Source of the DNA: Dakarella massiliensis
GTDB taxonomy: Bacteria; Pseudomonadota; Gammaproteobacteria; Burkholderiales; Burkholderiaceae_F
Assembly: GCF_001182045.1 (NCBI RefSeq)
Contig: NZ_CVTY01000007.1
Span: 1 to 64,000 of the forward strand
Reading direction: 5' to 3'
DNA: 64,000 nt
Part shown: one piece after another, positions 1 through 64,000 of the stretch
Layout: each line of letters starts with the position of its first letter
How positions within the stretch are numbered: position 1 is the first letter of the stretch
The notes under the pieces: model-generated
What the model saw: the letters and a program-made list of their open reading frames with translations, nothing else
Databases searched by the model: none
What the model was told of the DNA's origin: nothing
Position numbers and translations under genes: made by a program

Positions 1-30
1 CGTGCCGGGTAAAAGGCGGCAGGGTTATAG

Positions 31-2912
<2,882 letters not shown>

Positions 2913-3069
2913 TATAACCGTGCTGCTTAGTTAAATGACAGCAAAGGTTTTGAAAGGAAGCTTGCAAAAAGAAAGAAGTGTGTGAATGTGGAAAAGCAAG
3001 CCATGTGATTTCATTCCTTCCCAAAGAATTCGCTTCAGAAGTCCTAAAAAACTTTGAAAGCAAAGCCTT
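2913..3069 (+). other. 23S-5S internal transcribed spacer
   Basis: About 157 bases separate 23S from 5S. They hold the distal arm of the 23S processing stem and AT-richer spacer sequence. No tRNA gene is visible in it. Confidence 0.7.
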
Positions 3070-3187
3070 TGCCTGACGGCCATAGCAGAGTGGCCCCACC
3101 CCTTCCCATTCCGAACAGGACGGTGAAACGCTCTCGCGCCAATGATAGTCGGTTGTATTTCCGGTGAAAGTAGGTCACTGTCAGGCT
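3070..3187 (+). rRNA. rrf: 5S ribosomal RNA
   Basis: The ends tgcctgacggcc and gtcaggc pair as helix I of 5S rRNA. The internal block ccattccgaacaggacggtgaaac is the strongly conserved 5S loop B/C region. Length is about 118 nt, normal for bacterial 5S. It lies directly downstream of 23S and ahead of a terminator. Confidence 0.95.
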
Positions 3188-3200
3188 CCCCCCTTCAAAA

Positions 3201-3234
3201 CCCTCGAAAGTTTTTCTTTCGAGGGTTTTGTTTT
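3201..3234 (+). terminator. rRNA operon terminator
   Basis: A perfect 10-bp stem (ccctcgaaag / ctttcgaggg, loop ttttt) is followed by a T-rich run. It sits 14 bases after 5S and ends the rRNA operon. Confidence 0.92.
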
Positions 3235-3273
3235 ATGCGCGACCTTTGAAAGCTTCTTAAAAGCTTAGATTCC

Positions 3274-3295
3274 GTGTGGGGCTGACGCCCCACAC
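3274..3295. other. GC-rich hairpin after rRNA operon
   Basis: A perfect inverted repeat gtgtggggc-tgac-gccccacac lies in the gap between the rRNA terminator and the FAD reductase gene. There is no strict T run right behind it, so it may be a back-up terminator or a structured element of unknown role. Confidence 0.45.
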
Positions 3296-3395
3296 AAATT
3301 CCTGTCTTTTCAAATAGTTTCATGACGGTAATCTGACCCTGACGGTCAGAACGGTATTTCCTTGATTTAAAAATCACAGAAACGGGAATAGAATT

Positions 3396-3415
3396 CGACA
3401 ATATTGGCATTGTCG
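3396..3415. promoter_or_regulatory. inverted repeat upstream of FAD reductase, possible operator
   Basis: The perfect repeat cgacaat-N6-attgtcg is centred about 47 bases before the start codon at 3453, in the expected promoter zone. It could bind a dimeric regulator. No link to the nearby LysR protein can be shown from the sequence. Confidence 0.35.
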
Positions 3416-3452
3416 TAGTTCAATCCTCATATCTGATTGAAGGAGGTTCGTC

Positions 3453-4940
3453 ATGAATAATCCGTCTCGCCGCCATTTTCTTGAAGGCGCTGCCGCCACA
3501 ATAGCCGGTGCCGCCGTTCTTTCCTCCGGCACCGCAGAAGCTGCGGCCAAAAAAGGTTCCAAAGGAACAGCTGCCTACGATCTCATCATTGTCGGTGCCG
3601 GCTGCGGCGGTCTTGTCTGCGCGGTTCGCGCGGCTCAGATCGGTCTTAAGACTCTGCTGCTCGAAAAGATGATGGATTCCTCTGGCAATACGATTTACGC
3701 CGCGGGCTTTATGCTCGGCACGAATACGAAGATGCAGCGGGCCGCGGGAATCTCCGGCGATACGACAGATAAGTTCTATGACGACATGATCAAAGTGTCC
3801 AAGGGACATGGCGACCCTGCGCTCACCCGCTACTTTGTCGATCATGCTGATCAGACGCTTGAATGGATGGCTGACTACTGCGGCATCAAATTCAAGACCG
3901 GCATGCATTTCATTTTCCCAATGCTTACCCGGTCCCATCTTGTTCAGGGGCCGACCCAGCCTGGCGGTTCCCAGCTGGCGCTCGATCTTCAGAAGAAAGC
4001 AAAGAGCCTCGGTGTAAAAATGATGTTCAACACCAAGGTTGTGCAGTTGCTTCAGAATTCGAAGGGGGTTGTTGACGGTGTCCGCGTCAAGACCAAGGAT
4101 GGTTACAGCGATATCCGTTCCCGCGGCGGTGTGGTTCTTGCCACCGGCGGTTTCTCCGCGAACCAGGCCATGGTGACCCAATACGCGGGGGCTGCGGCCG
4201 CACGCATGCCGATTCGCGGTTCCCGCATTATTGCCGGTGAAAACATCAAACTTACGGATCCGCTCTTCGCGAAGTTTGTGAATGTCGATCAGTATCACTG
4301 CGGCCCGATTCATGGGCCTACCGGCGCTAATCCTCTGAATATCGTGAATAACGGGATCTGCGTCTCAAAGGATGGAACCGAGCGATTCACGGACGAAGGA
4401 CAGACCTATGTTCAGATGGCGCGTGACACTGCGGCGAAGACTTCGGATAACTGGGCCTTCATGATCGTTGACGAGGATGTTCATAACCTGAAGGTCCTCG
4501 CAAACGACTGGAATTCCTACGCAAAGAACCACGCGCCGGTTTATAAGGCCGATACGATCGAGGCTCTCGCCAAGGAAGCGGGTCTTGATCCGAAGAAGCT
4601 GACGAAGATTGTGGATGAATATAACGAGGCCTGCGCGAATAACACCCGCGCGAAACTCGTGCCCCCGAATACGCTGAAGGTTGCCCGCCCCGTGAAAAAG
4701 GCTCCGTTCTACGCTGTGCCGTTCCAGGGCGGAATGACCGCCACTTTCGGCGGCCCTCTGGTGAATACGGACGCACAGGTTCTAGATACTGAGAATCAGC
4801 CGATTCCGGGGCTTTACGCGATCGGCAACGCGGCCGGCGGCCTCTTCTATGACAATTACGTCGGCGGCGCGCAGCTGACAAACGCAGCGGTCTACGGTTA
4901 TCACGTCGCTGATTACATCAAGGCTCATCTGAAGAAGTAA
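3453..4940 (+). CDS. Tat-exported FAD-binding fumarate reductase-type oxidoreductase
   Basis: The 495-residue protein starts with a twin-arginine signal (SRRHFLEGAA, residues 6-15) and a hydrophobic stretch ending near AEAAA, so it should act in the periplasm after folding with its flavin. The dinucleotide-binding motif IIVGAGCGGL follows at about 46-55, and the FAD-binding end GLYAIGNAAGGLF and GGAQLTNAAVYG is near the C-terminus, as in the flavocytochrome c / 3-ketosteroid dehydrogenase superfamily. There is no CXXCH haem motif, so electrons must come from a separate cytochrome or quinol partner. RF-x-x-E (RFTDEG, ~311) matches an active-site element of fumarate reductases. Substrate cannot be read from sequence; such paralogues are often numerous in Sutterellaceae. 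The start is supported by aaggagg 8 bases upstream. Confidence 0.85.
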   Translation: MNNPSRRHFLEGAAATIAGAAVLSSGTAEAAAKKGSKGTAAYDLIIVGAGCGGLVCAVRAAQIGLKTLLLEKMMDSSGNTIYAAGFMLGTNTKMQRAAGISGDTTDKFYDDMIKVSKGHGDPALTRYFVDHADQTLEWMADYCGIKFKTGMHFIFPMLTRSHLVQGPTQPGGSQLALDLQKKAKSLGVKMMFNTKVVQLLQNSKGVVDGVRVKTKDGYSDIRSRGGVVLATGGFSANQAMVTQYAGAAAARMPIRGSRIIAGENIKLTDPLFAKFVNVDQYHCGPIHGPTGANPLNIVNNGICVSKDGTERFTDEGQTYVQMARDTAAKTSDNWAFMIVDEDVHNLKVLANDWNSYAKNHAPVYKADTIEALAKEAGLDPKKLTKIVDEYNEACANNTRAKLVPPNTLKVARPVKKAPFYAVPFQGGMTATFGGPLVNTDAQVLDTENQPIPGLYAIGNAAGGLFYDNYVGGAQLTNAAVYGYHVADYIKAHLKK

Positions 4941-4965
4941 AAGTTCGGACTTTCTGAGCCGAACT

Positions 4966-5005
4966 AAAAAACTCTCGGATTCCTCATAGGAATCTGAGAG
5001 TTTTT
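4966..5005. terminator. bidirectional terminator between FAD reductase and LysR gene
   Basis: Stem actctcggattcct / aggaatctgagagt (one mismatch) has an A run before and a T run after it, so it can stop transcription from both converging genes. Confidence 0.88.
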
Positions 5006-5025
5006 CGTTGCCATAACAGCAGAGG

Positions 5026-5982
5026 TCAATGATAGAAATCGGGGAATCGGGCTTTCAGACGATTCATTGACCGTTCCTCGTGATCCGCGAGCCAGTCAAC
5101 AAAAACCTGAACTCTCCGCTTTTCATACGACTCCTCCCTTGCGAAGACAAAGCAGGGAAGAGGCTTTCTCCTCCAGCCGTCCAGCACGGCGACAAGATTT
5201 CCCGCCTCAATATCATCCGCGCAGTGATAGAGGGAAAGATCCGGAACGACACCAGCCCCCAGCATTACTGCGGTCTTGGCCGATATCAGGTTATGAACCA
5301 CGAGCGTGGATTTCCACTTGATGGTCGCGGTTTTTGCCCCTTTCAGAAGCACCGTTGTTGCGGATCGGGTTGGTGTATTGATCAGGACGCCGGTATGTTT
5401 CTGGCAGTCATCTGCCTGATGGGGGAACCCGTGCTTTCTGATATAGGCAGGTGAAGCGCAGGGAATAAAAGGCATTTCCCCGGAATAACGCTGAATCACT
5501 CCTGGAATCAGGTTGTCTTCCCCATAGCCGACAGCTACATCGACCAGATTGCCGTCAGAGGTCATAAAACCATCCGGAAGGGGAGCCGAGAGTTCGCTCA
5601 GCTCGAACTGGATATCCGGATAAATTTTCTGAAATTCGACCAGCGCCGGTGTGATTTTCGCAGGACCGATGCCCGCGTGGGAGGTGACCCGGATGAGTCC
5701 AGAGAGCTTGCTTTTATCGCCTTTCAGTGAGCGGATCATGTCCTCGTGAGTCGCGGTCAGTTTCAGCGCTGCCTGATAGGCCTCATGCCCCAGCTGGGTC
5801 AGTTTGACAGGACGTGAAGAGCGAGAGAAAAGCGGAGCTCCCAGTTCTTTTTCAAGCGCATGAATTGCCCGGCTCGCGGTGCTGGGTTCACAGTCCAGCC
5901 GCTCGCAGGCGGCATTAAGTCCTTCAGCCCGAACGATTTCACAGAACATCCGCCATGAATTCATGTCGTCCAAACGATTCAC
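5026..5982 (-). CDS. LysR-family transcriptional regulator
   Basis: The 318-residue protein has the LysR winged helix-turn-helix at the N-terminus (about residues 8-66; STASRAIHALEKELGAPLF is the recognition-helix/wing region). A type 2 periplasmic-binding-like effector domain follows from about 95. The start is a GTG with ggagag 7 bases upstream. It is transcribed away from the DcuC-type carrier gene at 6346, the usual arrangement for a LysR protein controlling its neighbour. The likely target is the carrier-amidohydrolase-lyase operon, and the effector may be that pathway's substrate. This is inferred from position only. Confidence 0.88.
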   Translation of the reverse strand: MNRLDDMNSWRMFCEIVRAEGLNAACERLDCEPSTASRAIHALEKELGAPLFSRSSRPVKLTQLGHEAYQAALKLTATHEDMIRSLKGDKSKLSGLIRVTSHAGIGPAKITPALVEFQKIYPDIQFELSELSAPLPDGFMTSDGNLVDVAVGYGEDNLIPGVIQRYSGEMPFIPCASPAYIRKHGFPHQADDCQKHTGVLINTPTRSATTVLLKGAKTATIKWKSTLVVHNLISAKTAVMLGAGVVPDLSLYHCADDIEAGNLVAVLDGWRRKPLPCFVFAREESYEKRRVQVFVDWLADHEERSMNRLKARFPDFYH

Positions 5983-6044
5983 ATTTCTCTCCGGATCTTT
6001 TTATTCGTATTTCTTAAGACGTATTCCATTTTCCCCGGGATAGG

Positions 6045-6086
6045 TACTCATACAAACCTTAAGGAGTTAGGTAAATCGTATGGGTA
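6045..6086. promoter_or_regulatory. interrupted inverted repeat in divergent LysR/dcuC region
   Basis: tactcatac (6045-6053) and gtatgggta (6078-6086) are complementary at 8 of 9 positions. They lie in the 363-base divergent region between the LysR gene and the carrier gene. LysR proteins commonly bind such split dyads; assignment here is by position only. The rest of 5983-6345 shows no gene. Confidence 0.35.
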
Positions 6087-6345
6087 TTTTCCCGGAATTC
6101 TGGAAGAAACTGCAATCTGATGTCCCATTTTTGCAACAGGCATCTTCTCAGATTGGCTGTTTAACAATAGTTTGAGTCCAGATTAGGATCTAAGTCTACG
6201 TTAATTATTGCATTTATGCCAATTCTATATTGATGAAATTGTCTTTTCTGAAATCTATCTTCTCCGGATAATCAGACTGTTCAAGAAAAAAATCCCTGCC
6301 AGAAGAGACCCCGGGGGGATCCATGAGAGAGATAGGAGAATCAGA

Positions 6346-7617
6346 ATGACCTGGCAGATTTGGTTCGCATGTGCGGCCATTGTTCTTGCGGTGGTAGGAC
6401 TTGTTAAACGGTATGAAACCCGAATGGTTCTGCTCTTGGCGGGTTTTGCCATGTGTATTGTCGGCGGGGATCCGATGAAGGCCTTTCAGGCGTTCGTCAA
6501 GGGGATGACGAATATCACCCTGGTTCCGGCAATCTGCTCGGCTATGGGTTTTGCTGCCGTTGTGACCGCTTCCAAGTGTGACGAACATCTGGTTGCCGCA
6601 GTCGCCGCCCCGCTTAAGAAGCTCGGCGGTCTCCTGATTCCGGTTACGACGCTTCTCACCTTCGCCATCAATATCGCCATCATGTCGGCTGCCGGTACGG
6701 CCGCAACCGCCGGTGCGACTTTCATCCCTCTCCTTATCCGCGCTGGCATCCGTCCGGCAGCCGCTGCCGCGGCCGTTGGCGGCGGCACGATGGCGGGACT
6801 TCTTCTGAACCCTGGCTGCGCGCATGACATTTACGTCGCGAAGATGGCCAACATGGATCTGATGGCTTTCATTGCCTGGGCGGCTCCGTATGTGGTGGGA
6901 CTGGTTGTCATCGCGACGCTCGTTAACGCCGTCGTTGGAATTTTCGGTTTCCGTGATCACAAACCGAGCGCGGAAGAAATGCAGGGGCTGAACCTGGGCG
7001 AAAAGAAAGAATTCAAGGTGAGCTACCTCCGTGCCATCTGCCCGCTCGTTCCGCTCGCGGTCCTCATGGTCGCCGCTATCTGGTTCCCGAAAGCCGGGCT
7101 CGACGTTGTGGCCGCCATGCTGATCGGTACGCTGGTGATCGCGCTTGTTACGCTCGCGAATCCGGGTGAGCTTTCCAAGGCTTTCTTCAAAGGCATGGGT
7201 TCCGGTTACGCGCAGGTGATCGGCCAGATTGTCGCGGCCGGTGTCTTTACAGCTGGTCTTCAGGTGACCGGTGCGGTCGCGGCCTTCATTGAATTCCTGA
7301 AGAGCTCGAACGAGCTCGCCCGCTGGGGCGCTGCTCTTGGCCCGTATCTGATGGCGATTGGCACGGGTTCAGGTGAAGCGGCAATCTGGGCTTTCAACCA
7401 GGCTGTGACGCCTCACGCTGTGAGCTTTGGAATGTCGCCTAATTCCCTCGGTCTTCTCGCCATTATGGCGGGTCAGTTCGGCCGTACCGCGAGTCCGCTC
7501 GCTGGTTCCATCATCATCGTGGCCGGTATGGCTGCCGCAAACCCGGTCGCGGTCGTGAAGCGCCTTGTTCCTGGTATGACGGTCGGCGTTCTGGTTGCTG
7601 CCCTGATACTGGTGTGA
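6346..7617 (+). CDS. DcuC-type C4-dicarboxylate transporter
   Basis: The frame is open from 6208, but the ATG at 6346 has an aggag site and begins at the first membrane helix (MTWQIWFACAAIV), so 6346 is chosen. The protein is about 423 residues and almost wholly hydrophobic, with a dozen or so predicted helices. Small-residue-rich re-entrant stretches (AAGTAATAGATFIPLL and GTGSGEAAIWAFNQAV) recall the DcuC family of anaerobic C4-dicarboxylate carriers, which sit in the inner membrane and exchange or take up fumarate, succinate or related acids. It is the first gene of a tight group with the amidohydrolase 11 bases downstream, so the real substrate may be a substituted dicarboxylate rather than fumarate itself. 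Confidence 0.75.
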   Translation: MTWQIWFACAAIVLAVVGLVKRYETRMVLLLAGFAMCIVGGDPMKAFQAFVKGMTNITLVPAICSAMGFAAVVTASKCDEHLVAAVAAPLKKLGGLLIPVTTLLTFAINIAIMSAAGTAATAGATFIPLLIRAGIRPAAAAAAVGGGTMAGLLLNPGCAHDIYVAKMANMDLMAFIAWAAPYVVGLVVIATLVNAVVGIFGFRDHKPSAEEMQGLNLGEKKEFKVSYLRAICPLVPLAVLMVAAIWFPKAGLDVVAAMLIGTLVIALVTLANPGELSKAFFKGMGSGYAQVIGQIVAAGVFTAGLQVTGAVAAFIEFLKSSNELARWGAALGPYLMAIGTGSGEAAIWAFNQAVTPHAVSFGMSPNSLGLLAIMAGQFGRTASPLAGSIIIVAGMAAANPVAVVKRLVPGMTVGVLVAALILV

Positions 7618-7627
7618 GGAAAGAAAA

Positions 7628-9046
7628 ATGTACGACCTCATCATCAGAAATGGTTTTGTGGTGGATCCGGAATCCAGATTCGCCGGGAAGGCGGACGTCG
7701 CTGTCGAAAACGGAATGATCGCGGAAGTATCCGAGTCGATCAGCAGCAAAGGTACGGAAGAGCTCGACGCCTCCGGCCTCACGGTGCAGCCAGGCGTCAT
7801 CGATACACATCTTCACCTTGCCTCTCACCCCTTTGGCATGCGGATGACCGCAGAAAGCGGTGTGACGACCTGCCTCGAAATGGCGGGTCCCGCGCCGAAA
7901 GTCTTGAGCTATATGCCGGAAGCGGGTGTTGGGATCAACGTCGCGGTGCTGACCGCCATGATCCCCGGTGACAACCTTTCAGGAAACGATCCGAAGACTG
8001 AAGAAATTGACCGCGCGATGACAAAAGCGGTTGAGGACGGCGCGTTCGGCGTGAAGATCCTTGGCGGGCACTTTCCGCTTACTCCTGAAGCCTCAGCTGA
8101 AATCATCCGTATTGCCGCGGAGCGGGGAATTTACGCTGCCTGGCACGCGGGAACAACGAAAGCGGGTTCCAACATTACGGGTATGAAAGAGGCGGTCGAG
8201 CTGGCGTCTGGCCACCCCTTCCACCTCGCTCATATCAATGCCTATTGCCGGGGACGCGTGAACGGCATTCTCGATGAATGCAAAGAAGCGGAGTCACTCC
8301 TGGCTTCCCATCCGGAAATCGTGACTGAGAGCTATCTCTCGGACAGGAATGGATGCCCGCTGAATTTCACCGCGGACGGGAAACCCGCCTCGGAGATTCT
8401 GTCTGCGCAGCTCAGGTTCTTCGGTTTTGAACCCACTCGGGATGGAGCTGTCGCTGCGATGAAAGCGGATGTGCTTCGCGCTATTGCCCCGAGAAACGGA
8501 ACGCTAGTGCTTCTTCCTCCCAAAGAGGGGGTTGAAGCCTTCCTCTCCGGAGAAGCGAAAGACGGTTCGTTCGGAGCTGTGAATCCGATCATCGCGAGGA
8601 CTTTCTTCGCGACCGCGAAGCGCGCTGACGGCACGTTCCTCGTGGATGGGATCAGCACGGATGGCGGCGTCCTGCCGCGGAACGTCATTGTGCGCGGGGG
8701 CTGCGGCCTGATGAAGCTTGGCGGACTCTCGGCGCTCGAGTTTGCCGCGAAAACCTCCCTCATTCCTGCCCGAATGCTGAAGCTTGATAAGAAGGGGAGG
8801 CTGTCAGCCGGGGCTGACGCGGATCTCACGCTCTATGACCCTGAGCGGATGACCGCGGTTCACACCTTTGTAAGAGGCGAAACCGTTCTTCGGGATGGCC
8901 GGGTGATTGGTCGCGGCGGCACCGTTCTCGTCACTGAGGCAGGTTTGGAAGCCGTTCGCCGGATGGGGCTTCGGACTGAAGTCCTTCCTGGCGGAATACC
9001 AACAATAGACAGGACTTTCGGCTCCCTGTCAAAAAACAATCAATAG
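7628..9046 (+). CDS. metal-dependent amidohydrolase (dihydroorotase/hydantoinase-like)
   Basis: The 472-residue protein has the composite small beta domain at both ends (LIIRNGFVVDPES at the start, ADADLTLYDPERM near the end) and a metal-binding TIM barrel. Visible ligand motifs are HLHLASHP (~61-68), VKILGGH (lysine that could be carbamylated), WHAGT, HLAHINAY and STDGG, as in cyclic-amide hydrolases and N-acyl amino acid deacylases. It should cleave a C-N amide bond in the cytoplasm. Tight spacing to the carrier upstream and the porin/lyase downstream suggests it processes the imported compound. Which amide it hydrolyses is not known. Confidence 0.78.
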   Translation: MYDLIIRNGFVVDPESRFAGKADVAVENGMIAEVSESISSKGTEELDASGLTVQPGVIDTHLHLASHPFGMRMTAESGVTTCLEMAGPAPKVLSYMPEAGVGINVAVLTAMIPGDNLSGNDPKTEEIDRAMTKAVEDGAFGVKILGGHFPLTPEASAEIIRIAAERGIYAAWHAGTTKAGSNITGMKEAVELASGHPFHLAHINAYCRGRVNGILDECKEAESLLASHPEIVTESYLSDRNGCPLNFTADGKPASEILSAQLRFFGFEPTRDGAVAAMKADVLRAIAPRNGTLVLLPPKEGVEAFLSGEAKDGSFGAVNPIIARTFFATAKRADGTFLVDGISTDGGVLPRNVIVRGGCGLMKLGGLSALEFAAKTSLIPARMLKLDKKGRLSAGADADLTLYDPERMTAVHTFVRGETVLRDGRVIGRGGTVLVTEAGLEAVRRMGLRTEVLPGGIPTIDRTFGSLSKNNQ

Positions 9047-9056
9047 GAGATCGTTC

Positions 9057-11684
9057 ATGAAAAAGCATTCACTTCTCGCCGCTTCCGTGGCGCTTGCGCT
9101 GATCGGCGCGGTCCAGCAGGCATCCGCAGCCAACGTTGAGGTTTTTGGATTCCTGGACCAGGGGGTTACCTACCGGCATGAAGACGGCAACACCGGGATG
9201 AAGGGGCCGGTTGGCCAGTCCAAGGCGAACGTCCTTGATAGCGCCGGCTATGTGACGCGTCAGGGTACGAGCCACAGTGTTGAAGAAGGAACGGGAAATG
9301 TGAGCACCTGGGGTATCAAGGGCTCTGAAAAACTTTCCGACAATCTTGAAGTGATCTTCCACCTTGAAGACGGGTTCCTCGCGGATGACGGCACGCTTTA
9401 TATGAATAACGTGCTGTTTGAACGTGAGTCTTCTGTCGGCTTCCGTTCCAAGATCTGGGGCGAACTGAAGGGCGGCCGTATGCCAGCCATGTCAACCGGT
9501 TCCGGTACGACCGGGCTGCTGAACAGCCGCGTGAATCCGTTCGGTGCCGGCTGGGGCAATATGACGGGCGGCTGGAAGTTTACCGGTACGCTTGCGTCGG
9601 CTCGCTGGAACAACATGATCAACTACAAGACCCCTGTAATGCATGGGGCTCAGCTCCACTTCCAGCATTCGTTCGGCGGTAAGAACGACGCGACAGAGGG
9701 GACCTCTGACACAGATCGCTGGACCGCAGTCGGTATCAACTGGACCGGAAACCGCTCGTACGTTGCGGCGGTCGTTGACTGGATCGCTGCCGGCAATTCC
9801 GCGAGCCGTCTGACGGATAAGGATACGTGGAAAGCCACCGTGGGCGGGCACTATAAGTTTGACCGTTTCACGCTGTATGGCACAGCCCAGTATCTGAAAA
9901 ACACGAAGTGGATCGGCGGCTATTCCACGAAGGAATACGCGCCGCTTCAGCACGCGGGTGATCTGACAAAAGGGCTTGACGGCTGGGCTTTCTCGACCGG
10001 CGTTGATGTTCCCGCGGCTGGCGGAACGGTCAAGGTTTCCGCCGCCTGGGGTTTCGGCGAAAACAACAACACGTCGAACCAGAACAAGTACGACCGCGTG
10101 AATCTCGGCCTCGGCTATATCTATCCGCTTTCCCGCCGTACATCGATCTACGCGGTCGGCGGCTATTTCTGGCAGGACGCCGATTGGCCGCGGATGAATA
10201 AAAAGTTATTGTGGAGCAGGGTAAACATGTTGGGTTTCCATGTGGGTAAGGTTCAGGCACCGGATCAATCGATAGTGCATGACACGGAGTATTGGCTGCA
10301 GCAGATCAACCGCGCGTCGGTTGTGGCGAATGTTGAGAGCGGGCTGCTTGACCGGGAACTCGCGAGAAAAATCCGCTCCGCATTGGATGAACTCCGACGG
10401 GAAGCGGCGGAGCCAGGCGCCCAGCACTGCGATCTTTATATTCAGTTTGAGCCGAAACTTCTGAAGCTCTGCGGCATGGAAGCGAGCCGGCTTCATGCGG
10501 GGCGCTCAAGTCAGGATATTCTCGCGACGTCGAACGCCGCGCTGAATCAGGAACGACTGATGATGCTCGCGGGTGAAACAGCCCGGCTCTGCGACGCGCT
10601 TCTTGAAACCGCGAAGCGGGAGTCAGACGCGCTTGTTCCGGCTTATACAAATGGCGTTCAGGCGCAGCCGACGCTTTACAGCCACTATCTCCTCGCTCAG
10701 GTCTACGTATTCAGCCGCGATATTGAGCGCATGGTGGAATGCGTTCGGCGTCACGATGTCTGCCCGATGGGAAGCTGCGTCTGCAACGGTACCGGCTGGC
10801 CGCTCAATTCCGCCCGTATGGCTGAACTGCTTGGGTTTGAACGGACAGCGGATAACGCGTTTGACGCGGGGCAGTGCCGCGGAAATGACCTCCCGCTTGA
10901 GGCAAGCCAGATCGCGGCCTCTGTCATGCTTCATATTGATGCGTTTCTTGCGGATTTCATGACGCAGTATTCCCAGACAAAGCCCTGGATTCACAGCGTG
11001 GATCCGAATGGCGTCTATCACTCGAGCGCGATGCCTCAGAAACGGAATCCCGGTCTTATCAACGACTGCCGGCGGGATGCGGGTCTCGTGATCGGAGAAG
11101 CGCAGGGAGTTCTGATGCGTATGCAGAACCTGACGCTTGGCATGGCGGATGTCCGCGACTCCTGGTCTATGGAGAGTCTGATGACAGACGCGGCTGTGGT
11201 TGTGAAAACCTTTGCCGGTATTGTGAAGTCGCTTCGGGTAGATCGGGAAAGAGCACTCGCCGAGCTGAACGCCGAATGGACCTGCACGCAGGAGATCGCC
11301 GATACGCTGATGCGGGAGGCCGGGATTGATTTTCGGACAGGGCATGGGTTTGCCTCCCGGTTTGTGACATATGCCCGGGAGAAGGGACTGACGCCAGCCA
11401 ATGTGAAGTACGAGGATTTCTGCGGTGTCTGGTCTGAATTTGCGGCAGGCAAGGACCTTCCTCAGTCTTTCCCGCTGAGCACCGGGCAGCTGAAACAGGC
11501 GGTGAAGCCCCGTCACATTCTTGAAAACCGAAAAACCCCGGGAAGCGCTTCTCCTCTGATGCTTGAGGACCAGATGAAATCCGCGTCCCAGATGGTCAGA
11601 GCGATGAAGAGCCGAGTAGACTTTTTCATTCAGAGCCGAAAAGAAGCGGAAAAAACGCTCGAATCGGAATTGCAGGTCCTTTGA
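9057..11684 (+). CDS. porin fused in frame to an argininosuccinate-lyase-type C-N lyase
   Basis: One open frame of 875 residues joins two unrelated proteins. Residues 1-~377 are a Gram-negative trimeric porin: signal peptide ending VQQASA, barrel strands, and the late-strand motif YPLSRRTSIYAVGGY, which in the intact porin at 32620 lies about 36 residues before the C-terminal Phe. Here the last strand and terminal Phe are missing. From ~380 the protein is a full-length lyase of the fumarase/aspartase superfamily, with HAGRSSQDI and the signature SSAMPQKRNP, which releases fumarate from N-substituted aspartates in known members. Internal ATGs at 10194 and 10227 could start a free lyase, the second with ggagcaggg just upstream. 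The join is AT-richer than its surroundings. It looks like a deletion that removed the porin end and the intergenic gap. A functional two-domain protein is unlikely because the signal peptide would export the enzyme. Confidence 0.8.
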   Translation: MKKHSLLAASVALALIGAVQQASAANVEVFGFLDQGVTYRHEDGNTGMKGPVGQSKANVLDSAGYVTRQGTSHSVEEGTGNVSTWGIKGSEKLSDNLEVIFHLEDGFLADDGTLYMNNVLFERESSVGFRSKIWGELKGGRMPAMSTGSGTTGLLNSRVNPFGAGWGNMTGGWKFTGTLASARWNNMINYKTPVMHGAQLHFQHSFGGKNDATEGTSDTDRWTAVGINWTGNRSYVAAVVDWIAAGNSASRLTDKDTWKATVGGHYKFDRFTLYGTAQYLKNTKWIGGYSTKEYAPLQHAGDLTKGLDGWAFSTGVDVPAAGGTVKVSAAWGFGENNNTSNQNKYDRVNLGLGYIYPLSRRTSIYAVGGYFWQDADWPRMNKKLLWSRVNMLGFHVGKVQAPDQSIVHDTEYWLQQINRASVVANVESGLLDRELARKIRSALDELRREAAEPGAQHCDLYIQFEPKLLKLCGMEASRLHAGRSSQDILATSNAALNQERLMMLAGETARLCDALLETAKRESDALVPAYTNGVQAQPTLYSHYLLAQVYVFSRDIERMVECVRRHDVCPMGSCVCNGTGWPLNSARMAELLGFERTADNAFDAGQCRGNDLPLEASQIAASVMLHIDAFLADFMTQYSQTKPWIHSVDPNGVYHSSAMPQKRNPGLINDCRRDAGLVIGEAQGVLMRMQNLTLGMADVRDSWSMESLMTDAAVVVKTFAGIVKSLRVDRERALAELNAEWTCTQEIADTLMREAGIDFRTGHGFASRFVTYAREKGLTPANVKYEDFCGVWSEFAAGKDLPQSFPLSTGQLKQAVKPRHILENRKTPGSASPLMLEDQMKSASQMVRAMKSRVDFFIQSRKEAEKTLESELQVL
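10227..11684 (+). CDS. probable free lyase (argininosuccinate lyase family) from internal start
   Basis: This is the same frame as the fusion ORF, given separately because the ATG at 10227 has a usable ribosome site (ggagcaggg, 6 bases before it) and begins close to the natural N-terminus of the family. The product would be about 485 residues with the complete three-part helical lyase fold: HAGRSSQDI in the first conserved region, the NGVQAQPTLYSHYL region in the second, and SSAMPQKRNP as the flexible catalytic-serine loop. Known relatives split argininosuccinate, adenylosuccinate or EDDS-type compounds into fumarate and an amine. Which start is used is an inference. Confidence 0.5.
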   Translation: MLGFHVGKVQAPDQSIVHDTEYWLQQINRASVVANVESGLLDRELARKIRSALDELRREAAEPGAQHCDLYIQFEPKLLKLCGMEASRLHAGRSSQDILATSNAALNQERLMMLAGETARLCDALLETAKRESDALVPAYTNGVQAQPTLYSHYLLAQVYVFSRDIERMVECVRRHDVCPMGSCVCNGTGWPLNSARMAELLGFERTADNAFDAGQCRGNDLPLEASQIAASVMLHIDAFLADFMTQYSQTKPWIHSVDPNGVYHSSAMPQKRNPGLINDCRRDAGLVIGEAQGVLMRMQNLTLGMADVRDSWSMESLMTDAAVVVKTFAGIVKSLRVDRERALAELNAEWTCTQEIADTLMREAGIDFRTGHGFASRFVTYAREKGLTPANVKYEDFCGVWSEFAAGKDLPQSFPLSTGQLKQAVKPRHILENRKTPGSASPLMLEDQMKSASQMVRAMKSRVDFFIQSRKEAEKTLESELQVL

Positions 11685-11714
11685 TAAGCGGTCTGCCTTA
11701 AGGAGAGAAAGAGC

Positions 11715-12947
11715 ATGAACGCCGAAATGACGCTGCAGCTCGAAAAACGCCGCTGGTGGATTCTCGCGGTCATAGGATTGATTAACCTCTGCGCGGGATC
11801 GATCTACGCCTGGAGTGTGCTGGCGGCCGCGAGCGCCGCGAAGCTCTCATCAGTCCTCGGCACAGCGGTAACGTCGGGTGACCTCGCTATTGCGTTCGGG
11901 GTCGCGAATGCGGTGGGACCGATTCCGATGATTCTGGGGGGAGCGATCAATGACCGATTCGGTCCCCGGACCGTCATTGTGGCAGGCGGTTTCCTGATGG
12001 GCTTAGGGCTGATCTGCTGCGGTCTCGCGGAATCCGTGGGGACTCTGATTGCGGCGTACGGCGGTCTTTTCGGTCTGGGTCTGGGGCTGACCTATGGGGC
12101 CTGCATCACTACCGCTGTCCGTTATTTCCCGGACCGACGCGGGATGGCAGGGGGTATCGTGACGGCGGCCTATGGCATGAGTTCGGTGCTTGTGCCGCCG
12201 ATTGCTCAGGCTCTGATTGGCACTGTCGGCATTACCGCGACGTTCATTATTCTCGGAACGGTCTGTGGGGTTGCCATCATGGCCGGTGGGTTTGTCTGCA
12301 GGCAGTGTCCTCCTGATTTCGTGCCGCACGGCATGGTGAAAAAAGCGAAAGCAGAGGCGAAAGGGCTCACCTGGCGCGAAATGCTGAGGAGCCCGGTCTT
12401 TTACCCCATGATCGCGCTGCTTCTCAGCGGGGCCTTCGCGGGGATGATGATTATTTCCCAGGCGGCATCCATCGCGCGCCATGAAATCGGGATGACGGCT
12501 GCGGCCGCGGCGGTATCGGTTTCTGTCATTGCGCTTTTCAATATGGCGGGCCGCCTTGTGGCGGGAATTCTTTCTGACCATCTCGGGCGGATCGCGGTGC
12601 TTGCCGGAGCGCTCTGCCTGTCGCTCGCCGGGCTCTTTACGCTGATGACCGCGGGGATGGGGGATTTCGCGCAGTACTACCTGGGCTGTGTCCTCGTGGG
12701 ACTCTCCTTTGGCGCCTTTATGGCTATTTACCCGGGCTTTACAGCTGAAAGGTTTGGTACTGCGCATTCAAGCGTCAACTACGGGATCATGTTCTGCGGC
12801 TTCGCTGCCGCAGGATTCGGCGGCCCCGCGCTGATGCGCTGGATGCAGAACACGGGCTTTGCCTTCTCAGACTGCTGTATGGTTGGCGCGGCGTTCTGTC
12901 TTTTGGGACTTGTTTTCGCGGCAGTCTGCCGCAGGATGATGAAGTAG
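11715..12947 (+). CDS. MFS transporter, oxalate/formate antiporter-like (OFA) family
   Basis: The 410-residue protein has twelve predicted membrane helices. The N-terminal pattern RRWWILAVIGLINLCAGSIY and the following helices resemble OxlT-type carriers, and NDRFGPRT after helix 2 is the MFS motif A loop. It follows the lyase by 30 bases with an aaggaga site and ends the operon before a strong terminator. In this setting it may export an acid product or exchange it for substrate. Confidence 0.78.
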   Translation: MNAEMTLQLEKRRWWILAVIGLINLCAGSIYAWSVLAAASAAKLSSVLGTAVTSGDLAIAFGVANAVGPIPMILGGAINDRFGPRTVIVAGGFLMGLGLICCGLAESVGTLIAAYGGLFGLGLGLTYGACITTAVRYFPDRRGMAGGIVTAAYGMSSVLVPPIAQALIGTVGITATFIILGTVCGVAIMAGGFVCRQCPPDFVPHGMVKKAKAEAKGLTWREMLRSPVFYPMIALLLSGAFAGMMIISQAASIARHEIGMTAAAAAVSVSVIALFNMAGRLVAGILSDHLGRIAVLAGALCLSLAGLFTLMTAGMGDFAQYYLGCVLVGLSFGAFMAIYPGFTAERFGTAHSSVNYGIMFCGFAAAGFGGPALMRWMQNTGFAFSDCCMVGAAFCLLGLVFAAVCRRMMK

Positions 12948-12981
12948 GGCACAGAGAGAAGTCAGAATCCAGAGTGCATTT

Positions 12982-13017
12982 TGGGGCGGCTGCCGATGAA
13001 GCCGCCCCACTTTTTTC
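12982..13017 (+). terminator. terminator of the carrier-amidohydrolase-lyase operon
   Basis: Perfect 9-bp stem tggggcggc / gccgcccca with a 10-base loop, followed by six T residues. Confidence 0.92.
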
Positions 13018-13131
13018 TGTTGGCCCCCCCGTAAATCAGGCGTTTCCAGTGGAATCATTACTGTCAGTGGGCTTTTCCTACGTCTTTGCGGCGGCGGGAA
13101 ATCGGTCCCGGAGATTTTGTTTCGCCGGGGC

Positions 13132-13161
13132 TTGACTTTTTATCAGAATGGTAGCTATAAT
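13132..13161 (+). promoter_or_regulatory. sigma-70 promoter of guaB
   Basis: TTGACT (13132-13137) and TATAAT (13156-13161) are spaced by 18 bases. Transcription would start near 13168, giving a leader of about 100 nt before guaB. Confidence 0.85.
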
Positions 13162-13197
13162 GCGCCGTTAACCTGTATCCGAGATTCTCGTTGAACA

Positions 13198-13256
13198 GTT
13201 CCCCCGTTCAGCACTCGGACCACGGCAGATGCCTTGCCGGAGGGACTTTTTTTTTT
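13198..13256 (+). promoter_or_regulatory. terminator-like hairpin (attenuator) in guaB leader
   Basis: gttcccccg (13198-13206) pairs with cggagggac (13238-13246) at 8 of 9 positions and is followed at once by ten T residues (13247-13256). An inner stem cggca/tgccg competes for part of the same bases. The element lies between the promoter and the guaB start, so it could terminate transcription before the gene. The signal that would relieve it is unknown. Confidence 0.6.
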
Positions 13257-13271
13257 GCTCAGAGGTTAACC

Positions 13272-14738
13272 ATGCGACTCCTTCAGAGAGCACTCACGTT
13301 CGATGACGTTCTTCTCGTTCCGGCGTACTCCAATGTGCTTCCCAGACAGACTTCCCTGAAAACCAAGCTGACGCGCGAAATCACGCTCAACATTCCGCTC
13401 GTTTCGGCAGCCATGGATACGGTTACTGAATCCCGTCTCGCTATTGCTCTCGCTGAACAGGGTGGCATCGGCATTATTCACAAGAATATGTCCGCTCAGG
13501 CCCAGGCAGCTGAAGTTCGCAAGGTGAAGCGTTTCGAAGCCGGTATCGTGAATGATCCGATCACCGTCCGCCCCGATATGACGGTTGCTGACGTGCTTCG
13601 TCTCTCCCGTATGCGCCGCATCTCCGGTTTCCCGGTTGTCGCTGAAGACCGCACGGTTCTCGGCATGGTGACGAACCGCGACGTCCGCTTCGAAGACCGC
13701 AAGGATGTGCCGGTTTCTGCCGTCATGACTCCCCGCGAACGCCTCGTCGTTGTGAAGAAGGGCGCCTCCCTCGAAGAAGCCAAGGCTCTGATGCACCAGC
13801 ATCGCCTCGAGCGCGTTCTGGTCGTTGACGATCAGTTCAAGCTCGCCGGCCTGATGACGGTCCGCGATATCGTCAAGGCTGCTGAATTCCCGAACGCCGC
13901 TCACGACGCCTCCGACAAGCTCCTCTGCGGCGCTGCTGTTTCCGTCGGTGCCGGCACTGAAGAGCGTATCGAAGCGCTGGTTGAAGCCGGCGTTGACGTC
14001 CTCTGCGTTGATACCGCTCACGGCCACTCTCAGGGTGTGCTTGACCGCGTCAACTGGGTTAAGAAGAACTACCCGAATGTTCAGGTGATCGGCGGCAACA
14101 TTGCTACCGGTGACGCTGCCAAGGCTCTCGTCGACAACGGCGCTGACGCTGTCAAGGTCGGTATCGGCCCGGGCTCCATCTGCACGACGCGTATCGTTGC
14201 CGGTGTTGGCGTTCCGCAGGTTACCGCTGTTTCCAATGTGGCTGAAGCTCTCGAAGGCACCGGCGTTCCGCTGATCGCTGACGGCGGCATCCGCTTCTCC
14301 GGTGATATCGCCAAGGCTCTCGCTGCCGGCGCTTACTCCGTGATGATGGGCTCCATGTTCGCCGGTACTGATGAAGCTCCGGGCGAAGTGATCCTCTCCC
14401 AGGGCCGCACCTTCAAGTCCTACCGCGGCATGGGTTCCCTCGGCGCTATGAGCCACGGCTCCGCTGACCGCTACTTCCAGGACAACAACCAGGGCAACAT
14501 CTCCAAGTTCGTTCCGGAAGGCATTGAAGGCATGGTTCCCTACAAGGGACCGGTCGGTGCCATCATTTATCAGCTGATGGGCGGTCTGCATTCCTCCATG
14601 GGCTACTGCGGCTGCCCGACGATCGACGATATGCGCCACAAGGCCGCGTTCGTTGAGATCACGGCTGCCGGTATGCGCGAATCTCACGTCCATGACGTTC
14701 AGATCACGAAGGAAGCTCCGAACTATCACCAGCAGTGA
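13272..14738 (+). CDS. guaB: inosine-5'-monophosphate dehydrogenase
   Basis: GuaB oxidises IMP to XMP with NAD+, the first committed step of GMP synthesis, in the cytoplasm. The ATG at 13272 gives the classic N-terminus [20 protein letters not shown]; the frame is open from 13191 but only through leader RNA. A TIM barrel is split by a CBS-domain pair (about residues 93-205). The catalytic loop [15 protein letters not shown] (Cys near 305) and the flap with SMGYCGC are intact. Length, about 488 residues, is normal. Codon use is strongly biased, as in highly expressed genes. guaA follows 114 bases downstream. Confidence 0.98.
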
Positions 14739-14768
14739 TAATTCGATCTGAATTGATGAATTAAAATC

Positions 14769-14818
14769 AGCGGATACGTTGGAAAGCGGCAGTGCTCCTG
14801 CTGGCCAATGTATCCGCT
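14769..14818 (+). promoter_or_regulatory. long hairpin between guaB and guaA
   Basis: agcggatac-g-ttgg (14769-14782) pairs with ccaa-t-gtatccgct (14805-14818) with one internal mismatch, and a smaller stem cggcag/ctgctg sits inside. A T-rich tract (ttgcttttcttct) follows. It may be a partial terminator that lowers guaA relative to guaB, or an RNA-stability element. Confidence 0.6.
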
Positions 14819-14852
14819 TTGCTTTTCTTCTAACTTGAAAGAGTGTTCCCCC

Positions 14853-16418
14853 ATGAATCATGATCGCATTCTGATTCTCGACTTCGGCAGCCAGGTCACC
14901 CAGCTGATCGCCCGCCGTGTCCGAGAAGCGCATGTGTATTGCGAAGTCCATCCGAATGATGTCTCTGAAGACTTCATCCGTGAATTTGCGCCGAAGGGCA
15001 TTATTCTCTCCGGCTCCTATATGAGCGCCTATGAGGAGTCGAATGATCAGGCGAGCCCCGCGGTGTTCAGCGCCGGTGTTCCGGTTCTCGGCATCTGCTA
15101 CGGCATGCAGACGATGGCGACTCAGCTCGGCGGCAAGGTTGAGCCGGGCACGAAGCGTGAATTCGGCTACGCTGAGGTCCGTGCCCATAACCACACGAAG
15201 CTGCTGGAAGGCATCGAAGACTTCAAGGGCCCGAATGGTGAAGGTTTCCTGAAGGTCTGGATGAGCCACGGTGACCGTGTTTCCGAGCTTCCCCCGGGCT
15301 TTGTCGTGATGGCGTCCACTCCCTCCTGCCCGATCGCGGCAATGGCGGACGAAAACCGTCACTTCTACGGCGTTCAGTTCCACCCGGAAGTGACCCACAC
15401 GGAAAAGGGCCGCGAGATTCTGCAGCGCTTTGTGCTCGGTATCTGCAACTGCAATCCGGACTGGGAAATGGGTAACTTCGCGAACGAAGCGATTGAAAGC
15501 ATCCGTGCCCAGGTGGGTTCCGATGAAGTGATTCTCGGCCTTTCGGGCGGTGTGGATTCTTCCGTTACTGCGGTTCTGATTCACAAGGCTATCGGTAAGC
15601 AGCTCACCTGCGTGTTTGTTGACAACGGTCTTCTCCGACTGAATGAGCGCCAGCAGGTTCAGGAAATGTTTGAGAAGAACCTCGGCATGAAGCTTGTCGT
15701 GGTGAACGCGGAAGAGCGCTTCCTGAACGCCCTGAAGGGGGTTGCGGATCCTGAACAGAAGCGCAAGATCATCGGCCGTGAATTCGTTGCCTGCTTCCAG
15801 GAAGAGGCGAAGAAGCTTACCGGCGCGAAGTGGCTTGCCCAGGGCACGATTTATCCTGACGTGATTGAATCCGCCGCCGCGAAGACGAAGAAAGCGAAGG
15901 TGATCAAGTCTCACCACAACGTCGGAGGCCTGCCTCCCGATATGCACCTGAAGCTGCTTGAGCCGCTCCGCGGACTCTTCAAGGATGAAGTGCGTGAACT
16001 CGGTATCAAGCTGGGCCTGCCCCGCGAGATGGTGTTCCGTCATCCGTTCCCCGGCCCGGGCCTTGGTGTCCGAATCCTTGGCGAAGTGAAGAAGGAATAC
16101 GCGGATCTGCTACGCGCGGCTGACGCGATCTTCATTGAAGAACTGCATAACGCCGGCTGGTACGACAAGGTTTCCCAGGCCTTCACGGTTTTCCTCCCGG
16201 TGCGCTCTGTGGGCGTCATGGGCGACGGCCGTACTTACGACTGGGTGGTGTCGCTGCGCTGCGTCGAAACGACGGACTTCATGACGGCCAAGTGGTCTCA
16301 CCTGCCGTATGAGCTTCTCGGCAAGGTCTCCAACCGCATTATCAATGAAGTGAAGGGCATCAACCGTGTCTGCTATGACGTCTCCGGAAAACCGCCGGCG
16401 ACGATTGAGTGGGAATAA
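14853..16418 (+). CDS. guaA: GMP synthase (glutamine-hydrolysing)
   Basis: GuaA aminates XMP to GMP using glutamine and ATP. The start at 14853 gives [20 protein letters not shown], the normal N-terminus. Domains are the class I glutamine amidotransferase (nucleophile in GICYGMQ, His/Glu in [13 protein letters not shown]), the ATP pyrophosphatase with P-loop [10 protein letters not shown] near residue 230, and the C-terminal dimerisation domain ending with the conserved IEWE. Length, about 521 residues, is normal. It completes the purine pathway started by guaB just upstream. Confidence 0.98.
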
Positions 16419-16452
16419 TCCCGCTCAAAACGCTGATCTGAATTGAGAAGCG

Positions 16453-16488
16453 AAAGCCTGAGGAATGACAGATTTCCCCAGGCTTTTT
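16453..16488 (+). terminator. guaA terminator
   Basis: Stem aagcctg / caggctt with further inner pairing (gga/tcc), followed by tttttat. Confidence 0.85.
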
Positions 16489-16606
16489 ATTTACTGAAAT
16501 GACGGAACTGAGTGCTCGGACGTTTCGGCGCTGCAAGAAGTTCACTGAAAAAAGAAATCTGTTGAATCCTCTTCGGAAAATAAAACAGAAACTGAGAAAT
16601 AAAACG

Positions 16607-16879
16607 ATGACTGAAATTTATCAATATCCAGCAAAAGCCACCCCAAATGGGGAAGGAGGCTTTATCGGCTCATTCCGGGATGTGCCGGAGGCTTTGACTG
16701 AGGCCGAAAGCATTGAAGAACTGAAAGAGATGGCGCTAGACGCGCTGGTCACTTCGATCGACTTTTATGAAGAAGACGGAAAAGAATTTCCGGCACCTTC
16801 AGCGCCGCAGCCCGGTGAGTTGATGATTGAGCTGCCGCCGGAAGCCGTTCAGAGGATCAAAGCGCTTAAAGCTCGATAA
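16607..16879 (+). CDS. HicB-like antitoxin-type protein, short and without HicA partner
   Basis: From the ATG at 16607 the protein is 90 residues: an N-terminal HicB fold (YPAKATPNGEGGFIGSFRD, then a helix ESIEELKEMALDAL). Full HicB proteins carry a C-terminal HTH or ribbon-helix-helix DNA-binding part; here the frame stops soon after LPPEAVQRIKALKAR, where that part would begin. No HicA toxin gene is found on either side. It may be a solitary remnant, a truncated gene or a HicB-like protein with another role. Confidence 0.6.
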   Translation: MTEIYQYPAKATPNGEGGFIGSFRDVPEALTEAESIEELKEMALDALVTSIDFYEEDGKEFPAPSAPQPGELMIELPPEAVQRIKALKAR

Positions 16880-16932
16880 ACTGAGGCGCATTGGATTAAA
16901 ACCGCTGCCAGGGGTTAAGGTGCGACTATACG

Positions 16933-16955
16933 CCGCGCCCTTGCCGCGGTTTTTT
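16933..16955 (+). terminator. terminator after HicB-like gene
   Basis: Stem ccgcg / cgcgg with a 7-base loop, followed by six T residues. Confidence 0.7.
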
Positions 16956-17029
16956 GCGCGTAAATCAGAAGGGGTTTTGTGGGGTATCCGTCATGCGGAT
17001 TCCTATTCATAAAATGTATAAAAACATAA

Positions 17030-18133
17030 TCAGAAACGGTGTGTTATTCCGGCAGCAACCTGCGTAATCCGGGTTTTCTGCCCCGGCGCCGTGTCAAAGT
17101 CCTTTTTGTACTGCTGGTACCCGATGCCGGTATAAATCTCAGTCCGCTTGCTGAAGGCATAGTGATAGCGGATCGCCGCGCTGAAGCCTGTCAGATCGTA
17201 CGTTTCGCCTGCCTGCGCGAATTCTTTGCCGTAGCGGCCGGTGGCGTACCCTGTCATCACTTCAACTTTGTTTTTCCCGAGTGGAATGACCGCGCCGAGA
17301 CCAACCGCTGTACTGCTGAGGCGGCCGTAATCTGTCGATCCATCAGCGAGTTTCCCAAGCCAAAGTCCAGCGAGATTATCTGCTCCGGTGACATACTGCA
17401 GACCGCCGAGAAGCCTGAAAGTCCCAAAGTCGTAACTCCCCGCAAGCCCATAGACCTGTTTATCATCCCGCTTTCCGAAACCGGTAACGGCGGCGTATCG
17501 GACGCGTTCCGCTGTGATGACAGCGTTCAGGGCTCCCCGTCGGTAGGATGCGGCAGCACCGAGATATCGTTCATTCCCGCTCTCATGCGGTGCTTCATTG
17601 CCTTGCGCGAAGGAATACTGGAGGTACCCCGTGAACCCGGCGGCAGAGGGAGACTCATAAGTCACCGTGTTGTTGCGGCGCGTGTCAAAGGAATAGGGGC
17701 CGGTAATGAGGCCATCCCCCCCGTCAAAAGCGTCTCCGGTGCCGAAAAACAGGTCATACGTTCCGGCTGCGGAGGAAAAGGTGCCGATCCGGCCAAAAGT
17801 GACTGTGCCGTAGGGAGAGCTGACATCCACTGTCGACTGGCGGTGGAAGAGCCGCCCGCCTTTTTCGTTCCCGGTGTCTGATTCAAACTGATTTTCGAGT
17901 TTGAACCCAACTCTCCAGCCGCTGCCGAGCGATTCCCCGCCTTTGAAGCCGAAACGGGAACCGGCGTTCTGCCCGCTCATCATCTGGAGGCTGTCTGTTG
18001 TAGTGCCTTCAGTGGTGGTATGGGAGTAGCGAAGTCCGGTATCAATGACACCGTAAAGTGTCAGATCAAAAGCAAAGGCAGTCCCCGGTATCAGAAAAGC
18101 AGCTCCCAGTGCAGCTGTGAGTCGAAAATTCAT
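17030..18133 (-). CDS. outer-membrane porin
   Basis: The 367-residue protein has a signal peptide (MNFRLTAALGAAFLIPGTAFA) followed by FDLTLYGVIDTGLRY, the usual first strand of Burkholderiales trimeric porins. Alternating strand patterns and the loop 3 region lead to the terminal VAAGITHRF, with the C-terminal Phe needed for barrel assembly. It should form a general diffusion channel. It lies 29 bases after the methyltransferase gene and in the same direction as the ABC importer genes, so it is probably their last operon member and may provide the outer-membrane route for the same ligand. Confidence 0.9.
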   Translation of the reverse strand: MNFRLTAALGAAFLIPGTAFAFDLTLYGVIDTGLRYSHTTTEGTTTDSLQMMSGQNAGSRFGFKGGESLGSGWRVGFKLENQFESDTGNEKGGRLFHRQSTVDVSSPYGTVTFGRIGTFSSAAGTYDLFFGTGDAFDGGDGLITGPYSFDTRRNNTVTYESPSAAGFTGYLQYSFAQGNEAPHESGNERYLGAAASYRRGALNAVITAERVRYAAVTGFGKRDDKQVYGLAGSYDFGTFRLLGGLQYVTGADNLAGLWLGKLADGSTDYGRLSSTAVGLGAVIPLGKNKVEVMTGYATGRYGKEFAQAGETYDLTGFSAAIRYHYAFSKRTEIYTGIGYQQYKKDFDTAPGQKTRITQVAAGITHRF

Positions 18134-18162
18134 GGTGAGGTTCCTTGAGTCAGAGAACGAAT

Positions 18163-18963
18163 TCAGGCTTTTACAGCATCAATACGGAACATCCGGACCG
18201 GGTTAAATGTTTCATCGCATTCAAGATAGATCCGGTCAGAAAGAGAATTGTCAAGGGAGACGCGCTCAAAACCGATTTCGGTCAGCACCTGAAAGTCCCA
18301 ATCCGGACGGCGTTCGGCGCTGATTCCAAGGCTGTCCTTGATCCGATCGCATTCAGCTAGGGAATTGTCTGACAGCCCCTTATGGGCGTTCTCGACCCCC
18401 TGATCCTTGAGGTCATGAGTCAGAGACTCGAAGGACACAGAACCGTAGTCAGCATCGAAATTGATCAGACGGCCGCCCTTCTTCAGAACGCGGAACCATT
18501 CGCTGTAGGCGGTTCTCGCGTCTGGCAGTGTCCAGGTGAGATTGCGGGTGAGGATGAGATCAAACGTTTCATCCTCAAAGTCCAGTGCCTGAGCGTTCAT
18601 GACCCGGAATTCGGCGTTGACGTCGAAGTGAGCCGCCGCCGCTTTTGCTTCAGCAATCATTTCAGGTGACAGATCAATCCCTGTTACCTGATGGCCGAGC
18701 GGCGCCGTGATGATCGGGAAGAAACCGGTTCCGGTACCCACGTCAAGGATACGGAGAGGATGGAGGGTGCCTAGCACCGCAGAGGCAATCTCATGCATCC
18801 AGCGGGATTTCACCGGCCCCGAAAGTTCAGCGAGACGTGTTTTTCCGAACCCCTCAGCGCGGCGATTCCAGTATTCAGTAATTTCCTCTTCAATATCGCG
18901 ATCAAACGTCTGGATAAGGGACGGGGTTATGGAAGTTTTTTCGGTCAGCTGTTCAGAAATCAT
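18163..18963 (-). CDS. class I SAM-dependent methyltransferase
   Basis: The 266-residue protein has SAM-binding motif I ILDVGTGTGFFP (about residues 71-82), the acidic end of strand 2 in VTGIDLSPEM, and motif III-like FDLILTRNLTWTLPD. It resembles the UbiE/small-molecule methyltransferase group. Its start overlaps the end of the ABC ATPase gene by four bases, so translation is probably coupled. The location inside a nickel/peptide-type ABC operon suggests that it modifies the transported ligand or a metal-binding small molecule; this is inference, and the acceptor is unknown. Confidence 0.82.
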   Translation of the reverse strand: MISEQLTEKTSITPSLIQTFDRDIEEEITEYWNRRAEGFGKTRLAELSGPVKSRWMHEIASAVLGTLHPLRILDVGTGTGFFPIITAPLGHQVTGIDLSPEMIAEAKAAAAHFDVNAEFRVMNAQALDFEDETFDLILTRNLTWTLPDARTAYSEWFRVLKKGGRLINFDADYGSVSFESLTHDLKDQGVENAHKGLSDNSLAECDRIKDSLGISAERRPDWDFQVLTEIGFERVSLDNSLSDRIYLECDETFNPVRMFRIDAVKA

Positions 18964-20555
18964 GGTCTGCCTTTCAGTGTGAGTCCGGCCGCAAGCCGGG
19001 TTTTTTCTTTAAAAAGTGAGGCAAGCCGTCTGAGGAGCGGATTCTCAGACGTGTCGATTGCCCGGGTATCGATCTGAAGCGCAGCGCGGCCATCCTCGAG
19101 CAGGACGGCATCGGTGCAGATTGACCGAAGGGCTGCCAGATCGTGAGTGATAAAGAGCCAGGTTGACTCAGGGGTTTTAAGGCTGCAAAGGAGCCGCAGG
19201 ATGTCCTGCTGCAGTGCGACATCGAGCCCGGAAAGCGCTTCATCAAAAATGATGAATCGGGGGGCGGGAGCCAGAGCCCGCGCGATGCAGACCCGCTGGA
19301 GTTCACCGCCGGAGAGTTCATGCGGGAATCGCTTCGCGAAGTCCTCGGGGAGTCCGACCTTTGAAAGCATTACCGCGGTCTTCTGCGGGATTCCGGCATT
19401 CAGGCCTGCGATCCGCAGAGGCTCCGCGATGATGTCCCCAACGGTTTTATGGGGATTCACCGAGTCCGTGTAGTTCTGCAGCACAACGCTGAGCGACCCT
19501 GGGTGCGCTTTTTTCCAGGCTTGGACCATCATTCCTTCGAAAAGCACCTGTCCGGAATCCGCTTTTTCCAGTCCCAGAAGAATCCGTGAAAGTGTGCTTT
19601 TCCCAGCGCCTGAGAGTCCGATAAGCCCTGTGCAGGCGCCTCTTTTCAGAGTAAAGGAAACGCGATCAAGAACTTTGGTGCCTTTGCCGCGGAAAAGAAA
19701 TCCGGGGCCGGCATAGGTTTTGCACACATCCCTAACTTCAATAAATGGAGTGGATGAGGAGGGCATTGCCGGGCGGTCTTCAGGCAGAGTTCTGAGCGCG
19801 GAAAGAAGCCGTCTGGAAGCGGGGTGCTCTGCATCCGCGAGTCTCCCTGGAATGAGGGTTTCGACCGTATTCCCCTGATCGACGACATAAAGCCGCGATG
19901 CGATTGACATTACAGACGCCACGTCATGCGTGATCACAATCAGGGCGGCCCCGGTTTCCTTCTGCGCATCGAGAAGTTCCGTGAGGACAGATGAGGAGGA
20001 AAGAATATCGAGGGCCGAGGTCGGTTCGTCAGCAACAATCAGGCGCGGTTTGAGAAGCCGGACGATAGCTGTCATGCATCGCTGCAGCATGCCACCTGAG
20101 AGCTCACATGGGAAACGGCGGATTACGTCTTCGGGCCGATCAAAACCCAAACGGCGAAGCGTGGCAAGGATGGAGGATCGCGCCTCAGGCTTTCCCATGT
20201 CTGGGAAAGCGCTTGTCAGTGTTTCTTCAATCTGGAGCCCGATCCGGATCAGGGGATCAAAGGCTTCCATCGGCTGCTGAGTGAGCAGCACGGCGTCCCG
20301 GCCGAGACGGAAGGGACGGGAGGATGAGGCCGGAATGGCGGGACCGCCCAGCCAGGAAATGCTCCCCGAGAGGCTGAACCGCGCGGGCAGAAGCCCCAGC
20401 GAAGCGAGGACAGACGTGGTTTTTCCGGCGCCGGACGGACCAACGATCGCGATGCATTCTCCAGAACGCACTTCGAAGGATGCATCTCTTACAAGAGTCC
20501 GGCCGTTTGGGGCCTTTATCTGCAGACGGTCAGTTTTCAGAATCAGCTCATTCAT
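18960..20555 (-). CDS. ABC transporter ATPase with two nucleotide-binding domains (Dpp/Opp/Nik type)
   Basis: The 531-residue protein carries two complete ABC ATPase domains in tandem. Domain 1 has Walker A GPSGAGKTT (39-47), signature LSGGMLQR (152-159) and Walker B LIVADEPTSALD. Domain 2 has Walker A GLSGAGKST (~313-321), signature LSGGELQR and FIIFDEALSGLD. Separate DppD and DppF-like subunits are thus fused, as in GsiA or YejF. It powers uptake through the two permeases encoded upstream (20552-22350). Start and stop overlap the neighbours by four bases on both sides. Confidence 0.93.
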   Translation of the reverse strand: MNELILKTDRLQIKAPNGRTLVRDASFEVRSGECIAIVGPSGAGKTTSVLASLGLLPARFSLSGSISWLGGPAIPASSSRPFRLGRDAVLLTQQPMEAFDPLIRIGLQIEETLTSAFPDMGKPEARSSILATLRRLGFDRPEDVIRRFPCELSGGMLQRCMTAIVRLLKPRLIVADEPTSALDILSSSSVLTELLDAQKETGAALIVITHDVASVMSIASRLYVVDQGNTVETLIPGRLADAEHPASRRLLSALRTLPEDRPAMPSSSTPFIEVRDVCKTYAGPGFLFRGKGTKVLDRVSFTLKRGACTGLIGLSGAGKSTLSRILLGLEKADSGQVLFEGMMVQAWKKAHPGSLSVVLQNYTDSVNPHKTVGDIIAEPLRIAGLNAGIPQKTAVMLSKVGLPEDFAKRFPHELSGGELQRVCIARALAPAPRFIIFDEALSGLDVALQQDILRLLCSLKTPESTWLFITHDLAALRSICTDAVLLEDGRAALQIDTRAIDTSENPLLRRLASLFKEKTRLAAGLTLKGRP

Positions 20556-21400
20556 GCCTGATCTCCTTCCAGAGTGACATGCCGCATATCGAAAACATCC
20601 CGAAGTGAGTCTCCGAGGAAATTAAAGGCGGCGACCGTGATCAGAATCGCGAGTCCCGGGGGAAGCATCTGCCAGGGGTAGAGTGAGAGAACATTTTTTG
20701 CTTCTGACAGCATCATTCCCCACTCCGGTGTCGGAGGCTGTGTACCGAGTCCCAGGAAGGAGAGGGATGAAATCATCAGAATCACGGCTCCGGTATCAAT
20801 CGTCATCAGGACGAAAAATTCTCCGGCCGCCCCCGGAAGCAGGTGAGAGAAAAGAATATGAGACCTTGAGGCACCGGCCGCGCGGGCATACTGAACATAT
20901 CCGGACTGCATGATCGAGCGGAGAATGGTCCGCATCATCCGGGCGTACCAGGGCCACTTTGCCGCGGCGCAGGCAAAAAGGATATTGCCGAGCCCGGGTC
21001 CCGCGATTCCGACGATCGCGAGTACAAGGACGGCTGACGGAAAACTCATAAAGATATCCGCGGCTCTCATCATCAGGGATTCGGCTCTGCCGCCCAGAAT
21101 GACAGAAACCGCACCAAACACAGCGCCGGCAAGGCACGTGATCAGCATGGCAGCCGCGCCCGTGAAGAGTGTTGAGCGGATTCCCCAGATAAGACGTGAA
21201 AGCAGATCCCGGCCGAGAGAATCCGTTCCGAGAAGGTGTGAGAGGGACGGTGAAAGGAGCTTTTCAGTCAGACTGATTTCAGTCGGACTGGAAAGCGGGA
21301 GAACCGGGGCGAGAATCCCAATCACCGCGATCGCGAGGATAAGCCCGGCAGCCGCGGTCGCCCCGCGGTTTTCTCTGAATCGTCTGAAGAGAATATTCAT
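20552..21400 (-). CDS. ABC transporter permease, DppC/NikC type
   Basis: The 282-residue inner-membrane protein has the N-terminal OppC-like helix (LILAIAVIGILAPVLPL) and the EAA coupling loop around YARAAGASRSHILFSHLLPG. Five to six helices are predicted. It pairs with the permease at 21412 and overlaps the ATPase gene by four bases. Substrate class is oligopeptide, nickel chelate or similar. Confidence 0.92.
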   Translation of the reverse strand: MNILFRRFRENRGATAAAGLILAIAVIGILAPVLPLSSPTEISLTEKLLSPSLSHLLGTDSLGRDLLSRLIWGIRSTLFTGAAAMLITCLAGAVFGAVSVILGGRAESLMMRAADIFMSFPSAVLVLAIVGIAGPGLGNILFACAAAKWPWYARMMRTILRSIMQSGYVQYARAAGASRSHILFSHLLPGAAGEFFVLMTIDTGAVILMISSLSFLGLGTQPPTPEWGMMLSEAKNVLSLYPWQMLPPGLAILITVAAFNFLGDSLRDVFDMRHVTLEGDQA

Positions 21401-21411
21401 TTCATCCCTCC

Positions 21412-22350
21412 TCAGAGTGTCGAGCCCTGCCGTCTCGGACGGGGGTCAAGCCAGGCGGTAAAGATGTCTCCCGCCAGGTTGAAAAGGATGAAACACACCG
21501 CCATCAGCAGCACATAGGCTTCAATCACCGGGAAGTCACGGTTGAAAATTGCCGTGACGCAAAGCCTGCCGATTCCGGGCCAGGCAAAAATACATTCGAC
21601 AACGAAAGCCCCGGCGATCAGCTTCGGGATAGACATCGCGAGTGCGGTTGCGCTGCCTCGGAGAGAGTTCAGCAGTTTATGAAGCAGAATCCGGTTCCGT
21701 GATAGACCGCGGCTCTCAGCGAAAAGCACCCAGCCGGCATGATTTGTTTCCACCATTTCCGCCCGGATGAGGCGCACATAGGTGCCGATATAGGCGAGTG
21801 ACAGTGTCACGGCCGGGAGAATAATGGAATCCGGCCGTGTCATGCCGCTTGTCGGCAGCCATCCAAGGAAAACGGAGAAGAGCCACATCAGGAGGAGTCC
21901 GGCCCAGAAGTCAGGGAGGGCGGAAAGGGCGAAGACCGCAGATCGGATCAGGTGATCTGTTTTACCGCCCTCGCGCGCCGCGCAGACCGCGCCGCATAGG
22001 ACAGAGAACGGAATGATGATGGCCAATGCTGCGGCCGCGAGTTTCAGTGTGGCAGGGAGCGCCTTGGAAAATTCCTCCGCGACAGGACGTCCGGAAACCC
22101 AGCTGCGGCCAAGGTCTCCATGAAGAGCAGAGGTGATCCAATCCGCCCATCTGACGATTATCGGGCGGTCGAGTCCCATTTCGGATCGTGTTTCCGCTAC
22201 GAGCTCAGGTGTCGGCACCATGGCATTTACGCGGATCGCGACCTCAGCCGGATCGGAAGGCGAGAGAGAGGTGATTAAAAACGAAATCATCGATATCCCG
22301 ATAAGAATCGGGATAAGAAAGATGATCCGTTTCAGAATCAGCCGCAGCAT
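21412..22350 (-). CDS. ABC transporter permease, DppB/NikB type
   Basis: The 312-residue protein starts with the family's typical LRLILKRIIFLIPILIGISM, and has TSLSPSDPAEVAIR in the first periplasmic loop and ESRGLSRNRILLHKLLNSL as the EAA loop. It forms the membrane channel together with the DppC-like permease 11 bases downstream. Confidence 0.92.
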   Translation of the reverse strand: MLRLILKRIIFLIPILIGISMISFLITSLSPSDPAEVAIRVNAMVPTPELVAETRSEMGLDRPIIVRWADWITSALHGDLGRSWVSGRPVAEEFSKALPATLKLAAAALAIIIPFSVLCGAVCAAREGGKTDHLIRSAVFALSALPDFWAGLLLMWLFSVFLGWLPTSGMTRPDSIILPAVTLSLAYIGTYVRLIRAEMVETNHAGWVLFAESRGLSRNRILLHKLLNSLRGSATALAMSIPKLIAGAFVVECIFAWPGIGRLCVTAIFNRDFPVIEAYVLLMAVCFILFNLAGDIFTAWLDPRPRRQGSTL

Positions 22351-22365
22351 TGGGCGTCTCTCTCC

Positions 22366-23958
22366 TTATTTGGCGTCTTTGAAGAACATATCTTCAAACG
22401 GAATTTCGTACTGCGACACCCTGAATCCCACTCCCGAGAGTGAAGTGCGGTAAACCGCTTTGGTTCGGGAGTAGGAAATCGGAACGTAGACCGCGGAGTC
22501 ATGAATCCGGGTGAGAATGTCGCGGATCATGGCGGCGCGTTTCGTTTCAGACTGTTCCGTCATGAGAGATGTAATCTCCCGATCAATCAGAGCCTTGTCG
22601 GGCAGACCGGTCTGCGCCTGGAAATCGCCGTGAGCCGGAATACGCCAGCTTGAGAAGTAACTCTGCGGATCGTACGGAGCGCCCCAGGAGAGCGAGTACT
22701 GCATGTCAAACTTTCCGGTTCTCTGACGGTCGAGATAAGCCTGTTTTTCTTCACCCCGGATATTCATGCGGATGCCAACTTTCGCGAGATCAGACTGAAT
22801 AGCCTCAGCAATTGCCTTTTCCTGAGTGTTATTGGAGTTGAACCAGAAGGTGACCTCGCAGGGTTTCCCATTCTTTATATAGATGCCGTCAGAACTCTTT
22901 TTCCAGCCGTCAGACTGAAGGATCTTCTCAGCCGCGGCAGGATCATAGGGGCGGGGTTTCAGTGGGACATCGCAGCCCGGAACATTTTTCGCGAAAAGCG
23001 TTTCTGCCGGAGCCTCAAGCCCGTTCAGAACGCCTTCAGTGATCGCCTTGCGGTTGACCGCGCGCTGAATCGCTTCACGTACAGCCGGATCGGCGGTGAC
23101 AGGGGCGTTTTTCGGGTTTGAATTGAGGAGCACGGCGCGGCTCGCGATAGGATCACTCGCAAGAACCGCGTACTGGCCTTCCTTCTGAAGTTTCGCGAAG
23201 GCGTCACTCGTGATCTGGTCGCCGTCAGAACCGAAGATAAGATCGATTTCGCCTTTCTGCAGCGCCATCAGCATCGTCTGGGCGTCTGGCATAACGGTCC
23301 AGCGAATGCTCTGAAGCTTCGGCTTCGTGCCCCAATAGGAGGTGTTTGCCTTGAAAACGGCATACTGGTTCTGCTTATGTTCGGACAGTACCCAGGGGCC
23401 CGTGCCGCTGAGACAGGTAACGCCGTCCTTTGTGGAACCGTTCTTCATGCATTTCGGGGAAATGAACCGGAACGGACGCGTGACGCTTAGTTCAGTGAGC
23501 GTCGGGTAGTAAGCATGATGGAGCTTAAGAACCACCGTATCAGGGGAGGGGGCTTCGACAGAGGCGATCTCGTTGGTGAAATCAAGCCAGGCGTGCCGGA
23601 TCTTATTCTGGAGCACCGCCTCGATATTCAGTTTGACAGACTCAGCGTCAAACGGAGTCCCGTCTGAGTATTTGACGCCCTGACGAAGCCTGAAGGTATA
23701 AGTACGGCCGTCCGGAGAAATCGTCCAGCTTTCGGCAAGCCAGGGCTTGATACCATCCTTTGTGCTGACAACGAGAGGCTCAAACACCATGGCCTGTGCC
23801 GCCATTTCACCGAGATAAAGATGGGGATTGATGTTCCGGATGTCCTTCATTGAAGAGTAGCGGAGCTCAGTGCTGTCCTTCTTCACACTGTTTCCGCAGC
23901 CGGTAAGAAGCGCGGAGGAGATAACGGATAAAGCAAGAAGAACGGGCAGTTTTTTCAT
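22366..23958 (-). CDS. ABC transporter substrate-binding lipoprotein (NikA/DppA, SBP family 5)
   Basis: The 530-residue protein has a lipoprotein signal with lipobox LLTG-C (Cys 21), so it should be anchored to the inner membrane on the periplasmic side. The body matches SBP_5 proteins: FRLRQGVKYSDGTPFDAESV near the N-terminal third and VTFWFNSNNTQEKAIAEAIQ later. It captures the ligand for the permeases 15 bases downstream. Family members bind peptides, opines, haem or nickel chelates; sequence reading alone does not separate these. It is the first gene of the operon. Confidence 0.9.
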   Translation of the reverse strand: MKKLPVLLALSVISSALLTGCGNSVKKDSTELRYSSMKDIRNINPHLYLGEMAAQAMVFEPLVVSTKDGIKPWLAESWTISPDGRTYTFRLRQGVKYSDGTPFDAESVKLNIEAVLQNKIRHAWLDFTNEIASVEAPSPDTVVLKLHHAYYPTLTELSVTRPFRFISPKCMKNGSTKDGVTCLSGTGPWVLSEHKQNQYAVFKANTSYWGTKPKLQSIRWTVMPDAQTMLMALQKGEIDLIFGSDGDQITSDAFAKLQKEGQYAVLASDPIASRAVLLNSNPKNAPVTADPAVREAIQRAVNRKAITEGVLNGLEAPAETLFAKNVPGCDVPLKPRPYDPAAAEKILQSDGWKKSSDGIYIKNGKPCEVTFWFNSNNTQEKAIAEAIQSDLAKVGIRMNIRGEEKQAYLDRQRTGKFDMQYSLSWGAPYDPQSYFSSWRIPAHGDFQAQTGLPDKALIDREITSLMTEQSETKRAAMIRDILTRIHDSAVYVPISYSRTKAVYRTSLSGVGFRVSQYEIPFEDMFFKDAK

Positions 23959-24018
23959 GAATTGTTCCCGGAAGGCTGCGAAATGATTTTGGCGCCGTTT
24001 TGACGCCGGACGGGGAGC

Positions 24019-24055
24019 AGTATACCTTATTTCATACGAAAATAAAATTCGTATG
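24019..24055 (-). promoter_or_regulatory. promoter and palindromic operator of the ABC operon
   Basis: On the minus strand a TATACT -10 box (24019-24024) lies about 60 bases before the lipoprotein gene. A perfect inverted repeat catacgaa-N7-ttcgtatg (24033-24055) covers the place of the -35 box, the position of a repressor site. The half-site differs in orientation from the classic NikR site (GTATGA-N16-TCATAC), although the core catac/gtatg is shared. Confidence 0.5.
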
Positions 24056-24400
24056 CAGCAAATGACGATTAAACGAGAGGATAGCGAGTGACCCTGTCGG
24101 AGGATGGAATCCTGGCCATTTCCGATATTCTTAAAAATTTGTAGACCATAAATTCTGAGAACGGGTCATTATTATTTGGTTTACTTACTCTTCACAAAGA
24201 CGTGGAATCCGGCTGGTGAGGTTAAGCAATACCGGGAAATACGCGGGATGAACGTCCTGAAATCAGCGGCAGAAGATACAGTGATCCCGTTTTTATTTGA
24301 TTGGCAGAAGATATGGCACAAATAATGACAAATGACGCAGGATAGTGCCTGAATAAAATATCTTTCAGGAAAAACCCTCGCATTGATAATTAATCTGTGT
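24056..24400. other. intergenic stretch without recognised gene
   Basis: About 345 bases between the divergent ABC operon and the BCCT leader. No coding frame with a ribosome site, repeat or terminator was seen. Confidence 0.6.
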
Positions 24401-24406
24401 TACAAT
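24401..24406 (+). promoter_or_regulatory. extended -10 promoter for BCCT leader
   Basis: TACAAT preceded by TG-N forms an extended -10 element. No good -35 is present at 17 bases, which is common for this promoter class. Transcription would start near 24413, leaving a leader of about 510 nt. Confidence 0.45.
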
Positions 24407-24412
24407 TAAGTC

Positions 24413-24552
24413 TGTCTGCAGGAATTGCCGGCTGGGAAAAAAGATTACCCCATCGGCTTAAGCGCCTCCCGGCGCCAATTGCTCTCAAGCATATTGCGTA
24501 CTGCATCCGCACGGAAACAGCGTCAGCGGGTGCCAGGAAAACCTGCAAGTTT
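24413..24552 (+). ncRNA. structured leader RNA candidate with B12-box-like 3' end
   Basis: tgcagg (24418-24423) pairs with cctgca (24542-24547) and closes a ~130-nt domain. Inside, aattg-ccgg pairs with ccgg-cgc-caatt (to 24480) and tggg pairs with ccca. The segment tgccaggaaaacctgca (24531-24547) resembles the cobalamin riboswitch B12 box (gccaggagacctgcc). A block gtactgcatccgcacggaa recalls the P6 region of that class. However, the canonical ggtg...aatcc core was not found, so the assignment is tentative. Confidence 0.35.
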
Positions 24553-24593
24553 ATTCACGGAATAAGGAGCCTCTGATTCTCCGGACCGTGAAT
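24553..24593 (+). other. hairpin in BCCT leader
   Basis: attcacgg (24553-24560) pairs with ccgtgaat (24586-24593), with ggag/ctcc pairing inside. It lies directly downstream of the structured domain and could be an expression platform; no T run follows. Another hairpin (gaaccgg/ccggttt) follows at 24601-24622. The rest of 24623-24923 shows no convincing gene. Confidence 0.45.
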
Positions 24594-24923
24594 GCCGTTT
24601 GAACCGGGAAACATTCCGGTTTCTGAATTCTGGAAGCAGTTATTTTGCTTCCGTCATTATTAGCTGCCTCTTAATTGAATTCTGTCAGCTGAGGATCCTG
24701 ACGGGAAAGAGTCTCTTCCCGGGTTTTCGAAAAGCACAGAGTTCACCTTCAGGTGATTTGCCTGACCGCATCACGGCGACGCATTCATTTCGGGCGGAAT
24801 ATTCCGCTTATCAGCCCGGCGCTTTCCGGGTCATTGAACCGCTGGACCCCGCAGTGGGTGTTGCCCGGAGCCTGAAGGACAAGAAAGCAGTCCCCTGTTC
24901 AACTCTAAAGGAGATTTTGCTTA

Positions 24924-26918
24924 ATGCAGAAAAACAAAAAAATATCTGAGGAGTTGAAGACAGAGATGCATGAGCTGCATCGGGATTTTCACGACCTTTA
25001 TCCGCTTCATACGCCGAGCAACGAGGAAGACCGGGAAACCGGCTTTGGCTCAGTCGCTACTGAAGAGGAAAAAGCGGATCCTGTCAAAGCCAAAACTGAA
25101 AAGAAAAAGCTCACCCCTGTCTTCCTGTTCTCGCTTCTGATTGTTGCGGGCCTCACCGCGGCGTGTCTTGCCTGGCCCTCTCAGTTCCTTGCGGCCACCT
25201 CTCAGCTCTGCGACACCATTTCAACCGATTTCGGATGGTTCTATCTGCTTCTTGTCGCACTTATCGTGATTGTCTGCATGGTTTTCATGATAAGTCCGAT
25301 CGGAAACATCCACCTCGGAAATCCGGGCGATAAGCCGACGTTTTCACGGGCTTCCTGGATTGCGATGCTGTTCTCTGCCGGTATGGGTATCGGCCTGGTG
25401 TTCTGGGGCGCGGCAGAACCGCTCGCCCACTTCGCGACATCGACTCCGGGACCTGAAGTGGGTTCTGTTGAAGCGCTCCGCGACGCTTTCCAGTATTCCT
25501 TCTTCCACTGGGGATTCTCCGCCTGGGCGGTGTACGGCATTGTGGCTCTCGCGCTTGCGTATTTCCGTTTCCGTAAAAAGGAAAAGGCGCTTTTTTCTGT
25601 CACGCTGAAGCCGCTTTTCGGTAAGCACGCTACTGGCCCGCTCGGAACAGCTGTTGATGTGCTGACGGTGCTTGCCACAGTGATCGGCGTTGCGACGAGC
25701 CTTGGGTTCGGTGCCATGCAGATTAATGGCGGTCTGAATTACCTCTTTGGCATTCCGAATAACTCAACGGTTCAGCTGATCATCATTGGCATCACGACGA
25801 TCTGCTTTATTGCCTCGTCGCTCTCCGGTATTTCCCGCGGCGTCCGGTGGCTTTCGAACGCGAACGTCATCATCGCAGTGGCTTTTGTGCTCGCGGCTCT
25901 CGCGATCGGTCCGACCGCTCAGACCATGAATGTGCTGGTGACCTCAACGGGCGATTACCTGCAGAACTTCATCAGCATGAGCTTCAACGTGGCACCGTTT
26001 GATCAGAGTCACCACGACTGGATCAAGTCCTGGACCATTTTCTACTGGGCCTGGTGGATTTCCTGGTCTCCCTTCGTCGGCATCTTTATCGCCCGTATCT
26101 CGCGCGGCCGCTCGATCCGTGAGTTCCTGCTCTGCGTGATCCTGATTCCGACGATCTTCAGCTGCATCTGGTTCGCGGTCTTTGGTTCGCTCACGACCGC
26201 GGTGCAGATCGGCGGTGTGAATCTCGCGAATCTGCCGACTGAAACCGTGCTGTACGGTGCTCTCGCTCATTACGATTTCGGGCGCGTTCTCTCGATGGTT
26301 GCCGTAGTGCTGGTGTTCTCGTTCTTTATTACTTCGGCCGATTCGGCTTCGTTCGTGCTCGGCATGCTGAGTGAAAATGGAAATCTGGAACCGCGTCTCC
26401 GTACGAAAGCAATCTGGGGCGTGCTGCTTTCCGAGCTCACCTGCGTATTGCTTCTTTCAGGCGGTCTTGGAGCCCTGCAGAATGTGCTGATTATTTCGGC
26501 GCTTCCGTTCTCTCTCGTGATTGCGCTGCTCCTCGTGTCACTCCACAAGGAGCTGCAGCATGAAAGAGTGCAGATGGGACTCTTCCTGCGGCCGCTGATT
26601 CTGCCGAAGGCTGATAAGCCCTTCCGTTCCTATGAGGATCAGAAGACACTGAAGCCGATTGAGATCATCCGTAAGTCCGTAAAGGCTGACCAGACGGTCA
26701 TGGCTTTTGCGAAGGCAACTGCCGGTATGAGCACAGAGGAAAAAAAGGAGGCCGTGGCGGTCGCCGAGGGGGTTCTCGCGGAAATGAAGAGCGGGGAAAA
26801 GAAATCACCAGCCGCGGCGAAGACTCCGACACCTGAAGCGGCAAAGCCCGCGCCCTCCGGAACACCCGGGTTCATCGGACCGGATTCGGATGACAAAGGT
26901 ATCGTCGGTGTATCCTGA
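24924..26918 (+). CDS. BCCT-family transporter (betaine/choline/carnitine type)
   Basis: The 664-residue inner-membrane protein has the twelve-helix BCCT core with the family motif WTIFYWAWWISWSPFVGIF near residue 370 and GMGIGLVFWGAAEP near helix 3, a glycine-rich stretch typical of the family. It takes up quaternary ammonium compounds, coupled to sodium or protons or by exchange. It has a hydrophilic N-terminal tail of about 65 residues before helix 1 and a C-terminal tail rich in Lys, Ala and Pro of about 100 residues. Such tails act as osmosensors in BetP, so regulation by osmotic stress is possible. Start is supported by aaggaga upstream. Confidence 0.92.
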   Translation: MQKNKKISEELKTEMHELHRDFHDLYPLHTPSNEEDRETGFGSVATEEEKADPVKAKTEKKKLTPVFLFSLLIVAGLTAACLAWPSQFLAATSQLCDTISTDFGWFYLLLVALIVIVCMVFMISPIGNIHLGNPGDKPTFSRASWIAMLFSAGMGIGLVFWGAAEPLAHFATSTPGPEVGSVEALRDAFQYSFFHWGFSAWAVYGIVALALAYFRFRKKEKALFSVTLKPLFGKHATGPLGTAVDVLTVLATVIGVATSLGFGAMQINGGLNYLFGIPNNSTVQLIIIGITTICFIASSLSGISRGVRWLSNANVIIAVAFVLAALAIGPTAQTMNVLVTSTGDYLQNFISMSFNVAPFDQSHHDWIKSWTIFYWAWWISWSPFVGIFIARISRGRSIREFLLCVILIPTIFSCIWFAVFGSLTTAVQIGGVNLANLPTETVLYGALAHYDFGRVLSMVAVVLVFSFFITSADSASFVLGMLSENGNLEPRLRTKAIWGVLLSELTCVLLLSGGLGALQNVLIISALPFSLVIALLLVSLHKELQHERVQMGLFLRPLILPKADKPFRSYEDQKTLKPIEIIRKSVKADQTVMAFAKATAGMSTEEKKEAVAVAEGVLAEMKSGEKKSPAAAKTPTPEAAKPAPSGTPGFIGPDSDDKGIVGVS

Positions 26919-26942
26919 CACCGGACGCTCCTGATTGGATAG

Positions 26943-26978
26943 AAAACGCGGAGGGAAGGGGTTCCCTCCGCGTTTTCT
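26943..26978 (+). terminator. BCCT gene terminator
   Basis: Perfect 14-bp stem aaaacgcggaggga / tccctccgcgtttt with a 6-base loop and T-rich end. Confidence 0.92.
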
Positions 26979-27012
26979 GTTAGAGAATACTGTGTCCGTC
27001 AGGAATCAATTT

Positions 27013-27034
27013 CCGGTGACTCACCGGCTATACT
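27013..27034 (+). promoter_or_regulatory. csoR promoter with palindrome in spacer
   Basis: TATACT (27029-27034) is a good -10 box 30 bases before the csoR start. The perfect dyad ccggtga-c-tcaccgg (27013-27027) sits between it and the expected -35 position, where a dimeric regulator could act. Confidence 0.45.
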
Positions 27035-27063
27035 TAACCGGATTTTCCGAAGGAGTTACTTTT

Positions 27064-27339
27064 ATGCGCGAATGCATGGATGCACCGAATCTTCACCGAC
27101 GTCTCAATAAGATTCTCGGTCAGGTGAAGGCGATCGACAAAATGGTGGATGAGGATGTGCCCTGCGAAGAAATCCTTATTCAGATCAACGCAGTAAAGGG
27201 CGCGATACATCGTGTGGGACAGATTGTTCTGGAAGGGCATCTGCAGCATTGTGTCAAGGAAGGCATTGAAAATGGTGACGCCGAAGAGACGATCAAAAAA
27301 TTTGCGGACGCCGTGGAGCACTTCACCCGCAGGTCTTGA
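27064..27339 (+). CDS. csoR: CsoR/RcnR/FrmR-family metal-sensing repressor
   Basis: The 91-residue all-helical protein matches DUF156: LHRRLNKILGQVKAIDKMVDED in helix 1, then VPCEEILIQINAVKGAIHRVG and LEGHLQHCV. The positions Cys (PCEEIL), His (GHLQ) and Cys (QHC) give the Cys-His-Cys fingerprint of copper-sensing CsoR rather than the Cys-His-His set of RcnR. The frame is open from 26935, but the ATG at 27064 with aaggag upstream gives the family N-terminus. It precedes a metal P-type ATPase by 92 bases and should repress it until metal binds. Confidence 0.85.
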   Translation: MRECMDAPNLHRRLNKILGQVKAIDKMVDEDVPCEEILIQINAVKGAIHRVGQIVLEGHLQHCVKEGIENGDAEETIKKFADAVEHFTRRS

Positions 27340-27345
27340 TAATTG

Positions 27346-27361
27346 ATACCCCATGGGGTAT
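27346..27361. promoter_or_regulatory. CsoR-type palindromic operator
   Basis: The 16-base perfect palindrome ataccccatggggtat lies just after csoR and before the ATPase gene. AT-flanked C/G tracts of this kind are known CsoR-family sites. A second dyad, tattccc-N5-gggaata (27373-27391), and a partial one, tacc-N5-gggta (27411-27424), follow in the same gap. Confidence 0.65.
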
Positions 27362-27431
27362 AGTCACACCCGTATTCCCTGAATGGGAATAATTTTTATT
27401 CTCTTGAATATACCTATACGGGTACTGGCAT

Positions 27432-29336
27432 ATGCAGCACACAAAGATCCTTGACCGTGAGGCGATGATTCAGATCGCCATCCTGATTGTAAGCGGCGCA
27501 TTCCTTCTCGCCTCTTTTGCAGGCGTCCGGATAGCGGGGTTTGATCCCGCCTGGGTTGCCATTGTTTTCTGCGGACTTCCGATTCTGAAGGAAGCCGCGA
27601 TCGGACTTATCACTGAGTTTGATATCCGGGCGGATGTGCTGGTATCACTTGCGCTCATCGCCGCGGTGGCGATCGGTGAGTATTTCGCGGCCGGCGAAGT
27701 GGCGCTCATCATGCAGATCGGGGGACTCCTTGAGGAACTCACCGTGAAACGGGCGCAGGCAGGGCTTGAGCGTCCGGTTGCCATGACGCCGGAAACGGCG
27801 CGGATTGTGGGCCCGGACGGCACGGAAACCGTCATTCCGGCAGAGGAAGTCAAAGCAGGTGACACTGTCGGGGTGATCCCAGGAGAAAAGGTACCGGTGG
27901 ATGGTGAGATTCTGGATGGCATCACATCGATCGATCAGTCCGTGCTGACAGGAGAACCGGTGCCGGTTGACCGGGGGCCGGGCGACACGGTGATTTCCGG
28001 GACCGTCAACCGTTTCGGCACCTTCCTCATGAAGGCCACCAAGGTGGGGGATGACCGTACGATCGCCAGAATGGCGGCCCTCATCAAGAGCGCCGATGCC
28101 GGAAAAGCGAAGATCGTGCGAGTCGCGGACCGCTGGGCTACCTGGATTGTCGTGATGGCGCTCACCTGCGCTGTGATTGCTTACCTTGCGTCGGGTGAAA
28201 TCATCCGCGCGGTAACGGTGCTGGTCGTTTTCTGCCCGTGCGCTCTTGTGCTTGCGACTCCGACCGCCGTGATGGCAGCAATCGGGAACGCCGCGCGGCA
28301 CGGTGTGCTGGTGAAGGAGGGAGACGCGCTCGAGCGGCTTGCTGATGTGAAACAGGTAGCGTTTGATAAGACCGGCACACTGACCGCGGGGAGTCCCCGC
28401 GTGGAAACCGTCCGCTCTGTAAATGAGGAAATTCGGGATACGGAGCTCTATCAGCTGGCGGCAGCCTCCGAATCGCTGTCCGAACACCCGCTCGGGAAAG
28501 CGATCGTGAATGGCTGGAAAAATGATCATCGGGAGGCGTTCCCGACAGTATCTGACTTCCGCATGATCCCCGCGAAGGGGGTTGAAGCTTTGGTTGGCGG
28601 GAAATCCGTCCGGACAGGGAAGATCGGGTTCATCGCGGATGCGGCAGACCCCCGTGCTTCAGAACTGGAGTCCGCTGCGAAGCGCTACCTGGATCTCGGT
28701 GACACAGTGATCTATATAGCGGTGAATGGAGTGCCGTCCGGATTTATCGCGCTGAACGATCCGGTGCGGGGCTCAGTTTCCCGTTCAGTCGCGGAGCTTA
28801 AGGCGCTTGGTGTTTCTCCGGTGCTCCTGACGGGCGACAACGCCGTGGCGGCAAAGCGTATTGCGGAAGAAACGGGTATCCCCCGCTTTGAGGCGAACTG
28901 CCTTCCGGAAACCAAGCTTGAATTCCTGAGAGAGGAGGAGAGGAGCGGGAAACCCGCTGCCATGATCGGTGACGGTGTGAACGACGCTCCGGCTCTCAAA
29001 GCGTCCCGTGTCGGTATTGCCATGGGCGGTGTGGGTTCTGATATCGCGATTGAGGCCGCTGACATTGTTCTCGTAAAGGATTCGATTGATGAGGTCCCGC
29101 ATCTTTTCCGCCTTTCCCGCAGAACGCTTCGGATGATCAAGTGGAATATCACTTTCGCGATGGGAATCAATCTGGTCGCGACGGGGCTCGGAATGCTCGG
29201 GCTGATGGGGCCGGTAGTGGGAGCTCTGGTCCATAACGGCGGATCGGTTTTTGTGATTCTTAATTCCGCAAGGCTCCTTCGGGACCGTACCCGGGAAAAG
29301 TCCGAACCCGTAAATTTGGTACCCCGAAAAGCGTAG
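27432..29336 (+). CDS. heavy-metal P1B-type ATPase
   Basis: The 634-residue inner-membrane efflux pump has the actuator motif LTGEPVPV, membrane motif CPC in VFCPCALVLATPTAV, phosphorylation site DKTGTLT, the HP locus SEHPLGKAIV and the hinge MIGDGVNDAPAL. There is no N-terminal HMA metal-binding domain; the protein begins at the first helix. The late membrane segment GPVVGALVHNGGSVFVILNS lacks both the Tyr-Asn and Met-Ser-Ser motifs of copper pumps and the acidic residue of the HD(x)G type in zinc pumps, and looks closer to the HEGG motif of the cobalt group. The metal is therefore uncertain. It is probably controlled by CsoR. Confidence 0.92.
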   Translation: MQHTKILDREAMIQIAILIVSGAFLLASFAGVRIAGFDPAWVAIVFCGLPILKEAAIGLITEFDIRADVLVSLALIAAVAIGEYFAAGEVALIMQIGGLLEELTVKRAQAGLERPVAMTPETARIVGPDGTETVIPAEEVKAGDTVGVIPGEKVPVDGEILDGITSIDQSVLTGEPVPVDRGPGDTVISGTVNRFGTFLMKATKVGDDRTIARMAALIKSADAGKAKIVRVADRWATWIVVMALTCAVIAYLASGEIIRAVTVLVVFCPCALVLATPTAVMAAIGNAARHGVLVKEGDALERLADVKQVAFDKTGTLTAGSPRVETVRSVNEEIRDTELYQLAAASESLSEHPLGKAIVNGWKNDHREAFPTVSDFRMIPAKGVEALVGGKSVRTGKIGFIADAADPRASELESAAKRYLDLGDTVIYIAVNGVPSGFIALNDPVRGSVSRSVAELKALGVSPVLLTGDNAVAAKRIAEETGIPRFEANCLPETKLEFLREEERSGKPAAMIGDGVNDAPALKASRVGIAMGGVGSDIAIEAADIVLVKDSIDEVPHLFRLSRRTLRMIKWNITFAMGINLVATGLGMLGLMGPVVGALVHNGGSVFVILNSARLLRDRTREKSEPVNLVPRKA

Positions 29337-29480
29337 GGCTATGGGCGTCTAGAAATTCCCACCAAATTAATTATTATCGTATTGTGCAGGAAGTAAAAAA
29401 ATGTTCTAGCTAACAGATTTGGGAACGACATCCCCCTCGGGAAAAACATAACAGAAATCGTGCCCATAAAGGAGCTATCC

Positions 29481-30362
29481 ATGGCAAGTGCAGAAAAGAC
29501 GCTTCGTCTGATTTTTCCGGATTGGCAGCACGGCGCGAATCCGGGATCGGGGTTCGTGCCCCGGTTCCTGGCAAGCATTGCGCCTCAGGGTGAGCATTCA
29601 GAGACCGTCGAAATCACTCCTGGGGATGTGAGCCCGGAGCGGACTCAGAATGAAGTTGTGGCGGCGCGGGCCCTGACTATTCTTTCTCCGGAAGACTTCA
29701 AGGTGTGTTACAACGCCGCGCGGGAGGTTCTGGACGCCAAGACACCGGACCGCGTGATCGCGTTTTCGACGGACGGCGCGGCCTGCGTTGCTCCGATTGA
29801 TTACCTGAATGAAAAGTACGAGGGATTGGGCATTCTGTGGCTCGATGTCCATCGTGAGCCGGTAACGCCGGAGCGCTTCTGGCGTAAGCGTGCCGCGCTG
29901 TTCAGCACGTTTATCGGTGACGCGGCACAGATTCCGGGGCTGATGAAGACCTCAGTTCCGCCTTCCCGGTTCTTCTTCGTCAGCACGCGAGCGGACGAGG
30001 TGCCTCCTGCGGAAGATATCCAGTTCCATCATCTGGAAATCGGCCTCGCCAAGGAGGAAGCGCTTGACGCTGGCAATACCGCGGTTCTTGACTGGATCAA
30101 AGCGTCCGGCATCAAGCACCTAGCTATTCATATTGATATGGACTCCGTCGGCTCGGCGGATATCCGCTCCGGTATCTATCGTGAAGAGGGGCTGGTGGAT
30201 CTGTCGGAACATGATCTCAACTCTCTTAAGAAGGTGGGAGCGCTGCTTCGGGGCGTGAGCGCAGCCGTTGACGTGGTCGGCATCGGAGTTCTGGAGTATC
30301 AGATGCTAGATGCTCCTGAATTCCGGGATATGATCTCCGATCTGCCCATTTTCCAGGGCTGA
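29481..30362 (+). CDS. arginase/agmatinase-fold protein with altered metal site
   Basis: From the ATG at 29481 (aaggagc upstream) the protein has about 293 residues. Order and spacing of motifs follow the ureohydrolase family: STDGA where GGDH/CS is expected, LWLDVHREP for W-x-DAHxD, HIDMDSVGSAD for SxDxDxxDP, and VVGIGVLEYQ at the end. The first metal His is absent, the Asp of DAHxD is Glu, and the DP of the last motif is missing; DxD and Asp/His of the second motif remain. It could bind a single metal or none. Function is unknown; arginase activity should not be assumed. It stands alone between two promoters. Confidence 0.65.
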   Translation: MASAEKTLRLIFPDWQHGANPGSGFVPRFLASIAPQGEHSETVEITPGDVSPERTQNEVVAARALTILSPEDFKVCYNAAREVLDAKTPDRVIAFSTDGAACVAPIDYLNEKYEGLGILWLDVHREPVTPERFWRKRAALFSTFIGDAAQIPGLMKTSVPPSRFFFVSTRADEVPPAEDIQFHHLEIGLAKEEALDAGNTAVLDWIKASGIKHLAIHIDMDSVGSADIRSGIYREEGLVDLSEHDLNSLKKVGALLRGVSAAVDVVGIGVLEYQMLDAPEFRDMISDLPIFQG

Positions 30363-30482
30363 ACAAGAGTTCAGAGGATTAGCGCTGAGAGGGGACAACC
30401 TTTTCAGCGCTTTTTCTTACACGGAAATTTCTTGTTGCTAGACTACCCCTGTTTTCATATTTAATGAATGGAGTTTCAGAGC

Positions 30483-31064
30483 ATGGTTTCATCCGCATCT
30501 GTTTTTTCGACCGCTAAATGGCTCGAAGCGCAGTCGCTCCTCTTCAAGGCTGTGGCTGTTCTTTTCGGCTCTCTTATTCTGACGGCCGGTTCCTATATCA
30601 CGGTTCCGATGGTTCCGGTTCCGATCACGATGCAGACGTTCGCGATTACGGTTGTCGGCGCAGTGTATGGCTGGAGACTTGGCGGTCTCACCGTGCTGTT
30701 CTGGCTCATGCAGGGCGCTCTCGGTCTTCCGGTTTTCGCTCCGGGCGCGGTCGGCGGTATTGCCCGCTTCTTCGGCCCGACCGGCGGCTACCTCTTCTCC
30801 TTCCCGATCTGCGCCATGCTCACCGGCTGGATGGTTGAGCACGGTTTCAGCGGCCGCAGCTTTGTGAAGGGTTTCCTTGCGATGCTTGCCGGCAACATCC
30901 TCTGCCTGATCATCGGCGGCGCCTGGCTCGCGGTCATGATGGGCTTTGCGAAGGGCATGGCGCTTGGCGTCACCGCGTTCATTGCCGGTGCCTTCACGAA
31001 GTCCGTGCTTGGCGCGGCTGTCCTTCTTGGTATCTCTGCCGGTACGAGCCGGAAGCACAACTAA
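30483..31064 (+). CDS. bioY: biotin transporter BioY (S component)
   Basis: The protein, about 193 residues, is a small six-helix membrane protein. PMVPVPITMQTFAI, YGWRLGGLTVLFWLMQGALG and GPTGGYLFSFP are BioY hallmarks. It binds biotin in the inner membrane and works alone or with an ECF energising module, none of which is encoded here. A longer start at 30468 is possible; 30483 is preferred because ggag lies 9 bases before it. No BirA-type operator was recognised. Confidence 0.93.
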   Translation: MVSSASVFSTAKWLEAQSLLFKAVAVLFGSLILTAGSYITVPMVPVPITMQTFAITVVGAVYGWRLGGLTVLFWLMQGALGLPVFAPGAVGGIARFFGPTGGYLFSFPICAMLTGWMVEHGFSGRSFVKGFLAMLAGNILCLIIGGAWLAVMMGFAKGMALGVTAFIAGAFTKSVLGAAVLLGISAGTSRKHN

Positions 31065-31082
31065 GAAGCATCAGAGACAAAA

Positions 31083-31105
31083 AATGCCGGACTGCGTCCG
31101 GCATT
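31083..31105 (-). terminator. terminator of AlaX-type gene
   Basis: Perfect stem aatgccgga / tccggcatt. Read on the minus strand it is followed by a run of six T residues, so it serves the gene at 31162. Confidence 0.8.
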
Positions 31106-31120
31106 GCCTCTCAGATACAG

Positions 31121-31154
31121 ATCCGGACGGGAAACCGCCCGGATTTCTTTTTCT
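31121..31154 (+). terminator. bioY terminator
   Basis: Stem atccgg / ccggat with inner cgg/ccg pairing, followed on the plus strand by ttctttttctc. Confidence 0.75.
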
Positions 31155-31161
31155 CTGATGG

Positions 31162-32343
31162 TCAGGCGTTGAAAGCAGCGTTCAGTGCCTTTTCAATTTC
31201 AGCCTTCGGAGCTTTGTAGGTGCCCTGGAGGAATTTCCCGTTTCCGCCTCCGCGCCCGTTCAGAGCCTGGTTGAGCGGCTTACCGGCGGTCTTGAGATCA
31301 GCGGTTTCGGACGCGATCATGTAGTTCCAGGCGGTGTCAGGGTCGGAGCCGGGAACCGCTGCGATCACCGCGCAGACATCGGCCTTCTTTTCTTCCGTGA
31401 GCAGATTGCAGAAGGTCTTCAGATCTCCCGGAGTCAGCCCTTCCTCTTCAGCGAGCAGGAATTTTCCGCCTGAGGGGAGGGCATCTGCGCGCATTCTGAA
31501 GTAGCGGAGATTAAGTTCAGCGATCTTCGCGTCCCGGGCTTGGACTTCCGCGAGCACCTTTCTCACCGCGGCTGAAATATCGTCCGGTTTAGCGGAGAGG
31601 AGCTGAGACACGGCCTGAGCTTCCTCAACCTTTTTCGCGAAACTCCGGAGAGCTCTGCCGCCGCAGACAAATTCGATTCGGACACCGCCCCGGTGCTTCG
31701 AGAGGGTAAGGTACTTGATCATGCCAATCTCCCCCGTCTTCTTCACGTGAGTGCCGCAGCAGGCGCAGCGGTCAAGATCCGGAATGTCGATGATTCGGAT
31801 GCGTCCCGTGAGTTCTTTCTTGCTCCGGTAGTCGAGTGTCTCGAGTTCAGAGGCGGAGGGGAAGAGCTCTTCGACAGGCACATCTGCCGCCACAGCGTCG
31901 TTCGCCGCCTTTTCAATCGCCTTCAGCTCGTCCTCAGTCATCGGACCATTGAAGTCAACCGTGACGATATCGTCATCCATGTGGAAACCCACGTTTTCGT
32001 ACTTGAATTTCGCGTGTATGAGGCCGGAAAGCACATGCTCTCCGGTGTGGTTCTGCATGTTATCGAACCGGCGTTCCCAGTCGATCTTTCCTTCGACTTT
32101 GGTGCCTGCCTCGAGGGGTTTATCGGTGTAATGAATAATGACGCCCTTCACACGGCGCACATCGTTCACCTGAGCGGCACCGAGCGTCCCATGGTCTGCA
32201 GGCTGTCCGCCGCCCTCCGGATAAAACGCGGTGTCATCCAGCACCACTTCAAATCCGTTCTTCCCTTCGCTGCACGAAGTCACAGTGGCTTCGAATGACT
32301 TCAGGTAGGGGTCCTTATAGAACAGTTCGTTCAACTCTTCCAT
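31162..32343 (-). CDS. AlaX-L-type alanyl-tRNA editing protein (AlaRS-related)
   Basis: The protein, about 393 residues from the preferred ATG at 32343 (aagga 10 bases upstream; an earlier GTG exists at 32367), resembles the editing and C-terminal parts of alanyl-tRNA synthetase. The zinc motif is HTGEH in NHTGEHVLSG and a Cys-rich partner RCACCGTHV. DTAFYPEGGGQPADHG is the N-terminal editing-domain motif, and GGRGGGNGKFLQG near the end is the DHHA1 motif. It hydrolyses mischarged Ser-tRNA(Ala) or Gly-tRNA(Ala) in the cytoplasm. There is no catalytic aminoacylation domain. Confidence 0.9.
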   Translation of the reverse strand: MEELNELFYKDPYLKSFEATVTSCSEGKNGFEVVLDDTAFYPEGGGQPADHGTLGAAQVNDVRRVKGVIIHYTDKPLEAGTKVEGKIDWERRFDNMQNHTGEHVLSGLIHAKFKYENVGFHMDDDIVTVDFNGPMTEDELKAIEKAANDAVAADVPVEELFPSASELETLDYRSKKELTGRIRIIDIPDLDRCACCGTHVKKTGEIGMIKYLTLSKHRGGVRIEFVCGGRALRSFAKKVEEAQAVSQLLSAKPDDISAAVRKVLAEVQARDAKIAELNLRYFRMRADALPSGGKFLLAEEEGLTPGDLKTFCNLLTEEKKADVCAVIAAVPGSDPDTAWNYMIASETADLKTAGKPLNQALNGRGGGNGKFLQGTYKAPKAEIEKALNAAFNA

Positions 32344-32443
32344 TCGAAATGCATCCTTTCCGATCACTGAAACAATCTGAAGAGGTCAGTGTACTCGCCT
32401 AGGTATTACCTATTTGAGTCAAAGTATTGCCGTTTTGCCCTGG

Positions 32444-32476
32444 AGTGTTGCGAAAAAGCAACACTTAATTTTTTCT
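32444..32476 (+). terminator. terminator-like hairpin with no upstream gene
   Basis: agtgttgc-gaaaaa-gcaacact is a perfect 8-bp stem followed by taattttttctt. No plus-strand gene lies between the bioY terminator and this point. It could end a small RNA started near 32400 or insulate the porin promoter. Confidence 0.55.
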
Positions 32477-32534
32477 TAATTCCTTGAATTGACGCAGAAT
32501 CACTGAAAGGGAATCAAAATAATACGGTCATCCC

Positions 32535-32565
32535 GTTGATGATAATCATTCTCTTGTAGTAATAT
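32535..32565 (+). promoter_or_regulatory. porin promoter overlapped by Fur-box-like site
   Basis: The -35 box TTGATG (32536-32541) and -10 box TAATAT (32560-32565) are 18 bases apart. The stretch 32535-32553 (gttgatgataatcattctc) matches the 19-base Fur box consensus gataatgataatcattatc at 16 positions and covers the -35. Iron-dependent repression of the porin is therefore likely. Confidence 0.6.
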
Positions 32566-32619
32566 CCTCTTCGTTCAAGGCGAGACGCCTTAATTTTTTA
32601 ACTCAATTTAGGGTTCCAA

Positions 32620-33741
32620 ATGAAAAAGCACCTCATCGCGGCAGCTACACTTGCTACGTTTGCCGGCGCCGCCTTTGCGGCTCCGTCCGTTACGCTCTAC
32701 GGCGTTGTTGATACCGGCCTCGGCTATCAGCACCAGAAAGTGACCGGCCAGTCCTCGACCGACGAACTCAGCATGACTTCCAGCGTGAATGAGACCTCCC
32801 GCTGGGGCCTGACGGGCGAAGAGAAGATCGGCAACACCACCGTTTCCTTCAACCTCGCTGATCAGTTCAACTCTGACGACGGCACTCAGGCTGATGAAGA
32901 CGGCCGTCTCTTCGGCCGTGAAGCTCAGGTGAGTCTCTCTGGCCGTTACGGCACCCTGACCGCCGGCCGCATCGGCGCCCTGGGCTCCTCCATCGGCACC
33001 TATGACCAGATCTTCGCTGTCGGCGACGCGTTCGACGGCGGTGACTGGGATGTGTTCGGTCTGGCTGCTACTCCGATTATCGATAACTCCCTCACGTATC
33101 AGTCCCCGAAGTTCGCTGGTTTCCAGGTGACCGGCCAGTACTCCTTCAAGTCGAACTCCAAGGCTGACGGTACTGAAGGCCGCAGCTCTGCTGACCGCTA
33201 TGCCGGTGCTGCCGTGAACTACGAAAACGGCAACTTCCAGGCTGTGCTCGGCTATGAATTCATTGACCGCAGCTCGCTCGACTCTGCGCCCATTACGAAG
33301 GACGGCCAGCTGGTTACCCTCGGCGGCAACTACAACTTCGAAGGCGTTGCTCAGGTCTTCGCGATGGGTCAGTACTTCCGCGGCTGGGATGAAGTCGCCG
33401 GCCAGAACTACGAAGACCTCGGTCTGACGGGCAAGGGCCTCAAGGGCTGGGGCGCTCACCTCGGCACGATCGTTCCGGTTGCCGGCGGCGACCTGACGGC
33501 TGGTCTCTACTACGTTGACGGCGAAACGGGTGACTCCGCCGCTGTCGAAAGCGGCGATAAGGCGAGCGCTGACGTTCAGTACTACGGCGTCGCTGTCCGT
33601 TACGTCTACCCGCTTTCCAAGCGTACGTCCGTCTACGCCGGCGCTTCCTATGGGCAGTCCAAGGTCAAGAATGCCGTCGCGATCGACGATACGAAGACCC
33701 AGACGACTTCCGTTTACACCGGCGTGTCGTTCAAGTTCTGA
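32620..33741 (+). CDS. major outer-membrane porin
   Basis: The 373-residue protein has a signal peptide (MKKHLIAAATLATFAGAAFA), the first strand PSVTLYGVVDTGLGY and the C-terminal strand TSVYTGVSFKF ending in Phe. GRIGALGSSIGTYDQIFAVG is in the constriction-loop region. It is a trimeric general porin. Codon use is very uniform (ggc, gct, ctc, aag), as in highly expressed genes, and clearly stronger than in the other two porins of the window. A strong promoter with a Fur-box-like site lies upstream. Confidence 0.95.
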   Translation: MKKHLIAAATLATFAGAAFAAPSVTLYGVVDTGLGYQHQKVTGQSSTDELSMTSSVNETSRWGLTGEEKIGNTTVSFNLADQFNSDDGTQADEDGRLFGREAQVSLSGRYGTLTAGRIGALGSSIGTYDQIFAVGDAFDGGDWDVFGLAATPIIDNSLTYQSPKFAGFQVTGQYSFKSNSKADGTEGRSSADRYAGAAVNYENGNFQAVLGYEFIDRSSLDSAPITKDGQLVTLGGNYNFEGVAQVFAMGQYFRGWDEVAGQNYEDLGLTGKGLKGWGAHLGTIVPVAGGDLTAGLYYVDGETGDSAAVESGDKASADVQYYGVAVRYVYPLSKRTSVYAGASYGQSKVKNAVAIDDTKTQTTSVYTGVSFKF

Positions 33742-33770
33742 TAGCGTCTTCCTGACGTATTCCTGAGAAG

Positions 33771-33804
33771 AAGGGCCGGAGAGGGGATCCTCTCCGGCCC
33801 TTCT
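33771..33804 (+). terminator. porin terminator
   Basis: Perfect 13-bp stem aagggccggagag / ctctccggccctt with a 6-base loop; the T tract is short. Confidence 0.75.
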
Positions 33805-33919
33805 GCGTGAGTAATCCCTGCATTTCCCGGCATCAGGCGGCAATCCGCCGTCGCATGGTGTATCTTTTAGCCCTGACGCGAAAGTCGCCTTTTCCTTCCT
33901 AACCTATCCGCTACTCTCC

Positions 33920-35212
33920 ATGGAACCGGTGCCGAAATCTGAACCGAAACCTACCCGATCCGGGATAGAGACGCTGCTCAGTCTCCCGGAAAGCATGCAG
34001 CTGCCGCCGCCGGACCCGACGACGCCTGAGCATGCCGCGGTGATTCTTTCCGTGTCAGAGAACCCTGGCTACGCGGCGCTGGGCTTTTCAAGGATTATCG
34101 CGATCGGGGCGCCGGTGGCGTCCTGCGGACGTGTCGCGGATGCGTGCCGCGGCCGGATCGATTTTCTTGTGACGCCCGGCAGTGAACGTATTCCCTGTCA
34201 GTACGCGGTGGTTGAGGCGGAGAGGCTGCTTTCGGTAAAGGATCCTGGAGATCTCTTTTCCCCGGGAAGCGGGTCTGACGCGGAGGAGGAACCGCTCCTC
34301 GTGGTCGCCGGTTACCTGAGAGCGGTCGGTCTTGAAAAGGCGTATCGGGAGGGCCATGCCTCGGAGTATCGGGAGGAGCTCCTCCGTGACGCAGGTCTTT
34401 ACCGGCTGGAGAGAAAGGTGATTGAGTCTCTCAGGCAGCCTGTTCTCGTGCGTCTGATTCCTGCAGAGCGGGTTTCTCCGGCGCTTGCCGCATCGTCCAA
34501 CATGGCGGGGTACGATCTCTCGGAGGTTATCGAGAAACTGCGCCAGGAGGCTGAGAATCCCGGGAAGCAGCCGGAGCTTTTGCCTGAACTCGCTACCCCT
34601 CAGCCGATCCCGGTGCTGTGGCTTGACGCGGAAGGCCGCCCGACACTGGCCTCACTGCTTGAGTTTGTGAGGCGGCGGCCCGCGTCCGAACAGAAGCATT
34701 TCCTCAATACGGAAGGTCTGCCTGTCAAAGGCCTGAAAGCAGCCTTCCTGAAGGCCGAGCTTCTCAGCGCTTATGGGGACCGCGCGAGAGGTCTTTTTTC
34801 TGACACCATGCATCCGGAGTCAGCCTCGCGAGTGGCTGACGCGCTGCTGACCGCACTGCCGCTCGCGACAGCGTTTGAGGCCGCCGGAACTCCGGATGTT
34901 GTCAGGCTTCTCGCTGACGCGGCTGAGTATGCGTCTTCGTTTGCTGAACCGCCCCAGGCGCTGTCAGCCCGTCTGATTCAGGGGGAACTCGCGGTGCAGC
35001 CGGCAGTCGAACTCTGGCTTTTCGCGGCGCTGAACGCGGATCAGGCAGACCGGATCGCGTTCTGCCGCTATGCGCGGGGTTTAAGTGAAATGCTCGCGCA
35101 CCGCGCCGGCCGGAAAGCGAGACTCACGCTCTCCCGGCAGCTCGCGGCGGATTTCACCGCGTGGCTCGAAGAAAAAGTCCCTCCCAGGATGAGCGCCTTC
35201 TTACTGCGCTAA
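33920..35212 (+). CDS. unassigned protein with ddrB-ParB-like region
   Basis: The 430-residue protein is not confidently recognised. A middle segment (about residues 90-215) has the order seen in ddrB-ParB domains of mobile-element polyvalent proteins: YAVVEAERLLSVKDP, then LEKAYREGHASEYREELL, then SLRQPVLVRLIPAERVSPA. The usual GNGR motif is not there (VAGYLRAVG instead) and the QPRDR block is shortened. The C-terminal half is helical and acidic/alanine-rich, with KHFLNTEGLPVKGLKAAFLK. No signal peptide or membrane segment is seen. It is followed by its own terminator and by an AAA ATPase gene. A role in DNA transactions is a guess from the domain. Confidence 0.6.
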   Translation: MEPVPKSEPKPTRSGIETLLSLPESMQLPPPDPTTPEHAAVILSVSENPGYAALGFSRIIAIGAPVASCGRVADACRGRIDFLVTPGSERIPCQYAVVEAERLLSVKDPGDLFSPGSGSDAEEEPLLVVAGYLRAVGLEKAYREGHASEYREELLRDAGLYRLERKVIESLRQPVLVRLIPAERVSPALAASSNMAGYDLSEVIEKLRQEAENPGKQPELLPELATPQPIPVLWLDAEGRPTLASLLEFVRRRPASEQKHFLNTEGLPVKGLKAAFLKAELLSAYGDRARGLFSDTMHPESASRVADALLTALPLATAFEAAGTPDVVRLLADAAEYASSFAEPPQALSARLIQGELAVQPAVELWLFAALNADQADRIAFCRYARGLSEMLAHRAGRKARLTLSRQLAADFTAWLEEKVPPRMSAFLLR

Positions 35213-35218
35213 TATGTA

Positions 35219-35246
35219 TCACGCCCTTCGCGGCGTGACATTTTTC
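35219..35246 (+). terminator. terminator between the ddrB-ParB-like and AAA genes
   Basis: Stem tcacgcc / ggcgtga followed by cattttt. It suggests the two genes are separately transcribed or attenuated. Confidence 0.75.
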
Positions 35247-35269
35247 ATTCTCATAGGAAGATCCTGACG

Positions 35270-36490
35270 ATGACGCTCCTTGAAGCTGAAATTCAGAATT
35301 TCAAATCTTTCCGTGCTCCGGCAGCGGTGTCCCTGGTGAGCAGCGCAAAGTCCAAAAAGGGAAAGAAAGGCAAGGGGGCGAAGACCCTGCCGGTCGCGCT
35401 TTTCCTGGGAGCGAATGGAAGCGGGAAATCCAACTTTTTTGCGGCTCTCCGTTTTTTGATTGAATCCGTGAATGAGGGGAAGGTTTCTGAAGCCGTCCCG
35501 TTCCTTCTCGATGTGGAAAGCCGCCGGCGTCCTACCGTCTTCAGGCTCCGGTTTGGGAACTCCCCGGAATCCTTTTTTACCTACAGCGCGGCGATCCTTG
35601 GCCGTGAGGTCCGCGAGGAACTGCTGACCCGGACGGAGTCAGGAGATGAATCCGTGGTTTTCAGCCGGAATGGGAAAAAGACTGAAGTTACAGAGCTCTC
35701 TGATAAAGACGCGAGACAGGTTATGCGGAATCTGAGCGCGTCGAGGCTCGCTGTCAGCGATCTTCTGAAGAGCGACGATCCGGCGCTTGAACCCCTGAAG
35801 CAGTTCTTCACCGGATTCCGCTTTGAGGATTCCGAAATTCCGGGCACCGCGGCGATTGAGCTTCCGCAGGGGTTCTTCCATCAGAAAGAGATCCGGGACA
35901 GGATGACGAAGTATCTGGCGTCGCTTGATCCCAGCATCACGGGACTCACCCTGAAGCGCGGCAGCGGCGCGGCGAACTCCCGGCTCTCCGTCAGCCATTC
36001 AGTCCCCGGCGGTCTCACATTCACGCTTCCGCTGGAGGCGGAATCCGCGGGCAGCCAGAAGATGCTCGCTCTCTATTCGAAACTCTTCCCGGTGCTGAAA
36101 GAAGGCGGCGTTGCCGTGATCGATGGTCTCAGCGCGAGTCTTCACCCTAGCCTTGTACAGGATGTGATTTCGCTTTTTGAGGCACCTGAAACCAATCCTC
36201 ATGGCGCGCAGCTGCTTTGCTCGAGCCACGACGCGGTCACTCTTCGGGATAAAAGCCTTCCGTCTGACGCGGTGTGGCTTGTGAATAAAGAGCTTGATGG
36301 CGGCTCCGGCATCAGCCGGTTCTCCGGGGTTTCGAAAAAGGCGTCGAAACTGGAAGGCCCGAAGCGTGAAAAGGCTTATCTTTCGGGCGATGTCGGGGGC
36401 GTCCCCGCGGGGCATGGTCTCCAGGGACTCGCCGAAGAGGATACGATTCTCCTGCTCTCAAAGAAAGAGTGGAAGAAGCGGAATAAATAA
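35270..36490 (+). CDS. AAA_15/AbiLii-type ATP-binding protein
   Basis: The 406-residue protein has the RecF/SMC-like start LLEAEIQNFKSFRAP, Walker A FLGANGSGKSNFF (about residues 46-58), and the late block VAVIDGLSASLHPSLV followed by LCSSHDAV, which are Walker B/D-loop and H-loop. In most relatives Walker B reads DE; here the Glu position is Gly. No TOPRIM nuclease domain is seen after the ATPase, unlike OLD proteins. Relatives act in abortive infection or DNA repair, often with a partner gene. The partner here could be the preceding gene, but a terminator separates them. A lysine-rich insert (KSKKGKKGKGAK) precedes Walker A. Confidence 0.72.
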   Translation: MTLLEAEIQNFKSFRAPAAVSLVSSAKSKKGKKGKGAKTLPVALFLGANGSGKSNFFAALRFLIESVNEGKVSEAVPFLLDVESRRRPTVFRLRFGNSPESFFTYSAAILGREVREELLTRTESGDESVVFSRNGKKTEVTELSDKDARQVMRNLSASRLAVSDLLKSDDPALEPLKQFFTGFRFEDSEIPGTAAIELPQGFFHQKEIRDRMTKYLASLDPSITGLTLKRGSGAANSRLSVSHSVPGGLTFTLPLEAESAGSQKMLALYSKLFPVLKEGGVAVIDGLSASLHPSLVQDVISLFEAPETNPHGAQLLCSSHDAVTLRDKSLPSDAVWLVNKELDGGSGISRFSGVSKKASKLEGPKREKAYLSGDVGGVPAGHGLQGLAEEDTILLLSKKEWKKRNK

Positions 36491-36513
36491 GGATTGATTC
36501 CGGGCGGATGAAA

Positions 36514-36547
36514 AGAGCCCCGTGGTGAGTTTCTCACGCGGGGCTTC
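36514..36547. terminator. terminator between AAA gene and nuclease gene
   Basis: Stem agccccg...gtgag / ctcac...cggggct. It has a T-rich tail on the minus strand (ctctttt) and a weak one on the plus strand, so it serves mainly the nuclease gene. Confidence 0.7.
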
Positions 36548-36569
36548 TGTGTATCTGGAAATAGGAGAA

Positions 36570-37112
36570 TCAGTGCCTGCCGTGACGGCCTGAGGTGTCA
36601 GCGGCTTTTCGCTCAGATGCCCGGAAATCCCAGGGCGGTGTGGGAGACGCGTCCTTCCAGAGACCAAGTTTCGCGGACTTGGCGGCATCCTCAGCCGCTT
36701 CATACGCCTTGCGGTCCGCAGGGGCCACGTCCTTTGCATAGTGGCGGTAGTACCAGGCGCAGCCGCTCTTTATCTGCTCAAGATTGATGTTCTTCCCATC
36801 GAGCAGCACTTTGCCCACGATCCGGCCATAGCGATCATTGCCGTTATAGTCGACTGTAACCTGCTTGCGGTACACCAGGCGGTCAAGGTTCTGTCGTGAG
36901 TCCTGACCGAACGTCTGGTTCTTTTCCGGCGCGTCGATTCCCAGGAACCGCACGCGGTAACGGGTGCCATTCTGCGCGAGAACGGTCACAGTGTCGCCGT
37001 CTGCCACCTTCACAACCTGTCCGGAGAGCGTCGCGGCATGACTGTGCGGAGCCGCGGCTCCGAGAAGAATAGCAATCGGAAGAACCCAGTTGAGAAGCGT
37101 CGTGCGGTTCAT
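36570..37112 (-). CDS. secreted thermonuclease-family (SNase-like) nuclease
   Basis: The 180-residue protein has a signal peptide ending near AAPHSHA and one SNase OB-fold domain: VVKVADGDTVTVLAQNG, then YRVRFLGIDAPEKNQ with the catalytic Arg and acidic residues, and DRYGRIVGKV with the second Arg. It should hydrolyse DNA or RNA outside the cytoplasm. The C-terminal tail is rich in Arg, His and Lys. Confidence 0.88.
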   Translation of the reverse strand: MNRTTLLNWVLPIAILLGAAAPHSHAATLSGQVVKVADGDTVTVLAQNGTRYRVRFLGIDAPEKNQTFGQDSRQNLDRLVYRKQVTVDYNGNDRYGRIVGKVLLDGKNINLEQIKSGCAWYYRHYAKDVAPADRKAYEAAEDAAKSAKLGLWKDASPTPPWDFRASERKAADTSGRHGRH

Positions 37113-37154
37113 GTTTGTGCCTGATATAAAAAAGAATTCCTTGAGGGCGGTATT

Positions 37155-37922
37155 CTAGAGTTTCACGGATTTTTCGGGAGGGGGAAGGAACCCGAATTTA
37201 CGGAAAACTGCCTGAGCTTTGTCTGAAAGCAAAAACTCAGCGAAGGCGTCGCAATTCTTCGTGGGACATTTCCCTGATCTCGGGTGGCACGCCCCGTAGA
37301 GAATCTCAGGCATCACTTCATCCGGGATTTCATAGATCACGAGACCTTCCTTTTTCATCCGGTCAGTGTCGCTTGCGTAGACCACGGCAGTGTCCACGCC
37401 ATGCCGCAGCATGAAGCCCGCGGCGGTTTCCCCCCGCAGATCTTCTGCCGTATGGTTGCCGCCGACCAGCGGAATCGCGTGCTGGCTGATGATCGAGGAG
37501 CCGGGTTCACTCCTGTAGATCTTGGCGACGTTTTTAAAGAGGACCTTGGCCCAGTCGCCTCCAGGAGAGACATTCGGCGTGCTGATACCGATTGTGATCG
37601 AGGGATCCGTCAGAAGCGAGAGCCAGGTGCTCCTCATGAACCGACGCTCTTCTCTGGAGACGACAACCAGACGGTTCCGGGCATAGACAAAGCCCTTTGT
37701 GGCCTTCAGCGCGGTGAGCAGTGCTTTCGGGTGACCGGTATCGGCGGAGCAGAAGATATCGCAGGGAAGGTTTCCTTCGATTTCTGCCCGGAGAATGCCC
37801 GAGTGGCCGAGTTTGACAATGACTTCCGTGCCGGTTTCTTCCTGAAAGAGCGAAGCCAGTTCAGGAGCTGCCCGTTCGAGACTCTGGGCTGCGAAGAGGT
37901 TGAGAGGGTTGGCGCTTGCCAT
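37155..37922 (-). CDS. ModA-like solute-binding protein without signal peptide
   Basis: The protein, about 255 residues, has the type 2 periplasmic-binding fold of molybdate-binding ModA: LNLFAAQSLERAAPELASLF at the start, LPCDIFCSADTGHPKAL, and AVVYASDTDRMKKEG. ModA normally has a signal peptide before LxxFAAxSL; here only a few residues precede it. The possible starts are a GTG at 37934 that overlaps the glnD stop and the ATG at 37922 with aaggtg 11 bases before it; neither adds a signal. It would stay in the cytoplasm and might bind an oxyanion or organic ligand there. Coupling to glnD is implied by the overlap. Confidence 0.7.
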   Translation of the reverse strand: MASANPLNLFAAQSLERAAPELASLFQEETGTEVIVKLGHSGILRAEIEGNLPCDIFCSADTGHPKALLTALKATKGFVYARNRLVVVSREERRFMRSTWLSLLTDPSITIGISTPNVSPGGDWAKVLFKNVAKIYRSEPGSSIISQHAIPLVGGNHTAEDLRGETAAGFMLRHGVDTAVVYASDTDRMKKEGLVIYEIPDEVMPEILYGACHPRSGKCPTKNCDAFAEFLLSDKAQAVFRKFGFLPPPEKSVKL

Positions 37923-37930
37923 GGGTTGAG

Positions 37931-40513
37931 TCACCTTTTTGTAATGCGGGACGCACCGGCAGACTTTTCCGCGGGCGCAATCGTTTCAATCAGTTCAGCT
38001 GCTATCTTAAGGCACACATTCGAGTCCGCGAGAATATCGCCTGAAATCTGGAAGATATCCTCTACCCGCTCGCCGAGAGTCGAAATCTTGGCGGTCTGAA
38101 GGTTCACTCCGAAACGGGAGAGAACGCTTGAGATAGCGTAGAGGAGACCGAGCCTGTCGTTGCAGGAGAGAGTCAGCAGATACGTGGTGCCGCTCGCATC
38201 CGGTTCGATCAGGACCTGAGGACGGATCGGGAAGTGCCTGGAGCGGCGGGAAAGCGGTCCAAGGCGTACCGGCGGCAGTGCCCGCCGCCCTGAAAGGGAG
38301 TCTAGGATATTTGAAGATGCGATTTCAAAAACTTCCTGCGGCTCCGGCCGTTTTCCGGCGTCCATCGCGAGGAAGGTATCCAGAGCCTTGCCGTCACGCG
38401 TGGTGTGAATCCGGGCATCAAGAACCGAAAGGCTGGATTTCTGAAGGGCAGACACGAGTTTCAGGAAGAGTCCCTTTTCATCATCCGCGCAGACCAGCAC
38501 TTCATACATCCGATGCGGTGTCATCCGGACGCGGACAAGCGGGAATTCTCCGTTTGACCGGCAGAGCTCTGTCGCGTGCCAGGCAATATCTTCCGGGGTA
38601 TGCCGCAGAAAATAGGCGACATCCAGCTTTTCCCAGAGCTTCGTGCAGTCTTCTTCCGTGAGACCTGACGTCATCGCGATATCAAGCGCGGTGCTTTTCC
38701 TCATTTCCAGAATGGAACTGCGGGTCGGAGCGGCTCCGCCGAGAAGGGCGGCCGTGTGGAAATAGAGACGCTCGAGAAGCTGTCCCTTCCAGTTATTCCA
38801 GACCTTTGGACCGGTTGCACGGATATCCGAGACGGTCAGCAGATAGAGCGCCTTCAGTCGGTCGGATGTCCCTACGCGGTCAGCAAACCGCTGCAGCACC
38901 GCGGGGTCCGAAATATCTTCTTTCTGAGCGACATGACTCATGGTGAGATGATCGCGGACAAGGAAGGCAATAAACTCGGTGTCGTCCGGGGTAATGCCGT
39001 AACTGCGGCAGAATTCCCGCACTTCCTCCTCACCGATTTTCGAATGATCCCCGCCGCGTCCTTTGCCGATGTCGTGGAAGAGCGCTGCGACAATCAGCCG
39101 CCAGGTGTCGGGGAGTTCGGCCATCAGCTGGGAAAGAAGCGGAAACTCGTGAGCGTGTTCGGCATACACCAGGTGTCTGAGCCCGCGGATCACCTGAATC
39201 GTATGCTGATCAACCGTGTACACGTGGAATAGGTCATGCTGCATCTGCCCGTCAATCCGGGCCCAGGGGGGAAGAATATGATCAAGGATTCCCCAGGTGT
39301 TCATGTTCCGAAGAGTCCGGTAGACACCCTTATCAAGCTTCAGAATATCGAGAAAGATTTTGCGGCCTTCGTCTGTCGGCGCAAGATTGACATCAGGGTT
39401 CCGAAGTGTATGCCAGAGCGCCCGAAGGAGCGCCGTGCTTTCGCGCGAAATCCCGGGCCAGGTGGCCCGGAGATAAAACGCCCGCAGCATCGCCTCAGGA
39501 TGACGATCAAACACACCGCGGCGCAGCAGATCAAGTTCTTCTCCCCGGAGGCCGAATTCAGAATCAATCGGGCGTATCGGAGCGGAGTTTTTCCCCGTGT
39601 ACTTTTCAGACAGTACCTGCAGAAGGATGAGTGAAAGCTGGATCACGGACTTTGCGTTTCGGTAGTAGCTCTTCATCAGAGCTTCGGAAGCCCGGAACGC
39701 CTCGCTGTCCTTGAAACCCAGATCGGCAGCAACTGCGGCCTGCAGATCAAAGAGCAGCCGGTCCTCATGCCGATGGGCTTCGATATGGAGATAAACGCGC
39801 AGTTTCTGCAGAAACACCATCGCGCGGCGGAGCTCTGCCGCTTCCTTCGTGGTAATCAGTCCATGAGAGGCAAAATCCTGAAGGGATTTTCCGAAACCAG
39901 ATGCCCGCGCAACCCACATAAAGACCTGCAGGTCCCGGAGACCGCCGGGATTCTCTTTGACGTTGGGTTCGAGCGCGTAGGGAGAGTCACCGGCCCGGGC
40001 ATGTCGCTGATGCATTTCGAGCATCTTGTCGCGGAAAAAGTCTCGCGGTACCAGCTGCATCGTGAATTCACACTGGAACTCATTGAAGAGCGGACGGCAC
40101 CCGCCGATAAACCGAGATTCCAGAAGTGAGGTGCAGACCGTAATGTCGCTTGCGGCAGCGAGGCACTCGGTCACGGTTCGTTCCGTAGCACCTACGGTGA
40201 GGCCGAGATCCCAGAGCGAAGTGATGAAGCTTTGAATCGGGGAGCGTTCCTCTTCCGTCAGTCCCGGCGGCACGAGAACGAGAAGATCAAGGTCAGAGTA
40301 GGGGAACATTTCCGCGCGGCCGTAACCGCCGACAGCAACAAGCGCGATACCGTCCGGAAGGGTGTGCGCGGCAAACTCCCTGAGCACGGCGCGGTCTGTG
40401 GCGGCGCTTGTGGATGAAAGAAGCTTTGCGCTGTCATGATCGCGTTTGAACGCTTCGATCAGCTGTTCCCGTTCTGTATCGAAGATACGGCGGTTTTCGG
40501 ATACCATGCGCAT
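37931..40513 (-). CDS. glnD: [protein-PII] uridylyltransferase / uridylyl-removing enzyme
   Basis: The 860-residue protein senses glutamine and modifies PII signalling proteins. Domains in order: nucleotidyltransferase with GGYGRAEMFPYSDLDLLVL (about 61-79), GlnD linker, HD hydrolase domain with ALFHDIGKGRGGDHSKIG in the middle, and two C-terminal ACT domains (YEVLVCADDEKGLFLKLV and TYLLTLSCNDRLGLLYAI). All key motifs are intact and length is normal. The start lies behind aggagg. The ModA-like gene overlaps its end. Confidence 0.97.
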   Translation of the reverse strand: MRMVSENRRIFDTEREQLIEAFKRDHDSAKLLSSTSAATDRAVLREFAAHTLPDGIALVAVGGYGRAEMFPYSDLDLLVLVPPGLTEEERSPIQSFITSLWDLGLTVGATERTVTECLAAASDITVCTSLLESRFIGGCRPLFNEFQCEFTMQLVPRDFFRDKMLEMHQRHARAGDSPYALEPNVKENPGGLRDLQVFMWVARASGFGKSLQDFASHGLITTKEAAELRRAMVFLQKLRVYLHIEAHRHEDRLLFDLQAAVAADLGFKDSEAFRASEALMKSYYRNAKSVIQLSLILLQVLSEKYTGKNSAPIRPIDSEFGLRGEELDLLRRGVFDRHPEAMLRAFYLRATWPGISRESTALLRALWHTLRNPDVNLAPTDEGRKIFLDILKLDKGVYRTLRNMNTWGILDHILPPWARIDGQMQHDLFHVYTVDQHTIQVIRGLRHLVYAEHAHEFPLLSQLMAELPDTWRLIVAALFHDIGKGRGGDHSKIGEEEVREFCRSYGITPDDTEFIAFLVRDHLTMSHVAQKEDISDPAVLQRFADRVGTSDRLKALYLLTVSDIRATGPKVWNNWKGQLLERLYFHTAALLGGAAPTRSSILEMRKSTALDIAMTSGLTEEDCTKLWEKLDVAYFLRHTPEDIAWHATELCRSNGEFPLVRVRMTPHRMYEVLVCADDEKGLFLKLVSALQKSSLSVLDARIHTTRDGKALDTFLAMDAGKRPEPQEVFEIASSNILDSLSGRRALPPVRLGPLSRRSRHFPIRPQVLIEPDASGTTYLLTLSCNDRLGLLYAISSVLSRFGVNLQTAKISTLGERVEDIFQISGDILADSNVCLKIAAELIETIAPAEKSAGASRITKR

Positions 40514-40700
40514 GGAAATGAGGCCCCTCCTGAAGAGATAAGTCTATTTTGCATCACCTTGGAAGGTGCCTGCCGGAAGCGAACCGGCCTCTCGTCCCAT
40601 TTGGCAGTGATCGGAGTTTAGAATCATCGGATAACACGAAAATTCCGCATCCCCGGAAGGCGCAAAGCCTGGCGGAATTTAAAAACGAAATGAGGTTTCC

Positions 40701-41597
40701 ATGCAGTCCCGTCTTGCCGGTCCGATTCTTATTCTCTTAAGTGCGCTCTGTTTCTCGGTTACGGGAACGCTTCAGGCGCTAGCTCCGGCCGGAGCGACCC
40801 CGTGGGTGATTGCTGAGGTCCGGATGGTGACATCGGCCTTCTTCCTTTTTCTGTGGTGCGCTGCGACCGGGAAACTTCCGAAACTCACAGCGGACCTTCC
40901 CTGGCGCGCCATCATTATCTGCGCCTGCTGCACGTGTCTGTATCAGCTCTTCTTCTTTTTCGGAGCGCTGAAGCTGGGTGTGGCGGTGGGCACTGTGGTC
41001 TGTGTTGGCGCGACTCCGATCATGTCAGCCATTGTGGCGAAATTCGTACTCGGTCATTCACCGCGGCCGATCTGGTACGTCGCCACGCTGATCGCTGTGA
41101 TCGGAATCGGGCTTCTCAATATCAAAAGCTTTGAAGCCGGAAATTTTGGCTGGGTCATCGTCCCGCTTCTGGGTGCCATGGTCTACGGTATCTATATGAA
41201 CGCAAGTCCAGAGGTGTCCTCTCATATGCAGCCTGAGGCGGGCATCATGATCGGACTCTGCATGATCAGCGTGATGCTCGCGCCGGTTCTGGTGCTCTTT
41301 CCGATTGACTGGATCTGGAGCTCCCCCCGAGGGCTTCTTGTCTCGGCCGCGTTTGGTATAGCGGGGGGCCTTGGCTTTGGGCTTTTCTTCCTTGGCATGA
41401 AAACGACGGCTCCGGTTGTGTCAGCGACGCTTTCGCTTGCTGAGCCGATGGGGGCAGCCTGCCTTGGTATTTTCCTTCTGGGTGAAGACAGCAGTCTTCC
41501 GACAATAGCCGGTATCGCGCTCATCATTGGCGCGATTCTGATCCTGATTCTTGATGGCGCGAGGGTAGAAAAGGAAGCGAAAAAGGCAGCAGGCTAA
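40701..41597 (+). CDS. EamA/DMT-family transporter
   Basis: The 298-residue protein has ten predicted helices in two EamA repeats. Helix 1 carries LSALCFSVTGTLQALAPAGATPWVIAEVR-like spacing, and the repeat ends show LKLGVAVGTVVCVGATP and APVVSATLSLAEPMGAACLG. Such carriers usually export amino acids or metabolites. Its end overlaps the convergent frameshifted gene by four bases. Confidence 0.88.
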   Translation: MQSRLAGPILILLSALCFSVTGTLQALAPAGATPWVIAEVRMVTSAFFLFLWCAATGKLPKLTADLPWRAIIICACCTCLYQLFFFFGALKLGVAVGTVVCVGATPIMSAIVAKFVLGHSPRPIWYVATLIAVIGIGLLNIKSFEAGNFGWVIVPLLGAMVYGIYMNASPEVSSHMQPEAGIMIGLCMISVMLAPVLVLFPIDWIWSSPRGLLVSAAFGIAGGLGFGLFFLGMKTTAPVVSATLSLAEPMGAACLGIFLLGEDSSLPTIAGIALIIGAILILILDGARVEKEAKKAAG

Positions 41598-43046
41598 AGC
41601 TGCCGGTAAATCTCAACGGGAAGCTGTGAGGGTTCAGTCTGGGCTGAGGCAGAGGCCCGGTGCCTGAATCTTGAAAACCGGACACATCCGGTCCGAAAGT
41701 GTTTCGAGAAATAGGCTTCAGCGGTATCGAAGACATCAGGGGCAAGCGCGAGAAAGTCGAGCCGTATGCCCGCGCTTCCATAGAGGAACCCCAGCGGAAC
41801 GAAAAAAGCGGTTTCGTTTCCCAGGTCACGAAGGAGTTTCCGGCAGGTCTTTTCATTCCCCGGCACCTCACCGGAGATGAGGAACGCGCCGCAGACTGCT
41901 CCAGCCGCAAGAAACGGCCTGTCGCCTGCGGATCCCTGAATGAAAGCCCGGGAGAAACCGGGCAAGCGGGTTGTCCCCTCCTCAAGACCTGAGAAAAGCG
42001 GAGCGTTTCTGACTTCATCCGGGACCCGGAACCAGGTTTCGCTTTCGAGAAGCAGCTCGGGGTCAGACAGTTTTTCCCAGTCCTTTTCAGCGAATCGGGT
42101 TCTCAGCGCGGCCGCGAACGCCTCAGAGCTCAGAAAACGACCCTCTTCCTCATCCGAGGCGGTGGCGGGAAAGGCGGTGAGGCATTGCATAGCGCGGATT
42201 TCTCCGATCGCCCGGGCCGCTGTCATAAAGGCCGCGGCGGCGCGATCAGCCGGATCCTGAATCGCTGAGAGTGAGTCTGAAAGGATGGATACTGAGGTGA
42301 CTTCGTCATCTGAAAATCCATTTATCCGAAAGAGAGCGTCTCTTACCGGTAGAAGCCGCCCGGATGGGAGATGGACAGGAGACGCGGATGCCGGTATTCC
42401 GAGAGTCAGTGTCAGGTCTTGGTCCGCATCATCCGGAGCGAGTCTGATCAGAGCGTCGAGCAGAATGGCAGTCTCCCGGACCCCGAAGGGGGAGAAGGCT
42501 ATGCTTCGGGCGTCGGACTCTGCCCAGGCGGGGAACCCCCTGGCTGCCAAAAATCCGGGGCAGAAGGATTGCCGGGTCTCCTCCCGCCGCGGCTGCTTCC
42601 CAGAATTCTGCCGCGCGGGCGGCAAAAGGATGTCGGAATAGCGGAAGAACCGAGCGCTTCGCGGTTTCTTCGAGCGCCTTTGCTGCCGCCTCCCCGTCCG
42701 GACTGCCGGAGGGAAGCAGTGACTTGGCTTTGGAAAGAACATCCCCGGCAGCTTCCCACTGATCCAGAGCCAGTCTGGCGAGTCCAGAGAGAAGCAGGGC
42801 GCGCGGACGGAGCGTGGGAGTCCTGAGAGGGGAGGCAAGAAGTGACAAGGCCCGCAGCGCGGCATCCCTGTCTGAGAGCCGGTGCTCTTTCAGAAGGGCT
42901 TCGGCCAGAAGCAGACTGACCTCAGGATCTGATCCGGCAGAATGGGGTACCGGGAGCTGAAGAAGCGCGTGCCAGAGATTCTGTGAACGAAGAGTCCGCG
43001 CCTGAGAAAGCCAGCCCTCAGACTTTTCTTTCGCGGACTCTGTCAT
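41594..43046 (-). pseudogene. hypothetical TPR-like protein gene broken by a frameshift
   Basis: Two overlapping frames make one gene. The N-terminal part reads from 43046 (MTESAKEKSEGWLSQART, helical TPR-like segments) to PAILLPRIF; the C-terminal part continues in another frame as AARGFPAWAESDARSIAFSP to the stop at 41594. Removing one base from the A5 run at 42549-42553 (T5 on the coding strand) would join them as PRILAARGFPAW. The C-terminal half (EGTTRLPGFSRAFIQG and later) is not recognised. It follows the DUF4261 gene by 15 bases in the same direction. It may be real decay or a sequencing error. Confidence 0.7.
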
Positions 43047-43061
43047 GATGCGGGAAGTCTC

Positions 43062-43838
43062 TTAAAAGGCGATCTTAAGGGACTGGCCGTCGACCGCCTG
43101 ACCCTTCCCTTCGGAAATGGAGAAGTTTTCTCCTTCCTTCAGGCCGATCGTGTCGCCGTTCTTCAGCTTGACGTGATAGTCAAGCATGTAAGTGGCGGCC
43201 GTAGTCAGCATTTCGAAGATTTCCTGCGGCTCCCGGAGCGAATTGAGGATTTCGACCTCTTCGCACCCGAGTTTTGAGAGACCGAAGGTATATCCATTCA
43301 TGGTCTGTCCCTCGTTTTCGGTGTAGACGCCGAAGTAAACGAGATTCATCACCGGAACTCGGTGCCCTTCACAGCCGGAGACGGCGGATTCCGAGTAAAA
43401 GCGCGGAGACATCACAGTTCCACAGGTGAGAACAGCGGTGGCAGCGGCCTGCCGGAGAATGGAAGCGGTGAGTTTCACTGCGAGCGTTGCGGCAACCACC
43501 GGATCCGTGTTGTTATGCTGCACGGTGACCGTAACGTAGGCCTTATGTTCTTTCGCGGCCGTGACAGCGCCGTCCCAGAGGTAATTTGTGAGCGCCTCAC
43601 GTTCAGCCTTCCCGTCTTCAACCGGAACCGGGGTCATGAAGACAGAAACCATCATGCCGCCGATCATCGTAACGACAGAGCCGTTCTCCTCTCCGATATC
43701 GGTCGACGGGATTTCAAAACCCCAGTCAGCTTTCAGATTCTGCACATACTGCTTTGCGGAAAATTCAGGGCGTGAAAGGAGGACCGTCGTCAGTGTGGCG
43801 GCGGAATGCTGAGGCTTGTTGTCGGTCGTTGCGTTCAT
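43062..43838 (-). CDS. DUF4261 domain protein
   Basis: The 258-residue soluble protein fits the DUF4261 pattern: TVLLSRPEFSAKQYVQNLKAD at the start, GGMMVSVFMTPVPVEDGKAE, and a conserved middle VMNLVYFGVYTENEGQTMNG before a C-terminal region with EEVEILNSLREPQEIFEML. No signal peptide or catalytic motif is evident. The family has no established function. It precedes the frameshifted TPR-like gene, and the two may form an operon. Confidence 0.72.
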   Translation of the reverse strand: MNATTDNKPQHSAATLTTVLLSRPEFSAKQYVQNLKADWGFEIPSTDIGEENGSVVTMIGGMMVSVFMTPVPVEDGKAEREALTNYLWDGAVTAAKEHKAYVTVTVQHNNTDPVVAATLAVKLTASILRQAAATAVLTCGTVMSPRFYSESAVSGCEGHRVPVMNLVYFGVYTENEGQTMNGYTFGLSKLGCEEVEILNSLREPQEIFEMLTTAATYMLDYHVKLKNGDTIGLKEGENFSISEGKGQAVDGQSLKIAF

Positions 43839-43865
43839 TTCTTTTTTTCTGGTAATTGGAAATAA

Positions 43866-43889
43866 GTTGCGGTGAGGTATCGTACCGCA
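43866..43889. promoter_or_regulatory. inverted repeat upstream of DUF4261 gene
   Basis: ttgcggt-N10-accgcaa lies 28 bases before the DUF4261 start on the minus strand. It may be an operator, or part of termination for the carrier gene upstream. Confidence 0.3.
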
Positions 43890-43910
43890 AGTTCGTCGAT
43901 GAACAAAGAA

Positions 43911-43944
43911 AAGCTCCGGTCCCTTTTGAAGGGAACCGGAGCTT
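43911..43944 (-). terminator. terminator of SLC13 carrier gene
   Basis: Stem aagctccggtccctt / aagggaaccggagctt, T-rich on the minus strand (cttttcttt). Confidence 0.85.
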
Positions 43945-43972
43945 TGCCTTTAATGCTTCAGTTTTCTACCGA

Positions 43973-45478
43973 TCAGTCAAGCAGGAGCATGACGCCGGTG
44001 ATCACGAAGATTGCCACAAAGTTGATCAGAATACCTGCTCTGAACATATCCGCGATTTTAATCTTGCCGGTTCCGAAGACGATCGCGTTAGGCGGCGTCG
44101 AAATCGGCAGGATGAAGGCTGCGGAGGCTGCAAGGGCAGTACCCATCAGGATCGGCTGCGGCGGGAGGCCAAGGGCATTGGCGACAGCAGCGAGCAGCGG
44201 CATCATCATAGCGGCCAGGGCAGTATTCGAGGTAACGCCGGTAGCGAAGGTGACGATGAACACCACGCCGAAGAGCACGACCGGGAACGGAGAGCCTGCG
44301 AGGACCGCGACCTGAGCGCCGATCAGCTGGGCAACGCCCGTGTGCTGAATGGCAGAGGCGAGAGACAGACCGCCGCCGAAGAGGAGCAGCACGTCCCAGG
44401 AAATCGCTTCGTTTGCGGTCTTCCAGTCCATAGCCATCGTACCCTTGCGGTCAACCGGGATCAGGAAGGGAACAATGCCCATGCCCATGGCGATCACAGC
44501 ATCCGTGAGGTACTTGAAGGGCTGCCAGCCGTCGATGTTGATACCGCGGAGCTGAGCGCCGGAGAACCAGAGGACAGCGGCGATCAGGAAGCAGAGACCC
44601 ACAGCCTTTTCACCGGTGGAGAGTTTGCCCATGCTGCGCAGTTCGTTTCGCACCCATTCCTTGCCGCCAGGAACCGACCCGCCCATATTGCGGAACATCA
44701 GTCCGGTAAGAACAAAGAAGGAGACGATGAAGAGCAGCAGGGTAACCGGAACACCAACCTTCATCCAGCTCGCGATGCTCACAACCTGGCCGTAGGTCTG
44801 CTCCATAAAGCGCATGTAAATGCCGTTAGGGGGCGAACCGATCAGGGTAGCCATACCGCCGATTGAGGCGCCGTAGGCAAGAGCAAGCAGAATGCAGAGC
44901 GAGAAATTGTGCTCGTGCGTAGCCGCGTCAGGATCCCCGGACTTCTTCGTCGAGTGGACGAGGGTGATCAGAGCCATCGCGACCGGAACCATCATGGCAG
45001 CCGTTGCCGTGTTGCTCATGAAGGCAGAGAGGAACGTGGTGGTCAGCATCAGGCCGAAAACCATCCGCTTCGGGGTCGTGCCGACGAAACTCATCACGAC
45101 GAGCGCGATGCGGCGGTCAAGACCCCAGCGCATCACGCCGCCAGCGAGCATGAACGCCCCGAGGAAGAGGAACACAGTATCCGAGGCGTACGGCGCCATA
45201 GCGGCGCTGACCTTGGTAACCTGGAAAAGCGGGAAGAGCACCATCGGCAGCATGGAAGTCACTGCGATAGGCACTGTTTCAAAGCACCACCAGATGGCCA
45301 TCCAGACAAGGACGCCAAGACAGGCACGGCCCGCGGAAGAGAATTGCGCGATCGAACCATCTGCAAGGCTATAGGTCGATGGCATTGAAAAATAAATCAG
45401 TGCGCAGAGCAGCGGCCCCGCAATCATCGACCCGTAGCGCATCAGCATATGCCGTCGCTGGGCGATTGTTTCAGACAT
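43973..45478 (-). CDS. DASS/SLC13-family dicarboxylate carrier
   Basis: The 501-residue inner-membrane protein has the two family repeats with SNT signatures: FLSAFMSNTATAAMMVPVAM (about 165) and ATGVTSNTALAAMMMPLLAA (about 425). These Ser-Asn-Thr clamps bind the substrate carboxylates and sodium in VcINDY-like carriers. The likely substrates are succinate, fumarate or malate. It is a monocistronic unit with its own terminator and an FNR-like site upstream, fitting anaerobic dicarboxylate metabolism. Confidence 0.92.
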   Translation of the reverse strand: MSETIAQRRHMLMRYGSMIAGPLLCALIYFSMPSTYSLADGSIAQFSSAGRACLGVLVWMAIWWCFETVPIAVTSMLPMVLFPLFQVTKVSAAMAPYASDTVFLFLGAFMLAGGVMRWGLDRRIALVVMSFVGTTPKRMVFGLMLTTTFLSAFMSNTATAAMMVPVAMALITLVHSTKKSGDPDAATHEHNFSLCILLALAYGASIGGMATLIGSPPNGIYMRFMEQTYGQVVSIASWMKVGVPVTLLLFIVSFFVLTGLMFRNMGGSVPGGKEWVRNELRSMGKLSTGEKAVGLCFLIAAVLWFSGAQLRGINIDGWQPFKYLTDAVIAMGMGIVPFLIPVDRKGTMAMDWKTANEAISWDVLLLFGGGLSLASAIQHTGVAQLIGAQVAVLAGSPFPVVLFGVVFIVTFATGVTSNTALAAMMMPLLAAVANALGLPPQPILMGTALAASAAFILPISTPPNAIVFGTGKIKIADMFRAGILINFVAIFVITGVMLLLD

Positions 45479-45586
45479 GATGAGAACCCCTTAATGGTTT
45501 CAGAATCAGTAGCCTTTCCGTTCCCTGTTTTCGCGGGTTTGCCGAAAGGTTAGATTCATCATGTCTCAGAAACCGAATGTAAATCT

Positions 45587-45600
45587 TTGACATTCATCAA
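45587..45600. promoter_or_regulatory. FNR-box-like site upstream of SLC13 carrier
   Basis: ttgac-attc-atcaa matches the FNR consensus TTGAT-N4-ATCAA at 9 of 10 positions, about 115 bases before the carrier start on the minus strand. Placed at -41.5 it would put the start of transcription near 45552. The rest of 45479-45796 is AT-rich promoter sequence without a gene. Confidence 0.5.
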
Positions 45601-45796
45601 AACAAAAACAAAGTCTTTACAATTTCGGTAACCCTACCACATATACGCTACGGAAGATGTTTCAGTAGGCTTAGCCTTGGATCAAGACAAATACCTTCTA
45701 ATGCTAGGGAAGTTAATATTTTTAAAATAATTTCCATGCAGTTGAATCTATCCCGAAAGAGATATTTTCCGTAGTCCAATTATTGCCGGAGCCCCT

Positions 45797-46663
45797 ATGA
45801 AATCCTTTCAGATCTTCCTTATTGCTGTCGTGGTGCTGGCAGCCGCGGTGTATTTCACGGCCGGTCGTGCGAATCGCCCGAAAGGGGTTTCAGCGATGAA
45901 ACTTGAAGCGCTTGCGGATGCCGCGGAGAAGGGGAACCCCGAGGCTGCTCTGGAAGCGGCGGTGAGATATGGCTTTGGCATCCGGGGGGTGAAGGAGGAC
46001 TGGAAAGAGGCTTATGTCTGGGCCTCTCAGGCCGCGAAGGAAGGAAATGAAGATGCCCTTGCCGCGAAAGCCGAAATGGAGGTGCGGGGGCTGGGCGCCA
46101 TGGAAGAGGGACAGGCCGCAGTGGATCAGATATCCGCTCTGGCCGCAGGAGGCAATGCCGGAGCGCTGTATGCGGTGGGATTCGGGAAAATGATGTCTGG
46201 AAACGCTCCTACACGGCGCGAAGGAGCCGCGCAGATCAGGGCTGCAGCAGATAAAGGTCTTCCGCGAGCTCAGTATCTCCTTGGTCTTCTCATGCTGAGA
46301 GGCGATCAGGATGCGGGAATTGATAAAAATGAAGCGGAAGGAGCGCGGTTAATTGAAAAGGCGGCGAAGGGGGCAGAGCCTGACGCGCTCGCGGCGATTG
46401 GACTCTGCTATCTGAAAGGAATCGGGGTGCCGTCTGATTCGCTTGAAGCCTATACCTGGCTCGCGGTGGCCGCTGAGGAAAATGATCGGTGGCAGAAAGC
46501 CAAAACAGAAGCCGCGTCCGGAATCAGCGGAGAAGCAGAGAGGGACGCATTGCCGGCGGTTACTTTTACGCGACGCGAATATGGCCCTGGGAAATATCAC
46601 CCGAATCTCGCGGCCCATGCCGCTGAATATAAGCGTCCGTTTCCCGGATTTCCCGGAGAATAA
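45797..46663 (+). CDS. Sel1-like repeat protein with N-terminal membrane anchor
   Basis: The 288-residue protein begins with one hydrophobic helix (FLIAVVVLAAAVYFTAG) and then has Sel1/TPR-like repeats: AEKGNPEAALEAAVRYGFGI, PRAQYLLGLLMLRGDQDAGI and PDALAAIGLCYLKGIGVPSD. Such proteins are scaffolds at the cell envelope. The tail after residue 240 (KYHPNLAAHAAEYKRPFPG) is unusual and not recognised. Confidence 0.82.
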   Translation: MKSFQIFLIAVVVLAAAVYFTAGRANRPKGVSAMKLEALADAAEKGNPEAALEAAVRYGFGIRGVKEDWKEAYVWASQAAKEGNEDALAAKAEMEVRGLGAMEEGQAAVDQISALAAGGNAGALYAVGFGKMMSGNAPTRREGAAQIRAAADKGLPRAQYLLGLLMLRGDQDAGIDKNEAEGARLIEKAAKGAEPDALAAIGLCYLKGIGVPSDSLEAYTWLAVAAEENDRWQKAKTEAASGISGEAERDALPAVTFTRREYGPGKYHPNLAAHAAEYKRPFPGFPGE

Positions 46664-46722
46664 AAAGTCTGGCAGGCTGGATATACGGGAAGCCGGTTTT
46701 CGGCCGCCTGACATCTGATTTC

Positions 46723-46770
46723 AAACCCCAGGCGGATAGTGGTAATCAGCCCATCTGCCTGGGGTTTTTA
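46723..46770 (+). terminator. Sel1 gene terminator
   Basis: Long stem aaaccccaggcggat / atctgcctggggttt with one wobble pair, followed by a T run. Confidence 0.9.
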
Positions 46771-47116
46771 ATTGCGTCCGTTCGTGAAATAACTATAAAC
46801 ATTTAAATCAGACACCGTTTTAGACCTTTCAGAAAATATTGGGTAGAATAATTAAAGGATAATTCACTAAAACAAAACTTTTAAGTTAATCCCCCGTTTT
46901 TCAGATTATGGTTTTGAAATAAGAGCCGGTTTTCAGATCACCGGTCGGAAGATAGAGTGAACATTTTCCCCCGTCACTTTTATCTTCTAAGCATTTTGAC
47001 TGGTTGGTTATTTAAAAGACTAGTCCAAATTAAATATCCGGAATCTGCGGATATTTATATTTATGAAAGAAACGGTATCTATCTGATGCGGCACGACTAA
47101 AAGGATAAGGAAAAAG
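46771..47116. other. AT-rich region upstream of H-NS gene
   Basis: About 345 AT-rich bases with A and T tracts, likely curved DNA. H-NS genes are often autoregulated through such regions. A possible -35 TTGACT is at 46996-47001, but no clear -10 partner was found. No gene is seen here. Confidence 0.5.
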
Positions 47117-47479
47117 ATGCTGAACGAAAATAAGCAGCTCGATGCAAAGATTCAGAAAGCCCGGGAACTCCAGCGCCAGACTGAAGCCCTGATGAAGGAC
47201 ATTAAGCGTACGGCCATCAAGGAAATCCACCAGTGCATGTCCCGCTACAACATCACGCTCGAAGAGCTTGGTGCGACCGGCGCTTCGAAGACGAAGTCGG
47301 CGGCTCCGGCTGCCGATCAGCAGCCGAAGAAGGCTGTCAAGCGCGTCAAGGTGAGCCCGAAGTATCAGAGCGAGGATGGTCTGCAGACCTGGACCGGCCG
47401 CGGTCTGAAGCCGAAGTGGCTGAAGGCTGAGCTCGATGCCGGCCGCAAGCTCGAAGACTTCCTGATCAAGACGGAATAA
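47117..47479 (+). CDS. H-NS family nucleoid-associated protein
   Basis: The 120-residue protein has an N-terminal coiled-coil oligomerisation part (LNENKQLDAKIQKARELQRQ), an alanine/lysine linker, and the C-terminal DNA-binding motif with YQSEDGLQTWTGRGLKPKWL, which matches the conserved W-(S/T)-GRG-x-P-x-W core. It condenses DNA and silences AT-rich genes. The short form with this tail is typical of Burkholderiales. Confidence 0.93.
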   Translation: MLNENKQLDAKIQKARELQRQTEALMKDIKRTAIKEIHQCMSRYNITLEELGATGASKTKSAAPAADQQPKKAVKRVKVSPKYQSEDGLQTWTGRGLKPKWLKAELDAGRKLEDFLIKTE

Positions 47480-47541
47480 GAGAGCAGTGACAGACTGCTC
47501 ATTGTTTCTTCCCGGTATCCAATTCTTTAAGGGAGAAAACT

Positions 47542-47640
47542 GTGTGGCATGACCTGCTATACCGAACAGTTTCTGTCGTAACCTGCTTCCTGGTCGGTTA
47601 TGTCGGCTATCGGATTCTGCACGCGCTCGGATTTGCTTAG
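47542..47640 (+). CDS. putative 32-residue single-helix membrane protein
   Basis: A GTG at 47542 with gggaga 5 bases upstream opens a frame of 32 codons to TAG: MWHDLLYRTVSVVTCFLVGY followed by VGYRILHALGFA. Residues 8-25 form one hydrophobic helix flanked by Arg. It sits 62 bases after the H-NS gene and before a strong terminator, so it may be co-transcribed. It is too short for usual gene finders; function unknown. Confidence 0.45.
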   Translation: MWHDLLYRTVSVVTCFLVGYVGYRILHALGFA

Positions 47641-47696
47641 AGTGTGAGTGGGTCTCCGCGGTCTGGCCTTTTACGACCAGGCGGCAGGAATGCTTT

Positions 47697-47743
47697 AAAA
47701 AGCTGAATTTCCGCAGAGAAAACTGCGGGATTCAGCTTTTTTA
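47697..47743 (+). terminator. terminator of H-NS transcript
   Basis: Stem aaaagctgaat...ccgcag / ctgcgg...attcagctttt followed by further T residues. Confidence 0.9.
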
Positions 47744-48043
47744 TTGTTCCCGAAGCTCCCTGTGAAATTGATCCTTCTATCCTTTTGAAAATTCTGTTTT
47801 CTTTTTGCTGTCCGGAAGTTGTCTGTGAAATAACGGGCTTTGAGATAGTAAGTAAACCTCGAGGTTTAAGGCACCTATTTTCGGGGACGAGTATTCCGGA
47901 TCGGCTGATATGCGTGAGAGATTCTGATTTCTGACGGATGGACCCGAAAGGGGAAGGGGAATGCGCGGTAATCCCCGAGCCTCGGTAAGCGGTGTGGCGA
48001 CATTGTCTGAGCGTCTGTTTGTTGGGAGTCAGGTCCCACAGGA
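47744..48043. other. intergenic stretch without recognised gene
   Basis: About 300 bases between the H-NS terminator and the fumC terminator. Open frames here have no ribosome sites and no recognisable protein. Confidence 0.55.
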
Positions 48044-48078
48044 TAAAAAATCCCCGGTTCATTATCTAAACCGGGGAT
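48044..48078 (-). terminator. fumC terminator
   Basis: Perfect stem atccccggtt / aaccggggat; on the minus strand it runs into six T residues. Confidence 0.9.
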
Positions 48079-48126
48079 CAAGCAAGTTTCATTATGCCGG
48101 AGAGTTTTCCGGCAGAGGGAAGGAGA

Positions 48127-49548
48127 TTACTTCGCCTTCTTCAGCGGGTGAACCATGTTCGCCGGGACAACCGTCGCGTCGAACTCTTCAGGCGTGCAGA
48201 CCTTGAGAGCGAGGGCGGCATCGCGGAGCGACAGGTCGTTCTCGTGAGCGTAGTGAGCAACCTTGGCGGCATTCTCGTAACCGATCAGCGGAGAGAGAGC
48301 CGTGACGTTCATCAGGGAGCGATTGAGGAAGTAATCAATCTTTTCCTTGTTCGCGGTAATGCCGTCAACGCAGTGTTCAGCGAAGGATACTTCAACGTCG
48401 GCGAGCAGACGGATGCTCTGCAGCAGGTTGTAAGCGATCACGGGCTTGAAGACGTTCAGTTCGAAGTTGCCCTGGGAAGCAGCGAAGCCGATCGCGGCGT
48501 CGTTGCCCATCACCTGAACGGCAACCATCGTGACAGCCTCACACTGGGTCGGATTGACCTTGCCCGGCATGATGGAGGAGCCCGGTTCGTTCGCCGGAAT
48601 GTTCAGTTCACCGAGGCCGCAGCGGGGGCCGGAAGCGAGCCAGCGGATGTCGTTCGCGATCTTCATCAGGTCAGCGGCGAGGCCCTTCAGGGCGCCTTCG
48701 AGGAACACGACGGCGTCGTGGCTCGTGAGGCCGTGGAACTTGTTGGGATCGGAAACGAACTTGAGGCCGGTGGCGCGGGAAATTTCAGCAGCAACGAGCA
48801 CGTCGTAGCCTTCCGGAGCGTTCAGGCCAGTACCGACGGCGGTGCCGCCGATGGCGAGTTCACGGCAGGAGTCGAGAGCCTTGAGGATCTGGGCCTTGCT
48901 GTGGTCGAGCATCGAAACGTAGCCGGAGAATTCCTGGCCAAGCGTCAGCGGCGTGGCGTCCTGGAGATGCGTACGGCCAGTCTTGATGATGTCCTTGAAG
49001 GCTTCAACGCGGGACTGCAGAGAGCCGCGCAGACGATCGATAGCGGGGATCAGCAGCTTCTCAACTTCACACACAGCCATGATGTGCAGAGCGGTCGGGA
49101 ACGTATCGTTCGAGGACTGGCCGCGGTTCACGTGGTCGTTCGGGTGAACGAGGTTTTCCTTCTTCTCGTGAGCCTTGTCGCGGAAGTTGCCGCCGAGGAT
49201 TTCGGTGGCGCGGTTCGCGATGACTTCGTTCATGTTCATGTTGGACTGCGTGCCGGAGCCGGTCTGCCAGATAGCGAGCGGGAAGTTATCAGCGAGCTTT
49301 CCGGAGAGGATCTCGTCGCAGGCCTGGACGATCGCGTTCTTGCGGCGGTCATCGAGATTGCCGAGCTCATTGTTCACAACGGCGGCGGAACGCTTCAGAT
49401 ACATGAAGGCGCGGGTGATTTCAGCCGGCATCTTTTCCGTGCCGATCTTGAAATTCTGATAGGAGCGCTGGGTCTGGGCAGCCCAGTACTTCGAGTTATC
49501 AACCTTTACTTCGCCGATGGAGTCATGCTCAATACGAAAATCGTCCAT
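48127..49548 (-). CDS. fumC: class II fumarate hydratase
   Basis: The 473-residue protein interconverts fumarate and malate. Signature motifs are GSGTQSNMN (~100), [17 protein letters not shown] (~135), [12 protein letters not shown] (~185) and the catalytic-serine loop [11 protein letters not shown] (~315). It is an iron-free, oxygen-stable cytoplasmic homotetramer. The N-terminus ([12 protein letters not shown]) and length are normal. The gene is on its own transcript, with codon use of a highly expressed gene. It links the dicarboxylate carriers and fumarate-reducing enzymes of this window to central metabolism. Confidence 0.97.
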
Positions 49549-49894
49549 GAAGAAATCTCCTCTCTCTGTAAAAAAACCGAGTTTGCAGCCGGATCGGCCG
49601 CAACTAGGTATAGACGTAAACTGAATGGGTATTTTAGGTGAATATTGGCAATACGGAAGGAGTATAGGGTTAATAATTAGTAAAAATTGCGGCAGACCAA
49701 AGAAATTAGGTAGATTTACTCAGATAAAATTTCCCGGCATTAAAGCGGGACATATTGTTAAGCAATTGATATTAATTAATTAATAACAAACTGCCTAAAA
49801 AATAAGCAATTTTAAGTTATGCAGAGCATCTGCAGCGCTCAGTGATGGATCCAGGAGCCGGCGGGGAGTGTGGCAATGAAAACGGGGTCTTTTG
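49549..49894. other. AT-rich intergenic region upstream of fumC
   Basis: Promoter region of fumC and further AT-rich sequence. No gene, RNA family or repeat was recognised up to 49894. Confidence 0.5.
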
Positions 49895-49988
49895 TATACC
49901 TTTTTAGGTATAAAAATATGCGCTTCAAGGAGGGGGAATGAAAAGAGGTAGAAAATTCCTGCCGAATGAATTAGATAAAAAGAACTAG
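49895..49988 (+). other. palindrome followed by a 15-codon frame with strong ribosome site
   Basis: tatacct-tttt-aggtata (49895-49912) is a perfect dyad. Shortly after, caaggaggggga precedes an ATG at 49938 that opens MKRGRKFLPNELDKKN (16 residues, stop at 49986-49988). It could be a leader peptide or a chance frame; the ribosome site is unusually strong. Confidence 0.3.
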
Positions 49989-49990
49989 CA

Positions 49991-50028
49991 AAAGATCCGG
50001 AGAGGCTGTCAGCCGCATCCGGATCTTT
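49991..50028 (-). terminator. terminator of ABM-domain gene
   Basis: Stem aaagatccgg / ccggatcttt with an inner ggct/agcc helix; a T-rich tail is present on the minus strand. Confidence 0.75.
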
Positions 50029-50046
50029 AAAAAACAGCAGGTTACA

Positions 50047-50361
50047 TCAGGGCAGCTGTTTTTCGACCTTCGCAATGCGTGCTTTGGCGGAGATCAGCGC
50101 CATCATGACAGTGGGGTGCTTCGCCGTGAAGACTTTCAGGCACTTTGCCCATTCATCAATCGCTTCGCGAGTTTCCCAATAGGTCACCGTGATCCATTCG
50201 GATTCACCCTTGGCGTCCTCGATGCCAAGAAACCCAGGGGCGTCTGCCACGGTTTCCTTGATGTAGGCATTCAGTTTCGTGAAAATGTCCTCAGTGCCAG
50301 GCGACACAATGGTCGTGAAATTGAGGGCGTAGTAGGGGGGCTTGGGAGTTTGTGCCGGCAT
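50047..50361 (-). CDS. antibiotic biosynthesis monooxygenase (ABM) domain protein
   Basis: The 104-residue protein is a single dimeric alpha/beta-barrel ABM domain: YYALNFTTIVSPGTEDIFTK, PGFLGIEDAKGESEWITVTY and WETREAIDEWAK. Members include haem-degrading and quinol monooxygenases; the Asn/Trp/His haem-degrading set is not obvious here. Role unknown. Confidence 0.8.
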   Translation of the reverse strand: MPAQTPKPPYYALNFTTIVSPGTEDIFTKLNAYIKETVADAPGFLGIEDAKGESEWITVTYWETREAIDEWAKCLKVFTAKHPTVMMALISAKARIAKVEKQLP

Positions 50362-50502
50362 TTTTTTCAGTTCTTATGAATGGGAAACATGCCTGCATAT
50401 TACCGGAAAGCGGAAGACCTGAAGCACCGCTCTTCTTTCGAAGCGTATCAGGTCGCTTATAGTGTGGTGTCGTTAACCGCCAAAGAAGGAAATCGCTACG
50501 CC

Positions 50503-51300
50503 ATGATGACGCTTGATTGGATCCGTGAGAAGAAAGCCTTTCTGATTGATATGGATGGAGTGATCTACCACGGAAAATTTCTCCTGCCGGGGGTTCCGGA
50601 ATTTATCAGCTGGCTTCGCGAGGAAGGAAAACTCTATCGTTTTGTGACGAATAATTCGTACTTTACGGCGGAAGAGCTTTCTGAGCGGCTTTGCGCGATG
50701 GGGATCGATGAAAGACCCAAGCACTTCTATACGAGCGCTATGGCTGCGGCCTCATTCTGCTCTCATCAGGCAGACGACCCTACCGCCTGGGTGATTGGAG
50801 CCAACGGACTTTATTCGGCATTGGAAGCAGCAGGGGTCAGAATCACGGATGAGAATCCTGAATTTGTCATCGTCGGGGAATCTGAGAAAGAGTACACGTG
50901 GCAGGCGATTGAAAAAGCGGTGAATCTTGTTGTGAACGGGGCAAGGCTCATCGGCACCAATGCTGACCTGGCAGGCCCCGGCTCCTACGGTCTGGTTCCG
51001 GCAACCGGGGCCATGATTGCGCCGATTGAGAAAGCGGCCGGCCGGAAAGCTTATTTTGTCGGGAAACCGAATCCGCTGATGCTTCGCCGTGTGATGGACA
51101 GTCTTGGAGTTCACGCGTCGGAATCCGTCATGGTTGGGGACTCGATGGGAACGGATATTCTCGGAGCACTGGAGACCGGTATGGCTACGGTTCTTGTTCT
51201 TTCAGGGATGACTTCCAAGCATGACCTCCATAAATATGCCTTCAGACCGGACGTAGTGCTCCAGGGGGTCGGATCGATACCGCCCGTTACAGAAGACTGA
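50503..51300 (+). CDS. HAD-IIA family phosphatase (NagD-like)
   Basis: From the ATG at 50503 the protein has about 265 residues; the frame is open from 50380 but the family begins at this point (WIREKKAFLIDMDGVIYHG). HAD motif I is DMDGV, motif II is FVTNNSY, the class IIA cap follows, and motifs III/IV are GKPNPLM and VGDSMGTDI. It hydrolyses sugar- or nucleotide-type phosphates in the cytoplasm; the substrate is not predicted. Confidence 0.9.
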   Translation: MMTLDWIREKKAFLIDMDGVIYHGKFLLPGVPEFISWLREEGKLYRFVTNNSYFTAEELSERLCAMGIDERPKHFYTSAMAAASFCSHQADDPTAWVIGANGLYSALEAAGVRITDENPEFVIVGESEKEYTWQAIEKAVNLVVNGARLIGTNADLAGPGSYGLVPATGAMIAPIEKAAGRKAYFVGKPNPLMLRRVMDSLGVHASESVMVGDSMGTDILGALETGMATVLVLSGMTSKHDLHKYAFRPDVVLQGVGSIPPVTED

Positions 51301-51403
51301 ACCGGTTTCAGGTTATCCAAAGAAAAGCCGCTATAGTATTTTGTAAACGGAGTTCCGGCGTCAGTTACCGGACTCTCCGCATTTGTGAGTAAAGGTGGCT
51401 TAT

Positions 51404-52207
51404 ATGGAAAACGTTGAAAAGACGCAGGAAGAGAGAGAGCCGGTATCAGCCGCGGAATCCTTTTCCCGGGAAAAACCGGCTGCACCGGCTGCCGATGCGG
51501 CGGCAGCGCCCTCCCTGAAGGTTGAGGCCGGAGACGGGAAAGCTGCGTCCAGTATCCACCTTGAAGAAGATGCGTCTGATGCGCTGAAAACCGAAGCGGG
51601 AGGCGGAAGCGGAATCCCGCCTGGGGGTACCGCGGGTTCTCTTACGGCGGTGCCCAAACCGGAGCCAAAGCCTGAAAGATCAAATCTTCCGGCTGAACTC
51701 CCTAAGCCTTCTCAGCAGACTCCTGAACCCAAGGGGACGCTCGCTCAGCTCTGGGATCTCTTCTGGGATACGTTCCAGAACCGCTACTGGAAGTTTTCCG
51801 GCCGCGCGAACCGCACTGAATTCTGGACGTTTTTCCTTGGCGGTCTTTTTGTGAGCTCGATCCTGAATGTTCTGGCATCCCAGCCTTTTATCGGGTTCTT
51901 CGCGGCACTAGCCTCTGCCGCCTGGTGGATCGTGACGCTCGTTCCGACCTGGACTGTTGCTTTCCGGCGGCTTCATGACGCCGGACGCTCAGGATGGTGG
52001 ATCACTGCGCCGCTTATCGTGATGTGTGCGCTTTTTATCCTCTTCCCGATTTCGCTTTTCTTCAGTTTCTTTACTTTTGTGGCTCTTGGGCCGGTCTGTT
52101 TCATTACGGGCGTGCTCTTTGTGATCGTGCTGATTTTCTGCGCGCTTCCTGGAGAACGGAAGGCGAACCGCTGGGGTGAACCGCCTGAAGATCTGCGGAT
52201 TTTCTGA
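51404..52207 (+). CDS. DUF805 membrane protein with long disordered N-terminus
   Basis: The protein has about 267 residues. The first ~110 are low-complexity, rich in Glu, Ala, Pro and Lys. The DUF805 domain follows: YWKFSGRANRTEFWTFFLGG and RRLHDAGRSGWWITAPL are its hallmarks, with about four helices. The ATG at 51404 has aaaggtgg 5 bases upstream. Family function is unknown. Confidence 0.87.
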   Translation: MENVEKTQEEREPVSAAESFSREKPAAPAADAAAAPSLKVEAGDGKAASSIHLEEDASDALKTEAGGGSGIPPGGTAGSLTAVPKPEPKPERSNLPAELPKPSQQTPEPKGTLAQLWDLFWDTFQNRYWKFSGRANRTEFWTFFLGGLFVSSILNVLASQPFIGFFAALASAAWWIVTLVPTWTVAFRRLHDAGRSGWWITAPLIVMCALFILFPISLFFSFFTFVALGPVCFITGVLFVIVLIFCALPGERKANRWGEPPEDLRIF

Positions 52208-52261
52208 TTATTTCTTTTTATCCGGGGGAGGAGGGGACTTTCTCTCCTGACGAGTGAATTC

Positions 52262-52927
52262 ATGAAGCCAGCCGCTGCGCTATTTGATTTTGACGGAACC
52301 CTTGTGGATACGGAGGGACCGGACTGCGCGCTGATCTCCCGGATGCTGCTTGAGGTTGGAATCCGGAAGACTCCGAACGAAGTGATGAAGGACTTTATCG
52401 GTCTTCCCAGAACGGAAATTGAGGGGGCGATTCTCGCGCGCTATGGCGTGCAGGTGCCACCTGACTGGCATCCCCGCTATGTCGAGGAAAGATCAAAGCT
52501 TGAGGACCGCATGATCGTCACGCCGGGAATAGAAGAAACGCTGCGGCGTCTTCAGAATTCGGGCGTAAAACTCGGCGTGGCCTCAAACAGCTACGAGCCG
52601 CGGCTGAAACGGGTGCTCGCGAAATCCGGTCTGGAAGCCTGGTTTGGCGACAGGCTCTTCCATCTTGATCAGGGGAGCCGCAGAAAGCCGGCTCCGGATA
52701 TCTATCTTTTTGCCCTTCGGTCCCTTGGGATCGGCCCGGAAGAAGCAGTCGCGGTTGAGGATTCCCCGCTGGGAGTTGCGGCGGCCGTCGCGGCAGGTAT
52801 CCGCTGCATTGGATATACGGGACATAATCACGTGGGTGCGGCAATCGATCAGGAACTTCTTCAGGCCGGAGCCTCGGCGCTTGAGCCGGATATGAGGAAA
52901 GTCGCGGACCTGATTCTGAAGGGGTGA
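52262..52927 (+). CDS. HAD-superfamily phosphatase (beta-phosphoglucomutase-like)
   Basis: The 221-residue protein has motif I FDFDGTLVDTEG (8-19), motif II GVASNSY, motif III RKPAPDIY and motif IV VEDSPLGV, with a helical C1 cap. This is the subclass IA pattern of PGM-like, YniC-like and GPH-like phosphatases. Substrate unknown. Confidence 0.88.
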   Translation: MKPAAALFDFDGTLVDTEGPDCALISRMLLEVGIRKTPNEVMKDFIGLPRTEIEGAILARYGVQVPPDWHPRYVEERSKLEDRMIVTPGIEETLRRLQNSGVKLGVASNSYEPRLKRVLAKSGLEAWFGDRLFHLDQGSRRKPAPDIYLFALRSLGIGPEEAVAVEDSPLGVAAAVAAGIRCIGYTGHNHVGAAIDQELLQAGASALEPDMRKVADLILKG

Positions 52928-53070
52928 GGTTCCGATCGCGTATTTGAGCTCATCCGACGCCTGGGTTTTCCGTATAGTTAGGATTGGAATAGAAATTTTT
53001 ACCTTGAAGTCACACGCGGAGCGGAAGCCGGCTGTGCGCCTCGTCCGTTCCCCTTATTAGGAGAAATGGC

Positions 53071-54351
53071 ATGTCGATCACCCCAGTATCTGAACTTCCG
53101 CCGGTTCCCGAGCGTGTTGAAGAAGCGATGCGGAAGCTCTCTGCGTCTGAGTCCGTGAAGTCGCTTCTGGAAGCGATCCGTCAGGATGATGACGCGACGC
53201 GCGATCAGCAGATTGAGATCTGCGAGGTTCCGGCGCCGCCCTTCAAGGAAAACAAGCGGGGAGAGCTCCTGCTGTCACTTTTCCGCCACTATGGGCTGAA
53301 AGACGCCTATGTAGACGAAGTTGGGAATGTTCTCGGGCTTCGCCGCGGTACCGGAAACGGTCCCGTGGTGCAGATTGCGGCTCACTTGGACACGGTTTTC
53401 CCTGAGGGGACGGATGTCACCGTGAAGAAGGATGGGAACACTTACCGCGCCCCGGGGATTTCAGACGATACCCGCGGCCTTGCTTCTATGCTCTGCGTTC
53501 TGCGTCAGCTCGATCAGCTGAATATTCAGACCGTCGGCAGCATTCTCTTTACAGCGAGTGTCGGTGAGGAAGGAAACGGCGATCTTCGCGGGGAAAAACA
53601 TATTCACTTTGAAAAGAAGGTTCCGGTGGATGGTTTCATCGGGATTGACGCGGCGGATGTGAGGCGGATTCTCGCTGGCGCCACCGGTTCTCACCGCTGG
53701 CTGATTTCGTACGATGGCCCCGGCGGCCATTCTTTTCATAAGTTCCGCATCGCTCCGTCTGCGATTCACGCGATGGGCCGGGCCATTGCCAAATTCGCGG
53801 ATCTTCAGGTCCCTGAGGATCCCCGTACCACCTATAACCTTGGCACGATCAAGGGCGGCACGATTGTGAACGCGGTGGCCGCGCACTGCGAGGCACAGCT
53901 CGACCTCCGTTCCGGCGGAAATGATGAGCTGCTGAAGCTTGAAAAGACGGTTCTCGCGTGTTTTGATGAGGCGCTCGAGGAAGAAAACCGCCGCGCGAAT
54001 GCCGAGGGAGATATGAAGCTTAAGCTGACGAAGAAGCAGATCGGCAGCCGTCCCGCAGGTGTTGCTGATGATCTGAGCCCGGTGATTCTCGCGGCGCGCG
54101 CAGCACAGGAAACTCTGGGCATTCCTCTGACCCGCTATGCCAGCGCGTCAACCGATCACAATGTTCCGCTGTCGCTTGGCATTCCGTCAACCACGCTTGG
54201 AGCAGGAGGCGTGGAAGGCAATAACCACGCCCTTGACGAGTGGTGGACGCAGGAAGAAGCCTGGAAGTCTCCGCAGCTGGTGGCGCTGACAGCGCTCCTT
54301 CTTGCCGGTGTGGACGGGCTGACGGAGCCGACGCTTCCGAAGCGCGCCTGA
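53071..54351 (+). CDS. M20-family metallopeptidase (PepT/YgeY-like)
   Basis: The 426-residue protein has the M20 zinc-ligand motifs: AAHLDTVFPEG (His, Asp), PGISDDTRGLA (bridging Asp), ASVGEEGNGD (Glu-Glu) and a C-terminal ligand His in NNHALDEWW. The dimerisation lid lies at about 190-310 (GGHSFHKFRIAP). It cleaves short peptides or N-acyl amino acids in the cytoplasm. No signal peptide is present. Confidence 0.9.
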   Translation: MSITPVSELPPVPERVEEAMRKLSASESVKSLLEAIRQDDDATRDQQIEICEVPAPPFKENKRGELLLSLFRHYGLKDAYVDEVGNVLGLRRGTGNGPVVQIAAHLDTVFPEGTDVTVKKDGNTYRAPGISDDTRGLASMLCVLRQLDQLNIQTVGSILFTASVGEEGNGDLRGEKHIHFEKKVPVDGFIGIDAADVRRILAGATGSHRWLISYDGPGGHSFHKFRIAPSAIHAMGRAIAKFADLQVPEDPRTTYNLGTIKGGTIVNAVAAHCEAQLDLRSGGNDELLKLEKTVLACFDEALEEENRRANAEGDMKLKLTKKQIGSRPAGVADDLSPVILAARAAQETLGIPLTRYASASTDHNVPLSLGIPSTTLGAGGVEGNNHALDEWWTQEEAWKSPQLVALTALLLAGVDGLTEPTLPKRA

Positions 54352-54366
54352 TAGGATCAGACCAAC

Positions 54367-54402
54367 AAAAACGGCATAGTCCTCTGGACTATGCCGTTTT
54401 TG
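54367..54402. terminator. bidirectional terminator
   Basis: Perfect stem aaaaacggcatagtcc / ggactatgccgttttt, usable from both converging genes. Confidence 0.93.
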
Positions 54403-54419
54403 TCTGAAGCAATCCCGGA

Positions 54420-55331
54420 TTACTGTGCGGTCCGACCCCAGGCGGTAGCGGGCACCGCGCCGTTTGAGGTGTCAGACTCGAATGTATTGCAGGTATTCGG
54501 GTTACCGGAGTTATAGCCTCGCTTGAACCAGTAAAGGCGCTGGGCTGAAGTCCCGTGCGTGAAGCTGTCAGGCACAACCCGCCCGGTCGCTTCTTTCTGC
54601 AGACGGTCGTCACCGATAGCGGTGGCAGTATTCAGGGCCTTCTCCAGGTCGCCTGACTCGAGGACACCGTCCCGCTTCATGTAATTGCCCCAGACGCCGG
54701 CAAAGCAGTCAGCCTGAAGCTCAACCTTGACGGAAATCCGGTTGGCGTCCGCCTTGGATCCCTGGCTCTCCAGTTTCTGAGCCTTTTCACTGATGCCGAG
54801 AAGATTCTGTACATGGTGCCCGACTTCGTGCGCGAGCACGTAACCCAGCGCGAAGTCACCGCCGCCGCCGAGTTTCTTCTTCATATCCTCGTAGAAAGAG
54901 AGATCGATATAGACCTTCTGGTCAGCAGGGCAGTAGAAGGGGCCCATCGCGCTTTGGCCATAACCGCAGGCGGTCGGTGTGGATCCCGTGTAAAGAACCA
55001 GTTTGGGAGGTGTGTAGCGGCTGCCGGCTTTTTGGAAAATTTCTCCCCAGGTATCTTCCGTTGTTTTCAGAGCGACCCCGGTGAAATCCGCAAGCTCCTT
55101 TTCCTCAGCGGTCGGCTGGTAATTGGCGGCCGGTGCGGAAGACGTGGTCTGAGTCGGTACAGCGCCGTTCAGAAGCGGCGTAAGGTCGATGCCATAGTAA
55201 CCAGCCACGAGTACGACAACAAGAAGCAGAATGCCGCCTTTCCCACCGATCGGAGGGAGACCGCCACCGCCGCCAGACTGCCCGCGTCGGTCCTCAATGT
55301 TGTCGCTTGATTCTCGGTTACGCCATCGCAT
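54420..55331 (-). CDS. neutral zinc metallopeptidase (YpfJ-like)
   Basis: The 303-residue protein begins with an Arg-rich cytoplasmic part ([18 protein letters not shown]), a glycine-rich linker and one membrane helix ([16 protein letters not shown]), and has the zinc motif HEVGHHVQ in [15 protein letters not shown] with [10 protein letters not shown] downstream. This is the PF04228 family order. It is membrane-anchored with the domain outside the cytoplasm. Family substrates are unknown. Confidence 0.9.
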
Positions 55332-55552
55332 TGTTTTTACCCCGGCTAAGAATAATTGGGGGAGCCATCATGCCGCGGGCTCCCTGAAAATCATTTTAGC
55401 GGATGCGGTTTTAGTGGAAAAGATTGATTTTCAAGTGCAAGTTTCCGGATCTCATTTCCATCTGTAAAAAAGATACGGATACGCTTGTTTGTCTGTAATA
55501 CGGCTTCTACAATACAGACTAATTTCTGTATACAGTCTTTTTACGAAGAACT

Positions 55553-56488
55553 ATGAACTTCCTCTCGATGAAGTACTTTACGACGGTTGCACGGATCCGA
55601 AGCTTTACCCGCGCAGCAGCCGAACTGAAGATCACACAGCAGACGCTGTCCGCTCATATTGCCGGCGTCGAGAAGGAGCTCGGCTGCACGCTCCTGGTTC
55701 GCCATGTGCCGCTCGAACTCACTTATGCCGGGGAAGTATTCCTGCGCTATGCCGCCGGCTTCCAGAAGAATTACGAGCAGATGGTGATGGAGCTGAACGA
55801 CATCAGTGAGAATCACAGCGGTCTCATCAAAGTTGGTGTCGGCTTTACGCGCGGTCTCGCAATCATGCCTAACCTGATTGAAGAGTTTCAGAAGAAGTGG
55901 CCGAATTATGAGATTCAGCTCGTTGAGGTAACAAACGAGGAACTCACGAAGCTGTTGGCGGAGGGGGATCTGGATCTCGCAATCGCGACCTTCCCGGATA
56001 TGGCGGCGGATATTGAGGTGAAGCCTTTCTATCGGGAGGAAATGGTTCTCGCGATCGCGAAGAGTCTGGTCGAAGAGCGTTTTCCGGGGAAGCGGGCTGA
56101 ACTCGCGGCGGCAATCCGCCAGGGTGATCTCTCGATGCTGGGCACTTTCCCATTTGTGATGGGGAAGCCTGAGGATATTTCGGGCGGCATTGCCCGGGAC
56201 TTCCTCCACCGCAATAACCTGCAGCCTCAGGTGAAGGCACGGTCAGACAATATCGGGACACTGCTCGCGCTCTGTCTCCGCGGGGTCGGAGCCTGTTTCT
56301 GCCAGGCGAATTTTATCCGGATGACCCTGACACCCAAAAACGTGAATCAGCTCGATATATTCAGGCTGCCGCGCGAAGCGACGTACGAAATCCGATTCGG
56401 TTTTCCGAAGCAGGCCTATCAGCGGAAAGCCGTGAAGGCATTTATGGAAACGGCGCTGCAGCTTGTGCCTAAGCCTGAAGAAGACTAA
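55553..56488 (+). CDS. LysR-family transcriptional regulator
   Basis: The 311-residue protein has a LysR HTH (MKYFTTVARIRSFTRAAAEL, then TQQTLSAHIAGVEKELGC) and the effector domain with GLIKVGVGFTRGLAIMPNLI. It lies 51 bases before the ADH-like gene in the same direction, so it may share its transcript. An AT-rich promoter region with repeated tctgtaat/ctgtatac elements precedes it (55485-55540). Confidence 0.9.
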   Translation: MNFLSMKYFTTVARIRSFTRAAAELKITQQTLSAHIAGVEKELGCTLLVRHVPLELTYAGEVFLRYAAGFQKNYEQMVMELNDISENHSGLIKVGVGFTRGLAIMPNLIEEFQKKWPNYEIQLVEVTNEELTKLLAEGDLDLAIATFPDMAADIEVKPFYREEMVLAIAKSLVEERFPGKRAELAAAIRQGDLSMLGTFPFVMGKPEDISGGIARDFLHRNNLQPQVKARSDNIGTLLALCLRGVGACFCQANFIRMTLTPKNVNQLDIFRLPREATYEIRFGFPKQAYQRKAVKAFMETALQLVPKPEED

Positions 56489-56539
56489 GTGATACGCTGA
56501 GAGGCGCACGATCTGACAATACGGTTGGGAGTTTTAGGA

Positions 56540-57706
56540 ATGGAAGATTTTGAGTTTCAGAACAAGGGCCGGATTCTATTTGGTGAAGGTAAGCGTGACG
56601 CTTTTCTGCAGGGGGTAAAGGCGCTTTCGGACAAGGTTCTCGTCGTATGCGGTCCGCATTTTGCCCGCAGCGGAGAACTCGGCGAAATGCTGACCGCCTT
56701 TGAGGAGATCGGGATCCGTACCTGGGCTATCGCGGACCTTCATCAGTCGACAATTGAACACGCGCGGGTCGCCTGGAAACTCTGCCGGGACAATGAAATC
56801 GGCGCTGTGGTTGGTGTCGGCGGCGCTACCGCGATGGACTTCGCGAAACTCACGGCCTACGGCGCCTGCCAGGAGGAGGACATCTGGCCGCTGATCGCAA
56901 AGCGTTCAAGCATTACGACCGGAAAGCGCCTTGGTCTTGTCACCGTGCCGACCTTCCCGTCCTCTGGTTCTGATCTCGACAGCGCCTCTGAAATGGTGGA
57001 AAAGTCAACGGATCATGCGGGCGGTCTCTATGGCGCTCCGCTCATACCGGATTTCTGCTGGCTGAATCCGGCTTACGCCAAGTCCATTCCGCCCGAGTTC
57101 CTCGCTTACGGCGTGATGACTTCCATCATTCAGGCATCGAATTCTTTCCTTAATCCGAAGCAGTCAGGGTATGGCGAAATGTTCACCTCCGGACTCATTA
57201 GGAATGAGCTCGCGAATCTCGAGCGCGCTATCCAGAAACCGGGGGATGAGGCTGCGCTCGGTGAGCTGATGGTGAGTGCCTGCATGAATGAGTTCGGCGC
57301 GGGAACGCTTGGGAAGGAGGGTGCGGATTTCAGCGTATTTTTCATTGAAGGAATCATTGAGTACTACTGGGATCTGCCGTATGCCCCCTCGATCGTGACA
57401 CTCTTCCCGCACTGGCTGAAGTCAGTTTATTCCGCGCAGCCCGTGTTCCGCCGCTACTTCAGGGATGCCTGGGGTGTCGAAGTGGATGGAAAGACGGATG
57501 ATCAGGTTCTGGAACTTGGGTTACAGACGATCGAAGAAACCTATCGGAAATTCGGTCTTGCCCTGACGCTGAATGAATTGAAGCCGCAGAAGGCGGATCC
57601 GGCCGCGCTTCGCAAGTACATCGCAGAGCCGGGGCCGTGTGAATCGATCTACCGCGACTTCACGCCGAATGACCTTTTCGATCTGATTACGCGGACGGCT
57701 GGCTGA
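56540..57706 (+). CDS. iron-ADH family homologue lacking all metal ligands
   Basis: From the ATG at 56540 (gggag upstream) the protein has 388 residues and the fold order of YqhD/butanol-dehydrogenase-type ADHs: FQNKGRILFGEGK, a cofactor loop GVGGATAMDFAKLTAYGA, and TVPTFPSSGSD. Where YqhD has the metal-binding Asp and His of G-x-x-D-x-x-x-H it reads YGVMTSIIQASNSF; where YqhD has the His pair it reads DFSVFFIEGII; and the last ligand (DHAQ) is PYAPS. All four metal ligands are thus replaced. It may be a pseudoenzyme, a binding protein or an enzyme with different chemistry. It follows a LysR gene. Confidence 0.78.
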   Translation: MEDFEFQNKGRILFGEGKRDAFLQGVKALSDKVLVVCGPHFARSGELGEMLTAFEEIGIRTWAIADLHQSTIEHARVAWKLCRDNEIGAVVGVGGATAMDFAKLTAYGACQEEDIWPLIAKRSSITTGKRLGLVTVPTFPSSGSDLDSASEMVEKSTDHAGGLYGAPLIPDFCWLNPAYAKSIPPEFLAYGVMTSIIQASNSFLNPKQSGYGEMFTSGLIRNELANLERAIQKPGDEAALGELMVSACMNEFGAGTLGKEGADFSVFFIEGIIEYYWDLPYAPSIVTLFPHWLKSVYSAQPVFRRYFRDAWGVEVDGKTDDQVLELGLQTIEETYRKFGLALTLNELKPQKADPAALRKYIAEPGPCESIYRDFTPNDLFDLITRTAG

Positions 57707-57734
57707 TCTGCCGTATCCGCTGGAGAGAGAATAT

Positions 57735-58914
57735 ATGAAGCAGCTGAAAGCGACGCGCCGCGTTCTGATTGGAGCGGGTGCCGCAGTGGCGGTCGGTGCG
57801 GCAGCTTTTGGAGCGTCCGCCTTCTTTAAGGATCGGAAGCCGTCTGAATTCAATGCCCGCCTGATCGTCGGCTCTGATACGGATAATTCCATCGCCGTGC
57901 AGCTACACGGTGAAGGGTAGAACCTATCACCTGCAGACAGTACGGATAGCGGGACTGCATCCGTCAACGACGTATGAGTACCAGATCACCGGTCCGAATG
58001 ACGAAAGATCCGGATGGACAGCTTTCAGAACATCAGATCCCGAAAACTGCCGCGCGCTGATATTCCCGGACTCTCAGTCCAACGATCGGTATAAGACCTG
58101 GGAAGGAGTTTATAACGGCGCACTTGGCAGGACACCCGATATTGACTTTACCTGCAACATGGGTGATCTCGTTGACTGCGGTGCCTGGCTCGATCACTGG
58201 GATTACTGGTTCAGCGCTGTGAAGAGCGGAATCAGCCGGATTCCGGTCGCTGTTGTGATGGGGAATCACGATACCTACGATCTGGATTCCAAGACACGCG
58301 TCGCGGATCCCGCGATGTTTCTGCATTCTTTCCCGGTGCCGGATAACGGAAGCGAGAATTTCAGGCGCTGGTACTACACATTCGATTCGGGTCCCGTGCA
58401 TTTCATTGTTCTGAATACGGAGTGGCAGGAGGCGAATCTTCTGAGACCGGGGCTTCTTTCTGAGATGAAAGCCTGGTTCCGGAATGTGGCCTCCAAAACT
58501 GATAAGCCCTGGAGCGTTGTTCTGATGCACAGGGATGTGCTGTACTACAAGATCAAAGGGCGAAAGCGCGCCGACGAAACGTTTGATGAGGTTGGTAAGG
58601 AACTGATGCCGCTCTTTGACGAGGCCGGAGTGGATCTTGTTCTCACGGCTCATCTTCATACCTATCGGCGGCGAGACCACATCAAAGCGTTTGCCCGATC
58701 GGAAGACGGTCCTCTCTATATTGTGACTGGTGTGGCCGGCAATATACGGTATCCGGATTTCTGGATTGATCACCCGCTTGATGTGAAGATAGCGCCTCAG
58801 CCTGAAACGGATAACTATCTGCTGCTGGACGCTTCCCGTCAGTCTCTGTCACTGAAGACGTTTCTCCCGAATGGAAATGAGATTGACAGCGTGACGCTGA
58901 CGAAAAATATTTAG
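57735..58914 (+). pseudogene. Tat-exported metallophosphoesterase, frameshifted and partly deleted
   Basis: Reading from 57735, the N-terminal part has a twin-arginine signal (TRRVLIGAGAAVAV) and the first strands of a fibronectin-like domain (ARLIVGSDTDNSIAVQLHG), then stops at 57920. The rest runs in the +1 frame from about 57910: GLHPSTTYEYQITG ends the fibronectin-like part, followed by a calcineurin-like catalytic domain with FPDSQSND, NMGDLVDCG, MGNHDTY, VLMHRD and TAHLHTYRR. About 25-35 residues usually present between the two strands are missing, so a deletion caused the frameshift. A GTG at 57910 could start a 334-residue fragment without export signal. Confidence 0.72.
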
Positions 58915-58933
58915 GTTCGGATGAAGGGAACGA

Positions 58934-58972
58934 AAAAAACGGCATCGGGAGTCAAACCCGATGCCGTTTTTT
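58934..58972. terminator. bidirectional terminator
   Basis: Perfect 16-bp stem aaaaaacggcatcggg / cccgatgccgtttttt, serving the phosphoesterase and the stress-protein genes. Confidence 0.93.
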
Positions 58973-58994
58973 ATCGTGTTCCTGTTAATAAGAA

Positions 58995-59939
58995 TCAGGC
59001 TTTCGCCGGTTCCGCGGTCTTTACGGCAGCCTTCTCAATTTTTGGGGATTTGACGATCAGAAGCGGCACGATGCCATGAGCGGCCAGAGCAGCCGCGGTC
59101 GATCCCATTACAGCGGTTTTCAGGCGGTTATAGCCGTGAGAACCCATAACGAGAATACCGATGCCGTTCGCGCGGGCATAGGCCGCGATTTCATCGGCCG
59201 GGGTGCCGACAAGTTTCACTTCGTCAGGCGTAATACCTTCGGCCGCGAAAATCGGGCGCACCTTGGAAACCGTATCTTCGAACTCGTTCTTCTCCAGCTG
59301 ATCAATATCTTTGTCGGAGAGCGTCGGAAGCGCGATGCCGGTGACATTGGTCATCGCGGCTCCGCGATAATCGTTCACCGCGTTGATGATGGTGAAGGAG
59401 GCGTGGTCTCCGAAAAGCTTTCGGTGCTTCAGCGTATAGCGGACAGCGGCTTCGCCGTATGCTGATCCATCAACTGCCACACCGACTCGGAGCGAATCCG
59501 GGAATTCGTCGTGCTTGCCGCGGACAATCAGGACGGGGCAGTGAGCGAGCGAAATAACACCGGTTGAGACGGAATTCTTGAAGAGTCCCTTCAGGGCCCC
59601 AAGACCGCGTGTCCCCATCACAATTAGATCCGCCTTGTAGCGCTCAGCCTCTGCCGCAATGGTCTGATCGGGAACTCCGACCAGCATTGTTTCCGAAACC
59701 TTGAAGCCTGCGCTTTCCAGAGTCCGGCGGGCGCGTGAGAAAAGTTTCTCAGCGTGTTCCTGGTAGTAGTCGTCCAGAGCCCCCTCGCCGAAGAGAAAAG
59801 AGGACTTTCTCTTAAGCGGAGCGTGGACATTCAGAATTTCGATTTGCGGGTTGCTGCCAAGCAGTGTCTCGCGGGAAGCGACAAAACGGACAGCATCCTG
59901 GCTGCTGCGGCTGAAGTCGATCGGAAGCAGGATCTTCAT
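58995..59939 (-). CDS. tandem universal stress protein (UspA family)
   Basis: The 314-residue protein has two Usp domains. Each starts with a strand-Asp motif (KILLPIDFSRSSQDAV; SLRVGVAVDGSAYGEAAV) and carries the ATP-binding loop: VMGTRGLGALKGLFKNSVS and VMGSHGYNRLKTAVMGSTA. It is a cytoplasmic stress-response nucleotide-binding protein. No partner gene is evident. Confidence 0.92.
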   Translation of the reverse strand: MKILLPIDFSRSSQDAVRFVASRETLLGSNPQIEILNVHAPLKRKSSFLFGEGALDDYYQEHAEKLFSRARRTLESAGFKVSETMLVGVPDQTIAAEAERYKADLIVMGTRGLGALKGLFKNSVSTGVISLAHCPVLIVRGKHDEFPDSLRVGVAVDGSAYGEAAVRYTLKHRKLFGDHASFTIINAVNDYRGAAMTNVTGIALPTLSDKDIDQLEKNEFEDTVSKVRPIFAAEGITPDEVKLVGTPADEIAAYARANGIGILVMGSHGYNRLKTAVMGSTAAALAAHGIVPLLIVKSPKIEKAAVKTAEPAKA

Positions 59940-60316
59940 CAGGCTTACTCCAATTCAAGAGGGACAAGGGAAACGCATGTCCCGATGGATGAAGTATAAG
60001 CACGACGAGGCCGGTGGGATGAGCTTTTCCGTGATTTTGGGAGGCACAGATTCGTGGATTTCTGCGCCCTCACGGCTAAAATCAAAGAGTGGAAAGGCAG
60101 CTCCGGACCACTTTCTTCTTGATCTCTATGGCAAATCTATGACCCGAAGGCGAAGGCGCCTCACCGAGGCGCTGAAAAAGATTCTGATACTGCTTCTCAC
60201 GCTGGGGCCTCAGAGCGGAGCCCTCTGGAGAAAGCCTGGGAAAAAAGGTGTCCGTTATGGACGGAGCCGGCGAGTCCGGATGTAAAAGGTGATAGTTCTG
60301 CGGATCTTCAGGACAT
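59940..60316. other. intergenic stretch without convincing gene
   Basis: A plus-strand frame runs through here (for example MSRWMKYKHDEAGGMSFS from 59977), but it is Arg-rich, matches no family seen by eye and has no good ribosome site. It is not called as a gene. Confidence 0.5.
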
Positions 60317-60352
60317 AAAAAAGCTTCCCGATTTTGTTCGGGAAGCTTTTTT
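60317..60352. terminator. bidirectional terminator
   Basis: Stem aaaaaagcttcccga / tcgggaagctttttt with a 6-base loop. Confidence 0.9.
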
Positions 60353-60374
60353 CATAGGGCTAGCCAGTTATTAA

Positions 60375-61674
60375 TCAGGCGGCCTGAGGAACCGGAGTAC
60401 CCGGCTCGTCGGACTCGGCAGGCGGCAGCTTGCCCTTCAGATCGTGGTCCGTCATGGTGGCGACGCAGGAGTCGCTCGCAACGTTCACCGCGGTTTCAAT
60501 CATGTCGATGATGGCGTAGACCGGGAGGATCACACCCATCAGGTCAACCGGGACGTTGAGGGAAGACATGAGGGAGAGGGTAAGGAAGTAGCAGCCCATC
60601 GGAACACCAGCGTTGCCGACCGCGGCGATCACCGCAACGACCACCCAGACTGCCATCATGCCGCCCGTAATCGCGATGCCGGCATTCTGCATCAGGTAGA
60701 GGGACGTGACCAGAATGAAGGCAGCGCAGCCATTCATGTTGATCGTGGTGCAAATCGGGAGCACGAAGCGGGTAACGCGGCGGTCAAGGCGCAGGTTCTG
60801 TTCGGCAGAGGCAAGCGTCACAGGAAGCGTGCCGGCGGAGCTCTTCGAGAAAAGGGCAACGGCAAGCGCCGGGAACATGCCCTTCAGGACGCGCAGCGGA
60901 TTGATCCGGCGGGCGAGAAGGAAGAGCGGCAGCACAACGAAGAACTGCAGCAGGTTACCCGTCACAACAACGGCGACATACTTGCCAAGGGAACCAACGA
61001 TCACACCGGCTTCAATCTGAGAGGACAGCTGGCCCGCGAAGGCGAGAATACCGATCGGGAGAATGAAGAGGAGCGCGCGGATCAGCGTGAAAAGGAGTTC
61101 CTGGAGTCCGAAGATCACCCGGAGCAGGGAATCACGGCCTTCCGTGCGGGGCATGAAGGCGAGAGCCAGACCGACCGCAACCGCGATCACCAGAACGGAG
61201 AGCACATTGCCTTCAAGGAAGGGGGCAGAACGTTATCCGGAATGACAGACAGGAAGTGGTCGTAGTAGCTGAGCGACTGAAGATTCTTCGGGACAGCGGC
61301 AGTACCGGCTGCCGACACGGCGGCAGGAACGTTTTCCGGCGCAATCAGGATAAAGAGCCCGAGTGCGACGAGAGCCGCGGCGAAGGTTGTTGCGAGAGTG
61401 TAGAAAATCGCGTGAGCGAAGATCTGCATGGTTTCTCTTTTCGCGCCTAGCTGAGAAAGCGTGGTAATCACGGCAAGCGCGATCACCGGCACGGCGACGA
61501 ACTTAAAGAGGCGGGTGAAGACGGTAGCAATAAAGCCGAACAGTTCGTTCAGCCAACCAATCTGCAGCCAGCCATGAGCGCGAAAAACCAGAACGCGATA
61601 ACGCGTGTGTTTTTCTTAAGGGCAGCCTGAGCGTTAGTCGGGGAACCGCTCGGCTCTTTTTGTAGGTTTTCCAT
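60375..61674 (-). pseudogene. dicarboxylate/amino-acid:cation symporter gene with two frameshifts
   Basis: Three consecutive reading frames on the minus strand rebuild one DAACS carrier of about 430 residues. Part 1 starts at 61674 (MENLQKEPSGSPTNAQ) and runs to FFALMAG, then shifts near 61566 to QIGWLNELFGFIATVF, where one base appears lost. Part 2 runs through PVIALAVITTLSQLG to DNVLP and shifts again at the G5 run 61221-61225, where one base appears lost. Part 3 continues as FLEGNVLSVLVIAVAVG to the stop at 60375. The family motifs FSKSSAGTLPVTLASAE and LPICTTINMNGCAAF are in part 3. Either a decayed gene or uncorrected sequencing errors. Confidence 0.78.
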
Positions 61675-61797
61675 AGAGACTGTTTCCAAAAAGTTTTAAC
61701 CCGATGCCGCAGACTTCCGGCATCGACAGGGGAAACAATACCCTAAAAATAAAAAATAGTCGAGCAATTTACTCGGGATTATTCGAACCGCTCCGAA

Positions 61798-61829
61798 AAT
61801 ACCCCGGATGGGGGAACCTCACCCGGGGT
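61798..61829 (-). terminator. terminator of carbamoylase-type amidase gene
   Basis: Stem accccgg / ccggggt, with a T-rich tail on the minus strand (tatttt). Confidence 0.75.
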
Positions 61830-61850
61830 CTTTCGGATGAAGCAATCCGA

Positions 61851-63140
61851 TTATTCCTTCTCAGTGTCGAAACCCTCGGCCACTTTCCAGAGAAGCTTCA
61901 CACCCTGCATAAAGTCTTCGAGCTTCATTTCCTCGCGGGGGTTATGAGAGCCATTCTGATTCGCGACGAAAATCATAGCAGAGGGAATGCCGGCGTTCGT
62001 GAGAACGGCGGAATCGTGACCGGCGCCGGACGGCATCGCGATGTAAGGGATACCGTTTTCGGCCGCGGTCGTCGCGATCCGGGCGACGAGGCGGCTGTTC
62101 AGCTTCGCGGGTTCGGTGCGAAGCATCTGATCAAACTCGAACTTCACTCCGCGTTCCTTGGCCACCTTATCCGCGCAGGAGAGGAGCACTTCGTGGAACC
62201 GCTCAAGCGTTCCCATCGAGAGGCTGCGCATATCAATGCAGAAAGAGACAAGCCCAGGGACCTTCGCGATGGCGGCCGAGTCTCCGGTCTTCAGAACACC
62301 GACCGTAAAGACCAGGTCTTCCTCGCGGTCCAGACGGTGAATCCAGTGCTTTTCCATCCGCATCAGGAAATCGGCGGTCGCAAGCACCGCGTCGTGCCGG
62401 AACTCGCGGTTCACGGCGCCTGAGTGGGCCGTTTCGCCAATGCAGCGGACGAGCTTATGGCGGAGGTTTCCGCGGATACCGGTAACGACGCCGACGCGCT
62501 TCGTTTTATTGCTGTCAAGCGTCGGGCCCTGTTCAATGTGGAGTTCGATGAAGGCCGCGAATTTCTTCAGATCCGCGAGAGGCTTGCCGCTAACACAGGC
62601 CTCGGGGTCAAAACCGGATTCACGGATCGCTTCCGCGAGCGTCTGCTGCTTGGTGCGGTGACGGAGCTTCAGGTCTTCGGGTTTCAGTTTGCCCGTCATC
62701 GCGAGCGTTCCGACATAGGCTTTGCCGAAGTAGGAGCTTTCTTCCATGCGGGTCACTAGAACAGACATGTCGCGGTACGGCGTGTAATTGGTGCGGCGCA
62801 TCCACCAGAGAACCGTGAGACCGGCAACGATCCCGGCAAGGCCATCATAATTTCCGCCCTGAGGCACTGAGTCGCCGTGCGACCCTGTCACAAAGGCCGG
62901 AAGATCGCGGTGTTCTCCGGGCAGCGTGAGGAAAAGGTTTCCGGCCGCATCCGCCCACTCTTCAAGACCAAGCGTCTTTCCAACTTCTTTCACGTATTCG
63001 TGGACTTTATTTTCAACCGCACTGTAACCCTGACGCGAGACGCCGGCGACCGGGTCCTTTGAAAACTCACGGACGTCATCAAAAATCTTTTTTGCAAAAG
63101 CCGCGCCTTCTACCGCAATATCCTGCATCTCTTCAGTCAT
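61851..63140 (-). CDS. M20-type amidase, N-carbamoyl-L-amino-acid hydrolase/allantoate amidohydrolase family
   Basis: The protein, about 429 residues from the ATG at 63140 (aggaga 6 bases upstream; an earlier frame extension to 63203 lacks such a site), has the family's zinc motifs: TGSHGDSVPQGGNYDG (His, Asp), TRMEESSYFG (Glu), ELHIEQGPTLDSN and PSGAGHDSAVLTN, and the late His in GSHNPREE. Family members remove carbamoyl or amide groups from N-carbamoyl amino acids, ureidoglycine or allantoate. Substrate is not predicted. The broken DAACS carrier gene lies downstream on the same strand and may once have supplied the substrate. Confidence 0.87.
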   Translation of the reverse strand: MTEEMQDIAVEGAAFAKKIFDDVREFSKDPVAGVSRQGYSAVENKVHEYVKEVGKTLGLEEWADAAGNLFLTLPGEHRDLPAFVTGSHGDSVPQGGNYDGLAGIVAGLTVLWWMRRTNYTPYRDMSVLVTRMEESSYFGKAYVGTLAMTGKLKPEDLKLRHRTKQQTLAEAIRESGFDPEACVSGKPLADLKKFAAFIELHIEQGPTLDSNKTKRVGVVTGIRGNLRHKLVRCIGETAHSGAVNREFRHDAVLATADFLMRMEKHWIHRLDREEDLVFTVGVLKTGDSAAIAKVPGLVSFCIDMRSLSMGTLERFHEVLLSCADKVAKERGVKFEFDQMLRTEPAKLNSRLVARIATTAAENGIPYIAMPSGAGHDSAVLTNAGIPSAMIFVANQNGSHNPREEMKLEDFMQGVKLLWKVAEGFDTEKE

Positions 63141-63203
63141 GCTTTTCTCCTGGACTTCAATGGTTGCTGATTGCCGGTTCTTCCGCATCAGACGGTGCCG
63201 CAA

Positions 63204-63637
63204 TCGATGTAGGAATTAAAGCAGAAAAAAACCGAAGTTCCCGTCAATTCTGAAAAATTCCCGCAATTTGAGTGAAACATGTACATGACTTTTCGGTACC
63301 GGTCCATGAGGACGGCTCTCGCAAATTCATGTATAGGAATTTATGCACCAAATCTGAACATCTGGATTTCTTAAAGGGATTCATCTCTGCTTTTATATTA
63401 GTTAACATTATGAAAATAAATAATAAAAACAATCACTGCATTGGTGCATCATGAAAACTTAGTAACATTTAAAAAGCAGTAAACTGCACAAATAAAGCGC
63501 GTAAAGTTTATTGAAACAGGGAGATAAATTTTAGTTTTAATTATATAAGTATTTGAAATATTAATAAATCACTATCGATGTAAAAAGTTGGCACGATGAT
63601 TGCGGTATATCCGGTATCAATTACTGGAGATGCGCTG
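63204..63637. other. AT-rich intergenic region
   Basis: Promoter sequences of the two divergent genes. No RNA gene, repeat or coding frame with a ribosome site was found. Confidence 0.5.
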
Positions 63638-64000
63638 ATGGCACTAAAGATCCGAATGAAATCCCGGGACTGGGATTTTTGGACACCCCTGCTGCTGGGG
63701 GACGTTACGTCTGACACCATCGATCTGAAACTGACGAGAGTGCAGTCCCTGATCGATAACGTGGCGGATGATCCTGACTGCGACGCCGCGGAAATGAGTC
63801 TTTCGCGGTACGCGATGCGCCGAAGCGCGGGGACCGACCGGAACCTCGTCGGGATCCCGTTTTTCATCATGCGGGGGTTCAGAAACCGCTGCATTCTGAC
63901 GTCAGACGATTCCCCGATCACCGCGCTCGCTGATCTCAGAGGAAAGCGGATCGGACTCTCCGGATGGCAGGATTCAGGGAACACCTGGCCCCGGGCGCTC
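63638..64000 (+). CDS. 4,5-dihydroxyphthalate decarboxylase/NMT1-like protein, cut by window end
   Basis: The ATG at 63638 has tggaga 7 bases upstream and opens a frame to the last base (121 codons, no stop). The start MALKIRMKSRDWDFWTPLLL, the motif DAAEMSLSRYA and the segment LADLRGKRIGLSGWQDSG match the DHP-decarboxylase-like group of periplasmic-binding-fold proteins. No signal peptide is present, as in the decarboxylase branch rather than transport proteins. Without the second half the assignment stays at family level. Confidence 0.7.
   Translation, partial: MALKIRMKSRDWDFWTPLLLGDVTSDTIDLKLTRVQSLIDNVADDPDCDAAEMSLSRYAMRRSAGTDRNLVGIPFFIMRGFRNRCILTSDDSPITALADLRGKRIGLSGWQDSGNTWPRAL

Follow-up and report, generated by a model that had tools for sequence, protein, structure and literature searches.

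In-frame joining of a truncated porin gene to an intact lyase gene in Dakarella massiliensis, probably by a small deletion

In the window, by which we mean the whole 64,000-nucleotide stretch of DNA from the gut bacterium Dakarella massiliensis that was analysed (contig NZ_CVTY01000007.1), a single open reading frame of 875 codons on the forward strand (9057-11684), starting at an ATG, joins a porin in frame to a lyase. At the joint 116 bases are missing in comparison with the closest relative, porin and lyase are separate genes in the relatives, and the start and the coding sequence of the lyase are kept. We consider it likely, with a probability of about 0.7, that this Mesosutterella lineage recently lost 116 bases by deletion, and with them the final 18 codons of the porin, its stop codon and most of a hairpin in the spacer that followed. 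The deletion itself is probably real, and it was seen in one assembly only. In bacteria, a small deletion that removes a stop codon and a spacer can join two operon genes, which gives rise to fusions and pseudogenes; the present locus resembles such cases in that stop codon and spacer are gone and two operon genes are joined, and it has the look of a commonplace gene-disrupting deletion of recent date, or possibly of an assembly error, rather than of a novel type of fusion protein. No porin-lyase fusion was found in print in the open-access papers that were searched.

Results

A porin without its end and a complete lyase in one frame

An earlier note, made from the letters of the sequence, had described the in-frame porin-lyase frame of 875 codons, and both its description and its coordinates proved right. 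Pfam analysis of the 875-residue product placed Porin_4 at residues 9-372 (99.3 bits on the porin, cut-off 27), Lyase_1 at residues 408-679 and ASL_C2 at residues 746-791. The note's further statements on the two halves also agree with our data: the porin lacks its end and its C-terminal Phe, the missing part corresponding to the last 18 residues and the stop codon of the orthologue in Mesosutterella multiformis, and the lyase is complete, with both of its domains in an intact frame. Positions of the features are collected in Table 1. As the note had also said, the joint is richer in AT than its surroundings, since GC in 100-base windows was 0.52 and 0.47 over the joint (10150-10299) and 0.53-0.59 on the flanks; the AT-rich part is the kept translation-start region of the lyase, which is likewise present in M. 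multiformis. The ribosome site that the note assigned to the ATG at 10227 was borne out by the GGAG and AGGG motifs upstream and by a duplex energy with the anti-Shine-Dalgarno sequence of -5.7 kcal/mol, a value that was equal in M. multiformis. The additional in-frame ATG in the spacer remnant is a GTG in M. multiformis.

Table 1. Features of the fused frame and of the neighbouring genes in the window
Feature	Position	Strand	Basis and remarks
LysR-type regulator, divergent	5026-5982	-	similar protein at the same place in Sutterella wadsworthensis (by eye)
DcuC-type C4-dicarboxylate transporter	6346-7617	+	NF037994, 378.9 bits, cut-off 100
Amidohydrolase	7628-9046	+	Amidohydro_3 / Amidohydro_1
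Truncated porin (Porin_4)	9057-10187	+	residues 1-377 of ancestral ~395; Pfam Porin_4 9-372 and alignments with M. multiformis, S. wadsworthensis and others
Porin signal peptide	~residues 1-24	+	judged by eye
Probable deletion joint	10184-10200	+	116 bases of the M. multiformis locus missing; blastn segments overlap at window 10187-10198
Intercistronic spacer remnant, now linker codons	10188-10226	+	of the hairpin, only part of the right arm remains; holds in-frame ATG 10194
Lyase Shine-Dalgarno-like GGAG...AGGG, kept	10213-10221	+	sequence; identical in M. multiformis; duplex energy
Lyase gene (argininosuccinate lyase / fumarase superfamily)	10227-11684	+	485 aa from the ancestral ATG, frame intact; Lyase_1, ASL_C2
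MFS transporter (lactate / monocarboxylate type)	11715-12947	+	MFS_1; NF049980, 350.5 bits, cut-off 320

The two genes are separate in relatives

In the closest relative, M. multiformis 4NBBH2 (NZ_BGZJ01000001.1), the porin and the lyase are two separate genes. The porin-lyase region there has ~90-95% DNA identity with the window, and the pair is orthologous to that of the window, with the order kept and protein identities of ~92% for the porin and ~97% for the lyase; it differs in that the genes are separate, a porin end, a stop codon and a spacer with a hairpin are present, and the locus is 116 bases longer. The M. multiformis porin has 395 residues, ending ..DADWQRKNISAHEFIAGMMHRF, and its stop codon is followed by 98 bases containing a hairpin of 16 pairs and then by the lyase ATG, so that 18 further residues, terminated by Phe, lie beyond the point where the porin of the window is cut after residue 377. 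The distance between the end of porin codon 377 and the lyase ATG is 39 bases in the window versus 155 in M. multiformis, which makes 116 fewer. Both ends of the putative deletion fall in M. multiformis on a 12-base imperfect repeat in which 9 of 12 positions are identical (4020-4031 and 4136-4147 in the coordinates of L021, the M. multiformis stretch that carries the locus).

The 64-kb window is collinear with M. multiformis, identity ranging from 90.5 to 98.9% by segment, and 38 of 54 mechanically called frames of at least 100 aa in the M. multiformis stretch match a frame of the window in stop and in length (within 10%). Four stretches of ~1.1-1.8 kb occur only in M. multiformis, and three of them hold a 333-residue frame (one at L053:7916-8917); the one such frame that was scanned matched HTH_38 and rve and is of insertion-sequence type.

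The lyase search took in 67 genomes of the family, among them the window's own, and gave matches at 1e-60 in 42 of them. Thirty-one loci were inspected: that of the window, 11 with a porin upstream, one in Sutterella wadsworthensis DSM 14016 (L030) that apparently repeats another (L036) and was counted once with it, and 18 more distantly related lyases (at most 45% identity), in whose flanks of up to 1.5 kb no porin match was found. In each of the 11 other loci the porin lies directly upstream of the lyase as a separate gene with its own stop codon and an HRF or HRW end, the spacer measures 59-143 bases, and the lyase starts at an ATG with a protein that begins MLG; none of them is fused, and a fused architecture is thus not conserved among these relatives. 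For S. wadsworthensis DSM 14016 the separate porin and lyase were confirmed by tblastn, and the gene order is the same, the neighbours (LysR, DcuC-like, amidohydrolase-like and MFS) being recognised from their translations. Because all 11 other loci have separate genes and an MLG start, sequence comparison indicates that the two-gene state is ancestral and that ATG 10227 is the original lyase start. The earlier note had proposed a comparison with the homologous locus in related genomes, and the separate porin end and spacer are indeed found there. Its first alternative had two parts: loss of the porin through a deletion, which the separate genes of the relatives strongly support, and a newly acquired start for the lyase, which the ancestral MLG start contradicts.

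A spacer fold shared in position

In M. multiformis a 112-base stretch with the hairpin (L021 4071-4182) folds at -40.5 kcal/mol with a z score of -4.78, and the joint of the window showed no significant fold (z -0.32). The porin-lyase spacers of the relatives (L032-L042) fold at z <= -2 in 10 of 11 cases, the exception being L038 with z -1.24, as compared with 6 of 132 control stretches picked randomly from the region 3' of the lyase start at these loci; 200 shuffles were used for spacers and 60 for controls, and some of the 11 loci are closely related, so that they do not amount to 11 independent events. The fold is common to the relatives in position and not in sequence. At most three T were counted in the ten bases after the stem (fewer than ten bases in three cases) in 10 of the 11 spacers, and six T in L042, and by this count the spacer folds look less like terminators. 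A role in stability or processing, by which more porin than lyase would be made, seems a reasonable guess; parts of one operon can decay at different rates (PMC5927463). The hairpin may also be ordinary, because folds follow other porins of the same genome: 9 of its 13 other porin-like genes have z <= -2 in the 110 bases after the stop codon, several with T tracts (one stretch, L057, duplicated L068 and was left out of this count).

Age of the event and chance of an in-frame joint

Between the window and M. multiformis the porin has a dN/dS of 0.069, with 111 synonymous and 36 non-synonymous changes over 377 codons, and the values for the other genes are 0.047 (lyase), 0.063 (amidohydrolase), 0.036 (MFS) and 0.007 (dcuC). 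When amino-acid changes were polarised by ten other loci, 11 porin changes were assigned to the lineage of the window and 11 to that of M. multiformis, with 9 left unassigned, and the corresponding numbers for the lyase were 6, 7 and 3. The low porin dN/dS and the equal number of changes in both lineages suggest that the event is recent; a porin with these values has either drifted only briefly or is still whole in living cells. Read in either of the other two frames, the joint runs into a stop codon ahead of the lyase (TGA at 10195, TAA at 10199), so that about one deletion in three would give a fused frame by accident.

Further differences from M. multiformis

Two other stretches of M. multiformis sequence are missing from the window, each bordered by a few shared bases: 79 bases in an intergenic position at 3365 and 83 bases near a gene start at 57894-57902. 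The second changes a reading frame, which has 420 aa in M. multiformis versus 334 aa in the window. On the reverse strand (60375-61492), a one-base difference near 61225 divides a sodium:dicarboxylate symporter gene, 459 aa long in M. multiformis, into two frames of 276 and 101 aa; either this is a further disrupted transporter gene or the base is wrong. These three differences could be real decay, insertions in M. multiformis, or assembly errors.

Discussion

Origin and meaning of the joint

The preferred reading, a recent deletion, has to be weighed against an artefact of assembly, of PCR or of a mixed population, in which 116 bases were skipped between short repeats while the real genes are separate. 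We hold such an artefact to be unlikely, yet it has several points in its favour: the missing stretch contains the 16-pair hairpin and ends at imperfect repeats, polymerases may skip a hairpin, the porin shows no relaxation, and its low dN/dS fits equally well an artefact with a whole porin in the living cell. The window's lack of the 79 and 83 bases, together with the one-base frameshift near 61225, points the same way. Other hairpins tell against it. When the matching 70 kb of M. multiformis were scanned for perfect stems of at least 10 pairs with a loop of 3-14, the lost hairpin standing outside the list, the sequences of all nine other strong hairpins were recovered in the window, with 97-100% of positions aligned, and in seven of these a perfect stem of 10 or more pairs is preserved. 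The two other small missing stretches are without a hairpin comparably strong to the lost one, and the contig is 1.04 Mb long in an assembly of 7 contigs.

Two further readings accept the deletion and give it a function. The 10 of 11 spacers folding at z <= -2, against 6 of 132 controls, and the destruction of this fold element by the deletion would suit a regulatory change under selection, in which loss of the hairpin and of the porin stop codon raises lyase expression or ties it to translation of a porin that the cell can do without; but 9 of 13 other porin-like genes in this genome are likewise followed by a fold, so that the spacer fold need not be special, and ribosomes reading through could equally hinder the internal lyase start, and we regard this change as improbable. 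We think it just as doubtful that the deletion was selected as a rewiring of the operon, whether by making the lyase dependent on porin translation or by giving a stable, envelope-targeted porin-lyase chain. That the lyase is brought to the envelope or held there by its porin half, or that the fused chain has some other role, is in our judgement very improbable: the frame is open from the porin start to the lyase end and dN/dS is low in both halves, but no other locus of the 11 is fused, the porin is without the end and the terminal aromatic residue that all 11 others keep, the event looks recent, in-frame joining is expected about once in three by chance, and the lyase start is retained. The earlier note's alternative of a fusion with a role of its own is thus left unsupported by the 11 separate pairs, by the apparent recency of the event and by the missing porin end.

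For the recent deletion that we favour, slippage or short-homology joining would be the likely route. The porin part could presumably no longer close its barrel or carry a C-terminal assembly signal, and the fused chain would probably be exported and then degraded, while translation of the lyase would still begin at its own ATG, 10227, within the long frame. The net outcome would be a loss of porin function, for which the 13 other porin-like genes probably compensate, and a chance in-frame read-through. Automatic annotation could name a single porin-lyase fusion protein here, and such a name should be read with caution, since the frame probably arose when a small deletion brought two ancestral genes together.

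The lyase and its operon

The loop motif SSxMPxKxNP is characteristic of the argininosuccinate lyase / fumarase superfamily, and the form SSAMPQKRNP in 12 of 12 aligned rows, together with a Lyase_1 score of 88.7 bits (cut-off 27), places the enzyme in that superfamily. It was not recognised as argininosuccinate lyase proper, the argH model TIGR00838 giving 204.6 bits, below its cut-off of 279.5, when the whole fused protein was scored. The best solved matches were 6rx8 and 6g3d, deposited as argininosuccinate lyase (E 4.1e-40 and 1.3e-39), which we take to be the EDDS lyase of Chelativorans; they share with the window lyase the SS.MPQK.NP loop and YT[NQ], where argininosuccinate lyase has YTH, but are distant relatives whose likeness is one of sequence alone. 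An EDDS lyase acts on N-substituted aspartates, with fumarate as a product. In the other direction it adds amines to fumarate (PMC12363623).

The order dcuC - amidohydrolase - porin - lyase - MFS appears from the sequences to be a conserved operon, and this operon, with a lyase resembling the EDDS lyase type, is common to Mesosutterella and Sutterella. It may supply fumarate to anaerobic respiration, in that the amidohydrolase and the lyase would release fumarate and DcuC would move dicarboxylates. Near the operon, a FAD_binding_2 flavoprotein is encoded at 3453-4940 on the forward strand, with a TAT-signal match below its cut-off; it is possibly an exported reductase that could use fumarate.

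The porin and other porin-like genes

Porins without the last strand and the terminal aromatic residue fail to assemble, and this terminus, kept in 11 of 11 orthologues, is missing in the window. A profile of 12 porins, the window's included, had as its best solved match Omp32 (outer membrane porin protein 32, PDB 1e54, E 1.4e-12), and unlike Omp32 the window copy falls short of the chain end, its last residue lying near position 300 of the 332 in Omp32. With the M. multiformis porin alone, phmmer found no match at 0.01 among solved structures, and a structure prediction for that porin from a three-row alignment (mean pLDDT 28.7) was not used.

The genome of the window gave 18 matches, 13 of which are further porin-like genes, making 14 porin-like genes in all. 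One of them (L066, G000:C7:249386-250279) has a frame that runs on to a non-aromatic C-terminus and is possibly another damaged porin; the other 12 checked end in Phe. Porin-like and lyase-superfamily matches also lie within a few kb of each other elsewhere in this genome, at G000:C6:73025-73912 on the reverse strand and C6:75503-76894 on the forward strand, and comparable pairs occur in two further genomes of the genus (G002, which is M. multiformis, and G003).
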